Shown here one piece after another: positions 1 through 64,000 of a stretch of 64,000 nt of DNA (positions are counted from its first letter, which is position 1; every line of letters starts with the position of its first letter). The position numbers and the translations under genes are program-made. Source of the stretch: Hyphomicrobiaceae bacterium (GTDB taxonomy: Bacteria > Pseudomonadota > Alphaproteobacteria > Rhizobiales > Ancalomicrobiaceae); contig JAEULV010000026.1 of assembly GCA_016793065.1 (NCBI GenBank), positions 1 through 64,000 on the forward strand. Reading direction: 5' to 3'. The notes beneath the pieces are model-generated. The model was given only the letters and a program-made list of their open reading frames with translations, was not told the origin of the DNA and did not search any database.

Positions 1-578
1 TTGGTCGCCACCAGTTCGGGCGAGAGCGGGCCGACATGTTTGTGGACGATGCGGCCGGCGCGGTCGACGACGAAGGTTTCCGGCACGCCGTAGACGCCGA
101 GTTCGATGCCGGCGCGGCCGCTGCGGTCGGCGCCGATGGCGGCGTAGGGGTTGCCGAGCTGGCCGAGGAAGCGGCGGGCGTTTTCGGGTTCGTCCTTCTG
201 GTTGATGCCGTAGAGGCGGAAGCGGCTGTCGCGGGCCAGATCGACCAGCACCGGGTGCTCCTGCCGGCAGGGACCACACCACGAGGCCCAGACATTGATC
301 ACCGTCACCGCACCCTTGAGATCGGCGGTGGTGAAGGAGGCGACCGGGGCGCCGTCGCGGGTGAGGCCTGGAATGGCGGTCAGCGGCAGCTCCGGCACCG
401 GCCGGCCGATCATGGTCGAGGGCAGCTCGGTGCGGGCGCCGCCGCCCGACAGCTGGTAGAGGAACACCCCCGCCAGCGCCAGAAACAGCAGCAGCGGCAG
501 GATGATCCAGATCGACGGGCCCTTTGGCGCCGAAACGGCGGTCGGGGCGGGCGCGGGGGCTGTCCGGGGGTCGCTCAC
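1..578 (-). CDS. ccmG: Thiol:disulfide interchange protein CcmG/DsbE, partial at left edge
   Basis: This is a membrane-anchored periplasmic thioredoxin that keeps apocytochrome c haem-binding cysteines reduced during cytochrome c maturation. The reading starts at a GTG at 578 and runs out of the window, so the C-terminus is missing. A single hydrophobic anchor lies at about residues 23-43, followed by a thioredoxin fold with the active site WCGPC after the segment VINVWAS, and later the GVPETFVVD stretch with the cis-proline typical of the family. The GTG overlaps the ccmD stop, so the two are translationally coupled. It is the last visible gene of a ccmC-ccmD-ccmG run, which suits the many c-type haem proteins encoded by the nir and nor operons further right. 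A generic TlpA-like thioredoxin is the alternative, but the ccmCD context makes CcmG much more likely. Confidence 0.93.
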   Translation of the reverse strand, partial: MSDPRTAPAPAPTAVSAPKGPSIWIILPLLLFLALAGVFLYQLSGGGARTELPSTMIGRPVPELPLTAIPGLTRDGAPVASFTTADLKGAVTVINVWASWCGPCRQEHPVLVDLARDSRFRLYGINQKDEPENARRFLGQLGNPYAAIGADRSGRAGIELGVYGVPETFVVDRAGRIVHKHVGPLSPELVAT

Positions 579-769
579 GCCGCTTCCCCCCTGCCCTGCG
601 GCCGCGAGCGCCGGCCGATGCCGCGACGCTCCAGATCGGCGAGCGCGCGCTTCTGTTCGCGGTGATCGACGAGGATCCAGCCGACCAGTCCGGCGACGAC
701 CAGCAGGGTCAGGCCATAGGCGGCGAGGATGAAGCCGCCGTGGTTGCCCAGTCCGAGAAGGGTGCTCAT
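575..769 (-). CDS. ccmD: Haem exporter protein CcmD
   Basis: CcmD is a small membrane protein of 64 residues that helps release holo-CcmE from the CcmABC haem-handling complex. The sequence begins MSTLLGLGNHGGFILAAYG, has one transmembrane segment at about residues 12-34, and ends in a basic arginine-rich cytoplasmic tail, which is the usual CcmD layout. Its ATG overlaps the ccmC stop by four bases (ATGA), and its own stop overlaps the ccmG GTG start. The call relies on size, topology and position between ccmC and ccmG, because the family is poorly conserved in sequence. Confidence 0.92.
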   Translation of the reverse strand: MSTLLGLGNHGGFILAAYGLTLLVVAGLVGWILVDHREQKRALADLERRGIGRRSRPQGRGEAA

Positions 770-1572
770 TCGGCGCCGGCCTCGATGGCCGCTCCCAGCT
801 TGGCGGTGGAAGGGGCCGCCGTCGTGGTGGTGGCGACGCTGCTGTCGCTGCGGGCGGCTTCCATCATCCGCAAGGTCCGCAGCCGCCGGCGCAGGATCTC
901 GTTGCGCATGGCGAGAAGGTGCAGCGTCGTGAACAGGAAGGTGAAGCCGATGGCCATGATCAGCAGCGGCCACAGGATCGAGGAATGGATCGTCGGCCCG
1001 CCGGCGCGGAACACCGAGGCCGGCTGGTGCAGGGTGTTCCACCAGTCGACGGAGAACTTGATGATCGGGATGTTGACGAAGCCGACCAGCGTCAGGATCG
1101 CCGCCGCCTTGCCGGCGCGGATCGGGTCCTCGATGGTGCTCCACAGCGCCGCCAGTCCGAGATACATGATGAACAGCACCAGCACCGAGGTCAGGCGCGC
1201 GTCCCACATCCACCAGGTGCCCCACATCGGCTTGCCCCAGAGCGAGCCGGTGACCAGGCAGACGAAGGTGAAGGCGGCGCCGATCGGCACCGCCGCCTTG
1301 GCGGCGACGTCGGACAGCGGATGGCGCCAGACCAGCGTGCCGAGCGCCGAAACCGACATCATCGACCAGCAGAACAGCGACAGCCATGCCGCCGGCACGT
1401 GGATGAACATGATGCGGACGGTATCGCCCTGCTGATAGTCCTCGGGCGCGACGAAGAACGCCTGATAGAGCCCGAGGGCGATGAAGCCGATGCTCAGCGC
1501 CACCAGCACCGGCAGCACCCGTTCCACCAGGGCGATGAAGCGGGTCGGGTTGGCGAGATCGATCAAGGCCAT
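766..1572 (-). CDS. ccmC: Haem ABC transporter permease CcmC
   Basis: CcmC is the integral membrane protein that presents haem to the chaperone CcmE in system I cytochrome c maturation. The 268-residue product has about six hydrophobic segments and the periplasmic tryptophan-rich motif WGTWWMWDARLTS at about residues 122-134, flanked by conserved histidines (for example in MFIHVPAAW). Length matches the family. It starts at an ATG at 1572 and is coupled to ccmD by an ATGA overlap. No ccmA or ccmB is visible to its right, since the neighbour there is a glutaminase gene on the other strand, so those genes must lie elsewhere. Confidence 0.97.
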   Translation of the reverse strand: MALIDLANPTRFIALVERVLPVLVALSIGFIALGLYQAFFVAPEDYQQGDTVRIMFIHVPAAWLSLFCWSMMSVSALGTLVWRHPLSDVAAKAAVPIGAAFTFVCLVTGSLWGKPMWGTWWMWDARLTSVLVLFIMYLGLAALWSTIEDPIRAGKAAAILTLVGFVNIPIIKFSVDWWNTLHQPASVFRAGGPTIHSSILWPLLIMAIGFTFLFTTLHLLAMRNEILRRRLRTLRMMEAARSDSSVATTTTAAPSTAKLGAAIEAGAE

Positions 1573-1740
1573 GGCAGCGTCCCCGGCGATCGCATCATGC
1601 CACCGCCCTTCAATGCAGCAGTCATAGGCATGACCGCGCCCATGAGCAATGCCGTCCCTTCCCTGATGCCGCCTTGACCGGTATCAAACTCGCGCGAGCG
1701 CGGCGGGAGCGTCGCGGGTTGGCGAGTCGGAGGATTGGCC

Positions 1741-2670
1741 GTGGCGGAGCTTGCGGGCGTGGTTGCCGAGATTGCGGCCGAGATGGCGGCCCGCGTCGAG
1801 CGCGGGCAGGTGGCGAGCTATATTCCGGAGCTGTCGAAGGTCGATCCGCGGCATTTCGGCATCGCGGTCGTCACCATGGACGGGCAAAGCGTCGAAGCCG
1901 GCGATGCCGACGCGGCGTTCTCGATCCAGAGCATCTCCAAGGTGTTCACGCTGACGCTGGCGCTGGGGGCGCGCGGCGATGCGCTGTGGCGTCGGGTCGG
2001 GCGCGAGCCGTCGGGCAATCCGTTCAATTCGATCGTCCAGCTGGAGCGCGAGCACGGCATTCCGCGCAATCCGTTCATCAATCCCGGCGCGATCGTCGTC
2101 ACCGACGCCATCCTCGCCGGGCACGCGCCGCGCGAGGCGATCGGCTCGATCCTGCGCTTCATCCAGTTTCTCGCCGACGACGACAGCATCTACATCGACC
2201 AGGCGGTGGCGAAATCGGAGCGCGAAACCGGATTTCGCAATTTCGCCCTCGCCAACTACATGAAGTCGTTCGGCAATCTCGATCATCCGCCGGAGCTGAC
2301 GCTCGGGGTGTATTTCCACCATTGCGCCATCGCCATGAGCTGCCGGCAGCTGGCCAGCGCCGGGCGGTTCCTCGCCAATGGCGGGCGGCACCCGGCGACG
2401 GGACGCAGCGTGGTGTCGAGCGAGCGGGCGCGACGCATCAACGCGATGATGCTGATGTGCGGCCACTACGACGGCTCGGGCGATTTCGCCTTCCGCGTCG
2501 GCCTGCCGGGCAAGAGCGGCGTCGGCGGCGGCATCTTGGCGATCGTGCCGGGCAAGGCCTCGATCGCCGTGTGGGCGCCGGGGCTCAATGCCAACGGCAA
2601 TTCTCTGCTCGGCTCGCTGGCGCTGGAAAAGCTGGCGCGGGCGATGGAGTGGTCGATCTTCGGGCGTTGA
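1741..2670 (+). CDS. glsA: Glutaminase (serine-dependent, GlsA type)
   Basis: The enzyme hydrolyses L-glutamine to glutamate and ammonia in the cytoplasm. The serine beta-lactamase-like fold is marked by the SISK motif (S64 to K67), followed by the family blocks [13 protein letters not shown] and [18 protein letters not shown] and a C-terminal GKSGVGGGI segment. The 309-residue length is typical of the GlsA/YneH family. I chose the GTG at 1741 because GGAGG lies seven bases before it; an in-frame TTG at 1735 would place the ribosome site directly against the start. It is a single gene, convergent with the histidine kinase gene to its right. Confidence 0.95.
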
Positions 2671-2707
2671 TGCCCGGCTACGACCTGCCCTCCCTGCCCC
2701 GCCCGCT

Positions 2708-5035
2708 TCAGGCCATCTGGAAGGCCGACCCGGGCGACGTGTCGGCGGCTTCGGCCGACGCCGGGGCCGCGACCGTCAGCGCCCGGGTGCGTTCGATCGC
2801 CCGGGTCAGCGGCCGCAGGAACGCCTCGATGTCCGACAGACCTTCCGGCAGCGGCCGGTCGCGCAGGCTTTCGGCCACCCGTGCCAGCGTGGCGAAACCG
2901 AGATTGCCGGCCGAGCCCTTGATGGTGTGCAGCAGGCGGTCGACGGTGATGGTGTCGTTGCGGGCGATCATTTCCGGCAATGCCGCCATCATGGTGTCGG
3001 CCTCGCTCCAGAACAGCTGATAGAGCGTATCGACCCGGTCGGCGCCGAGTTCGCCGGCCAGCATCTCGCGCATCTCGCGGCCCTCGGCGACGATGGTCGC
3101 GGCATCGAGATCGTCGGCGGCGGCGACCGGCGCGGGGCCGCTCGGGCGCTCGGCGAGATCGCCGAGGATGGCCGAGTGGCGCTCGAACTTGCGCGCCAGC
3201 ACCGCCTCCAGCTTGGCGCGGTCGATCGGCTTGGTGACGAATTCGTCCATCCCGGCTTCCAGGCACTTGTTGCGGTCGGAGATGAAGGCATTGGCGGTGA
3301 GGCCGACGATGCGGACGCTGGCGACCGGCTCGGGCATCTCGCGGATCCGGCGCGTCGCCTCGAGCCCGTCCATCACCGGCATCTGCATGTCCATGAAGAC
3401 GAGGTCGTAGCGGGCCTTGCCGAGGGCCTCGAGCGATTCCCGGCCGTCGGAGGCGACGTCGACGGTGTGGCCGAGCTTTTCCAGCAGTGCCCGGACGACT
3501 TCCTTGTTCACCGAATTGTCCTCGACGACGAGAATATTCAGGCGCTCGCGGGTCGGGGCATGGGTCTCGCTCGTCGCCTCGATCCGCCGCGACACCGGTC
3601 CGCGCACCATCATCGGCGCCAGGTTGATCTCCTCGACCGGGATCTCGAACCAGAACCGGCTGCCCTGGCCGGTGGTGCTGTCGACGCCGATGCGGCCGTC
3701 GAGGGCGTGGACGATCTTGCGGCTGATGGCGAGGCCGAGACCGGAGCCGCCATAGCGGCGGTTGATCGAGGCATCGACCTGGCTGAATTCCTGGAACAGT
3801 CGAACCTGGGCCTCATTGCTGATGCCGATGCCGGTGTCGACGACCTCGAAGCGCAGCACATGGATGCCCTCGTCGGCGCCCTTGCGGCTGAAGACGTTGA
3901 GCGTCACCGTGCCGGTGTCGGTGAACTTCGCGGCATTGCCGAGCAGGTTCAACAGCACCTGACGGATGCGCGCGCCGTCGGTGATAACGACGTCGGGCAG
4001 GTCGTAGGCGAGGTTGACCGCCAGCGTCAGGCCCTTGCTCTCGATGCGGTCGCGGACGATGTCGGCGGCGCCGTCGGCAAGATCGGCGACGATGGCCGGG
4101 GTTGCCTCAACCTCGAGCCGGCCGGATTCGAGCTTGGTGAAGTCGAGCACGTCGTCGATCAGCGCCAGCAGCGCGACGGAGCATTCCTCGATGGTGCGGA
4201 CATAGCGACGCTGCTCGTGCGACAGGTCGGTCGACGACAATAGCGAGGCCATGCCGATGACGCCATTCATCGGCGTGCGGATCTCATGGCTCATCGTCGC
4301 AAGGAACGCCGACTTGACACGCGCGCCATCCTCGGCGGCGACCAGCGCCCGTTCCAGATCGCGACTGAGACGTTCCGAGCGGGCATGGGCGAGGCCGATG
4401 GTGCGCAACTGCGAGCGCAGAAGCGTGATGGCCGCGACCATGGTCGCCGTCAGCAGGCTGACGCCGGCGGCGAGCGCCATGTAGAGGGTCTGGGTCTTCT
4501 GGCGCGAATAGGTTTCGAGGTCGCTGTGGATGGAATTGGTCAGGCCGAGAAAACGCTCGGTGCCGCCCTGGATCGCCATCACCCGCGCCCTCAAGCCCAG
4601 CACGGTCGCGACATCCGGCTCGGTGCCGGCGGCGATTTCGTCGAAGGCCGGCGTCAGGGCGCGGACGCCGGCGTCGATCTGGTGCATCAGTTCGAGGACG
4701 CGCCGGTCGCCGCCGAAGCGGCCGGGGAAGTGGCCCTTGGTGATATAGTCGGTGCGGCTATAGAGAATGTCGTAGCGCTGGGCCAGCTGCTCGGTCGACA
4801 TGGCGGTCGGGTCCTGTGCCCGGGTCAGCAAGGCGTTCGACAGCTTGGTGGTTTCGCGGTCGAGCTGATAGGCGGCCCACAGCACGTCCTCGCTGACGCG
4901 CTCGCGCATCTCGCGCTGATGGACGACGAGCGTGCCGAAGACGGCGCCGACGCCGATCAACAACATCAGGCCGATGCCGATCAGCACCGAAAGGCCGCGC
5001 TTGTGTCCCCAGAACGACCGCGCCAACATCGTCAT
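2708..5035 (-). CDS. Hybrid sensor histidine kinase (HisKA-HATPase-REC-HPt), TorS-like
   Basis: This is a 775-residue tripartite phosphorelay kinase in the inner membrane. Two transmembrane segments (about 15-38 and 183-206) enclose a helical periplasmic sensor region of about 145 residues. Then come HisKA with the phospho-accepting H250 (motif SHEIRTPMNGVIG), HATPase_c with N367 and the DTGIGI and GSGLGL boxes, a receiver domain with phospho-aspartate D549, and an HPt domain with H703 (LLHTIKGSAG). The layout is that of TorS. It is the last gene of a three-gene leftward operon behind a response regulator with HD-GYP and a secreted sulfite-oxidase-like protein, so the secreted protein may deliver the signal and the HD-GYP regulator may receive phosphate from the HPt. 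The ligand cannot be read from the sequence. A GGGGGAGG ribosome site supports the ATG at 5035. Confidence 0.93.
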   Translation of the reverse strand: MTMLARSFWGHKRGLSVLIGIGLMLLIGVGAVFGTLVVHQREMRERVSEDVLWAAYQLDRETTKLSNALLTRAQDPTAMSTEQLAQRYDILYSRTDYITKGHFPGRFGGDRRVLELMHQIDAGVRALTPAFDEIAAGTEPDVATVLGLRARVMAIQGGTERFLGLTNSIHSDLETYSRQKTQTLYMALAAGVSLLTATMVAAITLLRSQLRTIGLAHARSERLSRDLERALVAAEDGARVKSAFLATMSHEIRTPMNGVIGMASLLSSTDLSHEQRRYVRTIEECSVALLALIDDVLDFTKLESGRLEVEATPAIVADLADGAADIVRDRIESKGLTLAVNLAYDLPDVVITDGARIRQVLLNLLGNAAKFTDTGTVTLNVFSRKGADEGIHVLRFEVVDTGIGISNEAQVRLFQEFSQVDASINRRYGGSGLGLAISRKIVHALDGRIGVDSTTGQGSRFWFEIPVEEINLAPMMVRGPVSRRIEATSETHAPTRERLNILVVEDNSVNKEVVRALLEKLGHTVDVASDGRESLEALGKARYDLVFMDMQMPVMDGLEATRRIREMPEPVASVRIVGLTANAFISDRNKCLEAGMDEFVTKPIDRAKLEAVLARKFERHSAILGDLAERPSGPAPVAAADDLDAATIVAEGREMREMLAGELGADRVDTLYQLFWSEADTMMAALPEMIARNDTITVDRLLHTIKGSAGNLGFATLARVAESLRDRPLPEGLSDIEAFLRPLTRAIERTRALTVAAPASAEAADTSPGSAFQMA

Positions 5036-5077
5036 GCCGCCCTCCCCCTTCCCCAGAAAACCGAGCCGAACGGCGGA

Positions 5078-5593
5078 TCAGACGATCTCGAGCGACTTGA
5101 CCTGCCAGATCGAGCGGTTGAACACCGACTCGTTGTAGAGCGCCGGATCGAGATCGAACGGATAGATGACGAACAGCGGCCCCTTCTCGCGCACCGGCAT
5201 CGGCTTGCCGTTCATGCGGGTCGCCAGGATGATCGGCATGGCGCGGAATTCGGCGGCCGGAATCTCGACCGAATAGTCGTTGAGCGCGGTGAAGCGCAGT
5301 GTGTCGCCCGTGGCGCCGACGGTATCGAGCAGCGCCGAGCCGAGCGGCCCCTGGAACTCGACGATGCCCTCGGTCCACGGCGTCTTCACCCGGGCGAGAC
5401 GCGACGGCAGCTTTTCCAGCATGTCCATGTCGAACAGCGCGGCGCCGTCGGCATTGGTCTGGGTGATCTTGCCGCGGGCGGTGAGCAGCACCTTGCCGGT
5501 GGGGGCCGACAGGCCGGCGCGGGCCGGCGCGGGCAGCGCGGCGGCGGCGCCGAGAGCAAGGGCGGACATGAGGATCTGACGACGATTGAGCAT
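5078..5593 (-). CDS. Secreted sulfite-oxidase-like (molybdopterin-fold) protein lacking cysteine
   Basis: A 171-residue protein begins with a twin-arginine or Sec signal (MLNRRQILMSALALG, then a cut near PARA-G), so it should act in the periplasm. The middle resembles the small oxidoreductase molybdopterin-binding family, with segments such as LRFTALNDYSVEIPAAEF and PLFVIYPFD. The whole protein contains no cysteine, so the cysteine that holds molybdenum in true sulfite-oxidase enzymes is absent. This suggests a binding or sensing role rather than catalysis. It sits 42 bases upstream of a hybrid kinase gene and 54 bases downstream of an HD-GYP regulator gene, all in one direction. From memory, small members of this family often neighbour such signalling genes, but that should be tested by search. 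Function is inference. Confidence 0.75.
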   Translation of the reverse strand: MLNRRQILMSALALGAAAALPAPARAGLSAPTGKVLLTARGKITQTNADGAALFDMDMLEKLPSRLARVKTPWTEGIVEFQGPLGSALLDTVGATGDTLRFTALNDYSVEIPAAEFRAMPIILATRMNGKPMPVREKGPLFVIYPFDLDPALYNESVFNRSIWQVKSLEIV

Positions 5594-5647
5594 GGCTGGA
5601 GGTCCTTGGCGAAGGATTGGTGCCGGGAATGGCGAGACGCGGGTCGC

Positions 5648-6694
5648 TCAGGCGGCCTGCGGGATGTCCTGATTGGTGGCGTGGATTTCGAGGACCCGCG
5701 CCCAGCCGGCGAAGAAGGCGTCGACGCAGGCCGGATCGAAGTGCTGGCCGCGTTCGGTCACCAGATAGGCGCGCGCCTGTTCGAGCGACCACGGCTTCTT
5801 GTAGGGGCGCTCGGAGGTGAGCGCGTCGAAGACGTCGGCGACGGCGGCGATGCGGCCGCTGAGCGGGATATCGGTGCCGCTCAGGCCGAGCGGATAGCCC
5901 TTGCCGTCCCAACGCTCGTGATGGCTGCCGGCGATCTCCGAGGCGAGCTTGATCAGCGGCGCCTGCGAGCCGCCGAGGATTTCCTGGCCGAAGCGAGTGT
6001 GGCGTTCCATCTCGACGCGCTCTTCCGGGGTGAAGCGTCCCGGCTTCAGCAGGATCGCATCGGGCACGGCGATCTTGCCGACGTCGTGCATCGGCGCGGC
6101 CCGCCACAGGTCGTTGACGTAGTCGGGATCGCAGCCGAGGCCCTCGGCGATGATGCGGCTGTAATGGGCCATGCGCAGGATGTGCATGCCGGTCTCGCTG
6201 TCGCGATATTCCGCCGCCCGCGACAGGCGCAGGATGATCTCTTCCTCGCGGTCGGCGAGTTCCTTGGTCGCCTTGGCGACCTCGCGCGCCAGTTCGTCGG
6301 CGCGACCGCGCAACAGCCGCGCGGCGTCCTTCAGCCGCAGCAGATTGCGCATGCGGGCCTTGAACTCGGTGGCGTCGATCGGCTTGGTGATGAAGTCGGT
6401 GGCGCCCTCTTCCAGCGCCTTGATGCGGACGGCGCGCTGGTCGGCCGTGGTCACCATCACGATCGGGGTATCGACAAGGCGCGGATCGGCGCGCAGCCGG
6501 GCGATCACCTCAAGCCCGTCGATTTCCGGCATCATGTAGTCGACGAGGATCAGGTCGGGATCCTCGCCCGGCATGCAGGTCATGGCTTCAAGCGGGTTGG
6601 TGAAGGCGTGAATGTCGCCGCCATGCACCTGACGCGCCAGCCCCTGCATCAGCATGACGTTGACCGGGCTGTCGTCGATGATGATCACGCTCAT
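5648..6694 (-). CDS. Response regulator with HD-GYP cyclic di-GMP phosphodiesterase domain
   Basis: The 348-residue cytoplasmic protein has an N-terminal receiver domain with phospho-aspartate D52 (LVDYMMPEIDG), a coiled linker at about 125-160, and an HD-GYP domain with H203/D204 (PMHDVGKIAVPD) and the GYP signature at 266-268 (DGKGYPLG). Proteins of this RpfG-like type hydrolyse cyclic di-GMP when phosphorylated. I chose the ATG at 6694 because AGAGAGG lies seven bases upstream and the receiver domain begins at once (MSVIIIDD); longer in-frame starts at 6727 and 6766 would only add an unstructured extension. It is the first gene of the operon with the sulfite-oxidase-like protein and the hybrid kinase, which is its likely phosphodonor. 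Confidence 0.93.
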   Translation of the reverse strand: MSVIIIDDSPVNVMLMQGLARQVHGGDIHAFTNPLEAMTCMPGEDPDLILVDYMMPEIDGLEVIARLRADPRLVDTPIVMVTTADQRAVRIKALEEGATDFITKPIDATEFKARMRNLLRLKDAARLLRGRADELAREVAKATKELADREEEIILRLSRAAEYRDSETGMHILRMAHYSRIIAEGLGCDPDYVNDLWRAAPMHDVGKIAVPDAILLKPGRFTPEERVEMERHTRFGQEILGGSQAPLIKLASEIAGSHHERWDGKGYPLGLSGTDIPLSGRIAAVADVFDALTSERPYKKPWSLEQARAYLVTERGQHFDPACVDAFFAGWARVLEIHATNQDIPQAA

Positions 6695-7040
6695 CACGGG
6701 CCTCTCTTTTGCATTCCGCAAATTCATGTTTGTTTCTAATTGGAAGTATCGCGGATAAATCTTCAAATTCAGCTAAATCGATGGCTCTCATTTTAACGAA
6801 CAAGCTTATGACGCATGATGTCAGTGATTTATGGGCACTCACGTTACGTAATAAACTCGCTTTTGCGACTCACATGGCGTGATATCTGTGCTTTCGATTT
6901 GAGTAACGACTGATTTTGTCGATGCATCGAAAGCAATGACCGCAGTCATTATTGCAAATTCGGACGATCGTCCGACGGTCGGTTTGCATTTTGCAAAGGA
7001 GCGGTATTGACCAGCGCGGCGCACACCCCGGCCGCCACGA
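6695..7040. other. Intergenic region upstream of the HD-GYP operon
   Basis: No convincing gene is seen here. The stretch is clearly less GC-rich than its surroundings, as expected of a promoter region for the leftward signalling operon. It holds a perfect 14-base palindrome CGGACGATCGTCCG at 6961-6974, and AATGAC-CGCA-GTCATT at 6935-6950, which has the TGAC-N4-GTCA core of a CRP/FNR-family site but departs from the outer bases seen at the nor and nir boxes. A 61-codon leftward open frame at 6839-7024 has no recognisable features. Confidence 0.5.
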
Positions 7041-8810
7041 TCAGGCGGCGGCGATCGTCCGGCAGAGCGCGATCACCTCGTCGGCGAGCCGGGCCCGCGC
7101 CGCCGGCGGCGTCAGGTCGTGATCGGTATCGGGCAGGATGACCAGCCGGGTTGCCGGCAGGCGGGCAAAGCCGCGACCGTCGCGGCCGACATGGGCGGCG
7201 AAATCGTCGCGGCCGCCGTCTTCCTGGGAGTAGACCACCAATTGCCGCAGGCCGCGCCGCGAGAGCAGCTGGAACCCGCGCAGGACCGGGCGATCCTCGC
7301 CGGCATGGCGGCCGGTGAGGTCGGCGAGCGACGTCAGCGCGTCTCCCGCCCGGCGGTGCAGCCGGCGCATGAGCGAGCCGGCGACGAAGCCGATGTCGAT
7401 GTCGCCCCGCACCAGTCGTTGCCAGGTGCGCCATTGCCGCAGCCGGTCGAAATAGGCGGCGGTCGAGCGCCCGCCCGAGCGCATCGCGGCTTCGAGCGAC
7501 ATGCCGTCGCGCCAGATGAAGCGCTGGACATTGACCAGCACCAGGCCGGCGACGTCGGGCGCCGACAGCGCGGCGTGGAAGGCGAGATGTCCGCCGCTGC
7601 AGGCGCCGATCAGGACGCAGCGGCGATCGAGCCCAAGCCCGGCAAGCGCGGCGATGGCCCGATTGAGGTGCGGGATATTCGACGGGTGATAGAGCGGCTC
7701 GGGCGGCGCGTCGGCGGCCGGCGGACTATCACCGAAGCCGGGGAGGTCGACGCGGATCGAGGCGATACCGGCGGCGGCGAGGCGGCGGGCCAGCGTCACC
7801 GAGCCGCGGGCCCAGCCGATGCGCGGATTGCGGCCGGCATTGACGATGACCGCCGTCGGCGCGGCGGCGAGCGGGCGCAGCGGGCGGGTGACGATGGCGA
7901 CGAGCGGCGCCGCGCCGGCTATGATCGTGCCCTCCTCGGCGAAGTCGGCGCCGGCAAGGCGGTTCGGCTCGGGCGGCGGGATGAAGGAGGGCTGCGGCGC
8001 GGCCATCGGCGCCAGCCAGTCGTTGAGCGCGGCGAAGAGATCGGTCGGGGCGCGGCTCATGGTCGGATTGCCGATATGGGCGGCAAGGTCGGGATAGGCG
8101 GTTTCGGTTATGTCGAGCCCGGCGTCGCGCCACTGCGCCGCCAGCCGGTCGACGCCCTGCGTCGGCGCCGGCACGGCGATGAAGGCACGGCGGATCGAGG
8201 GCGCCGGCAGCGTCAGGAGGTCGATGGCGGCGATCCGGTCAAGCGTCGCCGGCGCGATGTCGAAGCCCGCGACCACCATCGGCGTTTCGGGGGGCGCCAG
8301 CGCCCGCAGTTCGCGAACATGGCCACGGCCGCGCACGATCGGCGCCAACAAGGCCAGTCCGTCGATGTCGATAGTCGCCGTCGCCAACGCGGCGAGCGTG
8401 GCGCCGAGGCGAAGGCCGACCACGGTCACGCTTTCGGCGCCACGGCAGCGTCGCAGCGTCGCGACAGCCGTCGCGATGGCCGTGATCGCCGGCGGCAGCT
8501 CGTCGCCGGCAGCGGCATCACCGAGGGAATCGCCCTGCCCCGGCAGGTCGAGCCGCAACACCGGGATGCCGGCCTGCGCCACGGCGCGGGCAAGGGCGGC
8601 AAGGCTGGCGCGGGTGGCGAGATCCTCGACGCCGCGCGGACCGACGACCACCACGCCGTGCCGGCCAGCGTCGCCCCAGATCATCGCCCGACAGTCGCCG
8701 ATGGCGACCGGCTCGGGGCACGACCATGCCGACGTCGCGGGATCGAGCGCCAGCGCCGTCGCGGCCCTGCCCTCCCCGTCATCCGCCAGCTGTGCGCCGT
8801 CCAATGTCAT
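7041..8810 (-). CDS. Tandem alpha/beta-hydrolase-fold protein with atypical nucleophile elbows
   Basis: The 589-residue product contains two alpha/beta hydrolase units. In the first (about 40-265) the strand LRLDLPGQGDS is followed by an elbow GLRLG at 132-136, where the catalytic serine is replaced by arginine. In the second (about 295-589) RVDLPGFGDS is followed by GACSG at 402-406, with cysteine C404 at the nucleophile position, and a possible catalytic histidine in PDTDHDLTP near 567. GLRLG and GxCSG elbows recall the two exosortase-A-associated hydrolase types, but no exosortase gene is seen here. There is no signal peptide. It stands alone, with gaps of more than 230 bases on each side. 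The second domain could be an esterase or thioesterase-like enzyme and the first may be a pseudoenzyme; substrate unknown. Confidence 0.75.
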   Translation of the reverse strand: MTLDGAQLADDGEGRAATALALDPATSAWSCPEPVAIGDCRAMIWGDAGRHGVVVVGPRGVEDLATRASLAALARAVAQAGIPVLRLDLPGQGDSLGDAAAGDELPPAITAIATAVATLRRCRGAESVTVVGLRLGATLAALATATIDIDGLALLAPIVRGRGHVRELRALAPPETPMVVAGFDIAPATLDRIAAIDLLTLPAPSIRRAFIAVPAPTQGVDRLAAQWRDAGLDITETAYPDLAAHIGNPTMSRAPTDLFAALNDWLAPMAAPQPSFIPPPEPNRLAGADFAEEGTIIAGAAPLVAIVTRPLRPLAAAPTAVIVNAGRNPRIGWARGSVTLARRLAAAGIASIRVDLPGFGDSPPAADAPPEPLYHPSNIPHLNRAIAALAGLGLDRRCVLIGACSGGHLAFHAALSAPDVAGLVLVNVQRFIWRDGMSLEAAMRSGGRSTAAYFDRLRQWRTWQRLVRGDIDIGFVAGSLMRRLHRRAGDALTSLADLTGRHAGEDRPVLRGFQLLSRRGLRQLVVYSQEDGGRDDFAAHVGRDGRGFARLPATRLVILPDTDHDLTPPAARARLADEVIALCRTIAAA

Positions 8811-9047
8811 CTGGTTTTCGCCATCAATCGATGGACTAAAATAACAGATTGAAAACCAAAACGAACTTCGACCTGACAGTCTCGCTAACCAATCGTTAAT
8901 CGATTGCTGGAAATTCCGCCCTATTTGCCACGGGGCCGCGCCGGCCGACGAGCGCGGCGGGGCAAGCGTGACGCCGGAAACGCAGACGCGCGCCGACGCG
9001 CGGCAACAAGGCGCGCGGGCGTCATCACCGGATCGGAATGCCGATCG

Positions 9048-9980
9048 TCAGGCGACCTTGCGGTCGTCGGCCTTGGCCGGCTTGGCGGATTTCGGCATGC
9101 GGATCTTGCCGAGGCGCATGTAGTCGACATCGGCGCGGCCGGCGAGCGCATAGACCCGCTGGCGCAGGTCGGCAAGCAGGGCGTCGCGGTCGAGGCCCTT
9201 GAAGGCCTCGGCCGGCACCGGATCGCCGATGCGGACGTCAAGCCGGGTGCCGATGCGGCGGGTGGTCTCGCCGAAGATCAGCGACAGCCGCCACGTCAGC
9301 GACAGGTGGCTGGCGAGCTGGAACAGCCGGGAATTCTGCCCGGCAAAATACATCGGCACCACGGTCGCGCCGGTCGATTCGATCAGCTTGGCGGTGAACG
9401 GCGCCCAGGCGAAGTCCAGCGCCGGACCCTTCAGCGGCTTTTCCGAGGTCGAGACGCCGCCGCCGGGGAAGATCGCCACGGCGCCGCCGTGCTTCATGAA
9501 CTTCTGCGCCGCGATCAGCGTCGACAAGGTGGTGGTGCGGGCTTCCTTGGTGTCGGCGAAATCAACCGGATAGAGATTGTCGCGCGCTTCCGGCAGGCGG
9601 CACAGCACCGAATTGGCCAGCACCCGCACATCCGGCCGCGCCTTCATGGCGAGCCAGGCGAACACCACGCCATCGAGGACGCCGTAGGGATGGTTGGCGA
9701 TGAACACGACCGGCCCGGTCTTCGGCACGGCGGCGAGCGGCGCCTCGTCATAGCGGATATCGAGCTGCAACTGCCGCACGGCGGCGTCGAAGAACGTCTC
9801 GCCGGGGCGCAGCACCTCGCGGTGGGTCTCGTAGAGACGCTTCAGCCGGGGCTGGCCGCCGAGCTTCTCGACGGTCTTGATCAGGAATTGCTGCAGCTTG
9901 GTCTGGTCGGGGGAGGAATAGGAAAACCGCACCTTCGAGGGTTCGGTGGTGTCCGGTTCATAGTCGCTGGTCAACGCCAT
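9048..9980 (-). CDS. Lysophospholipid acyltransferase family protein (haemolysin/OlsA-like)
   Basis: This 310-residue protein belongs to the PlsC-like glycerolipid acyltransferases, which transfer an acyl chain to a lysolipid at the inner membrane. The acyl-transfer motif is NHPYGVLDG (histidine and aspartate five residues apart, as in the haemolysin-like branch), and the second block IFPGGGVSTSEKP provides the glycine-rich substrate site. The protein has no obvious transmembrane helix, but the core is hydrophobic around the motif. A lysine-rich tail ends the protein. In this branch, ornithine-lipid synthesis (OlsA) and phospholipid acylation cannot be told apart by eye. It is a single gene facing away from mazG, with about 260 bases of shared upstream region. 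Confidence 0.8.
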   Translation of the reverse strand: MALTSDYEPDTTEPSKVRFSYSSPDQTKLQQFLIKTVEKLGGQPRLKRLYETHREVLRPGETFFDAAVRQLQLDIRYDEAPLAAVPKTGPVVFIANHPYGVLDGVVFAWLAMKARPDVRVLANSVLCRLPEARDNLYPVDFADTKEARTTTLSTLIAAQKFMKHGGAVAIFPGGGVSTSEKPLKGPALDFAWAPFTAKLIESTGATVVPMYFAGQNSRLFQLASHLSLTWRLSLIFGETTRRIGTRLDVRIGDPVPAEAFKGLDRDALLADLRQRVYALAGRADVDYMRLGKIRMPKSAKPAKADDRKVA

Positions 9981-10240
9981 TGCCGATCCCCCGCCCGTCG
10001 AGCGCCCGCCGGAAACGCGACGCGCCCCGCCCCGGGGCCTTCGCGCAAAACCTTCGTGCCCTCGTCATGTGACAAACTGACGACGACGCGCAACCGGTTT
10101 CCAGTGTTTTCCGCAAACGCGCCCTGCGTTCTTTCGTAGGGGTTTTGAACGCGGCCGCCTTCGGTTCGGCGATTGCCAGCCGGCCGTCACTCGGCTAGGG
10201 CAGTGAGGCCCGGATAGCGGGCGCAAGGCGCGAGGCGAGG

Positions 10241-11101
10241 ATGCCGCTCGATACCGATGACCGTCAGGACCGATTCGCGCCCGTCCCCGGCCGCGACATC
10301 CGCCATCTGCTGGCGATCATGGCGGCGCTGCGGACGCCGGTGACCGGCTGTCCCTGGGACGTGGTACAGACCTTCGAGACGATCGCGCCCTATACGATCG
10401 AGGAGGCCTATGAAGTCGTCGACGCGATCACGCGCGGCGATATCGAGGATCTGAAGGACGAGCTGGGCGATCTGCTGTTGCAGGTGGTGTTCCACGCCCG
10501 CATCGCCGAGGAGGCCGGCGAATTCGGCTTTGGCGATGTGGTCGAAGCGATCTCGTCGAAGATGGTGCGCCGGCATCCGCACGTGTTCGGCGCGCCGACC
10601 GCCCATGACGCCACCGATGCCAAGGTCAGCTGGGAGGCGATCAAGGCCGAGGAGAAGCGGCTGAAGGCCGAACGCAAGGCGGCGCGCGGCGTCGCCGAGC
10701 CGGCCAAGGGGCTGCTTAGCGACGTGCCGGCCGAGATGCCGGGCCTCACCCGGGCGGTGAAGCTGCAGGCAAAGGCCGGCACGGTCGGCTTCGACTGGAA
10801 CGATCCCCGGGCGGTGATCGCCAAGATCCGCGAGGAGATCGACGAGTTCGAGGCCGAGCTCGACGCCGGTACGCCGTCGCCGGAGCGGATGCGCGACGAG
10901 TTCGGCGATGTGCTGTTCGCCATGGCCAATCTCGGCCGGCATCTGGCGATCGATCCGGAAGCCGCCATTCGCGGCACCAATGCCAAGTTCATGCGCCGCT
11001 TCGCCGTGATCGAGGCGACGCTGGCGGCACGCGGCGTCAGCCTCGCCGATGCCAGTCTCGACGAGATGGAGGCGATCTGGCAGGCGGCCAAGGGCAAGTA
11101 A
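10241..11101 (+). CDS. mazG: Nucleoside triphosphate pyrophosphohydrolase MazG
   Basis: MazG hydrolyses NTPs and dNTPs to the monophosphate and pyrophosphate, cleaning the nucleotide pool. The 286-residue protein has the two tandem all-alpha MazG domains of the long form: the first with CPWD, EEAYEVVDAI and DELGDLLLQVVFHARIA (the EExxE and ExxD metal site), the second around REEIDEFEAEL and DEFGDVLFAMANLGRHL. Length and order match E. coli MazG. The ATG at 10241 follows a purine-rich GAGGCGAGG. It is a single gene, convergent with the VOC gene. Confidence 0.95.
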   Translation: MPLDTDDRQDRFAPVPGRDIRHLLAIMAALRTPVTGCPWDVVQTFETIAPYTIEEAYEVVDAITRGDIEDLKDELGDLLLQVVFHARIAEEAGEFGFGDVVEAISSKMVRRHPHVFGAPTAHDATDAKVSWEAIKAEEKRLKAERKAARGVAEPAKGLLSDVPAEMPGLTRAVKLQAKAGTVGFDWNDPRAVIAKIREEIDEFEAELDAGTPSPERMRDEFGDVLFAMANLGRHLAIDPEAAIRGTNAKFMRRFAVIEATLAARGVSLADASLDEMEAIWQAAKGK

Positions 11102-11147
11102 CGCGAGGGGCAAGCAGCTGCCCCCGGCGCCTCAGCGATCCGAGGTC

Positions 11148-12029
11148 TCAGGCCTGGTCGAAGGCGATGGTGACGCCGTGGGCGGCGGGGGCATCGACGA
11201 TGATCGCGCCGTGCCAGTCGCGGGTGGCAACGGCATTCTCCGCCAGCAGCGCCCGGGTCGCGGCGAGGTCGGCGACGGCGAAGCGCAGGCCGAAGAAGCG
11301 GGCGCCATCGTCGAAATCGGGCGAGCCGCCGCCGAACCGCGCCATCCAGCCTTGCGGGTTCAACACCGAAATCATCCCCCCCGGCACCGGCACATCGAGC
11401 GCGAACGACGTCATGGCGAGATCGCGGGCGCCGGAAAAGCCGCCGAGGAACTCGTGGTGATCGGCCGGGTCCTTGGAGGTGATGACGACGGTCGTCAGGC
11501 GGATGGCGCCATTGGCGTGGCGCTGATAGTCCGGCTTCCAGAAGTTCTCGGGAAAGCGGTTCTGGCAGGTGAAGAAGCCGCATTCCGGCATCAGGTCCGA
11601 GCCGGTGAAGGCGAGCGAGAACGCCACCTCGCGCTCGCTGCCGTCGGGTTGCACCGCCTTGCGGCCGAAGTCGAAGCGATCGTAGGCCGGCAGGTTCAGG
11701 GCGGCGAAGGCGGCGCGATCGGCATCGGCATCGGCCGAACGCAGCACCAGCATCGACATGCCCTCGCCGTTCTTGTCCGCCCAGTCGCGATTGAACGCGG
11801 CGAAGGAGAAGCCGGTCGCCGTCGGCGCCGGAATGTCCTGCGGCGCCACCACGCTCAGCAGTTCGAGGAAATTGCCGTCGAGTTGGATCAGCCGGTTGCC
11901 GGTGCCGAACGGATGGCGGGCACGCGGCGTGACGGTGAAGCCGAGCCGGGCATAGGTGGCGGCGGCGACATCGAGATCAACGACCGGCAGCACGACATGG
12001 TCGAGCGCGCGGGACTGGGAAAGGGTCAT
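11148..12029 (-). CDS. VOC family (glyoxalase-like) protein
   Basis: The 293-residue protein starts LDHVVLPVVDLDVAAATYARLGF, a clear vicinal-oxygen-chelate first module, and holds a second, weaker module near the C-terminus (RFAVADLAATRALL). It resembles the glyoxalase-like proteins of about 290 residues often found singly in alphaproteobacteria. Histidine and glutamate residues that could bind a metal are present (H11, E57 region), but the substrate is unknown. The start at 12029 puts the fold at the very N-terminus; a longer frame upstream reads as arginine-rich shadow of the DUF350 gene and is rejected. It lies 35 bases after the DUF350 gene on the same strand. Confidence 0.8.
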   Translation of the reverse strand: MTLSQSRALDHVVLPVVDLDVAAATYARLGFTVTPRARHPFGTGNRLIQLDGNFLELLSVVAPQDIPAPTATGFSFAAFNRDWADKNGEGMSMLVLRSADADADRAAFAALNLPAYDRFDFGRKAVQPDGSEREVAFSLAFTGSDLMPECGFFTCQNRFPENFWKPDYQRHANGAIRLTTVVITSKDPADHHEFLGGFSGARDLAMTSFALDVPVPGGMISVLNPQGWMARFGGGSPDFDDGARFFGLRFAVADLAATRALLAENAVATRDWHGAIIVDAPAAHGVTIAFDQA

Positions 12030-12064
12030 TGCGGGCAAACTCTTTTGGAACAACGGCGGCGGCC

Positions 12065-12484
12065 TCAGATGGCCATGGCGCCGGAGACGATCAGGCCGGC
12101 GACGATGGACGAAGCGCCGACGACGATGCCGGTGGCAATCTCGCCGCGTTCGATCCGGGCCGAGACATCGGGCATCATCAGGGCGCGGAAGAACCAGTAG
12201 ACGAGGATCTGGACGATGATGGCGATGACGCCCCAGATGAGGAATTCGCCAAGCGCGCGCGCATTGGTCGCCGCCGCCACCAGCGCCAGGCAATAGCCGA
12301 CGACGGCGCCGGCAAAGGCAATCGCCGCCGAGACATTGTTGGCGCGGATCAGCGCCAGCTCGTTGTGGATGGTGGCGAACTGATAAAGCGCCAGGAAGAT
12401 CGCCATCAAACCGAGCGACAGCCCGACATAGATGGCAAAGGGTCCAAGCCCGCGCAGGGATTCAAGAACGATGCTGGTTTCCAT
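12065..12484 (-). CDS. DUF350 membrane protein
   Basis: This is a 139-residue inner-membrane protein with four predicted helices at about 15-37, 48-70, 78-99 and 115-137. The sequence around FAIYVGLSLGLMAIFL and the FLIWGVIAIIVQILVYWFF segment is typical of the DUF350 (YjfL-like) family, whose role is unknown although some members occur with membrane-stress or spermidine-synthase-like genes. Here it lies directly upstream of the VOC gene and may share its transcript. Confidence 0.82.
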   Translation of the reverse strand: METSIVLESLRGLGPFAIYVGLSLGLMAIFLALYQFATIHNELALIRANNVSAAIAFAGAVVGYCLALVAAATNARALGEFLIWGVIAIIVQILVYWFFRALMMPDVSARIERGEIATGIVVGASSIVAGLIVSGAMAI

Positions 12485-12639
12485 GCGCGAAGCTCCATCA
12501 CTCGCGGGCGCCCCCTTGGGCCGGGCATCCCGTCACTTGCCGCTTGCCGTCCCTTATCGAGCCAACCGCCCGCAAGTGCAACAGCCGAAACGCCGCGCAT
12601 CGGTCGGCGCGGCACAACCATGCCATCATGAGCCATGTT

Positions 12640-13080
12640 CATGGGTGATGCGGGGCGGCGCAACACTGCGTCGGCTCAAATCAGTTGAAGCGACGCAAAA
12701 TGCCAAATCACTTGCGGCTATCGCGTACGCCCATTCGTACGACTACCTATCGAATGCGAAACAGCGATAAATCGAGGGTTGGCGGCGCAAGATTCCGTCA
12801 CAATGCTGCGGCGGGATGATGACAAACCAATTCGCAGCCGCTAACGTCCGCCTCGCTAGAACAAGAGCCTCGGGGGCTCGGACCGGACACCGGTTCAATC
12901 CCACCAGGGCCGCTTCAGGCATCGCGGTCTAAGTCTTGGGAGGAAGCTCCATCCGGCGCACGGATCCAACCGTCGCAGCCGCCCGACAGGTGGGTGATCA
13001 GGCCCCATCTGAAGAGGACATGGATGGAAGACGCGCAACTTAAGAAGAGCAAGGTCTCCGGACCTTGCTCTTTTTTATTT
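12640..13080 (+). ncRNA. Candidate structured noncoding RNA or leader, unidentified
   Basis: No protein gene on the plus strand ends near the strong terminator at 13045, yet the 400 bases before it are rich in perfect hairpins. TGCGTCG at 12667-12673 pairs with CGACGCA at 12691-12697. TATCGC near 12719 can pair with GCGATA near 12763. GAGCC at 12865-12869 pairs with GGCTC at 12875-12879. GGACCGG at 12880-12886 pairs with CCGGTTC at 12890-12896 around an ACA loop. I tested the stretch against tmRNA, RNase P, 4.5S, 6S and the cobalamin riboswitch from memory and found none of their hallmark sequences. It could be a free RNA or the attenuated leader of the ABC transporter genes that begin 135 bases further on. 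The 5' end is a guess. Confidence 0.4.
13045..13076 (+). terminator. Strong intrinsic terminator
   Basis: A perfect 12-base-pair stem (13045-13056 with 13061-13072) closes a TCCG tetraloop and runs straight into six T bases followed by ATTT. It reads as a rightward terminator, though the A-rich left flank could make it partly bidirectional. No rightward protein gene precedes it, so it must end a noncoding transcript or act as an attenuator for the genes at 13216. Confidence 0.9.
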
Positions 13081-13215
13081 GTGCCCACCGGTTGGTTTCG
13101 GGACCCGCCCGGCCGCGCCCTGCCCGCCTTGGCCGCGCCGACGTTTGTGCCGCCGGCATGGCCGCCGTGACGTGAGCGGCCGACCGTTGGATCGGCACCC
13201 TCCGGTCGTTCCGAC

Positions 13216-14259
13216 TTGCCAAATCGATCGCGCCATGGCACGCCCGCACGTCGCCCGAACGAGGACGTTTCTCCCCTGCCGCAGCTCATTCTCACGGCGC
13301 TGGTTGCGCTTCTTGCCATCTTTTCGCTCGCGATCGGGCCGGTGACGCTGGCGCCGGGCGATGTCGCCTTGGCGTTGGTCGGCATCGGCGACGAGGCGAC
13401 GCGGATGATCGTCACCGAGATCCGGCTGCCGCGGGTGGTGCTGGCGCTGATGATCGGCGCGACCATGGGGATGTCGGGCGCGGCGTTGCAGGGGTTGATG
13501 CGCAATCCGCTCGCCGATCCGTCGCTGTTCGGCGCGCCGCAGGCGGCGGCGCTCGGCGCGGTGCTGGTGATCGCCACCGGCGCCGCCGGCGTCACCTCGT
13601 TCCTGCTGCCGTTCGCGGCGATCGCCGGGGCGTTCGTGTCGATCGCGGCGCTGTTTCTCGTCGCCGGTCCGCGCACCGGGCTGGCGGCGCTGGTGCTGGC
13701 CGGGCTGGCGGTGTCGAGCCTCGCCGGCGCGCTGACCGCGCTGGTGCTGGCACTGGCGCCGAACCTCTATGCGGTACTGGAAATCGTGTTCTGGCTGATG
13801 GGCTCGCTCGCCGACCGGTCGAGCCGGCATGTGGCGATGGCGGCGCCGTTCATGGCGGTCGGGCTCGGGCTGTTGTGGATGTCGCGGCCGGCTTTGCGGG
13901 CGCTTGCCATCGGCGAGGACGGCGCGGCGAGCCTTGGCGTCAATATCGCGCGGCTGCGCTTCACCATCGTCGTTGCCGTGGCGCTCGGCGTCGGCGCCGC
14001 GGTCGCCGTCACCGGCGCCATCGGCTTTGTCGGACTGGTGGCGCCGCACCTGGCGCGGCCGCTGGTGCGGCACGATCCGGCGCGGCTGTTGCTGCCGGCG
14101 GCGCTGGTGGGGGCGGCGCTTCTGACCGCCGCCGACATCCTGGTGCGCATCCTGCCGACCGCCACCGACCTGCCGATCGGCGTCGTCACCGCGCTGGTCG
14201 GCGTGCCGTTCTTCCTCGCCCTGATCGTGCGCGAGCGCCGCAGCCTGGGAGCTGGCTGA
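13216..14259 (+). CDS. FecCD-family ABC transporter permease (siderophore/cobalamin type)
   Basis: The product is an inner-membrane permease of the BtuC/FecCD family with about nine to ten hydrophobic helices. Family blocks are RLPRVVLALMIGATMGMSGA, LQGLMRNPLADPSLFG and GAIGFVGLVAPHLARPLVRHD, and the C-terminus has LPIGVVTALVGVPFFLALI. The start is uncertain: TTG at 13216 is the only usual start codon before the first helix. It lies three bases before its ATPase partner. No periplasmic binding protein gene is nearby, so the ligand (siderophore, haem or cobalamin) cannot be assigned. Confidence 0.88.
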   Translation: MPNRSRHGTPARRPNEDVSPLPQLILTALVALLAIFSLAIGPVTLAPGDVALALVGIGDEATRMIVTEIRLPRVVLALMIGATMGMSGAALQGLMRNPLADPSLFGAPQAAALGAVLVIATGAAGVTSFLLPFAAIAGAFVSIAALFLVAGPRTGLAALVLAGLAVSSLAGALTALVLALAPNLYAVLEIVFWLMGSLADRSSRHVAMAAPFMAVGLGLLWMSRPALRALAIGEDGAASLGVNIARLRFTIVVAVALGVGAAVAVTGAIGFVGLVAPHLARPLVRHDPARLLLPAALVGAALLTAADILVRILPTATDLPIGVVTALVGVPFFLALIVRERRSLGAG

Positions 14260-14262
14260 ACC

Positions 14263-15039
14263 ATGGCCGCGATCCTGCGCCTCACCTCGCTTTCCTCCCG
14301 GCTCGGCGACCGGCTGGTGCTCGACGGCATCGACGTGGCGCTGGAACCCGGGCGTTTCGTCGTCGTCGTCGGGCCGAACGGCGCCGGCAAGTCGTCGCTG
14401 CTGAACGTCATCGCCGGATTGCGGCCGGCAACCGGCGGCCTCGACATCGCCGGCGGGCCGGCGGAGCGATTGTCGCCGCGCGAACGGGCGATGCGGATCG
14501 CCTACATGCCGCAGGGCCACGAATTTCACTGGCCGATGCCGGTCGCCGATATCGTCGCGCTCGGGCGCTATCCGCACGGGCTGACCAGCGGCCGGGCCGG
14601 CGCCGGCGACGAGGCCGCCATTGCCCGGGCGGTCGCGGCCACCGACATCGCCGATCTGCTCGATCGCCCGGTGACGGCGCTGTCGGGCGGCGAAAAGGCA
14701 CGGGTGTCGCTGGCGCGGGCGCTGGCGGTCGAGGCGCCGATCCTGATGGCGGACGAGCCGATCGCCTCGCTCGATCCGGCGCATCAGTTGCGGGTGATGG
14801 ACCTGTTGCACCGCACCGCCGCCAATGGCGCGCTTGTCATCGCCGTGCTGCACGACCTGCCGCTGGCGGTGCGCTTCGCCGACGATCTCCTCGTGCTCGA
14901 TCACGGCCGGATGGTGGCGTTCGGAGAGCCGCACCAGGTGGTCGCCGACGACATTCTCGACCGGGTCTTCGGCATCCGCACCGAGCGGGTCCGCGTCGGC
15001 GACGAGATCGTGCCGCTGCCGTGGGAGCGGCGGACCTGA
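14263..15039 (+). CDS. ABC transporter ATP-binding protein (FecE/BtuD type)
   Basis: This 258-residue ATPase powers the FecCD-type permease encoded just before it. Walker A is GPNGAGKSS at about 37-45, the signature is LSGGEKAR, Walker B is ILMADEP, and the switch histidine is in VLHDLPLAVRFAD. The sequence MPQGHEFHWPMPVADIV with GRYPHG is typical of the iron-siderophore/cobalamin branch. It is coupled to the permease by a three-base gap. Confidence 0.92.
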   Translation: MAAILRLTSLSSRLGDRLVLDGIDVALEPGRFVVVVGPNGAGKSSLLNVIAGLRPATGGLDIAGGPAERLSPRERAMRIAYMPQGHEFHWPMPVADIVALGRYPHGLTSGRAGAGDEAAIARAVAATDIADLLDRPVTALSGGEKARVSLARALAVEAPILMADEPIASLDPAHQLRVMDLLHRTAANGALVIAVLHDLPLAVRFADDLLVLDHGRMVAFGEPHQVVADDILDRVFGIRTERVRVGDEIVPLPWERRT

Positions 15040-15446
15040 CACCCAGACGGGTGCCGATCCGCTCAACTGCGGATGATTTGGCGGAAATAAGCGTTATTGC
15101 AAACGGGTTTGCAGCGGATGGATTTTTTGACCCCGGTCAAAGCGCCGCGCCCGGTATCGCTTAAGGTTGCATGAACGGATCAAGGGCTTGACGGGATCCC
15201 GCTCGCGCGGTCGGCAACCCATCGCCTTCAGCCATGGCAATTCCGAAACGGAAGCCATGGCCCATCCCATGCGACGGCCGGACCGGCCCGTCGCCAATAA
15301 CGGCGCCACCGGGATTGCCGGAAAATCGATCGCCGAAACCAGGGAAGCCGTTGAACCGAAACGATCGGCAACGGCGGAAACGTCAACGGGCCAAGCCGCG
15401 TCGAACCGGACGATGGCGCGGCGCGCAACCCAAGGCTGGCATAGCC
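15040..15446 (+). other. Intergenic region, no gene seen
   Basis: Nothing convincing is seen between the ABC ATPase and the small cysteine protein. An in-frame ATG at 15234 would extend the next gene upstream by 71 residues, but the added stretch is a low-complexity arginine- and proline-rich sequence and is not supported. Confidence 0.5.
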
Positions 15447-15701
15447 ATGGCAACGGCCTGCGAAACCTGCGAATTCCGCTCGCGATGCATATCGTCGGGA
15501 TGGCTGTCGCCCAACCGCGTCTGGTTTCCGGAGGTCGTGGTCCTGTGCCCGGTCGAGGGGTGCCGGCGTTTTGTCGAAAGCATCGACCGGATCAAGCGGC
15601 GAGTGTTCGTCGAGCCGATCGAGAGCGCGATCTACGACAGCGACGACGAAGCGGCCATCGAGCCGACGGCGTCGCGGGACGATCAGGATTTGGCCCGGTA
15701 G
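15447..15701 (+). CDS. Small cysteine-containing protein of unknown function
   Basis: An 84-residue product begins MATACETCEFRSRC and continues to VVLCPVEGCRRFVESIDRI, then an acidic C-terminal tail. The spacing CxxC-x5-C followed by C-x4-C could form a zinc or iron-sulfur site, but no family is recognised. The start is chosen because the cysteine-rich part begins immediately after it. The last 19 bases overlap the end of the convergent FNT-family gene. It could be a chance frame, but the cysteine pattern and sensible composition favour a real gene. Confidence 0.5.
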   Translation: MATACETCEFRSRCISSGWLSPNRVWFPEVVVLCPVEGCRRFVESIDRIKRRVFVEPIESAIYDSDDEAAIEPTASRDDQDLAR

Positions 15702-16501
15702 GCCGCCCAATAGCTCATCGCCACGCCGGCGCCGCCGCCGACGAGATTGCCGAGGGTGACCCAGACGAGATTGTTGACGACATCGCCAATGCCGCCGGAG
15801 GCGCCGGAGGCGATCCCGAACGGCAGGATGAACATGTTGGCGATGCTGTGTTCGAAGCCGAGGGCGACGAAGGCGGCGATCGGCGGCACGATCACCATCA
15901 CCTTGCCGCCGGCGTCGCGGGCGGCGAAGCTGAGCCAGACGGCGAGGCAGACAAGGGCGTTGCAGAGAATGGCGCGGAACAGCAGTTCGACCGGCGTCAG
16001 GGCGAACTTGGCGGTGGTGATGGCGGCGGCGGTCTTGCCAAGTGCGGCGTGATCATAGCCGGCGGCGACGACGAGGGCGACCATCGCCAGCGCGCCGACC
16101 AGGTTGGCGCAATAGACCAGGAGCCAGTTGGCGAGCACGGCGCGGGCGCTGACCAGCCCGTCCACCCAGGCCATGATCAAGAGGGCGTTGCCGGTGAAGA
16201 GTTCGGCGCCGGCGATGATCACCAGGATCAGCCCGAGCGAAAACGCCGCGCCGGCGGCAAGCCGCGTCGGCCCGAACGCGGCATCGGCGCCGGTGAGGAC
16301 CGCCAGAAAGAACAACGCGCCGAAGGCGATGAACACGCCGGCCAGCGTCGCCAGCGTCAGAAGCGAGCGCAGCGGCAGGCGGATCTTGGCAACGCCGGCA
16401 TTCTCGATCAGGCGTGCAATCTCGGCCGGCTTGTAGGCATCGATGCCGGTCGGATCGGGGCGGCTGGCGCCTGGCGCCGGCGATGGATTGACGTCGCTCA
16501 C
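15683..16501 (-). CDS. Formate/nitrite transporter family protein (FocA/NirC-like)
   Basis: This is a pentameric-channel family member for small monovalent anions such as formate, nitrite or hydrosulfide in the inner membrane. The 272-residue protein has six hydrophobic segments. The segment AELFTGNALLIMAWVDG matches the family's electropositive first half, and GFEHSIANMFILPFGI matches the central histidine segment. The GTG start at 16501 follows GGGAGG by four bases; the longer frame upstream lacks a ribosome site. The protein has an N-terminal cytoplasmic extension of about 45 residues. Because the denitrification genes begin 4 kb away, a nitrite role is plausible but not shown. Confidence 0.85.
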   Translation of the reverse strand: MSDVNPSPAPGASRPDPTGIDAYKPAEIARLIENAGVAKIRLPLRSLLTLATLAGVFIAFGALFFLAVLTGADAAFGPTRLAAGAAFSLGLILVIIAGAELFTGNALLIMAWVDGLVSARAVLANWLLVYCANLVGALAMVALVVAAGYDHAALGKTAAAITTAKFALTPVELLFRAILCNALVCLAVWLSFAARDAGGKVMVIVPPIAAFVALGFEHSIANMFILPFGIASGASGGIGDVVNNLVWVTLGNLVGGGAGVAMSYWAAYRAKS

Positions 16502-16639
16502 TTGGCCTCCCGGAACGATCCGCGACAAGGGATCTGAACCGATTGTAGCGGCACCGGCCGAGCCTCGGTCAAGCGCGCTTCGCTCCGCCCAAGCGCGGCA
16601 TTTCAGCCCGGCCGCAGCGGAGGACACGACGCGGCCCGG

Positions 16640-18421
16640 TCAGTCGCGGGCTTCCTCGCCGCGGACGAACTGGATTTCATGGAGGCGGGCATAGAGGCCG
16701 CCGCGCGCCAGCAGTTCGGCGTGGGTGCCCTGCTCGGCGACCCGGCCGTTGTCGATGACGACGATCTTGTCGGCCCGCTGGATCGTCGACAGCCGGTGGG
16801 CAATGACGATGGTGGTGCGGCTCTGGGCGAGTTCGGCGAGTCCCTGCTGGATGGCCGCCTCGGCCTCGGTATCGAGCGCCGAGGTCGGTTCGTCGAGCAG
16901 CAGGATCGGAGCGTCGCGCAGGAAGGCGCGGGCGATGGCGATGCGCTGGCGCTGACCGCCGGACAGCTTGCCGCCGAGTTCGCCGACCCGGGTGGCGTAG
17001 CCCTCCGGCAGGCGCTGGATGAACTCGTCGGCATGGGCGGCGATCGCGGCGCGGACGATGTCGCTGTCGGCGACGCCGTTGCGCCCGGCGGCGATGTTGT
17101 CGCGGATGGTGCCGTCGAACAGGAACGCCTCCTGGCCGACATAGGACATGGCAGCCCGCAGCGACTCGAGGGTGACATCGCGGGTGTCGACGCCGCCGAC
17201 GGTGATCGAGCCGGAAGCCGGGTCCCAGAAACGCAGCAGCAAGCTGATCAGAGTAGTCTTGCCGCTGCCGGACAGGCCGACCAGCGCGGTGGTCTTGCCG
17301 CCCTCGGCGGTCAGCGTCATGCCGTCGATGATGGTCTGGTCGGGCCGATAGCCGAAGCGGATCGCCTCGAAACGGATCGTCGGATCGGCCGGATTGAGAA
17401 TGGCGGCGCCGGGGCGCTCCTGCAGCGTCTCCTCGGCGTCGAGGAATTCATACATCTGCCTGACGCCGACGAGGCCGTTTTCCAGCGCGACGCGGGTCTT
17501 TGCCAGCCGCTTGGCCGGCTCGTAGGCCAGGAGCAGCGCGGTGATGAACGAGAAGAACTCGCCCGGCGGTTCGCCCTGGGAGATGACGCGCCAGCCGCCA
17601 ATCAGGATCACCACGCCGATGGCGATGCCGCCGAGCGTCTCCATAACCGGAGCGGTGCGGGCCTGCAGCGAGGTGTATTTGTTGGAGTTGCGCTCGGCCT
17701 GGGCGATGGTGGCATCGACGCGCAAGGTCAGCCGCTCCTCCATGCCGAAGGCCTTCACCACCTTGAAACCCTGGGCGATCTCGCGCACATGGCTCGCCAT
17801 CTCGCTGAGCAGGGTATATTGCTGGCCGGCGATGTTCTTGGTGCGCCGGACGATGCGGCGGATGAACAGGACCGAGACCGGCATCACCGTCAGCATGACG
17901 ATCGACATCCACGGGTCCTGCAACACCATGACGGTGACGAGACCGATCAGCGACAGGATATCGCGGCCGACAGTGGTGATCAGCGTTTCCAGCACGCCGC
18001 GCGCCGAAACGGCATTGTACCCCAGGATGGTCGAGAACTCGTTCGACGAACGGCCCTGCAGGAAGGCAAGATCCTGCCGCAACAGCTTGGTGATCAGATC
18101 GCGCTGCACCAGCGCGATGATGCGGTTGCCGACGCGGGCGAGCACCACGGCACTGCCATAGGCGGCGACGCCCTTGATGAAATAGATGCCGATGACGGCA
18201 GCGGCGATGCCGTAGAGCGCGTTGATGTCGCGATCGATGAACACCCGGTTGATGACGTCGCGCATCAGCCAGGCGGAGGCCGCGGTGGTGGCGGCGACGA
18301 CCGCCATGAACGCGAAGGCAAGCAGATAGCGCGGAACGAACGGCTTGCCGCGCTCGACGAACAGCCGGCGGATCAGCGGCCAGGCCTCGTCAGGGTTTGG
18401 TGCTCCAGCCACTCGTGCCAT
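16640..18421 (-). CDS. ABC exporter, fused permease and ATPase (MsbA-like)
   Basis: The 593-residue half-transporter has six transmembrane helices in the first 330 residues and an ATPase domain after that. Walker A is GLSGSGKTT, the Q-loop is YVGQEAFLFDGTIRDNI, the signature is LSGGQRQR, Walker B is ILLLDEPTSALD, and the H-loop is IVIAHRLSTI. This is the MsbA/LipA-exporter-like group and likely moves a lipid or lipid-linked compound across the inner membrane as a homodimer. No substrate hint comes from the neighbours. An arginine-rich short region and the divergent malyl-CoA lyase gene follow upstream. Confidence 0.92.
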   Translation of the reverse strand: MARVAGAPNPDEAWPLIRRLFVERGKPFVPRYLLAFAFMAVVAATTAASAWLMRDVINRVFIDRDINALYGIAAAVIGIYFIKGVAAYGSAVVLARVGNRIIALVQRDLITKLLRQDLAFLQGRSSNEFSTILGYNAVSARGVLETLITTVGRDILSLIGLVTVMVLQDPWMSIVMLTVMPVSVLFIRRIVRRTKNIAGQQYTLLSEMASHVREIAQGFKVVKAFGMEERLTLRVDATIAQAERNSNKYTSLQARTAPVMETLGGIAIGVVILIGGWRVISQGEPPGEFFSFITALLLAYEPAKRLAKTRVALENGLVGVRQMYEFLDAEETLQERPGAAILNPADPTIRFEAIRFGYRPDQTIIDGMTLTAEGGKTTALVGLSGSGKTTLISLLLRFWDPASGSITVGGVDTRDVTLESLRAAMSYVGQEAFLFDGTIRDNIAAGRNGVADSDIVRAAIAAHADEFIQRLPEGYATRVGELGGKLSGGQRQRIAIARAFLRDAPILLLDEPTSALDTEAEAAIQQGLAELAQSRTTIVIAHRLSTIQRADKIVVIDNGRVAEQGTHAELLARGGLYARLHEIQFVRGEEARD

Positions 18422-18656
18422 GTCGCCTTGCGCTCATGCTCCGGCACCACGGCGCGCCGGCTCTCGACGGCTCCTGTCTTGTCGGATGCGGCGTCGAAAT
18501 CAAGCGAATTCGTGCGCCGGGCGCGGTTGCGGCGCCCGAGGATGCCACTGCGACGATTGATCCCTTTGTCCAAGGTTCACACCAAAACCCTTGTATCGAC
18601 CGCCATACGCGTTAAAACGGCGCCAAACGTTCATTTCCGGATCGTGAGGCCTCATC

Positions 18657-19697
18657 ATGAAAACTCCGCGTGCATTCTACAAGGCTCTGGCCATCGGGGC
18701 TCCGGAGCCGTTCAAGGAGCCGCCGCTGAAGCTGGAGCGGATGATCCATTTCGTGCCGCCGCATAATGAGAAGATGCGGGCCAAGGTGCCGGATATCGCC
18801 AGGCAGGTCGACGTGGTGCTCGGCAATCTCGAGGACGCGATTCCCGCCGACCAGAAGCTCAATGCCCGCCGCGGCTTCATCGAGATGGCCAAGGCGACCG
18901 ATTTCGGCTCAACCGGGCTGTGGACCCGCATCAACTGCCTGAACTCGCCGTGGGTGCTCGACGACGTCATCGAGATCGTGTCGGAAGTCGGCAACAAGCT
19001 CGATGTGATCATGCTGCCGAAGGTCGAGGGACCCTGGGATATTCATTATCTCGATCAGCTGCTTGCCCAACTCGAGGCCCGTCACGGCGTAACGCGGCCG
19101 ATCCAGATCCACGCGATCCTGGAGACCGCCGAGGGCGTGAAGAATGTTGACGCAATCGCGCTGGCCAGCCCGCGCATGCACGGCATGTCGCTCGGCCCGG
19201 CGGATCTGGCGGCGTCGCGCGGCATGAAGACCACCCGCGTCGGCGGCGGACATCCCGACTATGCCGTGCTCGAGGACGCCAAGGGCGACGCGGCCCGGGC
19301 GCGCTATCAGCAGGATCTGTGGCACTACACCGTCGCCAAGATGGTCGATGCCTGCCTGTCGGCCGGGATCAAGCCGTTCTACGGTCCGTTCGGCGACTTC
19401 TCCGATCTGGCAGCGTGCGAGGCGCAGTTCCGCAACGCCTTCCTGATGGGCTGCCTCGGCGCCTGGTCGCTGCATCCGACGCAGATCGAAATCGCCAAGC
19501 GGGTGTTCTCGCCCGATCCGGGCGAGGTCGCCTTTGCCCGCAAGATCCTCGACGCCATGCCGGACGGCACCGGCGCGGTGATGATCGACGGCAAGATGCA
19601 GGACGACGCCACCTGGAAGCAGGCCAAGGTCATCGTCGATCTTGCCCGCCTGGTTGCCTCGAAGGACCCGGACCTGTCGGCGCGCTACGGCTTCTGA
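18657..19697 (+). CDS. mcl1: L-malyl-CoA/beta-methylmalyl-CoA lyase
   Basis: The enzyme cleaves beta-methylmalyl-CoA to glyoxylate and propionyl-CoA, and condenses or cleaves malyl-CoA, in the ethylmalonyl-CoA pathway for acetate assimilation. The 346-residue protein belongs to the HpcH/CitE aldolase family. Typical blocks are [16 protein letters not shown] (acidic metal ligand), [34 protein letters not shown] and [19 protein letters not shown], and the length fits Mcl1 rather than the shorter citrate-lyase proteins. It is a single gene, divergent from the ABC exporter. Confidence 0.93.
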
Positions 19698-19936
19698 CCG
19701 GCGACAGGGCGAATCGGCGCCGATCTGTGACAGTTTTGCATCGCAAGGCGCACGGATCGGCGCGAATACCGACCTTCGGCGATTCCGCCCCTTGATTCCG
19801 GTTGAAACCGGTGTTCCGTATTATACAACGTGGTGAATTCGGCGATTGCGCCCGGAAATCGGAGCCGAACAGCGGGTCCGGAGCGGGATGGCAGCAGACA
19901 GTCGATTGCGGCAAGTGCGGTTGGGTTCGAAGCGGC

Positions 19937-20269
19937 ATGGATAAAGAACGGCAAGCCAGGTATCGGATCGGACAGGTCGTGCGTCACCGGATGTATCCGT
20001 TCCGTGGCATCATTTTCGACGTCGATCCGACCTTCAACCACACCGAGGAATGGTGGGAAGCGATCCCCGAGGATCAGCGCCCGCGCAAGGATCAGCCGTT
20101 CTACCACCTGTTCGCCGAGAATGCCGAAACCGAATACGTCGCCTATGTCTCCGAGCAGAACCTGCTGCCGGACGAAAGCGGCGAGCCGCTGCGCCACTCG
20201 CAGATCGACGAGACCTTCGAGGAAGACGACGACGGCGCGCTGCGTTCGCGCGACCAGATCCTGCACTGA
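19937..20269 (+). CDS. hspQ: Heat shock protein HspQ
   Basis: This is a 110-residue cytoplasmic protein of the YccV/HspQ family, described as a hemimethylated-DNA-binding and protease-stimulating heat-shock protein. The core RIGQVVRHRMYPFRGIIFDV, the NTEEWW-like block (HTEEWWEAIPE) and QPFYHLFAEN are diagnostic. The ATG at 19937 is chosen because the conserved fold starts ten residues later; an upstream in-frame ATG at 19802 would add unrelated cysteine-containing sequence. Confidence 0.92.
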   Translation: MDKERQARYRIGQVVRHRMYPFRGIIFDVDPTFNHTEEWWEAIPEDQRPRKDQPFYHLFAENAETEYVAYVSEQNLLPDESGEPLRHSQIDETFEEDDDGALRSRDQILH

Positions 20270-20495
20270 ACGCCTGTAACTGATCAAAGAACGCAGGGTC
20301 GTGGCCGAGCCCCCCTGCGCCCGGCGACGAATCTCCCGACCCTGAAAGCTGCCAGGCCGGCGCGAACGGGCTACCGTGCTTGCGCTTGTCGGCGCGCGCG
20401 AGCCGTAGAGGGCGTCGGTCGCGGCACTTGCCGTTTCGGGATGTTTGCGCTGCACAATCGAATTCTTCCCGGATTTTTCCATCCCGACTTTTTGC

Positions 20496-20509
20496 CTGAC
20501 CTAAATCAA
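20496..20509 (+). promoter_or_regulatory. FNR/Dnr-like box upstream of candidate small RNA
   Basis: The sequence CTGAC-CTAA-ATCAA matches eight of ten defined bases of the FNR consensus TTGAT-N4-ATCAA. It lies about 100 bases before a terminator hairpin and 220 bases before the nor box, so it is better placed to drive a short transcript than norC itself. No convincing -10 element was seen at the matching distance. Confidence 0.45.
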
Positions 20510-20544
20510 GTCGATCGCGACCGACGCGTGCTCAACTGCCGCCA

Positions 20545-20661
20545 TCGTGAACATCTCCCCTCCTGACATTTCATAGGTGTTCGCGGTTTCGAGCCATTAT
20601 AACTTTCAAGGACGGCTGGATCACGCTACGCAACACGTGATTTAGCCGTCTTTTCTTTTTT
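20545..20661 (+). ncRNA. Candidate small RNA with anti-Shine-Dalgarno-like loop
   Basis: A plus-strand transcript driven from the box at 20496-20509 would begin near 20545 and end at the terminator at 20611-20661. It would include an unpaired pyrimidine run CTCCCCTCCT at 20555-20564, complementary to strong ribosome-binding sites. Known anaerobic small RNAs such as FnrS share this plan (FNR box, short RNA, Rho-independent end). The exact start is inferred, not seen, and the whole could instead be an untranslated tail of another transcript. Confidence 0.4.
20611..20661 (+). terminator. Intrinsic terminator upstream of norC
   Basis: GACGGCT at 20611-20617 pairs with AGCCGTC at 20644-20650, and the inner ATCACG (20620-20625) pairs with CGTGAT (20636-20641). 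A run of T bases broken by a single C follows. No protein gene ends close to it on this strand: hspQ ends 340 bases earlier. Confidence 0.85.
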
Positions 20662-20715
20662 GACGCAGCTTTTTTGCGGTTTCGAATTCGGCCTGACCTA
20701 CTGTTTCGAATCCGG

Positions 20716-20729
20716 TTGACAGTGGTCAA
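20716..20729 (+). promoter_or_regulatory. Dnr/NnrR-type box of the nor operon
   Basis: TTGAC-AGTG-GTCAA is a perfect inverted repeat of the CRP/FNR-family form, with its centre 72 bases before the norC ATG. It shares both half-sites with the box before nirS, which points to one shared regulator, most likely the Dnr/NnrR-type protein encoded at 26562-27272. Confidence 0.85.
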
Positions 20730-20794
20730 GTGGTCGCGGCGCCGGCGCGGTCATACCTCGTGACAGCCCGAACTTTGCTGAAGGGGGACTGGGC

Positions 20795-21247
20795 ATGAGC
20801 GAAATGCTGACCAAATCGGCTGCCCGCAACATTTTCTACGGCGGATCAGCCTTCTTCTTCGCGGTCTTCATCGGACTGGCCGCGCACAGCCACTATTACG
20901 CGGCGACGGTTTCGACCGACGTCGCCGGACTGACCGAGTCAGTCGAGCGCGGCAAGCGCATCTGGGAAAAACACGCTTGCGTCGACTGCCACTCCATCCT
21001 TGGCGAGGGCGCCTACTTCGCGCCCGAGCTCGGTAACGTCTTCGTCCGCTACGGCGGCGACAAGGACGCCAAGGGCGCGCGCGAGGCGTTGAAGGCCTGG
21101 ATGCAGGCGCAGCCGACCGGCATCGAGGGCCGGCGGCAAATGCCGCAATTCCACCTGAACGACAAGGAGCTCGACGATCTGGTCGACTTCCTCGCCTGGA
21201 CCAACAAGATCAAGACGCAGAACTGGCCGCCGAAGGTTTCCGGCTGA
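20795..21247 (+). CDS. norC: Nitric oxide reductase cytochrome c subunit NorC
   Basis: NorC is the membrane-anchored monohaem subunit that passes electrons to NorB. The 150-residue protein has one N-terminal transmembrane helix (about 18-36), then the haem motif CVDCH within WEKHACVDCHSILGEGAYFAPEL, and a likely axial methionine in GRRQMPQFHL. Length and sequence match the family closely. It is the first gene of norCBQDEF and sits behind a perfect Dnr/NnrR box. Confidence 0.98.
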   Translation: MSEMLTKSAARNIFYGGSAFFFAVFIGLAAHSHYYAATVSTDVAGLTESVERGKRIWEKHACVDCHSILGEGAYFAPELGNVFVRYGGDKDAKGAREALKAWMQAQPTGIEGRRQMPQFHLNDKELDDLVDFLAWTNKIKTQNWPPKVSG

Positions 21248-21289
21248 TCTCGTCATCCGTGTTCAACTTCAAACCGCGAGGGCGGTCCC

Positions 21290-22633
21290 ATGAAGTACGA
21301 ATCCCAATCCATCGCCAAATGGTACTGGTTCGTCGCGATGGCCCTGTTTGCCGTGCAGGTCACGGTCGGGGTTCTGGCGGGCTATGTCTATGTGGCGCCA
21401 AACTTCCTGTCGGAATTGCTGCCGTTCAACATCATCCGCATGCTGCACACCAATGCCTTGATCGTGTGGCTGCTGCTGGGGTTCTTCGGCGCTGCCTACT
21501 ACCTCATCCCGGAGGAATCCGAGCGTGAGATCTATTCGCCCAAGCTCGCCTACCTGCAGCTGGTCATCCTGGTGATCGGTGCCGGCGGCGCGGTGGTCGG
21601 CTACCTGTTCCGCATCCACGAGGGACGCGAGTTCCTGGAACAGCCGCTGTGGGTCAAGCTCGGCATCATCGTCGCGGCGCTGATCTTCCTGTTCAACATC
21701 TCGATGACCGTGCTTGCCGGGCGCAAGACCGCGATCACCAACGTGTTGCTGCTGGGCCTGTGGGGCATCGCCGTCTTCTTCCTGTTCTCGCTCTACAATC
21801 CGGCCAACCTCGTGCTCGACAAGATGTACTGGTGGTGGGTCGTGCATCTGTGGGTGGAAGGCGTGTGGGAACTGGTGATGGCCTCGGTCCTCGCCTTCAT
21901 CCTGCTGAAGCTGACGGGCGTCGATCGCGAAGTGGTGGAAAAGTGGCTCTATGTCATCGTCGCCACGTCGCTGTTCACCGGCGTCCTTGGCACCGGCCAC
22001 CACTATTACTGGATCGGCACACCCGGCTACTGGCAGTGGATCGGTTCGATCTTCTCGTCTCTGGAGGTCATCCCGTTCTTCGCCATGGTGGTGTTCTCGT
22101 TCATGATGGTGTGGAAGGGCAAGCGCGATCATCCGAACAAGGCCGCCTTGCTGTGGTCGCTCGGCTGCGCAGTGCTCGCCTTCTTCGGCGCCGGCGTCTG
22201 GGGCTTCATGCACACCCTGCACCCGGTCAACTACTATACCCACGGCACCCAGGTGACGGCGGCGCACGGCCACCTCGCGTTCTTCGGCGCCTATGTCGCG
22301 CTGAACCTCGCGATCATGACCTATGCCTTCCCGCACCTGCTGAAGCGCTCGCCCTATAATCAGGTCCTGAACATGGCCTCGTTCTGGGTGATGACGTCGG
22401 CGATGGCGTTCATGACCTTCACCCTGACCTTCGCCGGCGCGGTGCAGACCCACCTGCAGCGGGTTCTCGGCATGAACTTCATGGAAGTGCAGGACCAGCT
22501 GGCGCTGTTCTACTGGATGCGTCTCGGCTCGGGCATCGTCGTCGTCCTCGGCGCGCTGATGTGGCTCTACGCCATGCTCGGCCCGAAGGCCGCCTCGACC
22601 GAGCTTGCCGGTCAGGCCGCCCCGGCGGAATGA
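21290..22633 (+). CDS. norB: Nitric oxide reductase catalytic subunit NorB
   Basis: NorB is the haem-copper-oxidase-like subunit that reduces two NO to N2O at a haem b3/non-haem iron centre in the inner membrane. The 447-residue protein has twelve hydrophobic helices. Metal ligand histidines are seen in MLHTNALIVW, VVHLWVEGVWEL, GTGHHYYWIG and AAHGHLAFFGAYVALN, and the glutamate in VEGVWEL is one of the catalytic acidic residues of cNOR. It follows norC by 42 bases. An inverted repeat with a T run comes 31 bases after its stop. Confidence 0.98.
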   Translation: MKYESQSIAKWYWFVAMALFAVQVTVGVLAGYVYVAPNFLSELLPFNIIRMLHTNALIVWLLLGFFGAAYYLIPEESEREIYSPKLAYLQLVILVIGAGGAVVGYLFRIHEGREFLEQPLWVKLGIIVAALIFLFNISMTVLAGRKTAITNVLLLGLWGIAVFFLFSLYNPANLVLDKMYWWWVVHLWVEGVWELVMASVLAFILLKLTGVDREVVEKWLYVIVATSLFTGVLGTGHHYYWIGTPGYWQWIGSIFSSLEVIPFFAMVVFSFMMVWKGKRDHPNKAALLWSLGCAVLAFFGAGVWGFMHTLHPVNYYTHGTQVTAAHGHLAFFGAYVALNLAIMTYAFPHLLKRSPYNQVLNMASFWVMTSAMAFMTFTLTFAGAVQTHLQRVLGMNFMEVQDQLALFYWMRLGSGIVVVLGALMWLYAMLGPKAASTELAGQAAPAE

Positions 22634-22664
22634 TCCCGACCATTCCCGCATCGACCCGAACACC

Positions 22665-22690
22665 GGAGCGGCCCCAGGGCCGCTCCTTTT
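22665..22690 (+). terminator. Terminator-like hairpin between norB and norQ
   Basis: GGAGCGGCCC at 22665-22674 pairs perfectly with GGGCCGCTCC at 22677-22686, and TTTT follows. The hairpin lies inside the nor operon, so it probably acts as a partial terminator or a 3' stabiliser that favours norCB mRNA over norQDEF. Confidence 0.8.
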
Positions 22691-22832
22691 CGTTTGCGGC
22701 GGGCGCTGCCCCGGTCGCGGCAAGCGCCGCAGGAGCGCCGGCAACGCGCCGTGGGGGTGACAACCGTCAAGGCGACGCCGGCCGGCGACGGCCAACGTGG
22801 GCCCAGATCCCGAACCCTGAAGAGGTCCAGCG

Positions 22833-23642
22833 ATGAACGCCCTCCCCGCCCCCCGCCCGACATCCGAAGCCGTGCCGTTCTACCGGCCGATCGGCGGCGA
22901 ATGCGCGGTTTTCGAGGCGGCCTTCCGGCAGAAGCTGCCATTGCTGGTCAAGGGGCCGACCGGCTGCGGCAAGACCCGCTTCATCGCCCATATGGCGGCG
23001 CGGCTCGGCCTGCCGATGGAAACCGTCTCCTGCCACGACGACCTGACGGCGTCCGACCTGACCGGCCGCTATCTGTTGAAGGGCGGCGAGACGGTGTGGA
23101 CCGACGGGCCGCTGACGCGGGCGGTGCGGCGCGGCGGCATCTGCTATCTCGACGAGGTGGTGGAGGCGCGCAAGGACGTCACCGTGGTCCTGCATCCGCT
23201 GACCGACGATCGCCGCATCCTGCCGCTCGACCGCACCGGCGAGACGCTGGCCGCGCCGGACGATTTCATGCTGGTCGTCTCCTACAACCCCGGCTACCAG
23301 AACATCCTGAAGAGCCTGAAGCCGTCGACGCGGCAGCGCTTCGTCGCCATCGAGTTCGACTTCCCGCCGCCGGCGGTCGAGGCCGAGGTGCTGGTGGTGG
23401 AAACCGGCATCAAGCGCGATCTCGCCAACCAGCTGGTGGCGCTCGCCGGGCGGATCCGGCTGCTGAAGGGCCGCGATCTCGAGGAGGGCGTCTCCACCCG
23501 GCTGTTGGTCTATTGCGGCGCGCTGATCGGCGCCGGCATGAAGATCGAGGACGCCGTGCATGTGGCGATCATCGAGCCGATGACCGACGACGCCGAGATC
23601 AAGCGGGCGCTCGCCGATCTGGTGGTGGCGGTGTTCGGCTGA
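22833..23642 (+). CDS. norQ: NorQ AAA+ ATPase (CbbQ/NirQ family)
   Basis: NorQ is a MoxR-type AAA+ ATPase that, with NorD, inserts the non-haem iron into NorB. The 269-residue protein has Walker A GPTGCGKT at about 47-54, Walker B ICYLDEV, a sensor-1 block VVSYNPGYQNILKSLKPSTRQRF, and the CbbQ_C domain after that. It lies 200 bases after norB and 14 bases before norD. Confidence 0.96.
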   Translation: MNALPAPRPTSEAVPFYRPIGGECAVFEAAFRQKLPLLVKGPTGCGKTRFIAHMAARLGLPMETVSCHDDLTASDLTGRYLLKGGETVWTDGPLTRAVRRGGICYLDEVVEARKDVTVVLHPLTDDRRILPLDRTGETLAAPDDFMLVVSYNPGYQNILKSLKPSTRQRFVAIEFDFPPPAVEAEVLVVETGIKRDLANQLVALAGRIRLLKGRDLEEGVSTRLLVYCGALIGAGMKIEDAVHVAIIEPMTDDAEIKRALADLVVAVFG

Positions 23643-23656
23643 CGGGGGACGCGGAC

Positions 23657-25552
23657 GTGGCGATCTGGCACTTCTGGGAACCGGAGGAAACCGTCGGCTC
23701 GGCCTGGCATGGCGCGGTCAGGCGTTTCGATGCCGAGCCGGTGCATGAGGAGGCCGCCGTCAGCTTCGAGCAGATGCGCCCCAGCATCGGCGTCATTTTC
23801 CGCGCCGCCGGCGGCGCGCAGGGCGCCGAGATCGTTGCCACCGCCGCGCGGGTCTCGCATCACCGCCTGTCGTTCTGGCGGCGGCTCGGGCATGACGTCG
23901 ATCATGTCACCGAGGCGTCCTATGACGGGGTGCGGCTGGCGCTGCCGGCGCGGATCGCGCTGTTTCCCACCACCGCGCTCAATCGCGACGCCTATCTGTG
24001 GCTGGCGGCGATCGCCGCGCATATCGTCATCCCGGAGCGCCTGCCGCGCAATCCGCTGGCGCGCGACCTTGCCCGCCTGCGGCTGCTGGCCGAGGCGGAA
24101 TGGCGGGCCCTGCAGGCGTTGCCGGGGCTTGCCGGCCGGCGCGAGCGGCTGGGCGAGGCGCTGCTTGCCTTGCGCCGGGTGCCGAAGCTGCCGGCGGACG
24201 AGGCCGGAATCGAGGCGCGGCTGCGCGAATTGCTGAAAGGCCTGCCGCCGCAATCGACCGCCGAGGCGGTGCCGCAGGCGCGCGACGATTACCAGCCGTT
24301 CCGCCCGGTCGTGTTCTGGCCGCGCATCGAGGTGCCGCTCGCATCGGTCGCCGGCGCCGACGATGGCGACGAGCCGCAGGCCGGCACCGGCGCGGCCGAG
24401 GGTTCCGACAAGGCGATCCGTGCCGAGCGCCGTCCGGGCGAGCAGGCCGACCGCAAGGATCCGATGATCCTCAACCGCTTCGAATCGATTCTGTCGTGGG
24501 CGGAGTTCCTCAACATCAACCGCCGCGTCGAGGACGAGGACGAGGGCACGGCGAAGAAGGCCGCCGAGGATCTCGACAACATCACGCTGGCGAAGAATTC
24601 CAAGGCGGCGGCGACCAAGCTGAAGTTCCATCTCGACCTGTCGCCGAAGGATGTCGACACCGCCCGGCTGATCGGCGAAACGACGTTGCCGGAATGGGAC
24701 TGGAAGCGTGGCGCCTATCTGCCCGACCATGTCCGGGTCTTCGAATCGCTGGCCGACAGCGCCGATGCCGGCGTGTTCGAGCGGCCGCGGGCGCGCCGGC
24801 GCATCGCCGCCGTCAAGCGGCAGTTCGAGGCGCTTCGGCCGCGCCGGCGGGTGGTGCGGCGGCAAACCGACGGCTTCGACCTCGATCTCGACGAGGTGGT
24901 GCGTTCGGCCGCCGACCTGAAGGCCTGCGGACACGGCTCCGACCGGCTCTACGCCGCGATCCGCGACGACGAGCGCGATCTGGCGGTGTCGGTGCTGGTC
25001 GACGTGTCGCGCTCGACCGAGAGTGCCGTCGGCGGGCGGCAGGTGATCGAGATCGCCCGCGAGGCGCTGGTGGCGTTGACCGAAGGGCTCGATGCCTGCG
25101 GCGACGCGGTTTCGGTGCATGCGTTTTCGTCGCTGCGGCGCGAGCGGGTGATGATCGACGTGGTCAAGGACTTCGCCGAGCCGATCGGCGCCACGGTGCG
25201 CGGCCGGATCGCCGGGCTGACGCCGAAGCACTATACCCGGCTCGGCGCCGCCATCCGCCACGTTTCGCGCCATCTCGAACAGCGCGCCGCGTCGCGCCGG
25301 CTGCTGGTGGTGCTGACCGACGGCAAGCCCAACGATCTCGACCACTATGAGGGACGGCACGGCTCGGAGGATACGCGGCGGGCGGTGACCGAGGCGCGGC
25401 GCAAGGGGCAGGCGGTGTTTGCCATCACCGTCGACGCCAAGGCGCGGGATTACCTGCCGCATCTGTTCGGACGCAACGGCTATGCCGTCGTCGCCGATCC
25501 CGATCGGCTGGTCGAGGCGCTGCCCGAGATCTACCGGCACGTTGTCGCATGA
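23657..25552 (+). CDS. norD: NorD, von Willebrand factor A-domain protein for NorB activation
   Basis: NorD is the partner of NorQ in maturing nitric oxide reductase. The 631-residue protein ends in a VWA domain (about 455-631) with the MIDAS motif DVSRST, and the threonine and aspartate of VVLTDGKPND complete the metal site. The N-terminal 250 residues carry the NorD-specific region rich in leucine and arginine, followed by a charged linker. The GTG at 23657 is chosen because it lies just past norQ and precedes the conserved part; the frame is open further upstream only by overlap with norQ. Confidence 0.95.
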   Translation: MAIWHFWEPEETVGSAWHGAVRRFDAEPVHEEAAVSFEQMRPSIGVIFRAAGGAQGAEIVATAARVSHHRLSFWRRLGHDVDHVTEASYDGVRLALPARIALFPTTALNRDAYLWLAAIAAHIVIPERLPRNPLARDLARLRLLAEAEWRALQALPGLAGRRERLGEALLALRRVPKLPADEAGIEARLRELLKGLPPQSTAEAVPQARDDYQPFRPVVFWPRIEVPLASVAGADDGDEPQAGTGAAEGSDKAIRAERRPGEQADRKDPMILNRFESILSWAEFLNINRRVEDEDEGTAKKAAEDLDNITLAKNSKAAATKLKFHLDLSPKDVDTARLIGETTLPEWDWKRGAYLPDHVRVFESLADSADAGVFERPRARRRIAAVKRQFEALRPRRRVVRRQTDGFDLDLDEVVRSAADLKACGHGSDRLYAAIRDDERDLAVSVLVDVSRSTESAVGGRQVIEIAREALVALTEGLDACGDAVSVHAFSSLRRERVMIDVVKDFAEPIGATVRGRIAGLTPKHYTRLGAAIRHVSRHLEQRAASRRLLVVLTDGKPNDLDHYEGRHGSEDTRRAVTEARRKGQAVFAITVDAKARDYLPHLFGRNGYAVVADPDRLVEALPEIYRHVVA

Positions 25553-26160
25553 CCCGATCACGGACCCCGACATTGACCGACAGCACCATCCCCGACGCAG
25601 CCGCCCCGCCTGCCGACGACTGGGGGCCGTTCACCGGCCTGCCCGGCCATCCGTTGATGTGGGTGCTGATCGGCTCGGAGCTTCTGGTGTTCGGCGCGGC
25701 GCTGCTCGGCCTGCTCGGCGGGCGGATCGCCGATCCGGTCGGCTTTCGCCTGGCGCAGGATCACCTCGATCGCCTCGCCGGCGGCGTCAATACGCTGGTG
25801 CTGCTGACCTCGGGGCTGTTCGTCGCCATCGCGGTGGTGCGGGCCAAGGCCGCGCGGGTGGCGGCGACGCGGGGCTGGCTGGCGGCAAGCGCCGGTCTGG
25901 GCCTCATGTTCCTCGCCGTCAAGGCGGTCGAATATGCCACCGAGATCGGCGCCGGCTGGGGGCTCGATTCGGGCGGGTTCATCACCCTCTACTTCCTGAT
26001 CACCGGCTTTCACGCCCTGCATGTGGTGATGGGGCTGATCATCCTCGGCATTGTCGCGCGCTGGCCGACGGCGGGCAATGTCGCGACCGGCGCCGCCTTC
26101 TGGCACATGGTCGATCTCGTCTGGCTGCTGGTGTTTCCCGTCGTCTATCTGGTGCGCTGA
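25549..26160 (+). CDS. norE: NorE, cytochrome c oxidase subunit III-like protein
   Basis: NorE is a membrane protein that improves nitric oxide reductase activity, perhaps by helping assembly. The 203-residue protein has five hydrophobic helices and the subunit-III hallmarks ELLVFG and FHALHVVMGLIILG. It starts within the norD stop (ATGA overlap at 25549-25552) and ends in an overlap with norF. Confidence 0.93.
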   Translation: MTRSRTPTLTDSTIPDAAAPPADDWGPFTGLPGHPLMWVLIGSELLVFGAALLGLLGGRIADPVGFRLAQDHLDRLAGGVNTLVLLTSGLFVAIAVVRAKAARVAATRGWLAASAGLGLMFLAVKAVEYATEIGAGWGLDSGGFITLYFLITGFHALHVVMGLIILGIVARWPTAGNVATGAAFWHMVDLVWLLVFPVVYLVR

Positions 26161-26426
26161 TGAACCCCGACATTCGCCGACTGCTGATCGTCTGGGCCGC
26201 GCTGTCGGCCCTCACCGTGACGACGATGATCTCGGGCGGGGCAACGAGCCCGGCGCGGGTGGGCGCGCTCGGGCTTGCGGTGGTGCTGGCGGCGGCGGTG
26301 ATCAAGGTGGTCTTGGTGCTGGCGCACTATCTCGACCTGCGGCAGGCGCCCGGCTGGCTCTCCGGCTTCCGGCTGGCGACGCTGGTGCTGGCGGCGGCGC
26401 TGTACGGACTGGCGCTGATCGGTTGA
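26160..26426 (+). CDS. norF: NorF, small membrane protein (COX4-like)
   Basis: The 88-residue protein has three hydrophobic helices and the block IKVVLVLAHYLDLRQAPGW, which matches the prokaryotic cytochrome oxidase subunit IV/NorF family. It starts in an ATGA-type overlap with the norE stop and is the last gene of the nor operon. Its job is thought to be supporting NOR activity together with NorE. Confidence 0.9.
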   Translation: MNPDIRRLLIVWAALSALTVTTMISGGATSPARVGALGLAVVLAAAVIKVVLVLAHYLDLRQAPGWLSGFRLATLVLAAALYGLALIG

Positions 26427-26435
26427 GGTCGAAGC

Positions 26436-26562
26436 CTCATGCCAAGAGCCGGAAGCGCTGACGCACCTGGCCCTTGAAGAAACGCGAATTTCCCATTTGC
26501 GTCAGAGGCATGAGAAATTCGCGTGAGGAATACCATCGGTCATTTTCAAAGCCCGATGGTAT
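26436..26562. terminator. Nested and competing inverted repeats between norF and the Dnr/NnrR gene
   Basis: Three sets of perfect arms lie in 130 bases. CTCATGCC (26436-26443) pairs with GGCATGAG (26507-26514), and inside it CTGACGCA (26458-26465) pairs with TGCGTCAG (26498-26505). A rival 11-base-pair stem joins 26482-26492 with 26514-26524 and cannot form at the same time. A last 10-base-pair stem joins 26530-26539 with 26553-26562 and reaches into the stop codon of the regulator gene. The region separates two convergent operons and probably ends both transcripts, although there is no long T run. Confidence 0.7.
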
Positions 26563-27272
26563 CAGGCATCCAGTTCCTCGCCCTCGGCTTCCAGCACGCA
26601 GACCCGCAGGTAATCGACGTCCTTGATCACCACCGAGGCGCCGTTGACGCGGACGCCGGAGGGCTTCAGCCGGGCGAAGGCGCGCGACAGGCTTTCCGGC
26701 TTCATGCCGAGGCGGCCGGCGATCAGCGTCTTGTCGTAGGGCAGCTCGATGCGCGCCTCGCCCTGGTCGACATCGGTCAGCGACAACAGGAATTCGGCGA
26801 CGCGCTCGGCGCCCTTGCGCGATTTCAGCTGTTCGATCTGGCGGACGAGCAATTGCAGGTGCTGGGCGGTGGAGGCGATCATCGCCAGGCCGACATCCGG
26901 GTTTTCGGCGATGCGGCGGCGCAGGCGGTCGGCATGGACGCGGATGACGCGCGAGGTGGTGACGGTGATGCCCGAGGCCGGAAAGATGCCGCCGGCGATG
27001 GCGATCGCCTCGGCGAAGGTCTGGCCGCGGGTGAAGATGCCGATGACGGTTTCCAGCCCGCTCGGCATCACCCGGCTGACCTTGACCCAGCCATCGAGCA
27101 CGACGAAGAAGCAGTGCGCCGGATCGCCCTGGTGGAAGATCACCGTATCGGCTTCATGCGCCTCGATCGTCGCGTCCGACAGGACGTCATGGGCGACGTC
27201 GTGGGTGAGGCCGCGAAACATGGCGCTGTTGCGCAGCGTTTCGAATTCCTGTGTGCCGAGACGAAGACCCAT
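26562..27272 (-). CDS. CRP/FNR-family transcriptional regulator, Dnr/NnrR type
   Basis: This is probably the nitric-oxide-responsive activator of the nor and nir operons here. The 236-residue protein has a cyclic-nucleotide-like effector domain (about 15-125), a long dimer helix (128-152) and a C-terminal winged HTH with recognition helix ESLSRAFARL near 193-202. The four N-terminal cysteines of oxygen-sensing FNR are absent (only C54 and C225 are present), so it belongs with Dnr/NnrR, which bind haem and sense NO. I chose the ATG at 27272 because GGAG lies eight bases before it; a longer frame to 27341 adds unconserved sequence. Confidence 0.9.
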   Translation of the reverse strand: MGLRLGTQEFETLRNSAMFRGLTHDVAHDVLSDATIEAHEADTVIFHQGDPAHCFFVVLDGWVKVSRVMPSGLETVIGIFTRGQTFAEAIAIAGGIFPASGITVTTSRVIRVHADRLRRRIAENPDVGLAMIASTAQHLQLLVRQIEQLKSRKGAERVAEFLLSLTDVDQGEARIELPYDKTLIAGRLGMKPESLSRAFARLKPSGVRVNGASVVIKDVDYLRVCVLEAEGEELDA

Positions 27273-27401
27273 GATTGCCACTCCAGCCGTGCAGGCCAGA
27301 CCATGGCGCGAGGGTCGGTTTGATGCCTTGAAAAAAGGCAACCCGGCGAGGACGCCGGGTGGGGTCGAAATCGCTGGCGTTCAGGCCGGCCGATGCCGGC
27401 C

Positions 27402-27662
27402 TCAGGCGGCGGTCACCTCGGCGGGATGATGCAGGCAGGCGTCGTCGCGGTGGCGGGCGCGGCCGCTCTGGCCGCAATAGCTGTCGAGCAGGCGGGCGAC
27501 CTTGGGATCCTCGGGGGCGACGCCGGTGTTGAGCGAGGCCATGCAGGCCTGGATGCGCTTGTCGGAATGCAGGCGCTGTTCGATCTCCTCGGGCGAAAGC
27601 CCGCGCAGCAACGGACAGGCGCTGGCGTCGAAACTGCCGTTCGCCAAGATCACCGAACACAT
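27402..27662 (-). CDS. Small five-cysteine protein next to the Dnr/NnrR gene, unknown
   Basis: The 86-residue product begins MCSVILANGSFDASACPLL and has cysteines at 2, 16, 40, 63 and 76, with a histidine-rich tail. No signal peptide or transmembrane segment is seen from this start. No family is recognised. The ATG at 27662 follows a GGGGGA ribosome site; an in-frame start at 27725 would add 21 residues. It lies 129 bases upstream of the Dnr/NnrR gene in the same direction and downstream of an FNR-like box at 27837-27850, so a link with nitrosative stress or metal binding is plausible but unproven. Confidence 0.6.
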   Translation of the reverse strand: MCSVILANGSFDASACPLLRGLSPEEIEQRLHSDKRIQACMASLNTGVAPEDPKVARLLDSYCGQSGRARHRDDACLHHPAEVTAA

Positions 27663-28125
27663 CCTGAAATCCCCCGTCCCCGTGATTTCCAGCCAGACCG
27701 CCGCCGTTTCCGGCAGGACGGCCAACGCCGCGACTTCTCGCCAACGATCTTTTCAAATCGGCGGACTCGTTTGCTGGCCCGCCTGATCACTCATTCCAGA
27801 ACCGCCCGCACACTGCCACTTTCATGGGCAAGGGTGTTGCGATAGATCAAATTACGCGTTCTCACCGAGGAAGAGTCGGGGAAAACCAGCGGGCTCGCGC
27901 AGGCGACAAGTCCCCAACACAACAATCATTGTGCACCGCAACGTAAGTGAACGATCATTGATCGTGATCGTTTGTGGCAATTACACCGGAACTTCCTGCA
28001 TCTTTATGACGCTTCATTGTGGTTTCGTTCCGTCCGGCCCGATCAGAAACTTCAGGGCCAAGTGTTGCGCTCCGGCGCTTTTGCACCCAATCCGGCCGAA
28101 ATCGGCCGGTTCCGGCTTGCGCAGA
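27663..28125. other. Intergenic region between the nir operon end and the regulator block
   Basis: No gene is seen in these 463 bases. The region is less GC-rich than its neighbours and carries an FNR-like box at 27837-27850. A second weak site, TTGAT-CGTG-ATCGT near 27959, matches one half only. It probably contains the promoter of the leftward small-protein gene. Confidence 0.5.
27837..27850 (-). promoter_or_regulatory. FNR-like box upstream of the small cysteine protein gene
   Basis: TTGCG-ATAG-ATCAA has one complete FNR half-site (ATCAA) and three of five bases in the other. It lies about 175 bases before the ATG at 27662 and could serve that gene and the regulator gene behind it. This is a match by eye only. 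Confidence 0.4.
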
Positions 28126-28569
28126 TCAGGAGGCCGGCTTCTGCAGGTCGATCCGCTCGGCCGGGGAACCGGTTGCCTTCAGCTTGACGAAGACCTCGGT
28201 GCCGCCGTCGGTGCCGACCGGCCGGTCAAAGCGGACGACGACGCGGCCGTCCTCCAGTCGATCCACCGCGAGCGGCACGGCGCCGGCGTTGGATGTGATG
28301 GCGGTGATCAGCGGCTTGCCGACGGCGCCGAGCGAGACGTCGAAATAGCGCACGCCGTTCGTGCCGCAGGTGACCTCGACCGACCGCCACATGATCTTGC
28401 CCGGCAGCACGCCGCCGATGCCGTCGGAGTGGCGGCAGACGGTATTGGCGCCGATATCGAGAGCGAGGAACGCCACGACCGGCAGGGTCAGCATCGCCAC
28501 CAGCGCGATGACGCTCTTCAGCGGGAAGATCCGGCCGGCGCGGGCGGGTTTCAGTTCGGTCGGGCTCAT
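28126..28569 (-). CDS. Membrane-anchored periplasmic protein of unknown function, end of nir operon
   Basis: The 147-residue protein has a short basic N-terminus, one hydrophobic helix (about 18-38) and a soluble C-terminal domain of about 105 residues that should face the periplasm, with two cysteines (in TVCRHSDG and EVTCGTNG). No family is recognised. It follows the CopD-like gene by 16 bases on the same strand, behind a GAGGT ribosome site, and is the last gene of the long leftward nir operon. Confidence 0.7.
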   Translation of the reverse strand: MSPTELKPARAGRIFPLKSVIALVAMLTLPVVAFLALDIGANTVCRHSDGIGGVLPGKIMWRSVEVTCGTNGVRYFDVSLGAVGKPLITAITSNAGAVPLAVDRLEDGRVVVRFDRPVGTDGGTEVFVKLKATGSPAERIDLQKPAS

Positions 28570-28585
28570 GGGTGACCTCGTTTGT

Positions 28586-29065
28586 TCACAGCGGCAGATA
28601 GCCGTGGGCGCCGGCGGTGGCGCCGAGAATGACGACGACCGCGACGGTCGAAAGAACCCGATGCAGCCGCGTCACCAGCCGGAACGTGCCGTCGGGATCG
28701 CGGGCGGCGCGGGCATCGAACCAGGCATGCAGGAACAGCGGCTCGGCGATGAACAGCATCAGCGTGAAGATCGCCCAGAGCCCGACCATGGCATGCATCC
28801 ACCAGAAATGTGGGTCGGCGAAGCGCGACCACAGCCCCATCACTTCGGTCATGTAGAAGCCGGCGGCGCCGGCAAGCGTCGTCGAGATGCGGGCGGCGAA
28901 GGCGAAACGCCGCTCGATGGCGTCGAACAGCGCCAGTCTCGCCGCCGGCTCGGCCAGGCGCTCGATCGCCGGCAGCACGACGAAGGTGACGAACAGCACG
29001 CCGCCGATCCAGTGCACCACCGCCGCGACGTGCAGGGCGCGCGCGATCGCCAGATCGTCGAACAT
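28586..29065 (-). CDS. CopD-like four-helix membrane protein in the nir operon
   Basis: The 159-residue protein has four hydrophobic helices with histidines near their ends (ALHVAAVVHWIGGVLFV, WWMHAMVGLWAIF, LHRVLSTVAVV). This pattern resembles the copper-resistance CopD and related haem-binding membrane families. The paired histidines could hold a b-type haem or copper. It lies 23 bases downstream of the hemerythrin gene in the nir operon, which suggests a part in electron transfer, metal supply or NO handling. The exact family is uncertain. Confidence 0.65.
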   Translation of the reverse strand: MFDDLAIARALHVAAVVHWIGGVLFVTFVVLPAIERLAEPAARLALFDAIERRFAFAARISTTLAGAAGFYMTEVMGLWSRFADPHFWWMHAMVGLWAIFTLMLFIAEPLFLHAWFDARAARDPDGTFRLVTRLHRVLSTVAVVVILGATAGAHGYLPL

Positions 29066-29088
29066 GACCGGACTTCCCCTTCAGGCGC

Positions 29089-29520
29089 TCAACCGGCGGC
29101 GACGCTCGGCTCCGGCAGGCGCAGGCCGGCGACGTCGTCCGCCCCCAGCACGCCGGTCAGCCACATCGACGTCACCCGATCGACGCTGGCGACATGGGCG
29201 AGGATCAGGTCGGGAATCACCCGGCGCAGCATGTCGCTGAGGAGATCAACGCGGCCGGCGGCGAGTTCGGCATGGGCCTCGGTGAATTCCGCCAGCAACT
29301 TCTTGTGCTGGGCGATGTGGCAGAACAGGATCGGCACGTCGTGCTTCGCCATCAAGGCTTCCTCGCGGGCGAAGTGCTCGATCGTGGCGGTTTCGGCCTC
29401 GACCAGCAGCGCCGGCAACTCGGCATCGTCGGCGGTGGCAATGCGGGCAAACAGCGCGGCGATGGCGAGGTGGTCCTCGTCCATCTCGGGAACGCCGAGC
29501 ATCATCGGGGAATTCGTCAT
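29089..29520 (-). CDS. Hemerythrin domain protein
   Basis: The 143-residue protein is a four-helix-bundle hemerythrin that should bind a di-iron centre. Candidate ligands are the histidine of MDEDHLAI, the HFAREE pair, the two histidines of FCHIAQHKKLL and the H...D pair in ILAHVASVD, which match the usual order H-H-E-H-H-H-D. I chose the ATG at 29520 with AGAAGG upstream rather than the longer frame to 29592. It is part of the nir operon directly after nirN, so an NO- or oxygen-binding role, or iron repair under NO, is a reasonable guess. Confidence 0.85.
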   Translation of the reverse strand: MTNSPMMLGVPEMDEDHLAIAALFARIATADDAELPALLVEAETATIEHFAREEALMAKHDVPILFCHIAQHKKLLAEFTEAHAELAAGRVDLLSDMLRRVIPDLILAHVASVDRVTSMWLTGVLGADDVAGLRLPEPSVAAG

Positions 29521-29619
29521 CGACCGGACCTTCTCGAACCTGCCCTCAATCGCGGCGAGGCTGACGCCGATCGCAACCGGCGTCCTTGACAATTGTCGCC
29601 TCGCATCCGCGACCTTCGA

Positions 29620-31131
29620 TCAATGCGACGTGCCGTCGGAAAAGTTGATCTTGTTGAAGACGTTGTACTTTCCCGAAGGCTTGCGCATCGGCAGCCGCTT
29701 CAGTTCGGCGAAGGTGGCGGCGTCGTAGATCACCAGTTCACCCGGATCCTCCCACACCGACACCAGCACCTTGCCGCCGGTCTTGTCGAATTCCACATGC
29801 GCGGCGGTCTTGCCCGGCGACGGGGTGATCGACTTGACGATCTCCAGCGTGCGCTTGTCGAGGATCTGCATCGTGTCCTTGGTCGGCCCCAGCATGCCGT
29901 CGGTCCAGGCATAGGGGGTGTTTTCGTGGCTGCGCATGAAGAAGCCGGGGCCGGCGGTCGCGACCGTCCTGACCACCGACCAGTCGTCGAGCGCGATCAC
30001 CGACAGGAGCCCGGACTTCAGGTGCGGCGTCGCCATCACCGGACGGCCAGCCCACTTGAAGGCGATGCCGGAGCCGAGATGCGGCAGGCCGGGGAGCGCG
30101 AATTTCGCCACTTCCCTACCGGTCTCCATCGAGATCACCGCGCTTGCCGCGCCGTCGCGCGCCGAGCCGAGCACATGGGCGTAGGCGGGATCGAAGAAGA
30201 AGTCGTCGAGCGGCTCGCTGGTGGCGATGCGGCGCGGCTGAAAGGCGGCCTTGCCGTCGGTGGCGATTTCCCAGATTTCCGGCACGTCCTTCATTGCCGC
30301 GACGAAGCTGCCGCGCGGGCGGGCCTGATAGACGGCCGAGACGCGCGACGGCTTGCCGTTCGCATCCCTGGCATCGATCACCGCCTCGACCTTGAGATCG
30401 TCGGCCGACAGGATCACCAGCGACTTCGGCAGATAGTTGGCGACCGCGACGTGCTTGCCGTCGGCCGACAGGGCGATGTTGCGGGCATTGATGCCGGCGC
30501 GGACCTCGCCGACCTTGGTCAGCGTCCAGATGTCGTATTTCTCGACGAAGCCGTCGCGCGACATGAAATAGACGAAGCGGCCGTCGGGGGTGAATTTCGG
30601 CCCGCCATGCAGGGCGAAGTGGGTGGGAAAGCGGGTCAGCGGCTCGAGCTTGTCGCCGTCGAGGATGGTGGCGTGGTGGTCGCCGGTCTCGACGACGACG
30701 AACAGGTTCATCGGATCGGCGGCGAAGACCGGCTTGTCGAGCCTTGGCGGCTGATGCTCGATCTTGCGGCTCGCCTCGATTTCCGCCGCGCCCCAGGCCG
30801 GAATGCTGGCGAGCGGGGTGGAGACGAATTTCGCCAGCGCCTCGATCTCCTCGGGCTTCAGCGTCGCCTCGAAGCCCGGCATCTGGGTGGCGTTGCGGCC
30901 CTTGGCGATCACCTCGCCGGCGCGCTTGCCGACGACGCGGCCAAGGTTTTCCGGCAGCAGCGCCGGGCCGATGCGGCCGAGCCGGTCGGCGCCGTGACAT
31001 TCGGCGCAATGGGTGGTGTAGAGCGCGCCGGCATCCGGCTCGGCCCGGGCCGGACCGGCAAGCACCGTCAGGCCGACGAGGACGGCGGCAACAAGCGGGC
31101 GGCGGTCAAAGGAGGCGCGAACGGCGGTCAT
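29620..31131 (-). CDS. nirN: NirN, cd1-type dehydrogenase of haem d1 synthesis
   Basis: NirN is a periplasmic NirS homologue that catalyses the last step of haem d1 formation, oxidising dihydro-haem d1. The 503-residue protein has a signal peptide (about 1-30), a cytochrome c domain with CAECH (TTHCAECHGADRLGRIG), and an eight-bladed propeller from about 135 onwards resembling NirS. The ATG at 31131 overlaps the end of nirJ by 26 bases and has GAGGTG seven bases upstream. It is distinguished from NirS by its position after nirJ and by the C-terminal end lacking the usual NirS sequence. Confidence 0.92.
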   Translation of the reverse strand: MTAVRASFDRRPLVAAVLVGLTVLAGPARAEPDAGALYTTHCAECHGADRLGRIGPALLPENLGRVVGKRAGEVIAKGRNATQMPGFEATLKPEEIEALAKFVSTPLASIPAWGAAEIEASRKIEHQPPRLDKPVFAADPMNLFVVVETGDHHATILDGDKLEPLTRFPTHFALHGGPKFTPDGRFVYFMSRDGFVEKYDIWTLTKVGEVRAGINARNIALSADGKHVAVANYLPKSLVILSADDLKVEAVIDARDANGKPSRVSAVYQARPRGSFVAAMKDVPEIWEIATDGKAAFQPRRIATSEPLDDFFFDPAYAHVLGSARDGAASAVISMETGREVAKFALPGLPHLGSGIAFKWAGRPVMATPHLKSGLLSVIALDDWSVVRTVATAGPGFFMRSHENTPYAWTDGMLGPTKDTMQILDKRTLEIVKSITPSPGKTAAHVEFDKTGGKVLVSVWEDPGELVIYDAATFAELKRLPMRKPSGKYNVFNKINFSDGTSH

Positions 31132-32332
31132 GATTGACACCTCGGAACGGAGTGACGGTGACGCGGGTGCCATCCTCGGCAAGGCCGATCTCGGCATCGG
31201 TGAGGTAGCAGCCCGGATCCTCGGCCCACGGGTCGCCGGTCACCTGGAGCGCGCGCACGCGGGTATTGCCGGAGCAAAGGCTGAGATACTGGCACTCGGC
31301 GCAGCGGCCCTTGACCGGGCGCGGGCGCTGCTTCAGCCCGGCCATGATCGGGTCGGAGGTGTCCATCCAGATTTCGGAGAACGGCCGCTCCTTGACGTTG
31401 CCGAGCGCGTGGTGCCACCACATTGTGTCGGGGTGGACGCGGCCCTCATTGTCGATATTGGCGACGTTGAGCCCGGACGAATTGCCGCCCCAGGCGGCGA
31501 GGCTGGCGCGCAGGGTCTCGACCGCCTGCGGCAGCACGATCTCGGCCCAGCGCAGCAGATAGGCGGCATCGGCGTCGTTGTTGCCGGTGACGATCTCGAA
31601 ATCCTCGCCGCGGGTGATCGACAGCAGCGCCGTCGAAATCAGGAAATCCATCGCCCGGCGGGTCGTCTCCCATTCGGCATCGGTGGCGCGGTTCTTGTTG
31701 CCGCGACCGGCATAGACCAGGTGCGACAGATAGAACTTGGCGAATTTCTCGCGTCGGCACAGGTCGACGAGTTCGGCGAGGTGCTGCTGGTTCTCCGCCG
31801 TCATGGTGAAGCGGACGCCGACCTTGACGTTGCGATCGCGCAGCAGCCGCAGCGCCGCGAGCGCCTTGTCATAGGCGCCGTCCATGCGGCGGAACGCGTC
31901 ATGGGTGGCGCCGATGCCGTCGAGCGAGATGCCGACATAGTCATAGCCGATTTCGGCGATGCGATCGGCCATGGCGGCGTCGATCAGGGTGCCGTTGGTC
32001 GACAGCGCCGTGAAGAAACCCATCGCCTTCGAGCGCCGGCTGATCTCGAAAATGTCGGGGCGCAGCAGCGGCTCGCCGCCCGACAGGATCAGCACCGGCA
32101 CGCGGAAGGCCTTGAGATCGTCCATCACCGTCTCGACCTGCGCGGTGGTCAATTCGCGCGGGAAGTCGACATCGCCCGAGATCGAGTAGCAGTGCCGGCA
32201 GGTGAGATTGCAGCGGCGCACCAGGTTCCAGATCACCACCGGGCCGGGCTTCGGCCGGGTCGGGTCGAGGTGACGCTTCGGCGCGGCGCCGTGGTCGAGC
32301 GCCTCGCGCAGATGATGGCTCAGGCGAAACAT
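31106..32332 (-). CDS. nirJ: NirJ, radical SAM enzyme of haem d1 synthesis
   Basis: NirJ removes the two propionate side chains of 12,18-didecarboxysiroheme to leave the oxo groups of haem d1. The 408-residue protein has the radical SAM cysteines C41, C45 and C48 (CNLTCRHC), the GGEP SAM-binding motif (ILSGGEPLLR), and a SPASM-like C-terminal cysteine cluster (RCAECQYLSLCSG and a later DPGCYL). I chose the ATG at 32332 because AAGGGGA precedes it; an ATG at 32347 would overlap the nirH stop and put that ribosome site inside the gene. Confidence 0.95.
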   Translation of the reverse strand: MFRLSHHLREALDHGAAPKRHLDPTRPKPGPVVIWNLVRRCNLTCRHCYSISGDVDFPRELTTAQVETVMDDLKAFRVPVLILSGGEPLLRPDIFEISRRSKAMGFFTALSTNGTLIDAAMADRIAEIGYDYVGISLDGIGATHDAFRRMDGAYDKALAALRLLRDRNVKVGVRFTMTAENQQHLAELVDLCRREKFAKFYLSHLVYAGRGNKNRATDAEWETTRRAMDFLISTALLSITRGEDFEIVTGNNDADAAYLLRWAEIVLPQAVETLRASLAAWGGNSSGLNVANIDNEGRVHPDTMWWHHALGNVKERPFSEIWMDTSDPIMAGLKQRPRPVKGRCAECQYLSLCSGNTRVRALQVTGDPWAEDPGCYLTDAEIGLAEDGTRVTVTPFRGVNHDRRSRLL

Positions 32333-32343
32333 CGGAGTCCCCT

Positions 32344-32838
32344 TCAAGGCGCGAGCCGCAGGCCGGTCTTTTTCAGGATGCGGGTGGAAAACAGGATGTC
32401 GTGGCCGGCGAGCGCCGGACCGATGGCGGCGGCGATGTCGGCGACGATGGCGCGTACGTCGTCGCGGCTGGTGCCGTGGACCATGGCGAACAGGTTGTAG
32501 GGCCAGTCGGGCGGATGACGCGGCCGGCGGTAGCAGTGGGTGACCTCGCGGCGGGCGGCGACGGCGCGGCCGATCGCCGAAACGGCGTCGTCGGCGACAT
32601 CGAACACCGCCATGCCGTTGGCGGTGATGCCGAGGGCATAGTGATTGGGGATGAGGCCGATGCGGCGAATGGCGCCGGTTTCCAGCAGCGCCGTCAGCCG
32701 GGCGATGACCTCGGCGCGATCGATGCCGAGCCCGGCGGCGATGGCGCCGTAGGGATCGCGCAGCAGCGGCAGGCCGGCCTGCGTCGCCTGCACCAGATCG
32801 CGATCAAGATCGGCGGCGTTCCGGGTCGGATCGGTCAT
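32344..32838 (-). CDS. nirH: NirH, Lrp/AsnC-like siroheme decarboxylase subunit
   Basis: NirH is one of the siroheme decarboxylase proteins that form 12,18-didecarboxysiroheme. The 164-residue protein has an N-terminal HTH-like part (about 15-65) and an AsnC-type C-terminal domain with the family block HCYRRPRHPPDWPYNLFAMV, which includes the catalytic-site histidine and arginine residues. It is coupled to nirG by an ATGA overlap. The order G-H-J matches Paracoccus and Pseudomonas. Confidence 0.9.
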   Translation of the reverse strand: MTDPTRNAADLDRDLVQATQAGLPLLRDPYGAIAAGLGIDRAEVIARLTALLETGAIRRIGLIPNHYALGITANGMAVFDVADDAVSAIGRAVAARREVTHCYRRPRHPPDWPYNLFAMVHGTSRDDVRAIVADIAAAIGPALAGHDILFSTRILKKTGLRLAP

Positions 32839-33287
32839 AGCCGCACCTCGAAGCCGATGAAGTATTCCTCTTCCTTCGGCATCAGCCGGACCTCGAGGCC
32901 GGTCTCGGCCTCGATCTGGCGGGCGACGGCGGCGATGCGTTCGGGGTGCTCGGTCGAGATGACGAACCACATGTTGAGCCGGTGGTCGCGGGCATAGTTG
33001 TGCGCCACCTCGGCATGGGCGTTGACCTGGGCGGCGACGGCCTCGAACCGGTCCGCCGGCACGGCGATGGCGCAGAGGCAGACGGCGCCGCCGAGGCGTT
33101 CGGCATTCCACAGCGGGCCGAAGCGGCTGGCGGCGCCGGAATGGACCAGGCGGGCGACGCGGACGATCAGTTCGTCCTCGCTGATGCCAAGCCGGGCACC
33201 GGCGTCGGCGAAGGGGCGCTCGACGAGCGGGAAGCCGCCCTGCAGCGAATTGACGATCAGCCGGTCGATGGCATCGAGCGCGATCAT
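32835..33287 (-). CDS. nirG: NirG, Lrp/AsnC-like siroheme decarboxylase subunit
   Basis: The 150-residue protein has the same two-domain plan as NirH. Its C-terminal block reads AEVAHNYARDHRLNMWFVISTE, the NirD/NirG-type motif (HNYxR-x6-WFV), which separates it from the HCYRR type of NirH and NirL. It is coupled to the genes on both sides by ATGA overlaps. Confidence 0.9.
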   Translation of the reverse strand: MIALDAIDRLIVNSLQGGFPLVERPFADAGARLGISEDELIVRVARLVHSGAASRFGPLWNAERLGGAVCLCAIAVPADRFEAVAAQVNAHAEVAHNYARDHRLNMWFVISTEHPERIAAVARQIEAETGLEVRLMPKEEEYFIGFEVRL

Positions 33288-34342
33288 GCCGCGCCCTCCC
33301 GCCGGCGGGCGGAGAACACCGCGCCGCGCTGCTTGAAGCAGCGGGTGGAAAACAGCACCGCCTGCTCGAACTGGCGGGTGCCGGCGATGGCGTTGACCTC
33401 GATGAGGATGGCGCGGGCGGCGGCGCGATCCTGGGCGTGGATCATGGCGAAGAGGTTGTAGGGCCAGTCCGGCCGGCGGCGCGGGCGGCGATAGCACAGC
33501 GACACAAGGCCGGTCGCGACCATCGAGGCGGCGACCTCGTCGACCATGTGGTCGGGCACGTCCCACACCGCCATGGCATTGGCGCGGAAGCCGAGGGCGC
33601 GGTGGTTGAGGATCAGGCCGAAGCGGGTGACGATGCCGCGCGCCGTCAAGCTGGCGAGGCGACCGAGCAATTCGGCGACCGGCATGGCGGCGGCGCGCGC
33701 CAGCCCGGCATAGGGTTCGGACGTCAGCGGCAGGCCGTCCTCGAGCGCGGCAAGGACGCGGCGGTCGGCGGCGTCGACCTCGACCTGCCCGCGCGGCCGA
33801 TGGACGACGACATGCGACGCCGGGCTCGGCAACAGCGCCACCCGGCGCAGGCGGAAGCCGAGGTCGATGTGATAGGGCTTTTCCAGCGGCAGGGCGAGCA
33901 CACGCTCGCCGGTCGCCGCCGACAATTCGTCGAGACTGGCGGCGAGCTCGTCGGCGTCCGGCGCGGTGACGACGAACCACAGATTCCAGCCATGTTCGCG
34001 CTGGTAATTGTGATTGACGAAGGGGTGCTGGCTGACGATCGCCGCGACCTGATCGAGACGATCCGGCGCGACCGCCATCGCCGCCAGCGTGCTGGCGCCG
34101 GCGGTGTTGGGCCGCACCGTCGCGCCGAGGCGCGAGACGATGCCGGCGGCCTTGAGCCGCGACAGTCGGGCGATGAGATCGTCGCACGCCAGGCCGTGCA
34201 GGTCGGCGACGACGTCGAACGGCGCCTCGCACAGGGGGAAATCCCGCTGCCACTGGTCGAGGACGGCGAGATCGACCGGATCGAGCCCGGGGAATGCCCC
34301 CGCCTCGCTGGCGGCGTCGAGCGGCTTGGCAAGCGCGGTCAT
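33284..34342 (-). CDS. nirDL: NirDL, fused siroheme decarboxylase subunits
   Basis: Two Lrp/AsnC-like units are joined in one 352-residue chain. The first (about 20-175) has the NirD-type motif VNHNYQREHGWNLWFVV, and the second (about 185-345) the NirL-type motif LCYRRPRRRPDWPYNLFAMI. With NirG and NirH this gives the full D, L, G, H set. A fused NirDL is known from Paracoccus, Hydrogenobacter and others. It starts in an ATGA overlap with nirF. Confidence 0.92.
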   Translation of the reverse strand: MTALAKPLDAASEAGAFPGLDPVDLAVLDQWQRDFPLCEAPFDVVADLHGLACDDLIARLSRLKAAGIVSRLGATVRPNTAGASTLAAMAVAPDRLDQVAAIVSQHPFVNHNYQREHGWNLWFVVTAPDADELAASLDELSAATGERVLALPLEKPYHIDLGFRLRRVALLPSPASHVVVHRPRGQVEVDAADRRVLAALEDGLPLTSEPYAGLARAAAMPVAELLGRLASLTARGIVTRFGLILNHRALGFRANAMAVWDVPDHMVDEVAASMVATGLVSLCYRRPRRRPDWPYNLFAMIHAQDRAAARAILIEVNAIAGTRQFEQAVLFSTRCFKQRGAVFSARRREGAA

Positions 34343-35541
34343 TGGCCGATCCGATGGGCGCGAGGGGTGAAGAAGATGCCGGAGGGCTTCGGCGAGGCGA
34401 TGGCGGCGCGCTCGATGAAGCTGCGCGTGTCGTAGACCTTGACCTGATCGCGGTCGCGCACCGACACCCAGACCTCGTGACCGCGCGGGGTGAACTCCAG
34501 GTGCAGCACCGCCGGGCCGGGCTTCATCTCGTGGACGACGCTGAGGCTCTCGGTGTCGACCACCTGTACCGTGTCGTTCTTGGGATGAGCGAAGTTGACC
34601 CAGACCTGGCGGCCATCGGGGCGGGCGACGGCAAAAACCGGCTGGCCGTGGACCTTGACGCGCCCGACCTCGCGCGAAGTGGCGATGTCGACGACCAGCA
34701 GCTCCTCGCGACCGATCGCCGGCAGGAACAGCTTGCCCTGCACCGCCGCCCAGCCCTCGAAATGGGGCATCTTGTAGACCGGCAGCGGCTCGGCGCCACG
34801 GCCATAGCCGTCGAGGATGCGCTCGGCCGTGAGCGGGGTCTTCCACAGGTCGACATGGACGACGCCGTCCTCGCCGAACAGGCCGGCATAGTAGTGGCGG
34901 CCGTCGACGGTGACATTGGCGTCATAGGGCAGCTTGCCGACGCCGGTCAGCCGGGTGATCGCCGGGCTGGCGCCGGCGGAAAAATCGAGCTTCCAGATCT
35001 CGCCGGCGTCATAGAGCGTGACGACGAAGGCGCGGCCGGGGATATCGACGAGGCCGACGGTCTTGGAGGCCCCTCCCCCGGCGCCGATCGCCGGAATGTC
35101 GGCGACGAGGTCGAGGCTGCCGGCATCGAAGACGCGGACGCCGCCCGGCTCGTAGTTCGACACCGCGATCAGGCTGCCGTCGTCGGAAATGGCGCCGCCG
35201 ATGGCGTTGCCGCCCTGGACGATGCGTTTGACGATGCGGGCGGCGAGGAGATCGACCTTGCTGAGGCCACCGTCGCGCCCGAAGACATAGGCGAAGCGCT
35301 CGTCGCGCGAGAACACGACGGAGGCGTGCGACAGATCGCCAAGCCCGTCGACCCGCGCCAGCAGGCTGCGGCCGGTCGTCTCGACGATGGCAAGCGAGCC
35401 GCTGGCGCGCTCGACGATGACGCCGAGATCGCCGGTGCCGCGCGGTTCGGCGGCCATCGCACCGCCGGCCAGCAGGGCGGCGACAACGGAGGCGGCAAGG
35501 ATCGCGCCGGGACGGGCGGTCCGGTGGCGGTGGGTGGTCAT
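34339..35541 (-). CDS. nirF: NirF, periplasmic haem d1 synthesis protein
   Basis: NirF is a propeller protein that binds haem d1 or its precursor late in the pathway. The 400-residue protein has an N-terminal signal (AASVVAALLAGGAMAAEPR) and the repeating propeller strands seen also in NirS and NirN, but no CxxCH. Blocks such as LSHASVVFSRDERFAYVFGRDGG and VHGQPVFAVARPDGRQVWVN are typical of NirF. Coupled to nirC and nirDL by ATGA overlaps. Confidence 0.95.
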   Translation of the reverse strand: MTTHRHRTARPGAILAASVVAALLAGGAMAAEPRGTGDLGVIVERASGSLAIVETTGRSLLARVDGLGDLSHASVVFSRDERFAYVFGRDGGLSKVDLLAARIVKRIVQGGNAIGGAISDDGSLIAVSNYEPGGVRVFDAGSLDLVADIPAIGAGGGASKTVGLVDIPGRAFVVTLYDAGEIWKLDFSAGASPAITRLTGVGKLPYDANVTVDGRHYYAGLFGEDGVVHVDLWKTPLTAERILDGYGRGAEPLPVYKMPHFEGWAAVQGKLFLPAIGREELLVVDIATSREVGRVKVHGQPVFAVARPDGRQVWVNFAHPKNDTVQVVDTESLSVVHEMKPGPAVLHLEFTPRGHEVWVSVRDRDQVKVYDTRSFIERAAIASPKPSGIFFTPRAHRIGQ

Positions 35542-35879
35542 CGGACCTCTCCGGATTTCAGGATGTCAGCGATCGTCGCCGCCTCGGCCTCGCTCAACAG
35601 CGGGCGCCAGGGCGGCATCGGCGTGCCGGGAATGCCGTCAAGGATGATCAGCCGCAGCGAGTCGCGGTCGAAATGGGCGATCGCCTCCGGCGTCAGCGGC
35701 CGGCCGAGGCCGCCCTTCAGCGTCAGGCCGTGGCAGGAGCCGCAGTCCTGCCGCACCAAGTCGACGAGCCGGCCGCGATCGATGCCGGGCGCGGTGTCGG
35801 CGCCGGCGGCATTGGCGCCGACGACGAGGCCGAGCATCGCCCCCCAGATTTCAACCCGCTGAAACCACTTGCGTTTCAA
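35538..35879 (-). CDS. nirC: NirC, small cytochrome c
   Basis: NirC is a periplasmic monohaem c-type cytochrome that gives electrons to NirS or to the haem d1 synthesis enzymes. The 113-residue protein has a signal sequence (IWGAMLGLVVGANAAGA) and the haem motif CGSCH, with a likely axial methionine in GTPMPPW. The TTG at 35879 is chosen because a GGGGGGA run lies nine bases before it and it leads straight into a basic signal peptide; this start overlaps the end of nirE by 29 bases. Confidence 0.88.
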   Translation of the reverse strand: MKRKWFQRVEIWGAMLGLVVGANAAGADTAPGIDRGRLVDLVRQDCGSCHGLTLKGGLGRPLTPEAIAHFDRDSLRLIILDGIPGTPMPPWRPLLSEAEAATIADILKSGEVR

Positions 35880-36636
35880 GACGACGTCCCCCCGCCTCGG
35901 CGAGCGCGCGTCCGACGTCGACCACGGCGCCGACGATGTAGAGGACCGGCGCGGGGAGACTGGCTTTCGCCAGTTCGTCGGGGAGGCTGCCCAACCGCGC
36001 ATACAATCGGCGCTCGCTCGGGGTGGTGCCTTGACTAATGCAAAGCACGGGCGTGTCGGCCGGCCGGCCATGGGCGACGAGATTGGCGGTGAACTGGCGC
36101 ACGGTGGCGTGGCCCATGTAGACGACCAGCGTCGTGCCGGTATCGGCCAGACCCGACCAGTCGAGTTCGAGCGGTTCGTCGTCGCGGCAATGGCCGGTGA
36201 CATAGCGCACCGAGCGGGCGAGCGCGCGGTGGGTCAGCGGCACGCCGGCGGCGGCGGCACAGCCTTGCGCGGCGGTGATTCCCGGCACGACGGCATAGGG
36301 AATGCCGTGGCTGACCAGCGTCTCGATCTCCTCGCAGCCGCGACCGAAGATGAACGGATCGCCACCCTTCAGCCGCACCACGTGCTTGCCGGTGGCGGCG
36401 AGGTGCACAAGCAGGCCGTTGATCTCCTCCTGCCGCACCGAATGGCGGCCGGGGGCCTTGCCGACCGAAATCCGCGTCGCCGAGTCGGGCGCGATCTCGA
36501 GGATCGGCTTGGACACGAGGCGGTCGTAGACCAGCACCTCGGCCGAGGTGATCGCCTTGATCGCCTTCATGGTGAGCAGTTCCGGATCGCCCGGCCCGGC
36601 GCCGACCAGAGTGACGCGGCCCTTCTGTACGGTCAT
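35851..36636 (-). CDS. nirE: NirE, uroporphyrinogen-III C-methyltransferase
   Basis: NirE methylates uroporphyrinogen III twice with S-adenosylmethionine to give precorrin-2, the entry to siroheme and haem d1. The 261-residue protein has the GAGPGDPELLT motif at the N-terminus, LKGGDPFIFGRG, and GITAAQGCAAAAGVPLTHR, all standard for CobA/SUMT. I chose the ATG at 36636, in overlap with the upstream cupredoxin stop; a longer frame to 36687 is read through that gene. Confidence 0.95.
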   Translation of the reverse strand: MTVQKGRVTLVGAGPGDPELLTMKAIKAITSAEVLVYDRLVSKPILEIAPDSATRISVGKAPGRHSVRQEEINGLLVHLAATGKHVVRLKGGDPFIFGRGCEEIETLVSHGIPYAVVPGITAAQGCAAAAGVPLTHRALARSVRYVTGHCRDDEPLELDWSGLADTGTTLVVYMGHATVRQFTANLVAHGRPADTPVLCISQGTTPSERRLYARLGSLPDELAKASLPAPVLYIVGAVVDVGRALAEAGGRRLETQVVSAG

Positions 36637-37067
36637 GGCTTGGCTCCCTGCACCGTCACGCGCCCGATCATGCCTTCGTTGGCCCAATGCGGGCCGCAGA
36701 GCAGTTCATGATCTCCCTCGGGCAGATCGACGGTGGTTTCGTAGGTTTCGTTGGGAAAGAACCGTTCGGATTCCGGCTTGCCGGCGGCGCGGAACCACAC
36801 CGAATGGGAAGTCCGCTTGTCGACGTTGAAAAAGCGCAGCTTGTCGCCGGCCTTGACCTCGAAATTCATCGGGCAGAACAGGTTCTTGTAGGTGAGGATG
36901 GTCTTGACCGGCTCGTCGCCGACGGCGCGGCCGGTGGTTTCCTTGTAGCGGGCCTCGGCCTCGGCGCAGATCTCGGCGCGCTCGGCGTCGGTGAGCTTCG
37001 GCGCCGCCAGTGCCGGGGCGATCGTCCCGGCAAGGCAGGCCGCGAGGAGGGCGAGGCGCGGGGTCAT
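36633..37067 (-). CDS. Periplasmic cupredoxin (type 1 copper protein) in the nir operon
   Basis: The 144-residue protein has a signal peptide (about 1-21) and a plastocyanin/azurin-like domain in the C-terminal half. Type 1 copper ligands can be read as H88 (TSHSVWF), C124, H127 and M133 ([12 protein letters not shown]). The first half (about 22-55) is a helical stretch with two cysteines, C34 and C65, which is unusual for a simple cupredoxin. Its place between the multihaem cytochrome and nirE makes it a good candidate for an electron donor to NirS. Coupled on both sides by ATGA overlaps. Confidence 0.85.
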
Positions 37068-38872
37068 TTCTTCACCGCGATGATTTCCGCCTCGCCGGCA
37101 TCGAGCGCGAACCGGTAGGCGAGCGACACATGGTGGAAGCGGGCATCGGTGAAGTCGTCGTGCAGGGCGATGTTGAACGGATAGACCTTGCCGGCCTCAA
37201 TCCCGACCTCGCCTTCCGCCGCCGCTTTGAGCGGACGGGCGATCACCACGGTCCAGGTATCGCCGTCGAGCGATCCGGAGGCCTCGACGCCGGCGCCGGC
37301 GGTCATCAGTCGCTGGGCGACGATCGAGCCGCGTTCGGCGGCGGCGCCGGAGCGCCAGCGCACCAGGTCCATGGTCGCGCCGCCGGCGGCGAGCGCCTTG
37401 ATCTCGTCGGCCGACTTCAGCTTCGACCAGCCGCCCCGCGGGCCGTCATTGCCCTTGATGTCGATTTCGGTGCGGGTCTCCGACAGGTACTTGGTCACGC
37501 CGGCCTTGAGGTCGAGCATGTCCTTCTTGTCGAAGCTCGCCAGCGCCTCGGGCTTGGGGGCGTCGGGCATGGTGCGGGCGTCGTGGTGGCAGGTTGCCCA
37601 GCAGCCGGCCTGTTCGCCGCGCTCCACCTTGGCGCCGGCGAACATCGCCGAGACCTTGACCTCGTTCGCCGGGTCCATCTTGCCGCCATCGACGAAGGGC
37701 GCCGGGGTATGGGCTGCCTTGGCGAACTGGAAGCGGAAATACACCTTCTCGCCGTCATGGGCCGCCTGCAGCTTGACCGGCACCGAGCCGCGCTTGCCGG
37801 GGATCGGCGTCGCCTCGGCCTTTTCGCCGGAGACGATCTTGGCGCCCATGTCGGCGGCTTCCTTCTCGTGGCAGGTCAGGCAGCGGTCGCCGCCCTTGAC
37901 GAAGGCACGGGCGCCGCCGTGGTCCTTGCCGTTCTGCACCCACTCGTAGGAAGCCTGGCCGGGATAGAACAGCGTCACCGACTTCGCCTCGACGCTCGCC
38001 CAGTCGATCTTGCCGCCGACCGTCGCGCCGGCATCGGCGGGCTTGGCGGCCGCCACCGCGCCGGCGCCGGTCGGCGCCTTGGCGGCGATTTCCTTGAGCT
38101 TGGCCGCGACGATCGCCGCCGCCTTCTCGTTGGCGAGGGCGTCGGCCGCGGCGGCGACGTCGGCCTTCTGCTTGGCCTCGGCCGCCTTTTCCTTGGCTTC
38201 GGCGCGGGCGAGGCCCTCCTTGTAGGCGGCCGGAATGGTGCGGGCGAATTCCTTCACCGGCTTTTCCAGTTCCTCAAGCTGCGCGTCGGTCAGGAGCGAG
38301 CGGACGTTCTTGTGGGCGATGCCCTTGTGGCAGTCGATGCAGGTATTGCCGGCCTCCATCGCCGCCAGATGCTGCTGGCGGGCGCGGGGACGCTGGTTTT
38401 CCGGGTTCATCGCCTCGAAACCGTGGCAATTGCGGCATTCGCGCGAATCCGAAGCCTTCATCCGGTCCCACTCGTGGCCGGCGAGCTCAAGCCGCTTTTC
38501 CTCGAACTTCTCCTTGGTGGCGATCGATCCCGTCAGCTTGCCCCAGACTTCCTTCGAGGCCTGGACCTTGCGGATGATCTTGTGGGTCCAGTCCTTCGGC
38601 ACATGGCAATCGGAACACTGGGCCTGCACGCCGGTGCGGTTGGTGGCGTGGATCGTCGTCTTGTATTCCTGATAGACGTTGTCGCGCATCTCGTGACACG
38701 AGGTGCAGAAGGCCATGGTGTTGGTGGCCTCCATGGCGGTGTTGAAGCCGCCCCAGAACACCACGCCGCCGATGAAGCCGCCGACGGCAAGGGTGAGGAC
38801 CGAATATTTGAGGCTTGGGCGCCTGAGCGCGCCCCAGGTGCGGGCGATCAGGCCGGGGGTGGCATCTGCCAT
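37064..38872 (-). CDS. NapC/NirT-type tetrahaem cytochrome fused to an EB_dh haem-binding domain
   Basis: The 602-residue protein begins with a membrane anchor (about 22-42) and a NapC/NirT tetrahaem domain with CTSCH (56-60), CSDCH (86-90), CRNCH (146-150) and CIDCH (178-182), which takes electrons from quinol. A long alanine-, lysine- and glutamate-rich linker (about 200-285) leads to a second periplasmic part with CLTCH (331-335) and the unusual CX3CH site C424-H429 (CWATCH), followed by a fold resembling the ethylbenzene-dehydrogenase gamma-subunit haem-binding family. The ATG at 38872 has GGAG upstream. It is the first gene after nirS and so probably feeds quinol electrons to NirS, the cupredoxin or NirC. 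Confidence 0.85.
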
Positions 38873-38921
38873 GGCGCGTCTCCAGAGCGAAATGGGCGGG
38901 GTTGGTCGAACCCGGCCCCTT

Positions 38922-39082
38922 CCCCTGTCGCGAGCTGGCTGAAGCCGGCGCGACAGGGGGAGAGGTCGGAAGAATGCGAGCCGGGAGAGGGAGTTCCCGG
39001 CTCGCCTGGCCGATGCGCGCGATGGAGGGAGCCGCTGCACGCGCCGGAACGTGAGACTCCGGCCGGGAGGGTCCGGCCGGAG
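38922..39082 (-). repeat. Three perfect hairpins between nirS and the NirT-like gene
   Basis: An 11-base-pair stem joins 38922-38932 with 38949-38959, another 11-base-pair stem joins 38976-38986 with 38995-39005, and a 10-base-pair stem joins 39057-39066 with 39073-39082. The last begins 14 bases past the nirS stop. No T run follows in the leftward sense, so these look like mRNA 3' stabilisers or processing sites that let nirS message outlast the rest of the operon. Confidence 0.8.
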
Positions 39083-39095
39083 CAACCATGCACGA

Positions 39096-40817
<1,722 letters not shown>

Positions 40818-40856
40818 TCAACCGTTTGGTCGGCAGCACCGCGATCAAGACTTGGC

Positions 40857-40870
40857 TTGACTTTGGTCAA
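40857..40870 (-). promoter_or_regulatory. Dnr/NnrR-type box of the nir operon
   Basis: TTGAC-TTTG-GTCAA is a perfect inverted repeat, 118 bases before the nirS ATG. Both half-sites equal those of the nor box at 20716-20729. The gene to the right reads away from it only in its 3' end, so the box must serve nirS. Confidence 0.88.
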
Positions 40871-40931
40871 GCGCCATCGGCGGCGCAACGATTGCGCCGG
40901 GCCGACATTTTGCTGCGTTGAGAGTCCTGTT

Positions 40932-41855
40932 TTATTTGCACCACGAGAAGGCGCGGTCGACGATCCGGCTCGGGGCGGCGCCCGGCATCGCCTTGGCGAG
41001 CGCGGCCTTGCCATGGTCGCTCCAGCCCTCGGGCGGCGCGGCGGCGCCGGGCGGGAACCAGATCCGCAGGGCGGTCGCCTGGGTTTCGGTCGAGACCAGC
41101 ACCACGTGGCCCTCGCCGGCGATCGCCTGCGGTTTTTTCTCCTTCAGGTGATCGCAATTGATGCCGGGGGTGCCCAGCTCGATCGTCGCCGGCTCGAGGA
41201 ACAACTCGCGGCGAAGCTTGATCTCGGCGCGCGGAACCTTGTTGCCGCCGCCCTCGGCGTAGTGACCGGCGAGGGCATCCACCTCCTGCGCGCGGGCCGG
41301 CGCGCCGGCGTCTAGCGCGAAGCCGACGGTCATCAGGGCGGCGAGGATCGAGGCGGCGGCGACGTTCTGCATGGGGACCTTTCGGGGCGCGGCGGCGGCG
41401 ATGCGGCCTGCTGCCTCGGCGCGGGTGCGGAAGGCATCCAGCACCCGGCCGCCGGCGACGCGCGCGGTGGCTTCAAACAGCATCTGGGTGACGGCGGAGC
41501 GCAGGGCGACCGCCATGGAGAAGCGGACAAGGGTGATGTCGGCTGAAACCTCGGCGAAGTCCCAGGCGATGTCGATGTCGCCAAGGCTTGCCGAACGGCT
41601 CTCGACCTCGATCCGGCCGGGCGGCGTGAGCTTGGCGCGGCTTGCGAAAAGCGCCGCCACGGCACCCCAGCCGACCTCGTTGCTGACCAGCAGCGTCTCG
41701 CCATCGCGGCCGGTCACCCGGGCGCGGCGGAAGCCGGGGACGAAGTGGGGATAGGCCTCGATATCGGCGGCGACGCGAAAGGCCACCGCGATCGGCGCGG
41801 CAATTTCGCGCTCGGTCGCGATGTGGAACACCGCCGGGCCGTTCATCCTGCTCAT
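40932..41855 (-). CDS. START/COQ10-type domain joined in frame to a secreted protein
   Basis: Residues 1-150 resemble the polyketide cyclase/COQ10 START family (EREIAAPIAVAFRVAADIEAYPHFVP), a cytoplasmic lipid or quinone-binding fold. At residue 162 a new methionine begins a typical signal peptide (QNVAAASILAALMTVGFALD, then PARAQ), followed by about 115 residues of unknown periplasmic type. No stop separates them. The internal ATG at 41372 has AAAGG five bases upstream, so the second part could also be made alone as a 146-residue secreted protein. As a single chain, the hydrophobic stretch would act as a membrane anchor. It reads leftward from a shared control region with the SCO1 gene, holding an FNR-type box. 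Confidence 0.7.
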   Translation of the reverse strand: MSRMNGPAVFHIATEREIAAPIAVAFRVAADIEAYPHFVPGFRRARVTGRDGETLLVSNEVGWGAVAALFASRAKLTPPGRIEVESRSASLGDIDIAWDFAEVSADITLVRFSMAVALRSAVTQMLFEATARVAGGRVLDAFRTRAEAAGRIAAAAPRKVPMQNVAAASILAALMTVGFALDAGAPARAQEVDALAGHYAEGGGNKVPRAEIKLRRELFLEPATIELGTPGINCDHLKEKKPQAIAGEGHVVLVSTETQATALRIWFPPGAAAPPEGWSDHGKAALAKAMPGAAPSRIVDRAFSWCK

Positions 41856-41917
41856 GGTCGCGTCCTCGCCTGGCCATTCGACGGGATCGATCCTGAGCCC
41901 GACCGGCGCGTCGCGTC

Positions 41918-41931
41918 TTGATGAACGTCAA
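41918..41931. promoter_or_regulatory. FNR/Dnr-type box between the START-domain gene and the SCO1 gene
   Basis: TTGAT-GAAC-GTCAA fits the shared form of the nor and nir boxes with one base changed. It lies 62 bases before the leftward ATG at 41855 and 52 bases before the rightward ATG at 41984, so it could drive both. Confidence 0.75.
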
Positions 41932-41983
41932 CACCGCCCCCGCCGTCCGGAGGCATCCTGATGCGTAACAGAGGAGCTTCCCC

Positions 41984-42568
41984 ATGCGTCCCGTCACCCT
42001 GGCGCTGACGATCGGCCTGATCGCGGCGTCCGCTCCGTTTTCGCTGCCATCCCTGTCGATCTCGCCGGCAATGGCGGAGAACGTCCATTTCACCGGCACG
42101 CGCCATGACGGCAAGCCGATCGACGAGACGGCGCTGACCGGCTGGCGGCTCTACTATTTCGGCTACACCTTCTGCCCGGACGTCTGCCCGACCAGCCTCG
42201 TTGCCGTCGCCGAGATGCTCGACGCCATGGGACCGATGGCAAGCCGGCTGACGCCGGTGTTCGTCACCGTCGATCCGGACCGCGACACGCCAAGCGTGAT
42301 GAAGGACTATGTCGGCGCGTTTCACCCGGCGATCGTCGGCCTGACGCCGACGGATGAGGGCCTGAAAGCGCTGGCGGCGGCCTATCGGATCAAGTACCAG
42401 AAGGTGGATCTGGGGCCGAACCGGGCCTATCTGATGGACCATTCGGCCAGCCTGTTCCTGATCGACCCGAACGGCGATGTCGCCGGCAAGTTTCCCCATG
42501 GCATGGACGCAAGGCAGATGGCGGCGAAGGTGTTGACGGTGTTTGCCCGCGCGGACGGCAAGTCGTGA
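41984..42568 (+). CDS. SCO1/SenC family copper chaperone
   Basis: SCO proteins deliver copper to the CuA site of oxidases and related enzymes or act as thiol reductases. The 194-residue protein has a signal sequence (about 1-31), the copper-binding CPDVCP motif (GYTFCPDVCPTSL), FVTVDPDRDTP, and the later histidine in YLMDHSASLFLIDP. The neighbouring FNR-type box and the nir genes suggest expression under denitrifying conditions, possibly to supply copper to the cupredoxin or to nitrous oxide reductase encoded elsewhere. Its stop overlaps the methyltransferase start. Confidence 0.93.
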   Translation: MRPVTLALTIGLIAASAPFSLPSLSISPAMAENVHFTGTRHDGKPIDETALTGWRLYYFGYTFCPDVCPTSLVAVAEMLDAMGPMASRLTPVFVTVDPDRDTPSVMKDYVGAFHPAIVGLTPTDEGLKALAAAYRIKYQKVDLGPNRAYLMDHSASLFLIDPNGDVAGKFPHGMDARQMAAKVLTVFARADGKS

Positions 42569-43296
42569 GCGCGGCCGATCCCGATCCGCTCGCCGGGCGG
42601 TTCGGCGCAACATCCGTCGCGCCCGACGAACGCCGGCAGCGCATCCGCGATGTGTTCCGGCTGGTGGCGCCGCGCTACGACCTGATGAACGACCTGATGA
42701 GCTTCGGCATTCATCGCCCGTGGAAGCGGGCGTTCGTCGCCGGACTTGCCGTGACGCCCGGGCTGCGCGCCGTCGATCTTGCCGGCGGCACCGGCGACAT
42801 CGCCCGGCTGCTGGCGGCACGCGGCGCCGACGTAACCGTCGTCGACCCGTCGGAGGAGATGCTGGCGGTGGGGCGGCGGCGATCACCCGGCATCCCGGCC
42901 ATCGCCGCCGAGGCCGAGCACCTGCCCTTCGCCGATGCCAGCCTCGACCTCGTCACCATGTCGTTCGGCATTCGCAACGTCACCCACATGGGCACGGCGC
43001 TGGCCGAGATCGGCCGGGTGCTGAAGCCGGGCGGGCGGTTTGCCTGCCTGGAGTTCTCGACGCCGCACTGGCTGATCCGCCCCGGCTATCAGTTGTGGTC
43101 GCGCACCGCCATTCCGGCGCTCGGGGCGCTGGTCGCCGGCAAGGTCGCGGCCTATCGCTACCTGATCGAGTCGATCGAGCGCTTCCCGGATCAGGCGCGT
43201 TTCGCCGGGTTGATCCGCGACGCCGGCTTCGCGCAGGCCGACTGGCGCAATCTCAGCTTCGGCATCGCCGCGATCCACGTGGCGCGCAAGGCATAG
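42565..43296 (+). CDS. UbiE-like quinone C-methyltransferase
   Basis: The 243-residue enzyme is a class I SAM-dependent methyltransferase of the UbiE/COQ5 family, which methylates the ring of ubiquinone or menaquinone precursors. Motif I is AVDLAGGTGDIA, and the UbiE block FVTMSFGIRNVTH appears as LVTMSFGIRNVTHM; the N-terminal VAPRYDLMNDLMSFGIHRPWKR is also diagnostic. It starts at GTG 42565 within the SCO1 stop, so the two are cotranslated and may be under the same FNR-type box. It could be the main UbiE or an anaerobically expressed copy. Confidence 0.9.
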   Translation: MSAADPDPLAGRFGATSVAPDERRQRIRDVFRLVAPRYDLMNDLMSFGIHRPWKRAFVAGLAVTPGLRAVDLAGGTGDIARLLAARGADVTVVDPSEEMLAVGRRRSPGIPAIAAEAEHLPFADASLDLVTMSFGIRNVTHMGTALAEIGRVLKPGGRFACLEFSTPHWLIRPGYQLWSRTAIPALGALVAGKVAAYRYLIESIERFPDQARFAGLIRDAGFAQADWRNLSFGIAAIHVARKA

Positions 43297-43362
43297 GCCG
43301 CGCGACGGCCGTGCGCGGCATGTCGCCCCGTTTTTATCCGCTCTTGCGCGCGCGGCAACAAA

Positions 43363-43388
43363 AGCCCCGCGCCTTGCGACGCGGGGCT
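43363..43388 (-). terminator. Terminator after yebC
   Basis: AGCCCCGCG at 43363-43371 pairs with CGCGGGGCT at 43380-43388. The leftward strand continues with TTTTG, so it most likely ends the yebC transcript; it also separates the convergent methyltransferase gene. Confidence 0.8.
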
Positions 43389-43415
43389 GAAATCCGGTTG
43401 GCGCCGACGGTCGGA

Positions 43416-44165
43416 TCAGGCGGCGGCGAGCTTGGCCATGACCTCGTCGGAGACCTCGAAGTTGGAGAAGACGTTCTGCACGTCGTCGTCATCCTCGAGC
43501 ACGCCGATCAGCTTCATCACCGAATGGGCCTTTTCCTCGTCGAGCGGCACGGTGTTCTGCGGGCGCCAGACGGCCTTGACCGACTCGGCCGCGCCGAGCG
43601 TGGCTTCCAGCGCCTTGGCGACTTCGCTCATCGCCTCGAACGAGCAAGTGACGGTGTGGTGATCGTCGTCCGACTGGACGTCGTCGGCGCCGGCGTTGAG
43701 CACATGCTCGAACATTTCATCGGTGGTGGCGACGGCGGCCTTGTAGCGGATTTCCGCCAGGCGATCGAACGAGAACGACACCGAATTGCTTTCGCCGAGC
43801 GCGCCGCCGAACTTGGCGAAGGCAGCGCGGACGTTGCCGCCGGTGCGGTTGCGGTTGTCGGTCAGGGTCTCGACGATGACGGCGACGCCGCCGGGGCCGT
43901 AGCCCTCGTAGCGGACTTCGTCATAGTTCTCGGCGTCGGCGCCCGAGCCCTTCTTGATGGCGCGATCGATATTGTCGCGCGGCATGTTTTCGGCGCGGGC
44001 ATTCAGGATCGCCAGTCGCAGCTTGGCGTTCATGTTCGGGTCGGGCAAACCGCCCTTGGCCGCGACGGTGATCTCGCGGGCAAGCTTGGAGAACAGCTTC
44101 GAACGCATCGCGTCCTGCTTGCCCTTGCGATGCATGATGTTCTTGAACTGACTATGACCTGCCAT
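43416..44165 (-). CDS. yebC: YebC/PmpR family protein (translation or transcription regulator)
   Basis: The 249-residue protein has the family start [19 protein letters not shown], the block [19 protein letters not shown] and the later [12 protein letters not shown]. YebC was long called a DNA-binding regulator and is now also linked to relieving ribosome stalling. Length is typical. The AT-rich two-gene cassette ends 50 bases upstream in the same direction. Confidence 0.96.
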
Positions 44166-44215
44166 TGTTCCGCTTCACTGTTGGGCGCTCGATCATAGAT
44201 CGAGCTGAAATACAA

Positions 44216-44437
44216 TTATCCCGCTGCAACCTTCTTCGAGCGCGACGAACCGCCATCTAGGTGCGCAGACCGGCGGCGTTTACCTATCCCGGTTTTCTCA
44301 AGTTCCAGTCGCAAGCGATTAATAGCTTCCTCGACCAGTTCGGACGGCAACTTCTGTCGCCGGAACAAAAGCGACTCACCGTGTCGCCGTGGAGAAGGCA
44401 TCTTCAGCCGCGCGGGCATCTGGGGACCGGTCGTCAT
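44216..44437 (-). CDS. Small basic protein, partner of the proteasome-like gene
   Basis: The 73-residue protein is rich in arginine and lysine, with a predicted helix in the middle (LPSELVEEAINRLRLELEK). No family is recognised. Its ATG shares a base with the stop of the proteasome-like gene (TGATG at 44439-44435), so the two are translationally coupled; a GTG three bases earlier is also possible. Base composition is mixed, less GC-rich than yebC. It may be a regulator, adaptor or inhibitor of the upstream protein; this is inference only. Confidence 0.65.
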   Translation of the reverse strand: MTTGPQMPARLKMPSPRRHGESLLFRRQKLPSELVEEAINRLRLELEKTGIGKRRRSAHLDGGSSRSKKVAAG

Positions 44438-45759
44438 CACTTCGCTCCAAGTCTGGCGGCAGCGAGCAGGCGCGCTTCGTAGCCCGGATTGAGGTTCCTG
44501 TCAAAATAGTGCTTACGCCGAACCCAGACAAACCCCTCGTTTCGCGAGATCACGGCGACATCAATTGGGCCACCCACGGTCTCTTGGTCCGGAGAGAATC
44601 GGCGCTTGGTTGATGTTAACTCAACAAGGGCGGACGCCATATCGGCCAGCTGCCGCCTTGACATGTGGGCAAGTATTTCGAGTGTCGCCCCCTCCTCGGC
44701 ATCTCTAAGGTCCCTCATCAACTGACTGAACTCGTTTGACAGTTTAGCCGTGAGATGGTTGATTTCCGATTTAGAAAACGCACGCGGGCGCAGTTTAAAA
44801 ACTTCCTTCAAAGCCTCTTGAACATAGTCTCTAACAGCATTCATCGCGGATTCGTCAATGCCGAACAGAAATCGTTCGGTCATGTCTGTTTGGGCGAAAG
44901 ATCGAAATGCGGCTCTCTGGTGGATTGTATCGATGGCAGTGTAACTTTGACGAAAAATCTTAAGTTTGCCAAACTGAGACCCATCTATTTCAACCGATGC
45001 CAAGCGGGGAAATTGATCTTCGTATCCGAAACCACCAAATACAAGCCCTGTAAACAGGTCTGATTTTTTCGAACTCCGCAACACATAGTACGCTAGCTCA
45101 AAAAACAACGCTTTTATTGATTCGTCTTGTCGCAGGTTCGGAAATATTGAATATGAAATCATTTCATCAATGGTATTTTTGCTTTTTTCTTCGTATACTA
45201 TTTTAAATTCCTCAATAGTTAAATTTTGTAAATATTGCTTTAGCATAACATCTTGATATTCCGCAATGTTTTGTTTAATTGATTGCATCAATGTATCTCT
45301 AAATATTGTTTCCGATTTTTGTGCATTAAATTCAGTTCTATTTTTACTACCATTCCGACGCATAACCAATAATTGGATTAGTTTTCTTTGGGCATCATCA
45401 ATTATTGAGGATATTACCGTAGAAAAATACGAAATAAAATAATTAATTTCATGTGTATTGTTATTGTATTTATCTCGTAAGTAATATAAGAAATGAACCG
45501 CAGCACCACTTAATCTTGCGAATCCTCGATCTGGCTTCGGTGCAAAATTTCGATATTCGCGGACAATCACATCAATCGGGACGCCATTGAATTCAGCATT
45601 GTTGTAAAACATGATACCAATCGGTTGGGTATTCGATAACTGAAAAATCTTTTCGGCATCATTGTGGATCTTTGCATGACCGCCGGCTGTAAGTGTTACA
45701 GCGCTGTCGGCGGCAAATGCCAATGCGGAACGGTTCATCAAGACAGTTTCGGCGGTCAT
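44437..45759 (-). CDS. Proteasome-like Ntn-hydrolase candidate, uncharacterised, AT-rich
   Basis: The 440-residue protein begins M-TAETVLMNRSALAFAADS. After removal of the methionine the threonine becomes residue 1, and the aspartate falls at position 17 (AADS), just as T1 and D17 in proteasome beta subunits. A lysine at 36 in AEKIFQL lines up with K33, and IGIMFYNNAEF matches the next beta-strand and turn. Beyond about residue 200 the chain is helical and charged, without a known domain. The ATG at 45759 is chosen because GGAG lies seven bases before it, which supports exposure of the threonine. The gene is strikingly AT-rich in its middle (about 45050-45600) and so looks acquired. It overlaps a small basic gene downstream. 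Catalysis is not proven. Confidence 0.75.
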   Translation of the reverse strand: MTAETVLMNRSALAFAADSAVTLTAGGHAKIHNDAEKIFQLSNTQPIGIMFYNNAEFNGVPIDVIVREYRNFAPKPDRGFARLSGAAVHFLYYLRDKYNNNTHEINYFISYFSTVISSIIDDAQRKLIQLLVMRRNGSKNRTEFNAQKSETIFRDTLMQSIKQNIAEYQDVMLKQYLQNLTIEEFKIVYEEKSKNTIDEMISYSIFPNLRQDESIKALFFELAYYVLRSSKKSDLFTGLVFGGFGYEDQFPRLASVEIDGSQFGKLKIFRQSYTAIDTIHQRAAFRSFAQTDMTERFLFGIDESAMNAVRDYVQEALKEVFKLRPRAFSKSEINHLTAKLSNEFSQLMRDLRDAEEGATLEILAHMSRRQLADMASALVELTSTKRRFSPDQETVGGPIDVAVISRNEGFVWVRRKHYFDRNLNPGYEARLLAAARLGAK

Positions 45760-45833
45760 ACCTATCTCCTGCAATCACAAGATAGGATGTTGTCGCCGCG
45801 ATATGCAACCGTCGCCTCGGTCCGGAGCTTCCC

Positions 45834-46655
45834 CTACCCCCACAGGTCCGGCATGGCCGGCGACAGGCGGCCGCCGAGGCGGATGGGGGCGCAGGCGCGG
45901 GCGAGGCCGGTGCGGTCGTCGATGTCGACGGCGAGGCCGCACAGGGTCGCGGTGCCGAGCGCCGGCTCGAAGCGGGCGCGGGGGATCTTGCGCTGGAAGC
46001 GGTTCAGCGGCTCGTCCTTTTCCATGCCGATGACCGAGTCGTAATCGCCGCACATGCCGACGTCGGTCTGATAGGCGGTGCCGCCGGCGAGCACCTGGTG
46101 GTCGGCGGTCGGCACGTGGGTATGGGTGCCGACGACGAGGCTGACGCGGCCGTCGAGCATGTGCGCCATCGCCTGCTTTTCCGATGTGGTCTCGGCGTGG
46201 AAATCCAGCACGATCGCATCGGCCTGTTCCCCTAGCGGACAGGCATCGACCTCGCGGGAAACGGCGGCGAAGGGATCGTCGAGCGGGTCCATGAACACCC
46301 GGCCCATGGCGTTGATCACCAGCACGCGGGCACCGGAGCGGGAAACATAGAGGTTGGCGCCCTTGCCGGGTGTGCCGGCGGGATAGTTCACCGGACGAAG
46401 CAGGCGGTCGAAGCGCTCAATATAGACCAGCGTCTCGCGCTGGTCCCAGACGTGATTGCCGGTGGTGACGACGTCGGCGCCGGCATCGATCAGCGCCTGG
46501 GCGATCTCCTCGGTGATGCCGAAGCCGCCGGCGGCGTTCTCGCCATTGACGATGACGAAGTCGAAGCGATAGCGCTCGATCAGGCCCGGCAATTCGCCCG
46601 TCACCGCATTGCGGCCGGAGCGGCCGAGAACATCACCCAGGAACAGCAAGCGCAT
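45834..46655 (-). CDS. TIGR00282 family metallophosphoesterase (YmdB-like)
   Basis: The 273-residue protein is a calcineurin-like phosphoesterase related to YmdB, which acts on 2',3'-cyclic nucleotides. Metal ligands can be read in FLGDVLGRSGR, NGENAAGGFG, TTGNHVWDQRE, DFHAETTSEK and VVGTHTHVPTAD. Length fits. In many alphaproteobacteria, as I recall, this gene lies next to yebC, so the AT-rich cassette between them here looks like an insertion. Confidence 0.93.
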   Translation of the reverse strand: MRLLFLGDVLGRSGRNAVTGELPGLIERYRFDFVIVNGENAAGGFGITEEIAQALIDAGADVVTTGNHVWDQRETLVYIERFDRLLRPVNYPAGTPGKGANLYVSRSGARVLVINAMGRVFMDPLDDPFAAVSREVDACPLGEQADAIVLDFHAETTSEKQAMAHMLDGRVSLVVGTHTHVPTADHQVLAGGTAYQTDVGMCGDYDSVIGMEKDEPLNRFQRKIPRARFEPALGTATLCGLAVDIDDRTGLARACAPIRLGGRLSPAMPDLWG

Positions 46656-46849
46656 CGTCAGGATCCGGTTTCGAGAACGGTCCCCGTCCTATACGAAACC
46701 GATGACCGGCGCCACTGCGCCGGGTCGGCGCCGGCCGGGCGATGCGCGACAATTCGGGCCTGGCATCCCGGATACGAACCGTCACCCGGTGTCGGCGCGC
46801 GCCGGCCCGTGGCAGGATCGGTCGTTCCGTTTTGGCAGGAGACAGAACC

Positions 46850-47365
46850 ATGAATGAAGCCGTCGCGGTCCCCGTCCCGGTTGCTTCGTCGCTGCATGAA
46901 GCCAGCCAGCGCGCCGATTTCGCCGATTGCTACGAGATCGCGCTGACACGCACCGATCTCGACGCCGAGGCGCTATATCGGGCGGTGCTCGCCGGCGGCA
47001 TGCCGGGATGGGTCGAGCCGCTGATGCGGCTGCGCAACAAGCTGGCGCCGCTGTTCGGCGCGCGCCCGGTCGAGCCCTTCGACCTGGCGGCCGAGGCGAA
47101 GGCAATGTCCGGCAAGCCGGCCGGACCCTTCCGGTTCTATTCGCGCAATGCCGACGAGGTGGTAGCCGGCGACGACGACCGGCATCTGGATTTCCGGCTC
47201 GGGTTATTGAAGGCCGTGCGGGACGGCGTTGCCCGGCTGACGCTGACCACCGTCGTCACCTTCAGAAACCGGCGGGGGCGGCTCTATCTATTGATGGTGT
47301 TGCCGTTCCACAAGCTGATCGTGCGCACCTCGCTGCGGAACGCGGCGCGCAACGGCCTGATCTGA
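46850..47365 (+). CDS. DUF2867 family protein
   Basis: The 171-residue protein has the segment ADFADCYEIAL near the start and LTTVVTFRNRRGRLYLLMVLPFHKLIVR near the end, typical of DUF2867 proteins, some of which are SRPBCC-like. No catalytic residues are apparent. The ATG at 46850 follows GGAG; an upstream ATG at 46742 gives an arginine-rich extension and is rejected. Single gene. Confidence 0.8.
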   Translation: MNEAVAVPVPVASSLHEASQRADFADCYEIALTRTDLDAEALYRAVLAGGMPGWVEPLMRLRNKLAPLFGARPVEPFDLAAEAKAMSGKPAGPFRFYSRNADEVVAGDDDRHLDFRLGLLKAVRDGVARLTLTTVVTFRNRRGRLYLLMVLPFHKLIVRTSLRNAARNGLI

Positions 47366-47595
47366 TCGGACCGTACGGGCGCGCCGCCGCCAACAAGCGC
47401 CAGCATGAACAACATTTAACTTCAATGTTGCCGGCGACCGGCCTAGGGTCGCGCCGGGTCGCGTTCCTGAACCGCGATCCCCCACCTGCGGGCACCCCCC
47501 TTCGGGCGTGATGTCCGTGTGGCCGACGATCGAACCGAACTGCTTTCTCCCGTTCCAACAAGGGCGGGCCTCGTTCGCGGGGCCCGGGTGCAATC

Positions 47596-48114
47596 ATGCG
47601 CGACTTCATCAACCGTTATGCCACGCCGCTGACCACCGGCCTGTTCATCGTCTCGACGATTTCGGGCGTGGCGCTGTTCTTTCATTTTCAGTCCGGGCTG
47701 TTTCACGGCATGCATGAATGGCTCAGCATGGTGCTGATCGTGCCGTTCGTGCTGCACGTCTACAAGAACTGGCTGCCGCTGACGATCTACTTCAAGCGCA
47801 ACTACATGACGTTGCCGCTGGCGGTGTCGCTGGTCGCGGCCATTGCCTTCGTCGCACCGTCGCTGATGGCGACCGGTACCGGCGGCGGCGGCGATCCGCT
47901 GCGCGTGACCATGCAGGCGGTCCAGGCAGCGCGCATCGACGATGCCGCCCGGCTCTACGGCGCCGATCCGGCCGCGATCCTCACCAAGCTGAAGAGCAAC
48001 GGCTTCGACACGCGCGGCAGCGACGAGACCCTGACGGCGCTTGCGAGCCGCTCCGGCAAGTCGACCCGTGAAGCGCTGTTCCTGCTGGCGGCCGAATACC
48101 GCCCGGCCAAGTAA
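47596..48114 (+). CDS. DUF4405 membrane protein
   Basis: The 172-residue protein has three hydrophobic helices in its first 95 residues with histidines H30, H38 and H40 (FFHFQSGLFHGMHEW) and H59 (VLHVYKNW), a pattern that in DUF4405 proteins suggests haem b binding. The C-terminal part (about 100-172) is soluble and likely periplasmic, and reads like two short helical repeats. Function is unknown. It lies 170 bases before the SLC13 permease gene. Confidence 0.75.
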   Translation: MRDFINRYATPLTTGLFIVSTISGVALFFHFQSGLFHGMHEWLSMVLIVPFVLHVYKNWLPLTIYFKRNYMTLPLAVSLVAAIAFVAPSLMATGTGGGGDPLRVTMQAVQAARIDDAARLYGADPAAILTKLKSNGFDTRGSDETLTALASRSGKSTREALFLLAAEYRPAK

Positions 48115-48283
48115 GGCCCCAATTGCCGCTCGCGTCGGCCGGCCCGGCGCAAGCGGCAACGCCCTGCCCCGCCCTGCCCGTCCCGCTTGAGGCGTCGGCG
48201 CCCGGCCCCTTGAGAAACCGCAATCGCCATTGCCGCCCAAATCGGTATAGTCTCCTGCGGATCGATTTGGCGCGGAGTACGGC

Positions 48284-50008
48284 ATGGCGGGACTTCCCGA
48301 AACGTTGACGGTGCTTGTGCTGATCGTGGCGCTGGCATCGGGCCGGGTGCCGATCGCCGGGGCGTTTCTCGCCTTCGTGCTGTTTGTCGCGCTGGTCGGC
48401 TTCATGCCGTTTCGCGACGTGCTGGCGATGCTGGCCGATCCGACATTGGTGGCGGTCGTCTGCCTCGTGCTGTTTTCGTCGGTGGTGACGCGGCTCGGCT
48501 GGCTCGCCGGCCTGCTGTTCGATCGCGGCAGCCACGGTCTGCGCGCCACCCTGCTGCGGTTTCTCGGCATTTCCGGGCTGGTTTCGGCGGTGATGCCGAA
48601 CACCGCCGTTGTGGGCGCCTTCATGGGGCCGGGCTCGCGCCATCCCACCGTCAGCCCGCATCAATTGCTGCTGCCGCTGTCCTATATCGCGCTCGCAGGC
48701 GGCGTCGTCACCCAGTTCGGCACCTCGGCCAACCTGATCGTCGTCGGCCAGGCGCAAAAACATGGCATCGACCTCGGCTTTTCCGATTTCTTCCTGCCCG
48801 GACTTGCGGCCTTCGCCTGCGTGCTGATCGTGCTGGTGCTCGTCGCGCCGTTGGTGCTGCGCGAACCGGGCGACGAGGCCCGGACGGCGGTTGAGCTTTA
48901 TCACATCGAGGCAAGGCTGCTGCCCGGCGCGGTGCTGGTCGGCAAATCGGTGATCGACAGCGCCATGCTGGCGCTCGACCATTTCTCGCTGGCGGAAATC
49001 ATCCGCGACGGCGCCGTCATCGGCCCGGTGCCGCCCAGCGAGACGCTGCGCGAGAACGACGTGCTGATCTTCGTCGGCGACGTCCGCCACCTCGACGAGC
49101 TGACGGCGTTTTCCGGGCTCGACATTGTCACGGCGCCGCTGCCGCGCGGGCAACTGAACATCTATCACGCCGTCATCGCCGCCAGTTCCAGCCTGGTCGG
49201 CACCACGCTGAAGGGCTTCGCCTTTCGCGACCAGTTCGGCGCATCGGTTTTCGCCATCCGCCGCGGTGGCGTGCAGCTTTCCGGCAAGCTCGGGCAGATC
49301 CAGCTCGCCGCCGGCGACCTCATGGTGATCGCGGCCAGCGCCGAATTCGAGACCCGGGCGGACATCCGCGCCCATCTGCACATCGTCGAGACCGACGCGC
49401 CGAGCCGGCCGATGCTGTCGACCCGCGACGCGGCGGCGGTGTCGGTGGTGTTCGGCCTGTTCGTGGTGGTGGCGCTGTTCGAGCTCATCGACTTCGCCTT
49501 CGCCACGGTGATGCTGGTCGCCAGCGCGCTGGCGATGCGCTGGCTATCGCTGCGCGAGATGCGACGGATCTTTCCATTCGACCTGGCGGTGTCGCTGTGG
49601 GGCTCGCTGGTGCTCGGCGCGCTGATCGTGCGGTCGCCGCTCGACGAGTGGCTGGCCCATGCGCTGGTGCAATATGCCGGCGGCAACACCGCGTTTGTCG
49701 CCATGCTGCTCATCTTCGTGTTCACCTGGCTGCTGACCGAATTGCTGTCGAACGTCTCGGCCGCAGTCACCGCCCTGCCGGTGGCGGTCGAGGTGGCGCG
49801 CGGGCTGGGGCTCGATCCCGGCGTCATGGCGTTGACGGTTGCCTTCGGCGCCAGCGCGTCATTCATGGTGCCGTTCGGCTATCAGACGCATCTGATGGTA
49901 TTCGCCGCCGGTCGATACCACTTCCGCGACTTCGCCGTGCTCGGCGCCATTGTCTTTCTCGCCTATGCCGGGGCAGCACTCGGAGTGCTCTATCTGACCC
50001 GATTGTGA
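48284..50008 (+). CDS. SLC13 family permease with two TrkA-C (RCK_C) domains
   Basis: The 574-residue membrane protein has the arsenite/Na-sulfate transporter fold in two halves (about 5-200 and 380-574) with TrkA-C domains in between at about 205-280 and 290-370 (for example NDVLIFVGDV and GDLMVIAAS). The motif SAVMPNTAVVGAFMGP and the second ELLSNVSAAVTALPVAVE are the usual substrate signatures (SNT-like). Such proteins carry sulfate, dicarboxylates or other divalent anions; the substrate is unknown. Confidence 0.9.
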   Translation: MAGLPETLTVLVLIVALASGRVPIAGAFLAFVLFVALVGFMPFRDVLAMLADPTLVAVVCLVLFSSVVTRLGWLAGLLFDRGSHGLRATLLRFLGISGLVSAVMPNTAVVGAFMGPGSRHPTVSPHQLLLPLSYIALAGGVVTQFGTSANLIVVGQAQKHGIDLGFSDFFLPGLAAFACVLIVLVLVAPLVLREPGDEARTAVELYHIEARLLPGAVLVGKSVIDSAMLALDHFSLAEIIRDGAVIGPVPPSETLRENDVLIFVGDVRHLDELTAFSGLDIVTAPLPRGQLNIYHAVIAASSSLVGTTLKGFAFRDQFGASVFAIRRGGVQLSGKLGQIQLAAGDLMVIAASAEFETRADIRAHLHIVETDAPSRPMLSTRDAAAVSVVFGLFVVVALFELIDFAFATVMLVASALAMRWLSLREMRRIFPFDLAVSLWGSLVLGALIVRSPLDEWLAHALVQYAGGNTAFVAMLLIFVFTWLLTELLSNVSAAVTALPVAVEVARGLGLDPGVMALTVAFGASASFMVPFGYQTHLMVFAAGRYHFRDFAVLGAIVFLAYAGAALGVLYLTRL

Positions 50009-50096
50009 CGGCATCTGGCTTTTCGCGCCCGGCCAGCCGATCCCAACCTCGCCTTAATCCTGTGCGCCTAGGGTCGGGACAACATCGCTCGCACCC

Positions 50097-51440
50097 ATGG
50101 CAGGACCCTTGGCCAGTCTTCGTTCGCTCATCATGGGCAAGTTCGCCCGGCGCTTTGCCACCGTCGCCGGCTTCACCGCGCTGTCGCGGCTGACCGGCTT
50201 TGCCCGCGACCTGGCGCTGGCGGCGCTGCTCGGCTCCGGCGCCATGGCGGACGCGTTCTTCCTGGCTCTGCGGCTACCCAACCACTTTCGCGCCCTGTTC
50301 GCCGAGGGGGCGTTCAATTCGAGTTTCGTGCCGACCTATGCCGGCGCGCTGGCCCAACGCGGACAGGCGGAGGCCCTGGGCTTTGCCGCGCGGGTGTTGA
50401 GCCTCACCGTCGCCGTGCAGGTCGCGCTGCTGCTGGCGGCCGAATTCGGCATGGAGACGTTGACCAGCCTGCTGGCGCCCGGGCTCGTCGCCGGCGACGG
50501 CCGGTTCGAACTGACGGTCGAGCTGACGCGCATCACCTTTCCCTATCTGGCGCTGGTCACCATCGTCACCGTCTATGGCGCCATCCTCAACGCCCACCAG
50601 CGCTTCGCCGCCGCCGCTTCGGCGCCGATCCTGTTCAATGCCGCCATCATCGGCGCGCTGGGGCTCGCCTTCGTCTTCCCCTCCCCCGCCCATGCCGCCG
50701 CCTGGGGCGTCGCGCTCGCGGGCCTGGCCGAGGTCGTGCTGGTGCACATCGCTGCCCGCCGGGCCGGCATTGCCCCGGGGCTGAAACGGCCGCGCCTCGA
50801 CGGCGAGATGCGGACATTCCTGAAGCGTTTCGGCCCGGCGATCCTCGGCTCGGGTTCGGCCCAGATCGCCATGTTCGCCGACACGATCGTCGCGGCGCTG
50901 CTGCCCGTCGGCGCGGTTTCGGCGCTCTACTACGCCGACCGGCTCTATCAGTTGCCGGTGGGGGTGATCGCGGTGGCGCTCGGCACCGTGCTGCTGCCGG
51001 CGCTGTCGACGCTTGTCGCGCAAGGCAAGCAGGAGGAGGCCGTCACCGCGCTGCGGCGCAGCGCCCTGTTCGGCGTATTGGTGGCATTGCCGTTCGTCCT
51101 GGTGTTCATGGCGATCCCCGATCTGCTGATCAAATGGGTGTTCGCCCGCGGCGCCTTCGGCGTCGAAACCATCGCGCGGGCCGGCGAGGTGTTGCGCGCC
51201 TATGGCTTCGGCCTGGCGGCGGTGATCCTGCTGCGGCCGTTCGTGTCGTCGTTCCACGCGCGCGGCGACACCAAGACGCCGATGTGGATCGCGCTGGCGG
51301 CCATGGTCGCCAATGTGGCGCTGAAATTCGCGCTGATGTCGCGCTTCGACGTCGCCGGGCTCGCCTATGCCACCTCGGTCGGGCTCTGGCTCAACCTCGG
51401 CAGCCTGATGCTGATCGGCAAGCGGCGCGGCTATTGGTAG
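50097..51440 (+). CDS. murJ: MurJ-type lipid II flippase, short C-terminus
   Basis: MurJ flips lipid II across the inner membrane for peptidoglycan synthesis. The protein has twelve hydrophobic helices and family blocks such as TALSRLTGFARDLALAALLG, FAEGAFNSSFVPTYA and YYADRLYQLPVGVIAVALGT. At 447 residues it is about 60-80 shorter than most MurJ proteins; the missing part corresponds to helices 13 and 14. No continuation of the family was found in other frames after the stop at 51440, so it is a true short form or an old truncation rather than a simple frameshift. Confidence 0.9.
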   Translation: MAGPLASLRSLIMGKFARRFATVAGFTALSRLTGFARDLALAALLGSGAMADAFFLALRLPNHFRALFAEGAFNSSFVPTYAGALAQRGQAEALGFAARVLSLTVAVQVALLLAAEFGMETLTSLLAPGLVAGDGRFELTVELTRITFPYLALVTIVTVYGAILNAHQRFAAAASAPILFNAAIIGALGLAFVFPSPAHAAAWGVALAGLAEVVLVHIAARRAGIAPGLKRPRLDGEMRTFLKRFGPAILGSGSAQIAMFADTIVAALLPVGAVSALYYADRLYQLPVGVIAVALGTVLLPALSTLVAQGKQEEAVTALRRSALFGVLVALPFVLVFMAIPDLLIKWVFARGAFGVETIARAGEVLRAYGFGLAAVILLRPFVSSFHARGDTKTPMWIALAAMVANVALKFALMSRFDVAGLAYATSVGLWLNLGSLMLIGKRRGYW

Positions 51441-51584
51441 CGCCCGGGCGCGCGGGGCCAGACGCTACCCACCCTTTGCAGGAATTTGCGCGATGCCCCG
51501 TGCCGAGCGCCGTATCGTGTGGTACGAATTGCGGCAAGGCATTCTGGAATCGTCTACGAACAGCCTGGGTTGGAGGACAAAGCC

Positions 51585-51923
51585 ATGGCCGATGTCGCGA
51601 AATACCTCGAAGACGTGAAGAAATACGCGCCGGCTTGCGACGAAGTCGCGGTCGAGGGCATCGTCAAGTATCTCGGCATCGCGCTGCGCAACCGCGACTC
51701 GTCGCTGGTGTCGGCCTCCGACCCGTCGGAACTGGCGCGCGTGCGCGAGAAGTTCCTGCAGAAGAAGCTGGAACTGACCGACGCCGAGGATGTGCTCGAC
51801 GCCGCCGTCAAGGAAGTCGTCGACCGGATGAAGGCCGACCGGACCAAGGAACGCGTCACCGTCTACTACCTGCTCGCCGAAAAGTACGGCAAGCTGGCGC
51901 TGTTCCACCCGAAGAAGAAGTGA
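51585..51923 (+). CDS. DUF2853 family protein
   Basis: The 112-residue protein starts MADVAKYLEDVKKYAP and has the charged helical pattern of the DUF2853 family, known only from structures without assigned function. The ATG at 51585 precedes the conserved part; the longer upstream frame is not supported. A strong terminator follows at 51983. Confidence 0.85.
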   Translation: MADVAKYLEDVKKYAPACDEVAVEGIVKYLGIALRNRDSSLVSASDPSELARVREKFLQKKLELTDAEDVLDAAVKEVVDRMKADRTKERVTVYYLLAEKYGKLALFHPKKK

Positions 51924-51982
51924 TCCCTCCGCCGGCGCCACGCCGGCCGCGCGGATCTTCGCTTCCACCACGACCGATCAAC

Positions 51983-52019
51983 AAAACCGCCGGCGGCAAG
52001 CCCCGGCGGTTTTGGTTTT
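51983..52019 (+). terminator. Terminator after the DUF2853 gene
   Basis: AAAACCGCCGG at 51983-51993 pairs with CCGGCGGTTTT at 52003-52013, followed by GGTTTTT. The A-rich left arm makes it work in both directions, and it separates the DUF2853 gene from the convergent amidohydrolase gene. Confidence 0.88.
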
Positions 52020-52065
52020 TGGGCAGCGCTTTTCGGGACGGCGCCGCGCAGCAACGCCTCGCCCG

Positions 52066-53310
52066 TCAGCCGAGGCGGCTGTCGTATTCCAGGATGGCGT
52101 TGAGAAGGACCTGGGCGCCGGCGGCGCATTCGTCGAAGGTGGTCGACTCGGCCTCGTTGTGGGAAATGCCGCCGAGGCAAGGGACGAAGATCATGGTGGT
52201 GGGGGCGACGCGGGCGATGTAGGCGGCGTCGTGGCCGGCGCCGGAGACCATCTCGCGCTTGGCATAGCCGGCGCGATCGGCGCCGAGGCTGACGCAGTCG
52301 ATCAGGTCGGTGGCGAACTTCACCGCCGGCGAATTCCAGATGCGCTTCTCCTCGCAGCCGAGCTTCAACTCGGCCATGATCGCGGCAAGCCGCTCGCGGA
52401 ATTTCGCCTCGATCACATCCAGCACGGCCTCGTCGGGATGGCGGAAGTCGACGGTGAAGAACACCTCGCCCGGCACGACATTGCGCGAATTCGGCTTGTT
52501 CTCGATCAGGCCGACCGATCCGACGGCGCTCGGGTGCTCCAGCGCGACGGCATTGATCATCTCGATCGCCCGCGCGGCGCCGAGCAGGGCGTTCTTGCGC
52601 AGGTACATCGGCGTCGCGCCGGTGTGGGATTCCTGTCCGGTCACCGTCACCTCATACCAGCGCATGCCCTGCACACCGGTGACGACGCCGATCATCCGGC
52701 CTTCGTCCTCGAGGATCGGCCCCTGTTCGATGTGCAGTTCGAACATGGCGCCGAAGCTGCGGGCGCCGGCCTTCTCGGTGCCGCGATAGCCGATCCGCTC
52801 CAGTTCGTCGACAAAGCGCTTGCCGTCGCGATCCTCGCGCGAATAGGCGAATTCCGGCGGGAATACCCCGGCGAAGACGCCCGACGCCAGCATGGCCGGG
52901 GCAAAGCGCGAGCCTTCCTCGTTGGTCCAGTTGACGATCTCGATCGGCGCGTTGGTCTCGTAGCTCATGTCGTGCAGCGTCCGCATCGCCTCGAGCGCGC
53001 CGAGCACGCCAAGGACGCCGTCGAACTTGCCGCCCGTCGGCTGGGTGTCGAGGTGGGATCCCATGGCGATGGGCTGAAGATCGCCCCGCTTGCCGGGGCG
53101 ACGGGCGAACATGTTGCCGACCTCGTCGACCGTCACGGTACAGCCGACCGCCTCGCAGGCGGCCTTGAACCAGTCGCGCACCTGCCGGTCCTCGTCGGTC
53201 AGCGTCAGCCGCCGGATGCCGCCCTTCGCGGTGCCGCCGAAGCGGGCGGTTTCCATCAGGCTGTCCCACAGGCGTTGCGGATTGATGGCGAGGTTGGTGA
53301 GCGTGGTCAT
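52066..53310 (-). CDS. Zn-dependent N-carbamoyl amidohydrolase (beta-ureidopropionase/allantoate type)
   Basis: The enzyme belongs to the M20/M28 amidase group that removes carbamoyl from N-carbamoyl amino acids or beta-ureidopropionate. The 414-residue protein has the metal ligands H86 and D97 (GSHLDTQPTGGKFDG), E131/E132 (NWTNEEGSRF), the histidine in ELHIEQGP and the distal GAGHDAAYIA and GISHNEAE. The ATG at 53310 has GGAG upstream. With the dihydropyrimidinase 3.5 kb away it would supply steps two and three of reductive pyrimidine breakdown (PydB/PydC or hydantoin route). The exact substrate is uncertain. Confidence 0.9.
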   Translation of the reverse strand: MTTLTNLAINPQRLWDSLMETARFGGTAKGGIRRLTLTDEDRQVRDWFKAACEAVGCTVTVDEVGNMFARRPGKRGDLQPIAMGSHLDTQPTGGKFDGVLGVLGALEAMRTLHDMSYETNAPIEIVNWTNEEGSRFAPAMLASGVFAGVFPPEFAYSREDRDGKRFVDELERIGYRGTEKAGARSFGAMFELHIEQGPILEDEGRMIGVVTGVQGMRWYEVTVTGQESHTGATPMYLRKNALLGAARAIEMINAVALEHPSAVGSVGLIENKPNSRNVVPGEVFFTVDFRHPDEAVLDVIEAKFRERLAAIMAELKLGCEEKRIWNSPAVKFATDLIDCVSLGADRAGYAKREMVSGAGHDAAYIARVAPTTMIFVPCLGGISHNEAESTTFDECAAGAQVLLNAILEYDSRLG

Positions 53311-53648
53311 CGGCAAGGCTCTCCGGAAGGCCGTTGGGACGGTGCCGGCCATTGCCCGGCCGGCGAAAACAGGGTCGACCGAGTGTGGAGCGGCGGGCGC
53401 CGGCGCGCAAGCTCGCGTGCCGTCTCGATCCCGAGCCTAGCGCCGTTTACCGTTCGGTCAAAGGCAAAATATGGGCAATCGCGGGGTTCGAACGTTCTCG
53501 GACTATCTTCTTCCGTCACTCCGGCCCCCGAGCCGGAGCCAAACTGTTTGATCCCGGCCATTGATGCCGCCGGCATTTTTCGATGCCACCCGCCGCCCAT
53601 TGGACCAACGACGCCACCTTAGGCGAGGACAGGTGCGGCGTCCAAGCG
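53311..53648. other. Intergenic region, no gene seen
   Basis: Nothing recognisable was found in the 338 bases between the amidohydrolase start and the end of the RTX gene, apart from the expected upstream region of the amidohydrolase gene. Confidence 0.5.
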
Positions 53649-56423
53649 TCAGCCAGGGAGAATCACATTGATAGTAATATCACTGGTGGTGAGACTTAGG
53701 CCGGGTGTGAGCTGCATCACGGTGATGGCGCTGAGGTCGGTGCCACTGCCGTCGCCATCGAATTGCAGCGTCCCGGTCGACTGGTCATAGATGAACCGCG
53801 TTTCGGCGAGCGTTGCCTCAGTACCGAGTTCGAACCGATCGGAGGTGAGAAGGCCGGCGGTGAGATCGGCGGAAAAGGCGAAGTCGCTGCTGCAATCGAA
53901 CTGGACAAGGTCGGTCCCGGCGACGAAGTCGGTGGCGACGCCGGAGGTCAGGGTGGCACCGCCGACATCGGAGGCCAGCGTCGTGCCCATGCTGTCGACC
54001 ACGGCGGACGTGACGAAGCGATCGGCGCCGGCCCCGCCCGTCATGCTGTCAACGGCGCCGACACCGCTGACCAGCGTGTCATTGCCGCCGCCGCCAATAA
54101 GCTGGTCGACATGGTTGCCGGAGCCGACCAGCCGGTTGGCGAGGTCATTGCCGGTCAGGATCATGGCCGCACTGGTATTGGATTGCAGCTCCTCGACGCT
54201 GACGTCCTGAGCCAGCGTGTAGCTGGCGCCGGCAATCAGCTTGTCATAACCGCCGCCGGCGGTCTCGATGATCCGGTCGCCGGCGGAGACGAAATAGACG
54301 TCATTGCCGGAAAGACCCCGCAGCATGTCATTGCCGCTGCCGACCAGTTCATTGTCGCCGGCATTGCCGATCAGCGTGTTGACGAATTCATTGCCTTGCA
54401 GGAACAGGCTGGCCGTGGAGGAGCGGTCATAAGCCTCGATGCGTTCGACCTCGACGCCGCCTGCGGCGAAGAAGCCACTTCCCGTCACCAGCACCCGGTC
54501 GATGCCGCCACCGGTGGCATCGATCACCGTGTCGGAATCATCGACGACATAGGTGTCATCGCCGGCGCCGCCTTCGAGCGTGTCGACCCCGGCGCCGCCG
54601 CTCAACAGATCATTGCCGCCGCCGCCGCTGATCGAGTCGTCGCCCTGACGCCCATAGAGGCGATTGTCGCCCGCCCCGCCGGTGATCGTGTTGCCAAGCG
54701 CGTTGCCCCACAGATCGATCGCCCGCAGGCTTGCCGGACTGGCGACGCCGAGATCCTCGATATGGCGGCCGGCAATGTCGTAGCTGACGGTTGTCAGCAA
54801 CCGGTCGCGGCCCGTATGGGTGCTTACCTCGCGCACCTGGTCATTGCGGTTGTCGACCATGTAGGTGTCGCCGCCATCGCCCCCGAGGAACCGGTCGGCG
54901 CCGATGCCGCCATTCAGTGTATTGGCGGCAGAATTGCCGTAGAGGGTCGTGCGGCCGGACCACAGCACGGCAAGCGCGCTGGCTCCGGCATTGTCTGCCA
55001 ATGTTGCCCGTTCGATCGCAGCGCTGGTCGTGTAGCTTTGCCCGACGAAGAGCTGATCGATCTCCGCGTCTTCCGTTTCGACAATCGACCACAGGCCATC
55101 GGCGGTGATGCTGTAGGTATCGGCGCCACCGCCGCCCACCAGTCTGCCTGCATCGAGACTGCTGTCATTGACGACCAGCGTTTCGTCGGCGGCCGTGCCG
55201 GAAAGCGTGATTTCGGGGCCGCCATTGTCGAAGCTCACACCGCCAATGGCTGTGGTAGCCCAATTGCCCGCGGCATCGGCATTGTGGAATGTCCACGCGA
55301 ACGTCGATTCGGGCAGGTCAAACAGGGTGAGCCCGGAGGCATTCGCCATGGCCAGCGTGCCACTGCCGCCTGACGTTTCGACCGCCGCCACGTAGTCGCC
55401 AACGGTCTCGGACGAGACGATCAGGTCGCCTTCGGAATAGGCGATGACGAGATGGCCTTCTGACGGCGGCGGGGTGGTGTCGATGGTGAAGGAAAAGCTG
55501 CTGCTGGTGAGCAGGGTGTCGGGACCAGGCTCGACGCCGGCATGCAGCGCCACGGTGAAGTTGATGATCCCCTCGGTGAGTGTCACAGACTCTGCGGCAA
55601 GATCGACGGCGAAACGGCCGAGGCTGTCGGCGAAGGTCGTCAGGGTATGGCCATCAACCGAGATCACCACCAGCCGTCCGGCTTCGGCGATACCCCGGAT
55701 GACCGGCTGGGTATTCGACGTCAGGCCATCGGTGCGGATAAGGCCGGTATCGCTGCCCGGATCAAGCCCGGCGATCAGCAGGTTGGCTTCATCTTCGGCA
55801 TGAATGTCGAGGTTGACGACGTAAGTCGTTTCGTTGCCGGCGGCATCGGTGAGGCGCAACTGGGCGCTGTGCAGTCCACTGGCGAGATTTCCCGGGAGGT
55901 CCAGCGAGACAAATCCATCTGCATTTGCCATGCCGTCCGACACGATGATGTCGTCGCCGCTGATCAGTGACAGGGTGGCAAAAGGTTCGGTAGTGAAGCC
56001 AACGATGTAAGATCCGACTGATCCGGCGAAGTCGTTGGCAACGGCATGCAGGGTCAGATAGCTACTGTCGGCGAGATGGTCATCTACGACAAAGAGGTCC
56101 GTCAGTCCCAGCAATTCCATGGTCGGGGCCATCAGATCGGCTTCGAAATTTACCGTTCCGCCACCGGGCAGGGCCTGCGATCCGGCATCCAGAAACACAT
56201 AGGTGATCGCGTTGCTTACCTGCGCGATCGGCAAATCGACCATGGTGAAGCTGTTGAGCGGATCGGCCGGACGGGACGTGCCTACGCCATTGACAGCAAA
56301 GAGGATAGTATCCACCTCCGGATCATGATCGACCCGGATGGTCACGAAGCCATCGGCCGCGGCGACGACGAGGCCTTGCAGCGGCGTGTTGACCTGATCG
56401 ACAAGGGTGATCGTATTCGGCAT
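53649..56423 (-). CDS. Large RTX (haemolysin-type calcium-binding) secreted protein
   Basis: The 924-residue protein has no N-terminal signal peptide, as expected for type I secretion. The first half (about 1-430) contains several Ig-like/big domains of beta structure (for example QLRLTDAAGNETTYVVNLD). The second half (about 480-860) carries at least four clusters of GGxGxDxLx calcium-binding repeats, such as GGIGADRFLGGDGGDTYMVD and GGAGVDTLEGGAGDDTYVVD. The last 60 residues hold a hydrophobic C-terminal secretion-like end. No T1SS ABC transporter, membrane-fusion protein or enzyme domain is nearby or visible, so it may be an adhesin or matrix protein. Composition is slightly less GC-rich than neighbours. 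Confidence 0.88.
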   Translation of the reverse strand: MPNTITLVDQVNTPLQGLVVAAADGFVTIRVDHDPEVDTILFAVNGVGTSRPADPLNSFTMVDLPIAQVSNAITYVFLDAGSQALPGGGTVNFEADLMAPTMELLGLTDLFVVDDHLADSSYLTLHAVANDFAGSVGSYIVGFTTEPFATLSLISGDDIIVSDGMANADGFVSLDLPGNLASGLHSAQLRLTDAAGNETTYVVNLDIHAEDEANLLIAGLDPGSDTGLIRTDGLTSNTQPVIRGIAEAGRLVVISVDGHTLTTFADSLGRFAVDLAAESVTLTEGIINFTVALHAGVEPGPDTLLTSSSFSFTIDTTPPPSEGHLVIAYSEGDLIVSSETVGDYVAAVETSGGSGTLAMANASGLTLFDLPESTFAWTFHNADAAGNWATTAIGGVSFDNGGPEITLSGTAADETLVVNDSSLDAGRLVGGGGADTYSITADGLWSIVETEDAEIDQLFVGQSYTTSAAIERATLADNAGASALAVLWSGRTTLYGNSAANTLNGGIGADRFLGGDGGDTYMVDNRNDQVREVSTHTGRDRLLTTVSYDIAGRHIEDLGVASPASLRAIDLWGNALGNTITGGAGDNRLYGRQGDDSISGGGGNDLLSGGAGVDTLEGGAGDDTYVVDDSDTVIDATGGGIDRVLVTGSGFFAAGGVEVERIEAYDRSSTASLFLQGNEFVNTLIGNAGDNELVGSGNDMLRGLSGNDVYFVSAGDRIIETAGGGYDKLIAGASYTLAQDVSVEELQSNTSAAMILTGNDLANRLVGSGNHVDQLIGGGGNDTLVSGVGAVDSMTGGAGADRFVTSAVVDSMGTTLASDVGGATLTSGVATDFVAGTDLVQFDCSSDFAFSADLTAGLLTSDRFELGTEATLAETRFIYDQSTGTLQFDGDGSGTDLSAITVMQLTPGLSLTTSDITINVILPG

Positions 56424-56834
56424 TCACATTACGGCCGAAACCGCTCCCGTCTGATGTTGGCAGGGCGGCGGCCCGGTCGGTGGTGTCAGCAACCTCGGTT
56501 GTCGATTTCACGCCTGCATTGCATCCAGTCCGCTCAAGCCTTGCGGCGGATCAGGAGTGTTGCCGGCGTCCAGGATTGATCTGCTCCACCAGCCGTACCT
56601 TAGCGGCGGCGATCGCGGCTTGTAAACCGAAAATTTACGTCTACGGCAGGGTTGCTGTTTGTTGAGATATTGTCATCCAGATTGCGGATGCGCGCCGACG
56701 CTTATCTTGGCCACCCCGGATTACCGCTTCGAGAGCCACGCGGATCGACTTCAGCGGGGTGAAACGATGACAGGAATGTCAGGCACGATCTTCCGGCGGG
56801 ATCAGGCCCGCCGGTGATCATCATCGCCAAAGCG
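56424..56834. other. Intergenic region upstream of the RTX gene
   Basis: No gene was recognised in these 411 bases. They include an AT-richer part (about 56610-56690) that would suit the leftward RTX promoter. No clear operator or terminator was found. Confidence 0.5.
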
Positions 56835-58292
56835 TCATGGCACGAATTCGAGCCGGTCGACGCCTTGCGGGGCGGAGAAGGCCTTCCAGGTCTGGTAGGC
56901 GACCTGATGGGCAGGGAACGGCGCGCGCGGCACGTATTTGCCGTCGCCGCGCTCGGCCCGCAGGTCGCCGTCGATCCACGCGACCTTGCCGCGCGACAGG
57001 GTGACGCGCGGGGCGCCGGTGCATTCGTAGCCCTCGAACACGTTGTATTCGATGCGGCTGATCTGCTTCTTGGCCGAGATCACCTTGGTGGCGTTCGGGT
57101 CCCAGATGACGATATCGGCATCGGAGCCGACGGCGATCGCGCCCTTTTGCGGATAGACGTTGAGAATGCGGGCGATGTTGGCCGAGGTGACGGCGACGAA
57201 CTCTTCCTTGGTCAGCCGGCCGGTATTGACGCCGGCCGTCCACAACACCGGCATCCGGTCCTCAAGCCCGCCGGTGCCGTTGGGGATCTTGCGGAAGTCG
57301 CCGTGGCCCATGCGCTTCTGCGCATTGGTGAACGAGCAGTGGTCGGTGGCGACGGTCTGCAGCGAGCCGGACATCAGACCGTTCCACAGGGCATCCTGAT
57401 GCTTCTTCGGGCGGAACGGCGGCGACATGACGCGGCGGGCGGCGTGATCCCAGTCCTTGTTCATGTACTCGCTGTCGTCGAGCACCAGATGCTGGATCAG
57501 CGGTTCGCCGAACACGCGCTGGCCGCGGGAGCGGGCGCGGGCAATCGCTTCCTGGGCTTCCTGGCAAGACGTGTGCACCACATAGAGCGGCGTGCCGACC
57601 ATGTCGGCGATGACGATGGCGCGGTTAGTCGCCTCGCCCTCGACTTCCGGCGGGCGGGAGAACGCGTGACCTTCCGGGCCGGTGACGCCCTTGGCCATGT
57701 AGTGTTCCTGCATGTAGTGGACGATGTCGCCGTTCTCGGCATGCACCAGCGGCATCGCCCCCAGTTCGGCGCAGCGGCCGAACGAGTGGTAGAGCTGCTC
57801 GTCATTGACCATCAAGGCGCCCTTATAGGCCATGAAGTGCTTGAAGGTGTTGATGCCGTAGGTCTTGACGCAGGTTTCCATCTCGCGCCAGACCTGCTCG
57901 CCCCACCAGGTCACCGCCATGTGGAAGCCGTAGTCGCCGGCGGCCTTCTCCGACTTCATCCGCCAGTCCTGATAGGCGGCGAGCAGCGACTGGCCCGGGC
58001 CGGGAATGCAGAAATCGACGATCATCGTCGTGCCGCCCGACAGCGCCGCCTTGGTGCCCCATTCGAAATCGTCGGCGGAGACCGTCCCCATGAACATCAG
58101 TTCCATATGGGTGTGCGGATCGATGCCGCCCGGCATGACATAGCAGCCGCCGGCATCGATGACATTGGCGCCGGCCGGCACGTCGAGCTTCTCGCCGATG
58201 GCGACAATGGTTTCATCGACGATCAGCACATCGGCGCGGCGCGAATGGTCGTGGTTCACCACGGTGCCGCCGCGAATGAGGGTGGTGGTCAT
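56835..58292 (-). CDS. Dihydropyrimidinase (hydantoinase)
   Basis: The enzyme opens the ring of dihydrouracil, dihydrothymine or 5-substituted hydantoins to the N-carbamoyl amino acid. The 485-residue protein has the amidohydrolase metal site H60/H62 (DPHTHMEL), the carboxylated lysine K157 in FMAYKGAL, the histidines in LVHAENGD and VVHTSC and the aspartate in VATDHCSF. Length is typical. With the N-carbamoyl amidohydrolase and the ABC importer it forms a catabolic set; the dihydropyrimidine dehydrogenase genes were not found in the window. Confidence 0.95.
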   Translation of the reverse strand: MTTTLIRGGTVVNHDHSRRADVLIVDETIVAIGEKLDVPAGANVIDAGGCYVMPGGIDPHTHMELMFMGTVSADDFEWGTKAALSGGTTMIVDFCIPGPGQSLLAAYQDWRMKSEKAAGDYGFHMAVTWWGEQVWREMETCVKTYGINTFKHFMAYKGALMVNDEQLYHSFGRCAELGAMPLVHAENGDIVHYMQEHYMAKGVTGPEGHAFSRPPEVEGEATNRAIVIADMVGTPLYVVHTSCQEAQEAIARARSRGQRVFGEPLIQHLVLDDSEYMNKDWDHAARRVMSPPFRPKKHQDALWNGLMSGSLQTVATDHCSFTNAQKRMGHGDFRKIPNGTGGLEDRMPVLWTAGVNTGRLTKEEFVAVTSANIARILNVYPQKGAIAVGSDADIVIWDPNATKVISAKKQISRIEYNVFEGYECTGAPRVTLSRGKVAWIDGDLRAERGDGKYVPRAPFPAHQVAYQTWKAFSAPQGVDRLEFVP

Positions 58293-58364
58293 GGGGAAAT
58301 TCTCCTCTTGTCGCTTGCTGCCAGCACTTCATCTTGTTGATGGCGTCTTGACTTCGGACCGGCG

Positions 58365-58817
58365 TCACCCTCCGGGCATCAGCGATGCCAGCAGCGGATG
58401 GACGTCCGGAACAAACGGGTTGACGACGGTGCAGCCACGCCAGGCAAAGCCGTGGTGCATGTCCTCGGAAAGCAGCATGGTGCCGCCGCACTCGGCGACA
58501 GATGCCAGAATGACCGCGTCATAGGTCTGCAAGCCGTGCCGCCTCACCAGTTCGAGCGCGGCCTCGAACCCGGCGACCGACAGGCCGACATAGCGCGCCA
58601 GGGGCTTCCAGAACGCCAGATGCGCGTCGATGGCCGGCATGGCCAGCTGGCCCTTGCTCCGGCAGACCTGAACGAACTCGCCGACGACCTGCACCGGCAG
58701 CACCAGATCGTGGTGCGAGAGCGCAAGGATCACGTCCGCCGCGCGACGCTTGCGCTCGACCCCGTCGAACCCCTGCGCATAGACCAGGAAATTCGTGTCG
58801 AGGCCGATGGTGGTCAT
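58365..58817 (-). CDS. vapC: PIN-domain ribonuclease toxin (VapC family)
   Basis: The 150-residue toxin should cut RNA with a magnesium site formed by D7 (GLDTNFLVYA), E47 (VVGEFVQV), the aspartate of QTYDAVILA and another in LLSEDMHHG. It starts in an ATGA overlap with the antitoxin gene, the standard order of type II modules. Confidence 0.9.
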   Translation of the reverse strand: MTTIGLDTNFLVYAQGFDGVERKRRAADVILALSHHDLVLPVQVVGEFVQVCRSKGQLAMPAIDAHLAFWKPLARYVGLSVAGFEAALELVRRHGLQTYDAVILASVAECGGTMLLSEDMHHGFAWRGCTVVNPFVPDVHPLLASLMPGG

Positions 58818-59080
58818 TCGTCCTCGTAGAGTTCGTTTCGATCGAACTTGCCGATATGGGCGATCGGCTCGGCCTCGAGGTGAGCCAGCAACCGCAGGGC
58901 TGCCTCGCGGCGGCGAGCGGCCTCGTCATCGCCGGCGTCGGCGCCGCCGACCGGGACGAGCCGCGCGATCGGCACGCCTCTTTCGGTGATGGTCACGGCC
59001 TCGCCGAGCTTGATCCGGCGCAGCAACGCCGAAAACGAGCGATTGGCATTGGTCGCGGTGATGCTGTCGGTTTCGCCCAT
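58814..59080 (-). CDS. Type II antitoxin, Phd/YefM type
   Basis: The 88-residue protein begins MGETDSITATNANRSF and has the Phd/YefM fold SALLRRIKLGEAVTITERGVPIARLVPV, which binds DNA and neutralises the PIN-domain toxin. I start at the ATG at 59080; an upstream ATG at 59209 gives sequence that overlaps the operator and is rejected. A perfect palindrome lies 31 bases upstream. Confidence 0.9.
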   Translation of the reverse strand: MGETDSITATNANRSFSALLRRIKLGEAVTITERGVPIARLVPVGGADAGDDEAARRREAALRLLAHLEAEPIAHIGKFDRNELYEDE

Positions 59081-59110
59081 GACGTCGAACTCAACCTCGG
59101 CCGGATGAAA

Positions 59111-59130
59111 ATGTAGTGAGTTCACTACAT
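59111..59130. promoter_or_regulatory. Operator palindrome of the antitoxin-toxin operon
   Basis: ATGTAGTGA at 59111-59119 and TCACTACAT at 59122-59130 form a perfect nine-base inverted repeat around GT. The position just before the antitoxin ATG fits autoregulation by the Phd/YefM-type protein with its toxin. Confidence 0.85.
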
Positions 59131-59210
59131 AACACATGCGGCGCAACCGTGCCACCTCGCTCCCGCGCTCGGGTCGGAGCCGCCCGAACGCGGAAGCAAG
59201 CATTGTCACA

Positions 59211-60197
59211 TCACTTGGCGTCGACGACGGCGTGGGTCCAGGCGCCCTTCGGCTCCTTGGTGATCACCGGGGCCTCGCCGCCGGCGGACAGCAGCGTCTT
59301 GACGGTGCGGTCGTAGTCGGCGGTGTCGAGCTTGCCGGTGGAGCCCTCGGTCAGCTTGTTGATCTCGCCCATCATGCGGACCTGATGCTTCTCGGTCTGG
59401 GCGCCGGTGGTGTCGTTGTCGAGCACGATCTTGGCGGCCTCGGACTGATTGGCGCGGGCATAGTCCCAGCCCTTCATCGAGGCCTTGACGAACTTCGACA
59501 TGGTGGCGACGAACTTCGGATCGGCGAGCTTGGATTCAAGCGCGTAGAGGCCGTCCTCCATGGTGGAGACGCCCTGGTCGGCATACTTGAAGGTGACGAG
59601 ATCATCGGCCTTCAGGCCAGCGTCGATCACCTGCCAATACTCGTTGTAGGTCATGGTGGAGACGCAGTCGGCCTGCTTCTGCAAGAGCGGGTCGACGTTG
59701 AAGCCCTGCTTCACCACCTTGACGTTGCCGGCGGAGCCGTCGGTCTTGAGGCCGAGCCGGGACATCCAGGCCATGAACGGATATTCGTTGCCGAAGAACC
59801 AGACGCCAAGGGTCTTGCCCTTGAAATCGTCCGGCGACTTGATGCCGGTATCCTTGCGGCAGGTCAGCATCATGCCCGAGCGCTTGAACGGCTGGGCGAT
59901 GTTGACGAGGCCGACGCCCTTCTCGCGCGCGGCGAGCGCCGCCGGCATCCACTCGACGATGACGTCGGCGCCGCCGCCGGCGATCACCTGCGGCGGGGCG
60001 ATGTCCGGGCCGCCCGGCTTGATGGTGACGTCGAGGCCGGCTTCCTTGTAGAAGCCCTTGTCCTTGGCGACGTAGTAACCGGCGAACTGGGCCTGGGTGA
60101 CCCACTTCAGCTGCAGGGTCACCTTTTCCTGCGCCTGCGCGGCGGCGGCGCCAAAGCCGATCGTCATCGCCGTCGCGGCGAGAAGCAATTTCTTCAT
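59211..60197 (-). CDS. ABC transporter substrate-binding protein, NMT1/THI5-like
   Basis: This is a periplasmic binding protein of 328 residues with a signal peptide (about 1-22) and the SsuA/THI5 fold: LQLKWVTQAQFAGYYVAKDKG, followed by GGGADVIVEWMPAAL and SPDDFKGKTLGVWFFGNEY. Members bind thiamine or pyrimidine precursors, riboflavin precursors, sulfonates or aromatic compounds. It is the last gene of the importer operon (ATPase, two permeases, binding protein). The neighbouring hydantoinase genes suggest a pyrimidine-like or hydantoin-like ligand. Confidence 0.92.
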   Translation of the reverse strand: MKKLLLAATAMTIGFGAAAAQAQEKVTLQLKWVTQAQFAGYYVAKDKGFYKEAGLDVTIKPGGPDIAPPQVIAGGGADVIVEWMPAALAAREKGVGLVNIAQPFKRSGMMLTCRKDTGIKSPDDFKGKTLGVWFFGNEYPFMAWMSRLGLKTDGSAGNVKVVKQGFNVDPLLQKQADCVSTMTYNEYWQVIDAGLKADDLVTFKYADQGVSTMEDGLYALESKLADPKFVATMSKFVKASMKGWDYARANQSEAAKIVLDNDTTGAQTEKHQVRMMGEINKLTEGSTGKLDTADYDRTVKTLLSAGGEAPVITKEPKGAWTHAVVDAK

Positions 60198-60234
60198 GAT
60201 GCTCTCCTCTCCAAAACCACCTTGTCGGAGCCTC

Positions 60235-61422
60235 TCAGCGGGCCCGATACGAAGGATGCCAGAATGTCACCGCGCGCTCCAGAAGCGCGAGGAGGCCGTA
60301 GGATGTCGAGCCGGCGACCGCGGCAACCGCGATCGAGGCCCACACCATGTCGAAGGCGACGCGCCCGACCTCGGTCGAAATCCGAAATCCCATGCCGACG
60401 ATCGGGGTGCCGAAGAATTCGGCCACGATCGCACCGATCAGGGCCAGCGTCGAATTGATTTTCAACGCATTGAAGACGAAGGGCATCGCCGCCGGCAAGC
60501 GCAGGTGCGTCAGGGTCTGGATGTAGCTGGCGCCGTAGGAGCGCATCAGGTCGCGCTCAAGCGCGTTGGCGGCGCCGAGCCCGGCGATGGTGTTGACCAG
60601 CATCGGGAAGAAGGTCATCACCACCACGACCGCCGCCTTGGAATGCCAGTCGAAGCCGAACCACATGACGAGGATCGGGGCGATGCCGATGATCGGCAGG
60701 GCCGAGACCAGGTTGCCGAGCGGGATCAGGCCGCGCCGCAGGAACGGCACCCGATCGGCGATGATGGCGACGACGAAGCCGGCGCCGCAGCCCATCAGCC
60801 AGCCGGGAATGACCGAGCGGACGAAGGTCTGGACGAAATCGGCCCAGAGCGTGCCGGTCGACTTCATGAAGGCGGCGGCGATGGCCGACAGGCTCGGCAT
60901 CAGCACCAGCGGAATGCCGGCGCCGACGACGCTCACTTCCCACAGGAAGAACAGGAAGGCGCCAAACAGGGCCGGCACCAGGATGGCGAACAGCCGCTTG
61001 ACGCCGGATGAGCGCGGCTTCCAGGCCGCCATGGCGTCAACCGCCATCCAGGCGGCGAGCCAGAGCCCGACGACCAGCGCGGTGAAGCCGTAACTCGCCG
61101 TCGCCGCGACGTCGCTTCGGTGCACCAGCCTCAAGGCAATGATGCAGGCGGCGACGATCAGCACAATCACGGCGGCGAGCTTCATCAGATCGAGGCGGCC
61201 GAGCGCGGCGACGGCCAGGAACGCGACCGCCGCCAGCGCAAGCGGGATCGCCGGTCCGCCGGCGATGTCGGTGATGCGCATCGTTGTGGAGATCGGCAGC
61301 AGCAGCGCCGCCAGCACCAGCACGGCGGCAAGCACCCAGATGGCGCGGCGACCGGCGGCGATCCGCACCGGCGGCTCGCGCACCACCGGCGCCAGCCCGA
61401 GAAGTTCGACGGCGGCGCTCAT
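60235..61422 (-). CDS. ABC transporter permease with extra N-terminal membrane part
   Basis: The C-terminal 250 residues are a normal BPD_transp_1 permease with the EAA-like loop (LERDLMRSYGASYIQTLTHLRLPAAMP). The N-terminal 140 residues add three to four extra helices, making the protein 395 residues, well above the usual 250-280. It starts in an ATGA overlap with the other permease gene. It is part of the NMT1/THI5-type importer. Confidence 0.9.
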   Translation of the reverse strand: MSAAVELLGLAPVVREPPVRIAAGRRAIWVLAAVLVLAALLLPISTTMRITDIAGGPAIPLALAAVAFLAVAALGRLDLMKLAAVIVLIVAACIIALRLVHRSDVAATASYGFTALVVGLWLAAWMAVDAMAAWKPRSSGVKRLFAILVPALFGAFLFFLWEVSVVGAGIPLVLMPSLSAIAAAFMKSTGTLWADFVQTFVRSVIPGWLMGCGAGFVVAIIADRVPFLRRGLIPLGNLVSALPIIGIAPILVMWFGFDWHSKAAVVVVMTFFPMLVNTIAGLGAANALERDLMRSYGASYIQTLTHLRLPAAMPFVFNALKINSTLALIGAIVAEFFGTPIVGMGFRISTEVGRVAFDMVWASIAVAAVAGSTSYGLLALLERAVTFWHPSYRAR

Positions 61423-62396
61423 GGTCTTGCCCCCATCGCCTTGAGGATGCCGCGCTCGATGACGCCGACCAACGCCACCATCAGCGCCGCGACGAAGGCG
61501 GCGAGGAACAGCGCCGCCCAGATCTGCACGGTCTGGCCATAGTAGGAGCCGGACAGCATGCGGGCGCCGAGGCCGGCGGTGGCGCCGGAGGGCAATTCGC
61601 CGACGATGGCACCGACGAGGCTGATGGCGATCGCCACCTTCAGGCTGGCAAACAGGAAAGGCACCGCCGCCGGCAGCCGCAGCTTTAGGAAGGTCTCCAG
61701 CCGCGAGGCATTGTAGGTGCGCATCAGGTCGAGCGACAGCACGTCGGGGGAGTTCAGGCCCTTGACCATGCCGATGGCGACGGGGAAGAAGCACAGATAG
61801 GCCGAGATGATCGCCTTGGGCAGCAGGCCGGTGATGCCCTGATTGGCGAGCACGACGATGATGATCGGCGCGATCGCCAGGATCGGGATCGTCTGCGAGG
61901 CGATGATCCACGGCATCAGGCTTTTGCGCAGTGTCACCGAATGCACGATCAGCACCGCCAGCCCGATGCCGAGCAACGCGCCGAGGCCGAAGCCGACCAG
62001 GGTCGAGGAGACGGTGACGACGGCATGGAACAGCAGGTTGCGCGGCGTCCAGCGGATCTCACAGGAAAAGAAGTTGCCGATGAATTCCGCCGACGGAAAC
62101 GCCGCCTCGGAGGCCAGCCGGCCGCAGGTGGAGGTGCGCAGCTCCATCAGCACCTGATGCGGCGCCGGCAGCACCGGCCGGTCCAGTGCCCAGGCGGCGG
62201 CATAGCGCTCGGCCAGCGTCCCGCCCGGCGGCATCGACGGCAGATCGCCGTTCATCGGCAGGCACATGACGTACCAGAAGCCCAGGATGGCGGCACAGAC
62301 GACAGCGACCGGCCCGGCTTGCCCGGCCCAGATGCGGGCGAAGATCGAGGGCCGCTTGCGACGCGGCGGGCTTGGCAGGGCCGCGTCAATCGTCAT
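61419..62396 (-). CDS. ABC transporter permease
   Basis: The 325-residue permease has about six or seven helices and the EAA-like loop SLDLMRTYNASRLETFLKLR followed by LPAAVPFLFASL. A periplasmic loop of about 60 residues follows the first helix (near residues 50-115). It pairs with the other permease and the ATPase, and overlaps both genes. Confidence 0.93.
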   Translation of the reverse strand: MTIDAALPSPPRRKRPSIFARIWAGQAGPVAVVCAAILGFWYVMCLPMNGDLPSMPPGGTLAERYAAAWALDRPVLPAPHQVLMELRTSTCGRLASEAAFPSAEFIGNFFSCEIRWTPRNLLFHAVVTVSSTLVGFGLGALLGIGLAVLIVHSVTLRKSLMPWIIASQTIPILAIAPIIIVVLANQGITGLLPKAIISAYLCFFPVAIGMVKGLNSPDVLSLDLMRTYNASRLETFLKLRLPAAVPFLFASLKVAIAISLVGAIVGELPSGATAGLGARMLSGSYYGQTVQIWAALFLAAFVAALMVALVGVIERGILKAMGARP

Positions 62397-63210
62397 AGGA
62401 GTGCCCTGCCCTGAGGCCTTCGCGTACGCGGTGCGCCACGGCGAGGAATTCCGGCGTCTCGCGGATGTCGAGGGTGCGGTCGCGGGGGAAGTCGCAGGGA
62501 ATGATGTCGATGATCCGGCCCGGGCGCGGCGACATCACCACGATCTTGGTCGACAGGAAGACCGCCTCGGGGATCGAATGGGTGACGAACACCACGGTCT
62601 TGCCGGTATCGTCCCACAGCCGCAGCAGTTGCTCGTTCAGCTTGTCGCGGACGATCTCATCGAGGGCGCCGAAGGGTTCGTCCATCAACAGGAGCTTGGG
62701 GTCGAACGACAGGGCGCGGGCGATCGAGGCGCGCTGTTGCATCCCGCCGGACAATTGCCAGGGGAATTTCTTGTCGAAGCCGGCGAGGTTGACCAGATCG
62801 AGATTGCGCCGCGCCCGTTCCTCGCGCTCGGCCCGGCCCATCCCCATGATTTCCAGCGGCAGCATGACGTTCTTGATCACCGTCCGCCACGGATAGAGCG
62901 CCGGCGCCTGAAAGACATAGCCATATTGCCGCGCCAGCCGCGCCTGTTCCGGCGTCAGGCCGTTGACGGTGATGGTGCCGGAGGTCGCATGCTCGAGATC
63001 GGCGATGACGCGCAGCAGCGTGGTCTTGCCGCAGCCGGACGGGCCGATGAACGAGACGAATTCGCCTTCATTGACGCTCAGATCGACGTGGCTCAGCGCA
63101 TAGACCGGGCCGTCGCCCGTCTCGAACGTCAGCGACAGATCGCGCGCCTCGATCACCGGTCGGGCGGCTGCGTCTGCCTGCGCCTTGTCGTTTCGCTGTT
63201 GCGCGTCCAT
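62386..63210 (-). CDS. ABC transporter ATP-binding protein (SsuB/TauB type)
   Basis: The ATPase of the importer has Walker A GPSGCGKTT, signature LSGGMQQR, Walker B LLLMDEPFGALD and the H-loop FVTHSIPEAVFLS. I chose the ATG at 63210, which gives 274 residues and leaves a short N-terminal extension before the fold; longer starts to 63294 are possible. It is the first gene of the operon. Confidence 0.92.
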   Translation of the reverse strand: MDAQQRNDKAQADAAARPVIEARDLSLTFETGDGPVYALSHVDLSVNEGEFVSFIGPSGCGKTTLLRVIADLEHATSGTITVNGLTPEQARLARQYGYVFQAPALYPWRTVIKNVMLPLEIMGMGRAEREERARRNLDLVNLAGFDKKFPWQLSGGMQQRASIARALSFDPKLLLMDEPFGALDEIVRDKLNEQLLRLWDDTGKTVVFVTHSIPEAVFLSTKIVVMSPRPGRIIDIIPCDFPRDRTLDIRETPEFLAVAHRVREGLRAGHSYDD

Positions 63211-63689
63211 TCCGTCCGACTTTCCCTGCCTGCCCGGCTCGTTCCTGTTGGCCGCCGCGACCGCGATTCCGGCAATTGCCGAAGACTTGGGCACGGCTCG
63301 CTCGATTGCATCGCGCGCACAGGGTAGTTCGCAACGGCCATGCCAACCGCAAGCAAAGACATAAGCCCTTGTTGCAACGTCGCTTTGACCAAATATCGCG
63401 AGCCTGTCCCTGTTGGCGGCCTAACCAAAACGCGCAATTTTTTACCAACCGATCAATTGAACGGCAGCGCCGCAACTGATCCCTGCCGCACTCTATCCTC
63501 TCCCTGCCCGGCGCCAAGCCCCGGCGGACCTGACAGCGACAATTCCCCCACCGTTTCGAACAGCCGGCATGGCATGCGTCGCCCGACCGACACCGTCGAA
63601 GCCCGGCCATTCCGGATCGATTTAAGTGCTAGCTGAACCGAAATTGATCAGTCGGTCAAGCCGTCTGTCGCGGCATTGCGCCCCTCGCC
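63211..63689. other. Intergenic region upstream of the importer operon
   Basis: No gene was recognised in these 479 bases. They should contain the importer promoter. A TTGAT...GTCAA pair near 63646 has a six-base gap instead of four and is not counted as an FNR box. Confidence 0.5.
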
Positions 63690-64000
63690 TCAGCCGGCTG
63701 CCCACAGCAACAGGCCGACGCCGGCAACGATGAGGGCGATGCCGGTCGACTGGCGCGGGGTCAGCCGCTCGGCGAAGAGCTTGCGCGACAGGGCCTGCGC
63801 CATCAGGACCTCGACCAGTGCCAGGGTGCGGACATTGGCGGCCGTGGTCAGGGCAAAGCCGAGGAACCAGAACTGCGAGGCGAAGGCGCCGAGGAAGCCG
63901 GAGGCGAGCGAGGCGCGCCAGTGGCCGAGGCTGTCGAGGAGGGCGCGACGATCGAAGGCCACCAGATAGAGCCCGAGAATTGCGGTCTGCAGGCCGAGGC
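63690..64000 (-). CDS. EamA/DMT family transporter, partial at right edge
   Basis: The last 103 residues of a drug/metabolite transporter are visible, with helices such as FLGAFASQFWFLGFALTTAA and TGIALIVAGVGLLLWAAG and the EamA motif LALVEVLMAQALSRKLFAERLTPRQ. The open frame runs past position 64000, so the GTG at 63962 is not the true start. The stop is at 63690. Confidence 0.85.
   Translation of the reverse strand, partial: LGLQTAILGLYLVAFDRRALLDSLGHWRASLASGFLGAFASQFWFLGFALTTAANVRTLALVEVLMAQALSRKLFAERLTPRQSTGIALIVAGVGLLLWAAG

Follow-up and report, generated by a model that had tools for sequence, protein, structure and literature searches.

An imported gene pair encoding a proteasome-like Ntn hydrolase and a small basic protein recurs in phages, their satellites and plasmids across bacteria

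Within the 64-kb stretch of DNA analysed here (the window), an AT-rich two-gene unit lies between yebC and a YmdB-type metallophosphoesterase gene. How this unit arrived, what its products are and what they might do are the questions raised by the locus. The large gene (44437..45759, minus strand) starts with ATG and encodes a 440-aa proteasome-like Ntn hydrolase with the architecture of the PMI-3/4 families. The small gene (44216..44437, minus strand) starts with ATG and encodes a basic protein of 73 aa, or 74 aa if the GTG at 44440 is used. The TGA of the large gene and the ATG of the small gene overlap in the sequence GTGATG (44435..44440, minus strand), and a GGAG lies approximately 10 nt upstream of the small-gene start; the small gene is likely to be translationally coupled to the large gene via this stop/start overlap. 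A Shine-Dalgarno-like AGGAG precedes the large gene (45766..45770, minus strand). ORF analysis returned the coordinates given for the unit in the first-pass annotation, which had been made from the sequence, and the pair splits the metallophosphoesterase gene (45834-46655) from yebC (43416-44165) as described there.

In five same-family relatives a gap of only 137-233 bp separates yebC from ymdB and contains no counterpart of the large gene, and in three further relatives the gap is filled with different material. The empty site in relatives indicates that the cassette is an insertion in the window lineage. Together with the lower GC content of the cassette relative to its flanks, this bears out the earlier description of a horizontally moved unit. 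Among the window ORFs no integrase was found between the cassette and either flanking gene, and no tRNA genes were found within the 64-kb window.

A promoter-like GGCTGGATTT...CTATAAGC element upstream of yebC is common to relatives L124, L126, L130, L134 and L137. The element is not clearly recognisable in the window at 44166-44215, where the cassette ends a short distance from yebC, and may have been replaced or displaced by the cassette. Two other relatives (L132 and L133) have other material in the yebC-ymdB gap, namely a 192-aa ORF and GC-rich stretches that are repeated; the gap may therefore be a recurrent insertion site.

The pair had been noted as AT-rich relative to both neighbours, and the GC content of the large gene was 42.7%, compared with 67.6% in the flanks. 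It fell to 31% at 45001-45500. The most AT-rich part of the large gene encodes insertion 1 (see below), with GC values of 0.25-0.28 in places. The large gene was lower in GC than its flanks in 80/82 non-redundant loci (median difference -9.4 points), so AT-richness is a family trait that marks the cargo and not only a recent arrival. Elsewhere in the window, a second GC dip was observed at 6501-7000 (0.496 compared with approximately 0.67); it immediately precedes a response-regulator/HD-type gene (5648-6766, minus strand) and looks like an intergenic or promoter region. A wider, mild dip (0.56-0.62) spans 20501-22500.

Fold and active site of the large protein

AlphaFold2 modelled the large protein with confidence (pLDDT 90, pTM 0.86) as an Ntn fold containing the predicted alpha-beta-beta-alpha sandwich. 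When the model was searched against the PDB using Foldseek, 20S beta subunits and Anbu ranked first (E 7e-4, prob 0.99-1.00); rigid TM-scores of these matches were low because of helical insertions in the large protein. A PDB search with the large protein as a single sequence gave no match and a profile was needed. The profile of 45 homologues matched the T. acidophilum proteasome beta subunit (E 0.0011), with T2 placed on T1, K37 on K33 and the VGGPIDVAVI strand on SGGMIDVAVI. In PHROG, phrog_5990 (no function given) matched residues 1-428 with an E value of 9e-73. No family describing the large protein was found in Pfam, NCBIfam or PADLOC. An identity based on Pfam AccI (E 2.8e-4) or PADLOC REase_II (E 8.5e-4) was rejected; the former is under the Pfam curated cut-off, and the matches are limited to the largely helical residues 269-384, with REase_II spanning only residues 269-377. 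Connectase was also considered and rejected: its two-helix S3-S4 insertion is absent from the model, in which short loops connect the strands as far as residue 53.

The model comprises one Ntn domain, interrupted by two insertions and completed by a very conserved C-terminus. Helical insertion 1 (residues 101-228; 45076..45459, minus strand) follows core helices H1/H2 and helical insertion 2 (residues 330-364; 44668..44772, minus strand) is located between core helices H3 and H4. Both are variable, with mean column identities of 0.20 and 0.23 compared with 0.58, 0.46 and 0.74 for the core regions (82 non-redundant homologues). The first-pass annotation had assigned the protein an unknown charged C-terminal half. 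The C-terminal part does not form a half of its own: core strands are modelled at residues 237-289 and 399-414, and between them lies a helical insertion of the same Ntn domain. The C-terminus is the most conserved part of the large protein. Its core strands and the motif E-T-V-G-G-P-x-D-V ... G-x-x-W-x-x-R-K-x-Y-F (residues 393-419; 44503..44583, minus strand) align with the proteasome beta strand SGGxIDVAVIxxxDG. Loci L010-L014 gave partial matches, for the most part to this conserved C-terminus; these are degraded or very divergent copies, or proteins having only that part.

Conservation of the active site was counted in the 82 non-redundant homologues. The predicted nucleophile, T2 (T1 after Met removal; codon 45754..45756, minus strand), is Thr in 81/82 and Ser in 1/82, the sole Ser being that of L106:207-1496. 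D18 (the D17 equivalent; codon 45706..45708, minus strand) and K37 (K36 after Met removal, aligned with proteasome K33; codon 45649..45651, minus strand) are each present in 82/82. In the archaeal proteasome beta subunit, the residues aligned with Thr1/Asp17/Lys36 are Thr1/Glu17/Lys33. The T1, D17 and K36 pattern originally picked out was thus correctly positioned, and with T/S, D and K each conserved in 82/82 sequences it is not due to chance. G238, G243, G245, G300, D400, G409 and K416 are also invariant in all 82 sequences. The invariance of the catalytic residues argues strongly, at the level of sequence, that the large protein is an active enzyme. Of the SGG motif the family keeps the GG, but Val occupies the position of proteasome Ser169, and owing to this Val, catalysis may differ from that of the proteasome. 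For the other accessory proteasome residues, Ser129 and Asp166, no secure counterpart positions were obtained. The modelled fold, the Foldseek and profile matches and the conserved active site uphold the original assignment, and on this basis the large protein is a predicted member of the proteasome-like Ntn hydrolase superfamily.

The small partner gene

A small ORF with an ATG within 25 bases of the large-gene stop was found for 71/81 non-redundant homologues, compared with 84/472 (17.8%) control ORFs taken from the same loci (Fisher p about 1e-34). The small ORF was accompanied by a Shine-Dalgarno-like sequence in 57 cases, compared with 33 in the controls. Under a broader start window the small ORF was found in 73/82 homologues, and in most loci without an adjacent small ORF the position of the ORF is shifted, as in L050, where GGAGG precedes it. 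The small gene therefore travels with the large gene, as the first-pass annotation had anticipated for the pair. Of the three outcomes named there as counting against its reading (a model lacking the Ntn sandwich, loss of T1 or D17 conservation, and absence of the small gene beside every homologue), none was observed. At L038:6001-9125, the small partner is replaced by a coupled ORF of 360 aa, which overlaps the large gene and has apparent membrane segments at its N-terminus. In two E. coli prophages (L150 and L151), partner ORFs of 49 aa and 34 aa, just after 13284 and 12189 respectively, are without RefSeq annotation. Short partner ORFs are probably missed in many database records.

The small proteins have a median length of 58 aa and a median net charge of +4. 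Comparison of the L002 and L024 small genes gave 13 synonymous and 1 non-synonymous codon changes; as judged from such changes, the small gene is under purifying selection in closely related pairs. Sequence divergence is faster in the small proteins than in the large ones (median identity of 60% compared with 78% in one band), and the small proteins fall into at least 8 unrelated-looking sequence clusters, so that a common partner function is suggested by position only. The model of the window small protein contains one helix (residues 32-49, pLDDT 77-78; mean pLDDT 64), outside of which the protein is probably disordered. No DNA-binding domain was found in it, its search against PHROG gave no match below E 0.2, and no match was obtained by plasmid tblastn.

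Two candidate universal features of the small proteins were rejected. An amphipathic helix beat the protein's own shuffles at p<0.05 in only 14/73 cases, and an [FY]xP motif was mainly limited to one cluster. The partners of L050, L070, L085, L086, L100 and L118, otherwise divergent in sequence, have a common W/F-x-x-x-F/Y-x-P motif (12 matches compared with a mean of 0.6 in shuffles), which is a possible docking motif.

Distribution and possible role

Across bacteria, copies of this imported pair turn up again in phages, in satellites of phages and on plasmids. The large-gene family was found in 13 phage records, 9 of which are from Streptococcus (7 satellites and 2 prophages), on 10 plasmids and in at least 159 viral contigs. 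Its occurrence is sporadic (11/399 genomes of the phylum; 22/5426 E. coli). In streptococcal satellites the pair is the last module, at the opposite end from the integrase and often just downstream of a HigBA-like pair, and in prophage Javan85 its gene is last, after the lysin. In one E. coli prophage group an HTH repressor gene precedes the pair by approximately 40 bp on the same strand, and in another group the pair lies between Q and the lysis region. The commonest immediate neighbours in viral contigs are repressors, Q and holin/endolysin genes, and M78 (ImmA-like) peptidases are also found among the neighbours. Sites beside repressor, Q and lysis genes are classical accessory-gene sites. 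Exceptions, in phage structural regions, are one Porphyromonas phage copy and one Stenotrophomonas phage copy. The Rhizobium leguminosarum copy (L029:6001-7229) matches in two frames and is probably frameshifted or affected by a sequencing error.

This distribution suggests that mobile elements use the pair against rivals. The reading favoured here, to which we give an even chance, is a mobile-element-borne two-gene protease cassette that probably serves superinfection exclusion or anti-phage defence. Met1 would be removed to expose Thr1 without a propeptide, and Thr1 would work with Asp17 and Lys36 as a Thr1 peptidase. The two insertions are predicted at the proteasome pore-loop and ring-ring contact sites, so assembly of the large protein into a standard double-ring barrel is improbable, and it may be kept gated. 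The co-translated small basic protein would bind the large one as an assembly, activation or inhibition partner. Entry of a competing phage or other element would switch the complex on, and the active complex would cleave a phage or host protein, resulting in superinfection exclusion or abortive defence. It is location in prophages, satellites and plasmids, and that only, which favours the defence step. Against this reading, the structural-region copies of the Porphyromonas and Stenotrophomonas phages fit superinfection exclusion less neatly, no defence-island setting was seen for chromosomal copies, whose neighbours are mostly ordinary, and PADLOC models gave no defence-system match to either protein beyond the weak REase_II. 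NCBIfam gave nothing relevant. Nothing linking the proteasome-like family to defence or function was found in the literature, in which subscription journals were thinly covered, so absence is not proven. The RecD-like match in the neighbourhood of the L140 copy is apparently to a generic helicase.

A proteolytic toxin-antitoxin or addiction pair, in which the large protein acts as a toxic protease and the small protein as its labile inhibitor, the carrier element is stabilised and defence is secondary, is considered unlikely. It would account for two overlapping genes whose second product is tiny, evolves fast and is mostly disordered, for carriage on plasmids and satellites, and for the position next to HigBA in the latter. 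However, most type II antitoxins are encoded first in their operon and the small gene comes second, the small proteins are mostly basic, that of the window is without a DNA-binding domain, and a location among phage structural genes is unusual for addiction modules.

The pair adjoins lysogeny repressors or Q in several prophages, and the M78 peptidases among its neighbours recall a further role as a life-cycle regulator: a protease that, like ImmA-type proteases, cleaves a repressor, antiterminator or host regulator and sets lysogeny or induction. The same pair is found without a phage repressor on plasmids, on chromosomes (the window included) and at the accessory end of satellites, and we regard this role as improbable.

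In Rhizobium, Shinella, Sphingomonas and Novosphingobium the pair adjoins a MultiUb-E2 / E1-JAB (ThiF/JAB) / DUF6527 operon (the ubiquitin-like context of the Shinella copy being judged from ORF layout only), and a ClpP-type gene is annotated beside the pair in Rhizobium copies. The Rhizobium and Novosphingobium large proteins are 56% identical and keep this arrangement. In Mesorhizobium, MultiUb and ThiF occur in a different arrangement with a homologue that is 27-30% identical. The large protein could accordingly be the degradation arm of a bacterial ubiquitin-like system, with the peptidase or its partner receiving substrates marked by the adjacent MultiUb-E2 / E1-JAB. However, an HTH gene and other ORFs separate the pair from the ubiquitin-like genes, and no such genes are near the window copy or most of the phage copies. 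In 298 genomes of the window's order the family was found in 11 (two marginal) and Multi_ubiq in 21, with both in one genome on separate contigs; a general link is thus unsupported order-wide, and the link is real locally. The degradation-arm reading has a slim chance of being correct. A wider proposal, for which we would claim only a little more, is that PMI-type homologues with their small partners are an unrecognised phage-conflict protease class and, in some alphaproteobacteria, provide the proteolysis of a complete bacterial immune system that combines ubiquitin conjugation with a protease (MultiUb-E2, E1-JAB, DUF6527, ClpP).

A stress or quality-control protease gained by horizontal transfer and comparable to HslV or Anbu is very improbable: it would suit the fold and catalytic residues of a proteasome homologue, but no AAA+ unfoldase, alpha subunit or HslU-like neighbour was noticed nearby, the insertions lie at ring contacts, and the pair is sporadic and carried by mobile elements. 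The first-pass annotation had offered a defence or protein-quality system; the mobile-element location favours a conflict role over quality control, both roles being putative, and no defence model was matched.

If the favoured defensive reading is correct, a proteasome-type protease, a relative of the eukaryotic degradation machine, takes part directly in phage-bacteria conflict. The E. coli prophage copies make the pair accessible in standard laboratory strains.

Comparison with known systems

Thr1, the acidic residue 17, Lys33 and the C-terminal GGxIDVAVI strand of the 20S beta subunit (T. acidophilum, 1PMA chain B) align with the large protein. The beta subunit has approximately 210 residues, whereas the large protein has 440, with two helical insertions, no propeptide and Val at the Ser169 position. 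Anbu, which was among the best fold matches, and HslV are, like the large protein, bacterial Ntn homologues of the proteasome; unlike them, the large protein has insertions, a mobile-element distribution and a coupled small gene. The repressor-linked E. coli prophage group also resembles the lambda rexAB-type exclusion genes, which likewise lie directly downstream of the lysogeny repressor on the same strand. No sequence relation to rexAB is claimed, and in other prophages the pair is located elsewhere.

Fuchs, Alva and Lupas (2021; PMC8665760) described 22 proteasome homologue families, with no gene context hinting at function. Their PMI-4 has insertions after H1/H2 and between H3/H4 and was reported across bacterial phyla and in phages (PMC8665760). 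The modelled large protein shares with PMI-4 (and PMI-3) the proteasome-like Ntn fold and both insertions (residues 101-228 and 330-364), and it matches PMI-3/PMI-4 by architecture, being placed there by insertion pattern and not by sequence clustering. New here are the small ORF in 71/81 loci, the AT-richness in 80/82 and the prophage, satellite, plasmid and ubiquitin-like-operon settings. Where the earlier paper reports no informative gene context, the coupled small gene and the recurrent mobile-element sites, together with the ubiquitin-like-operon positions, make one context-less family a testable two-gene system.
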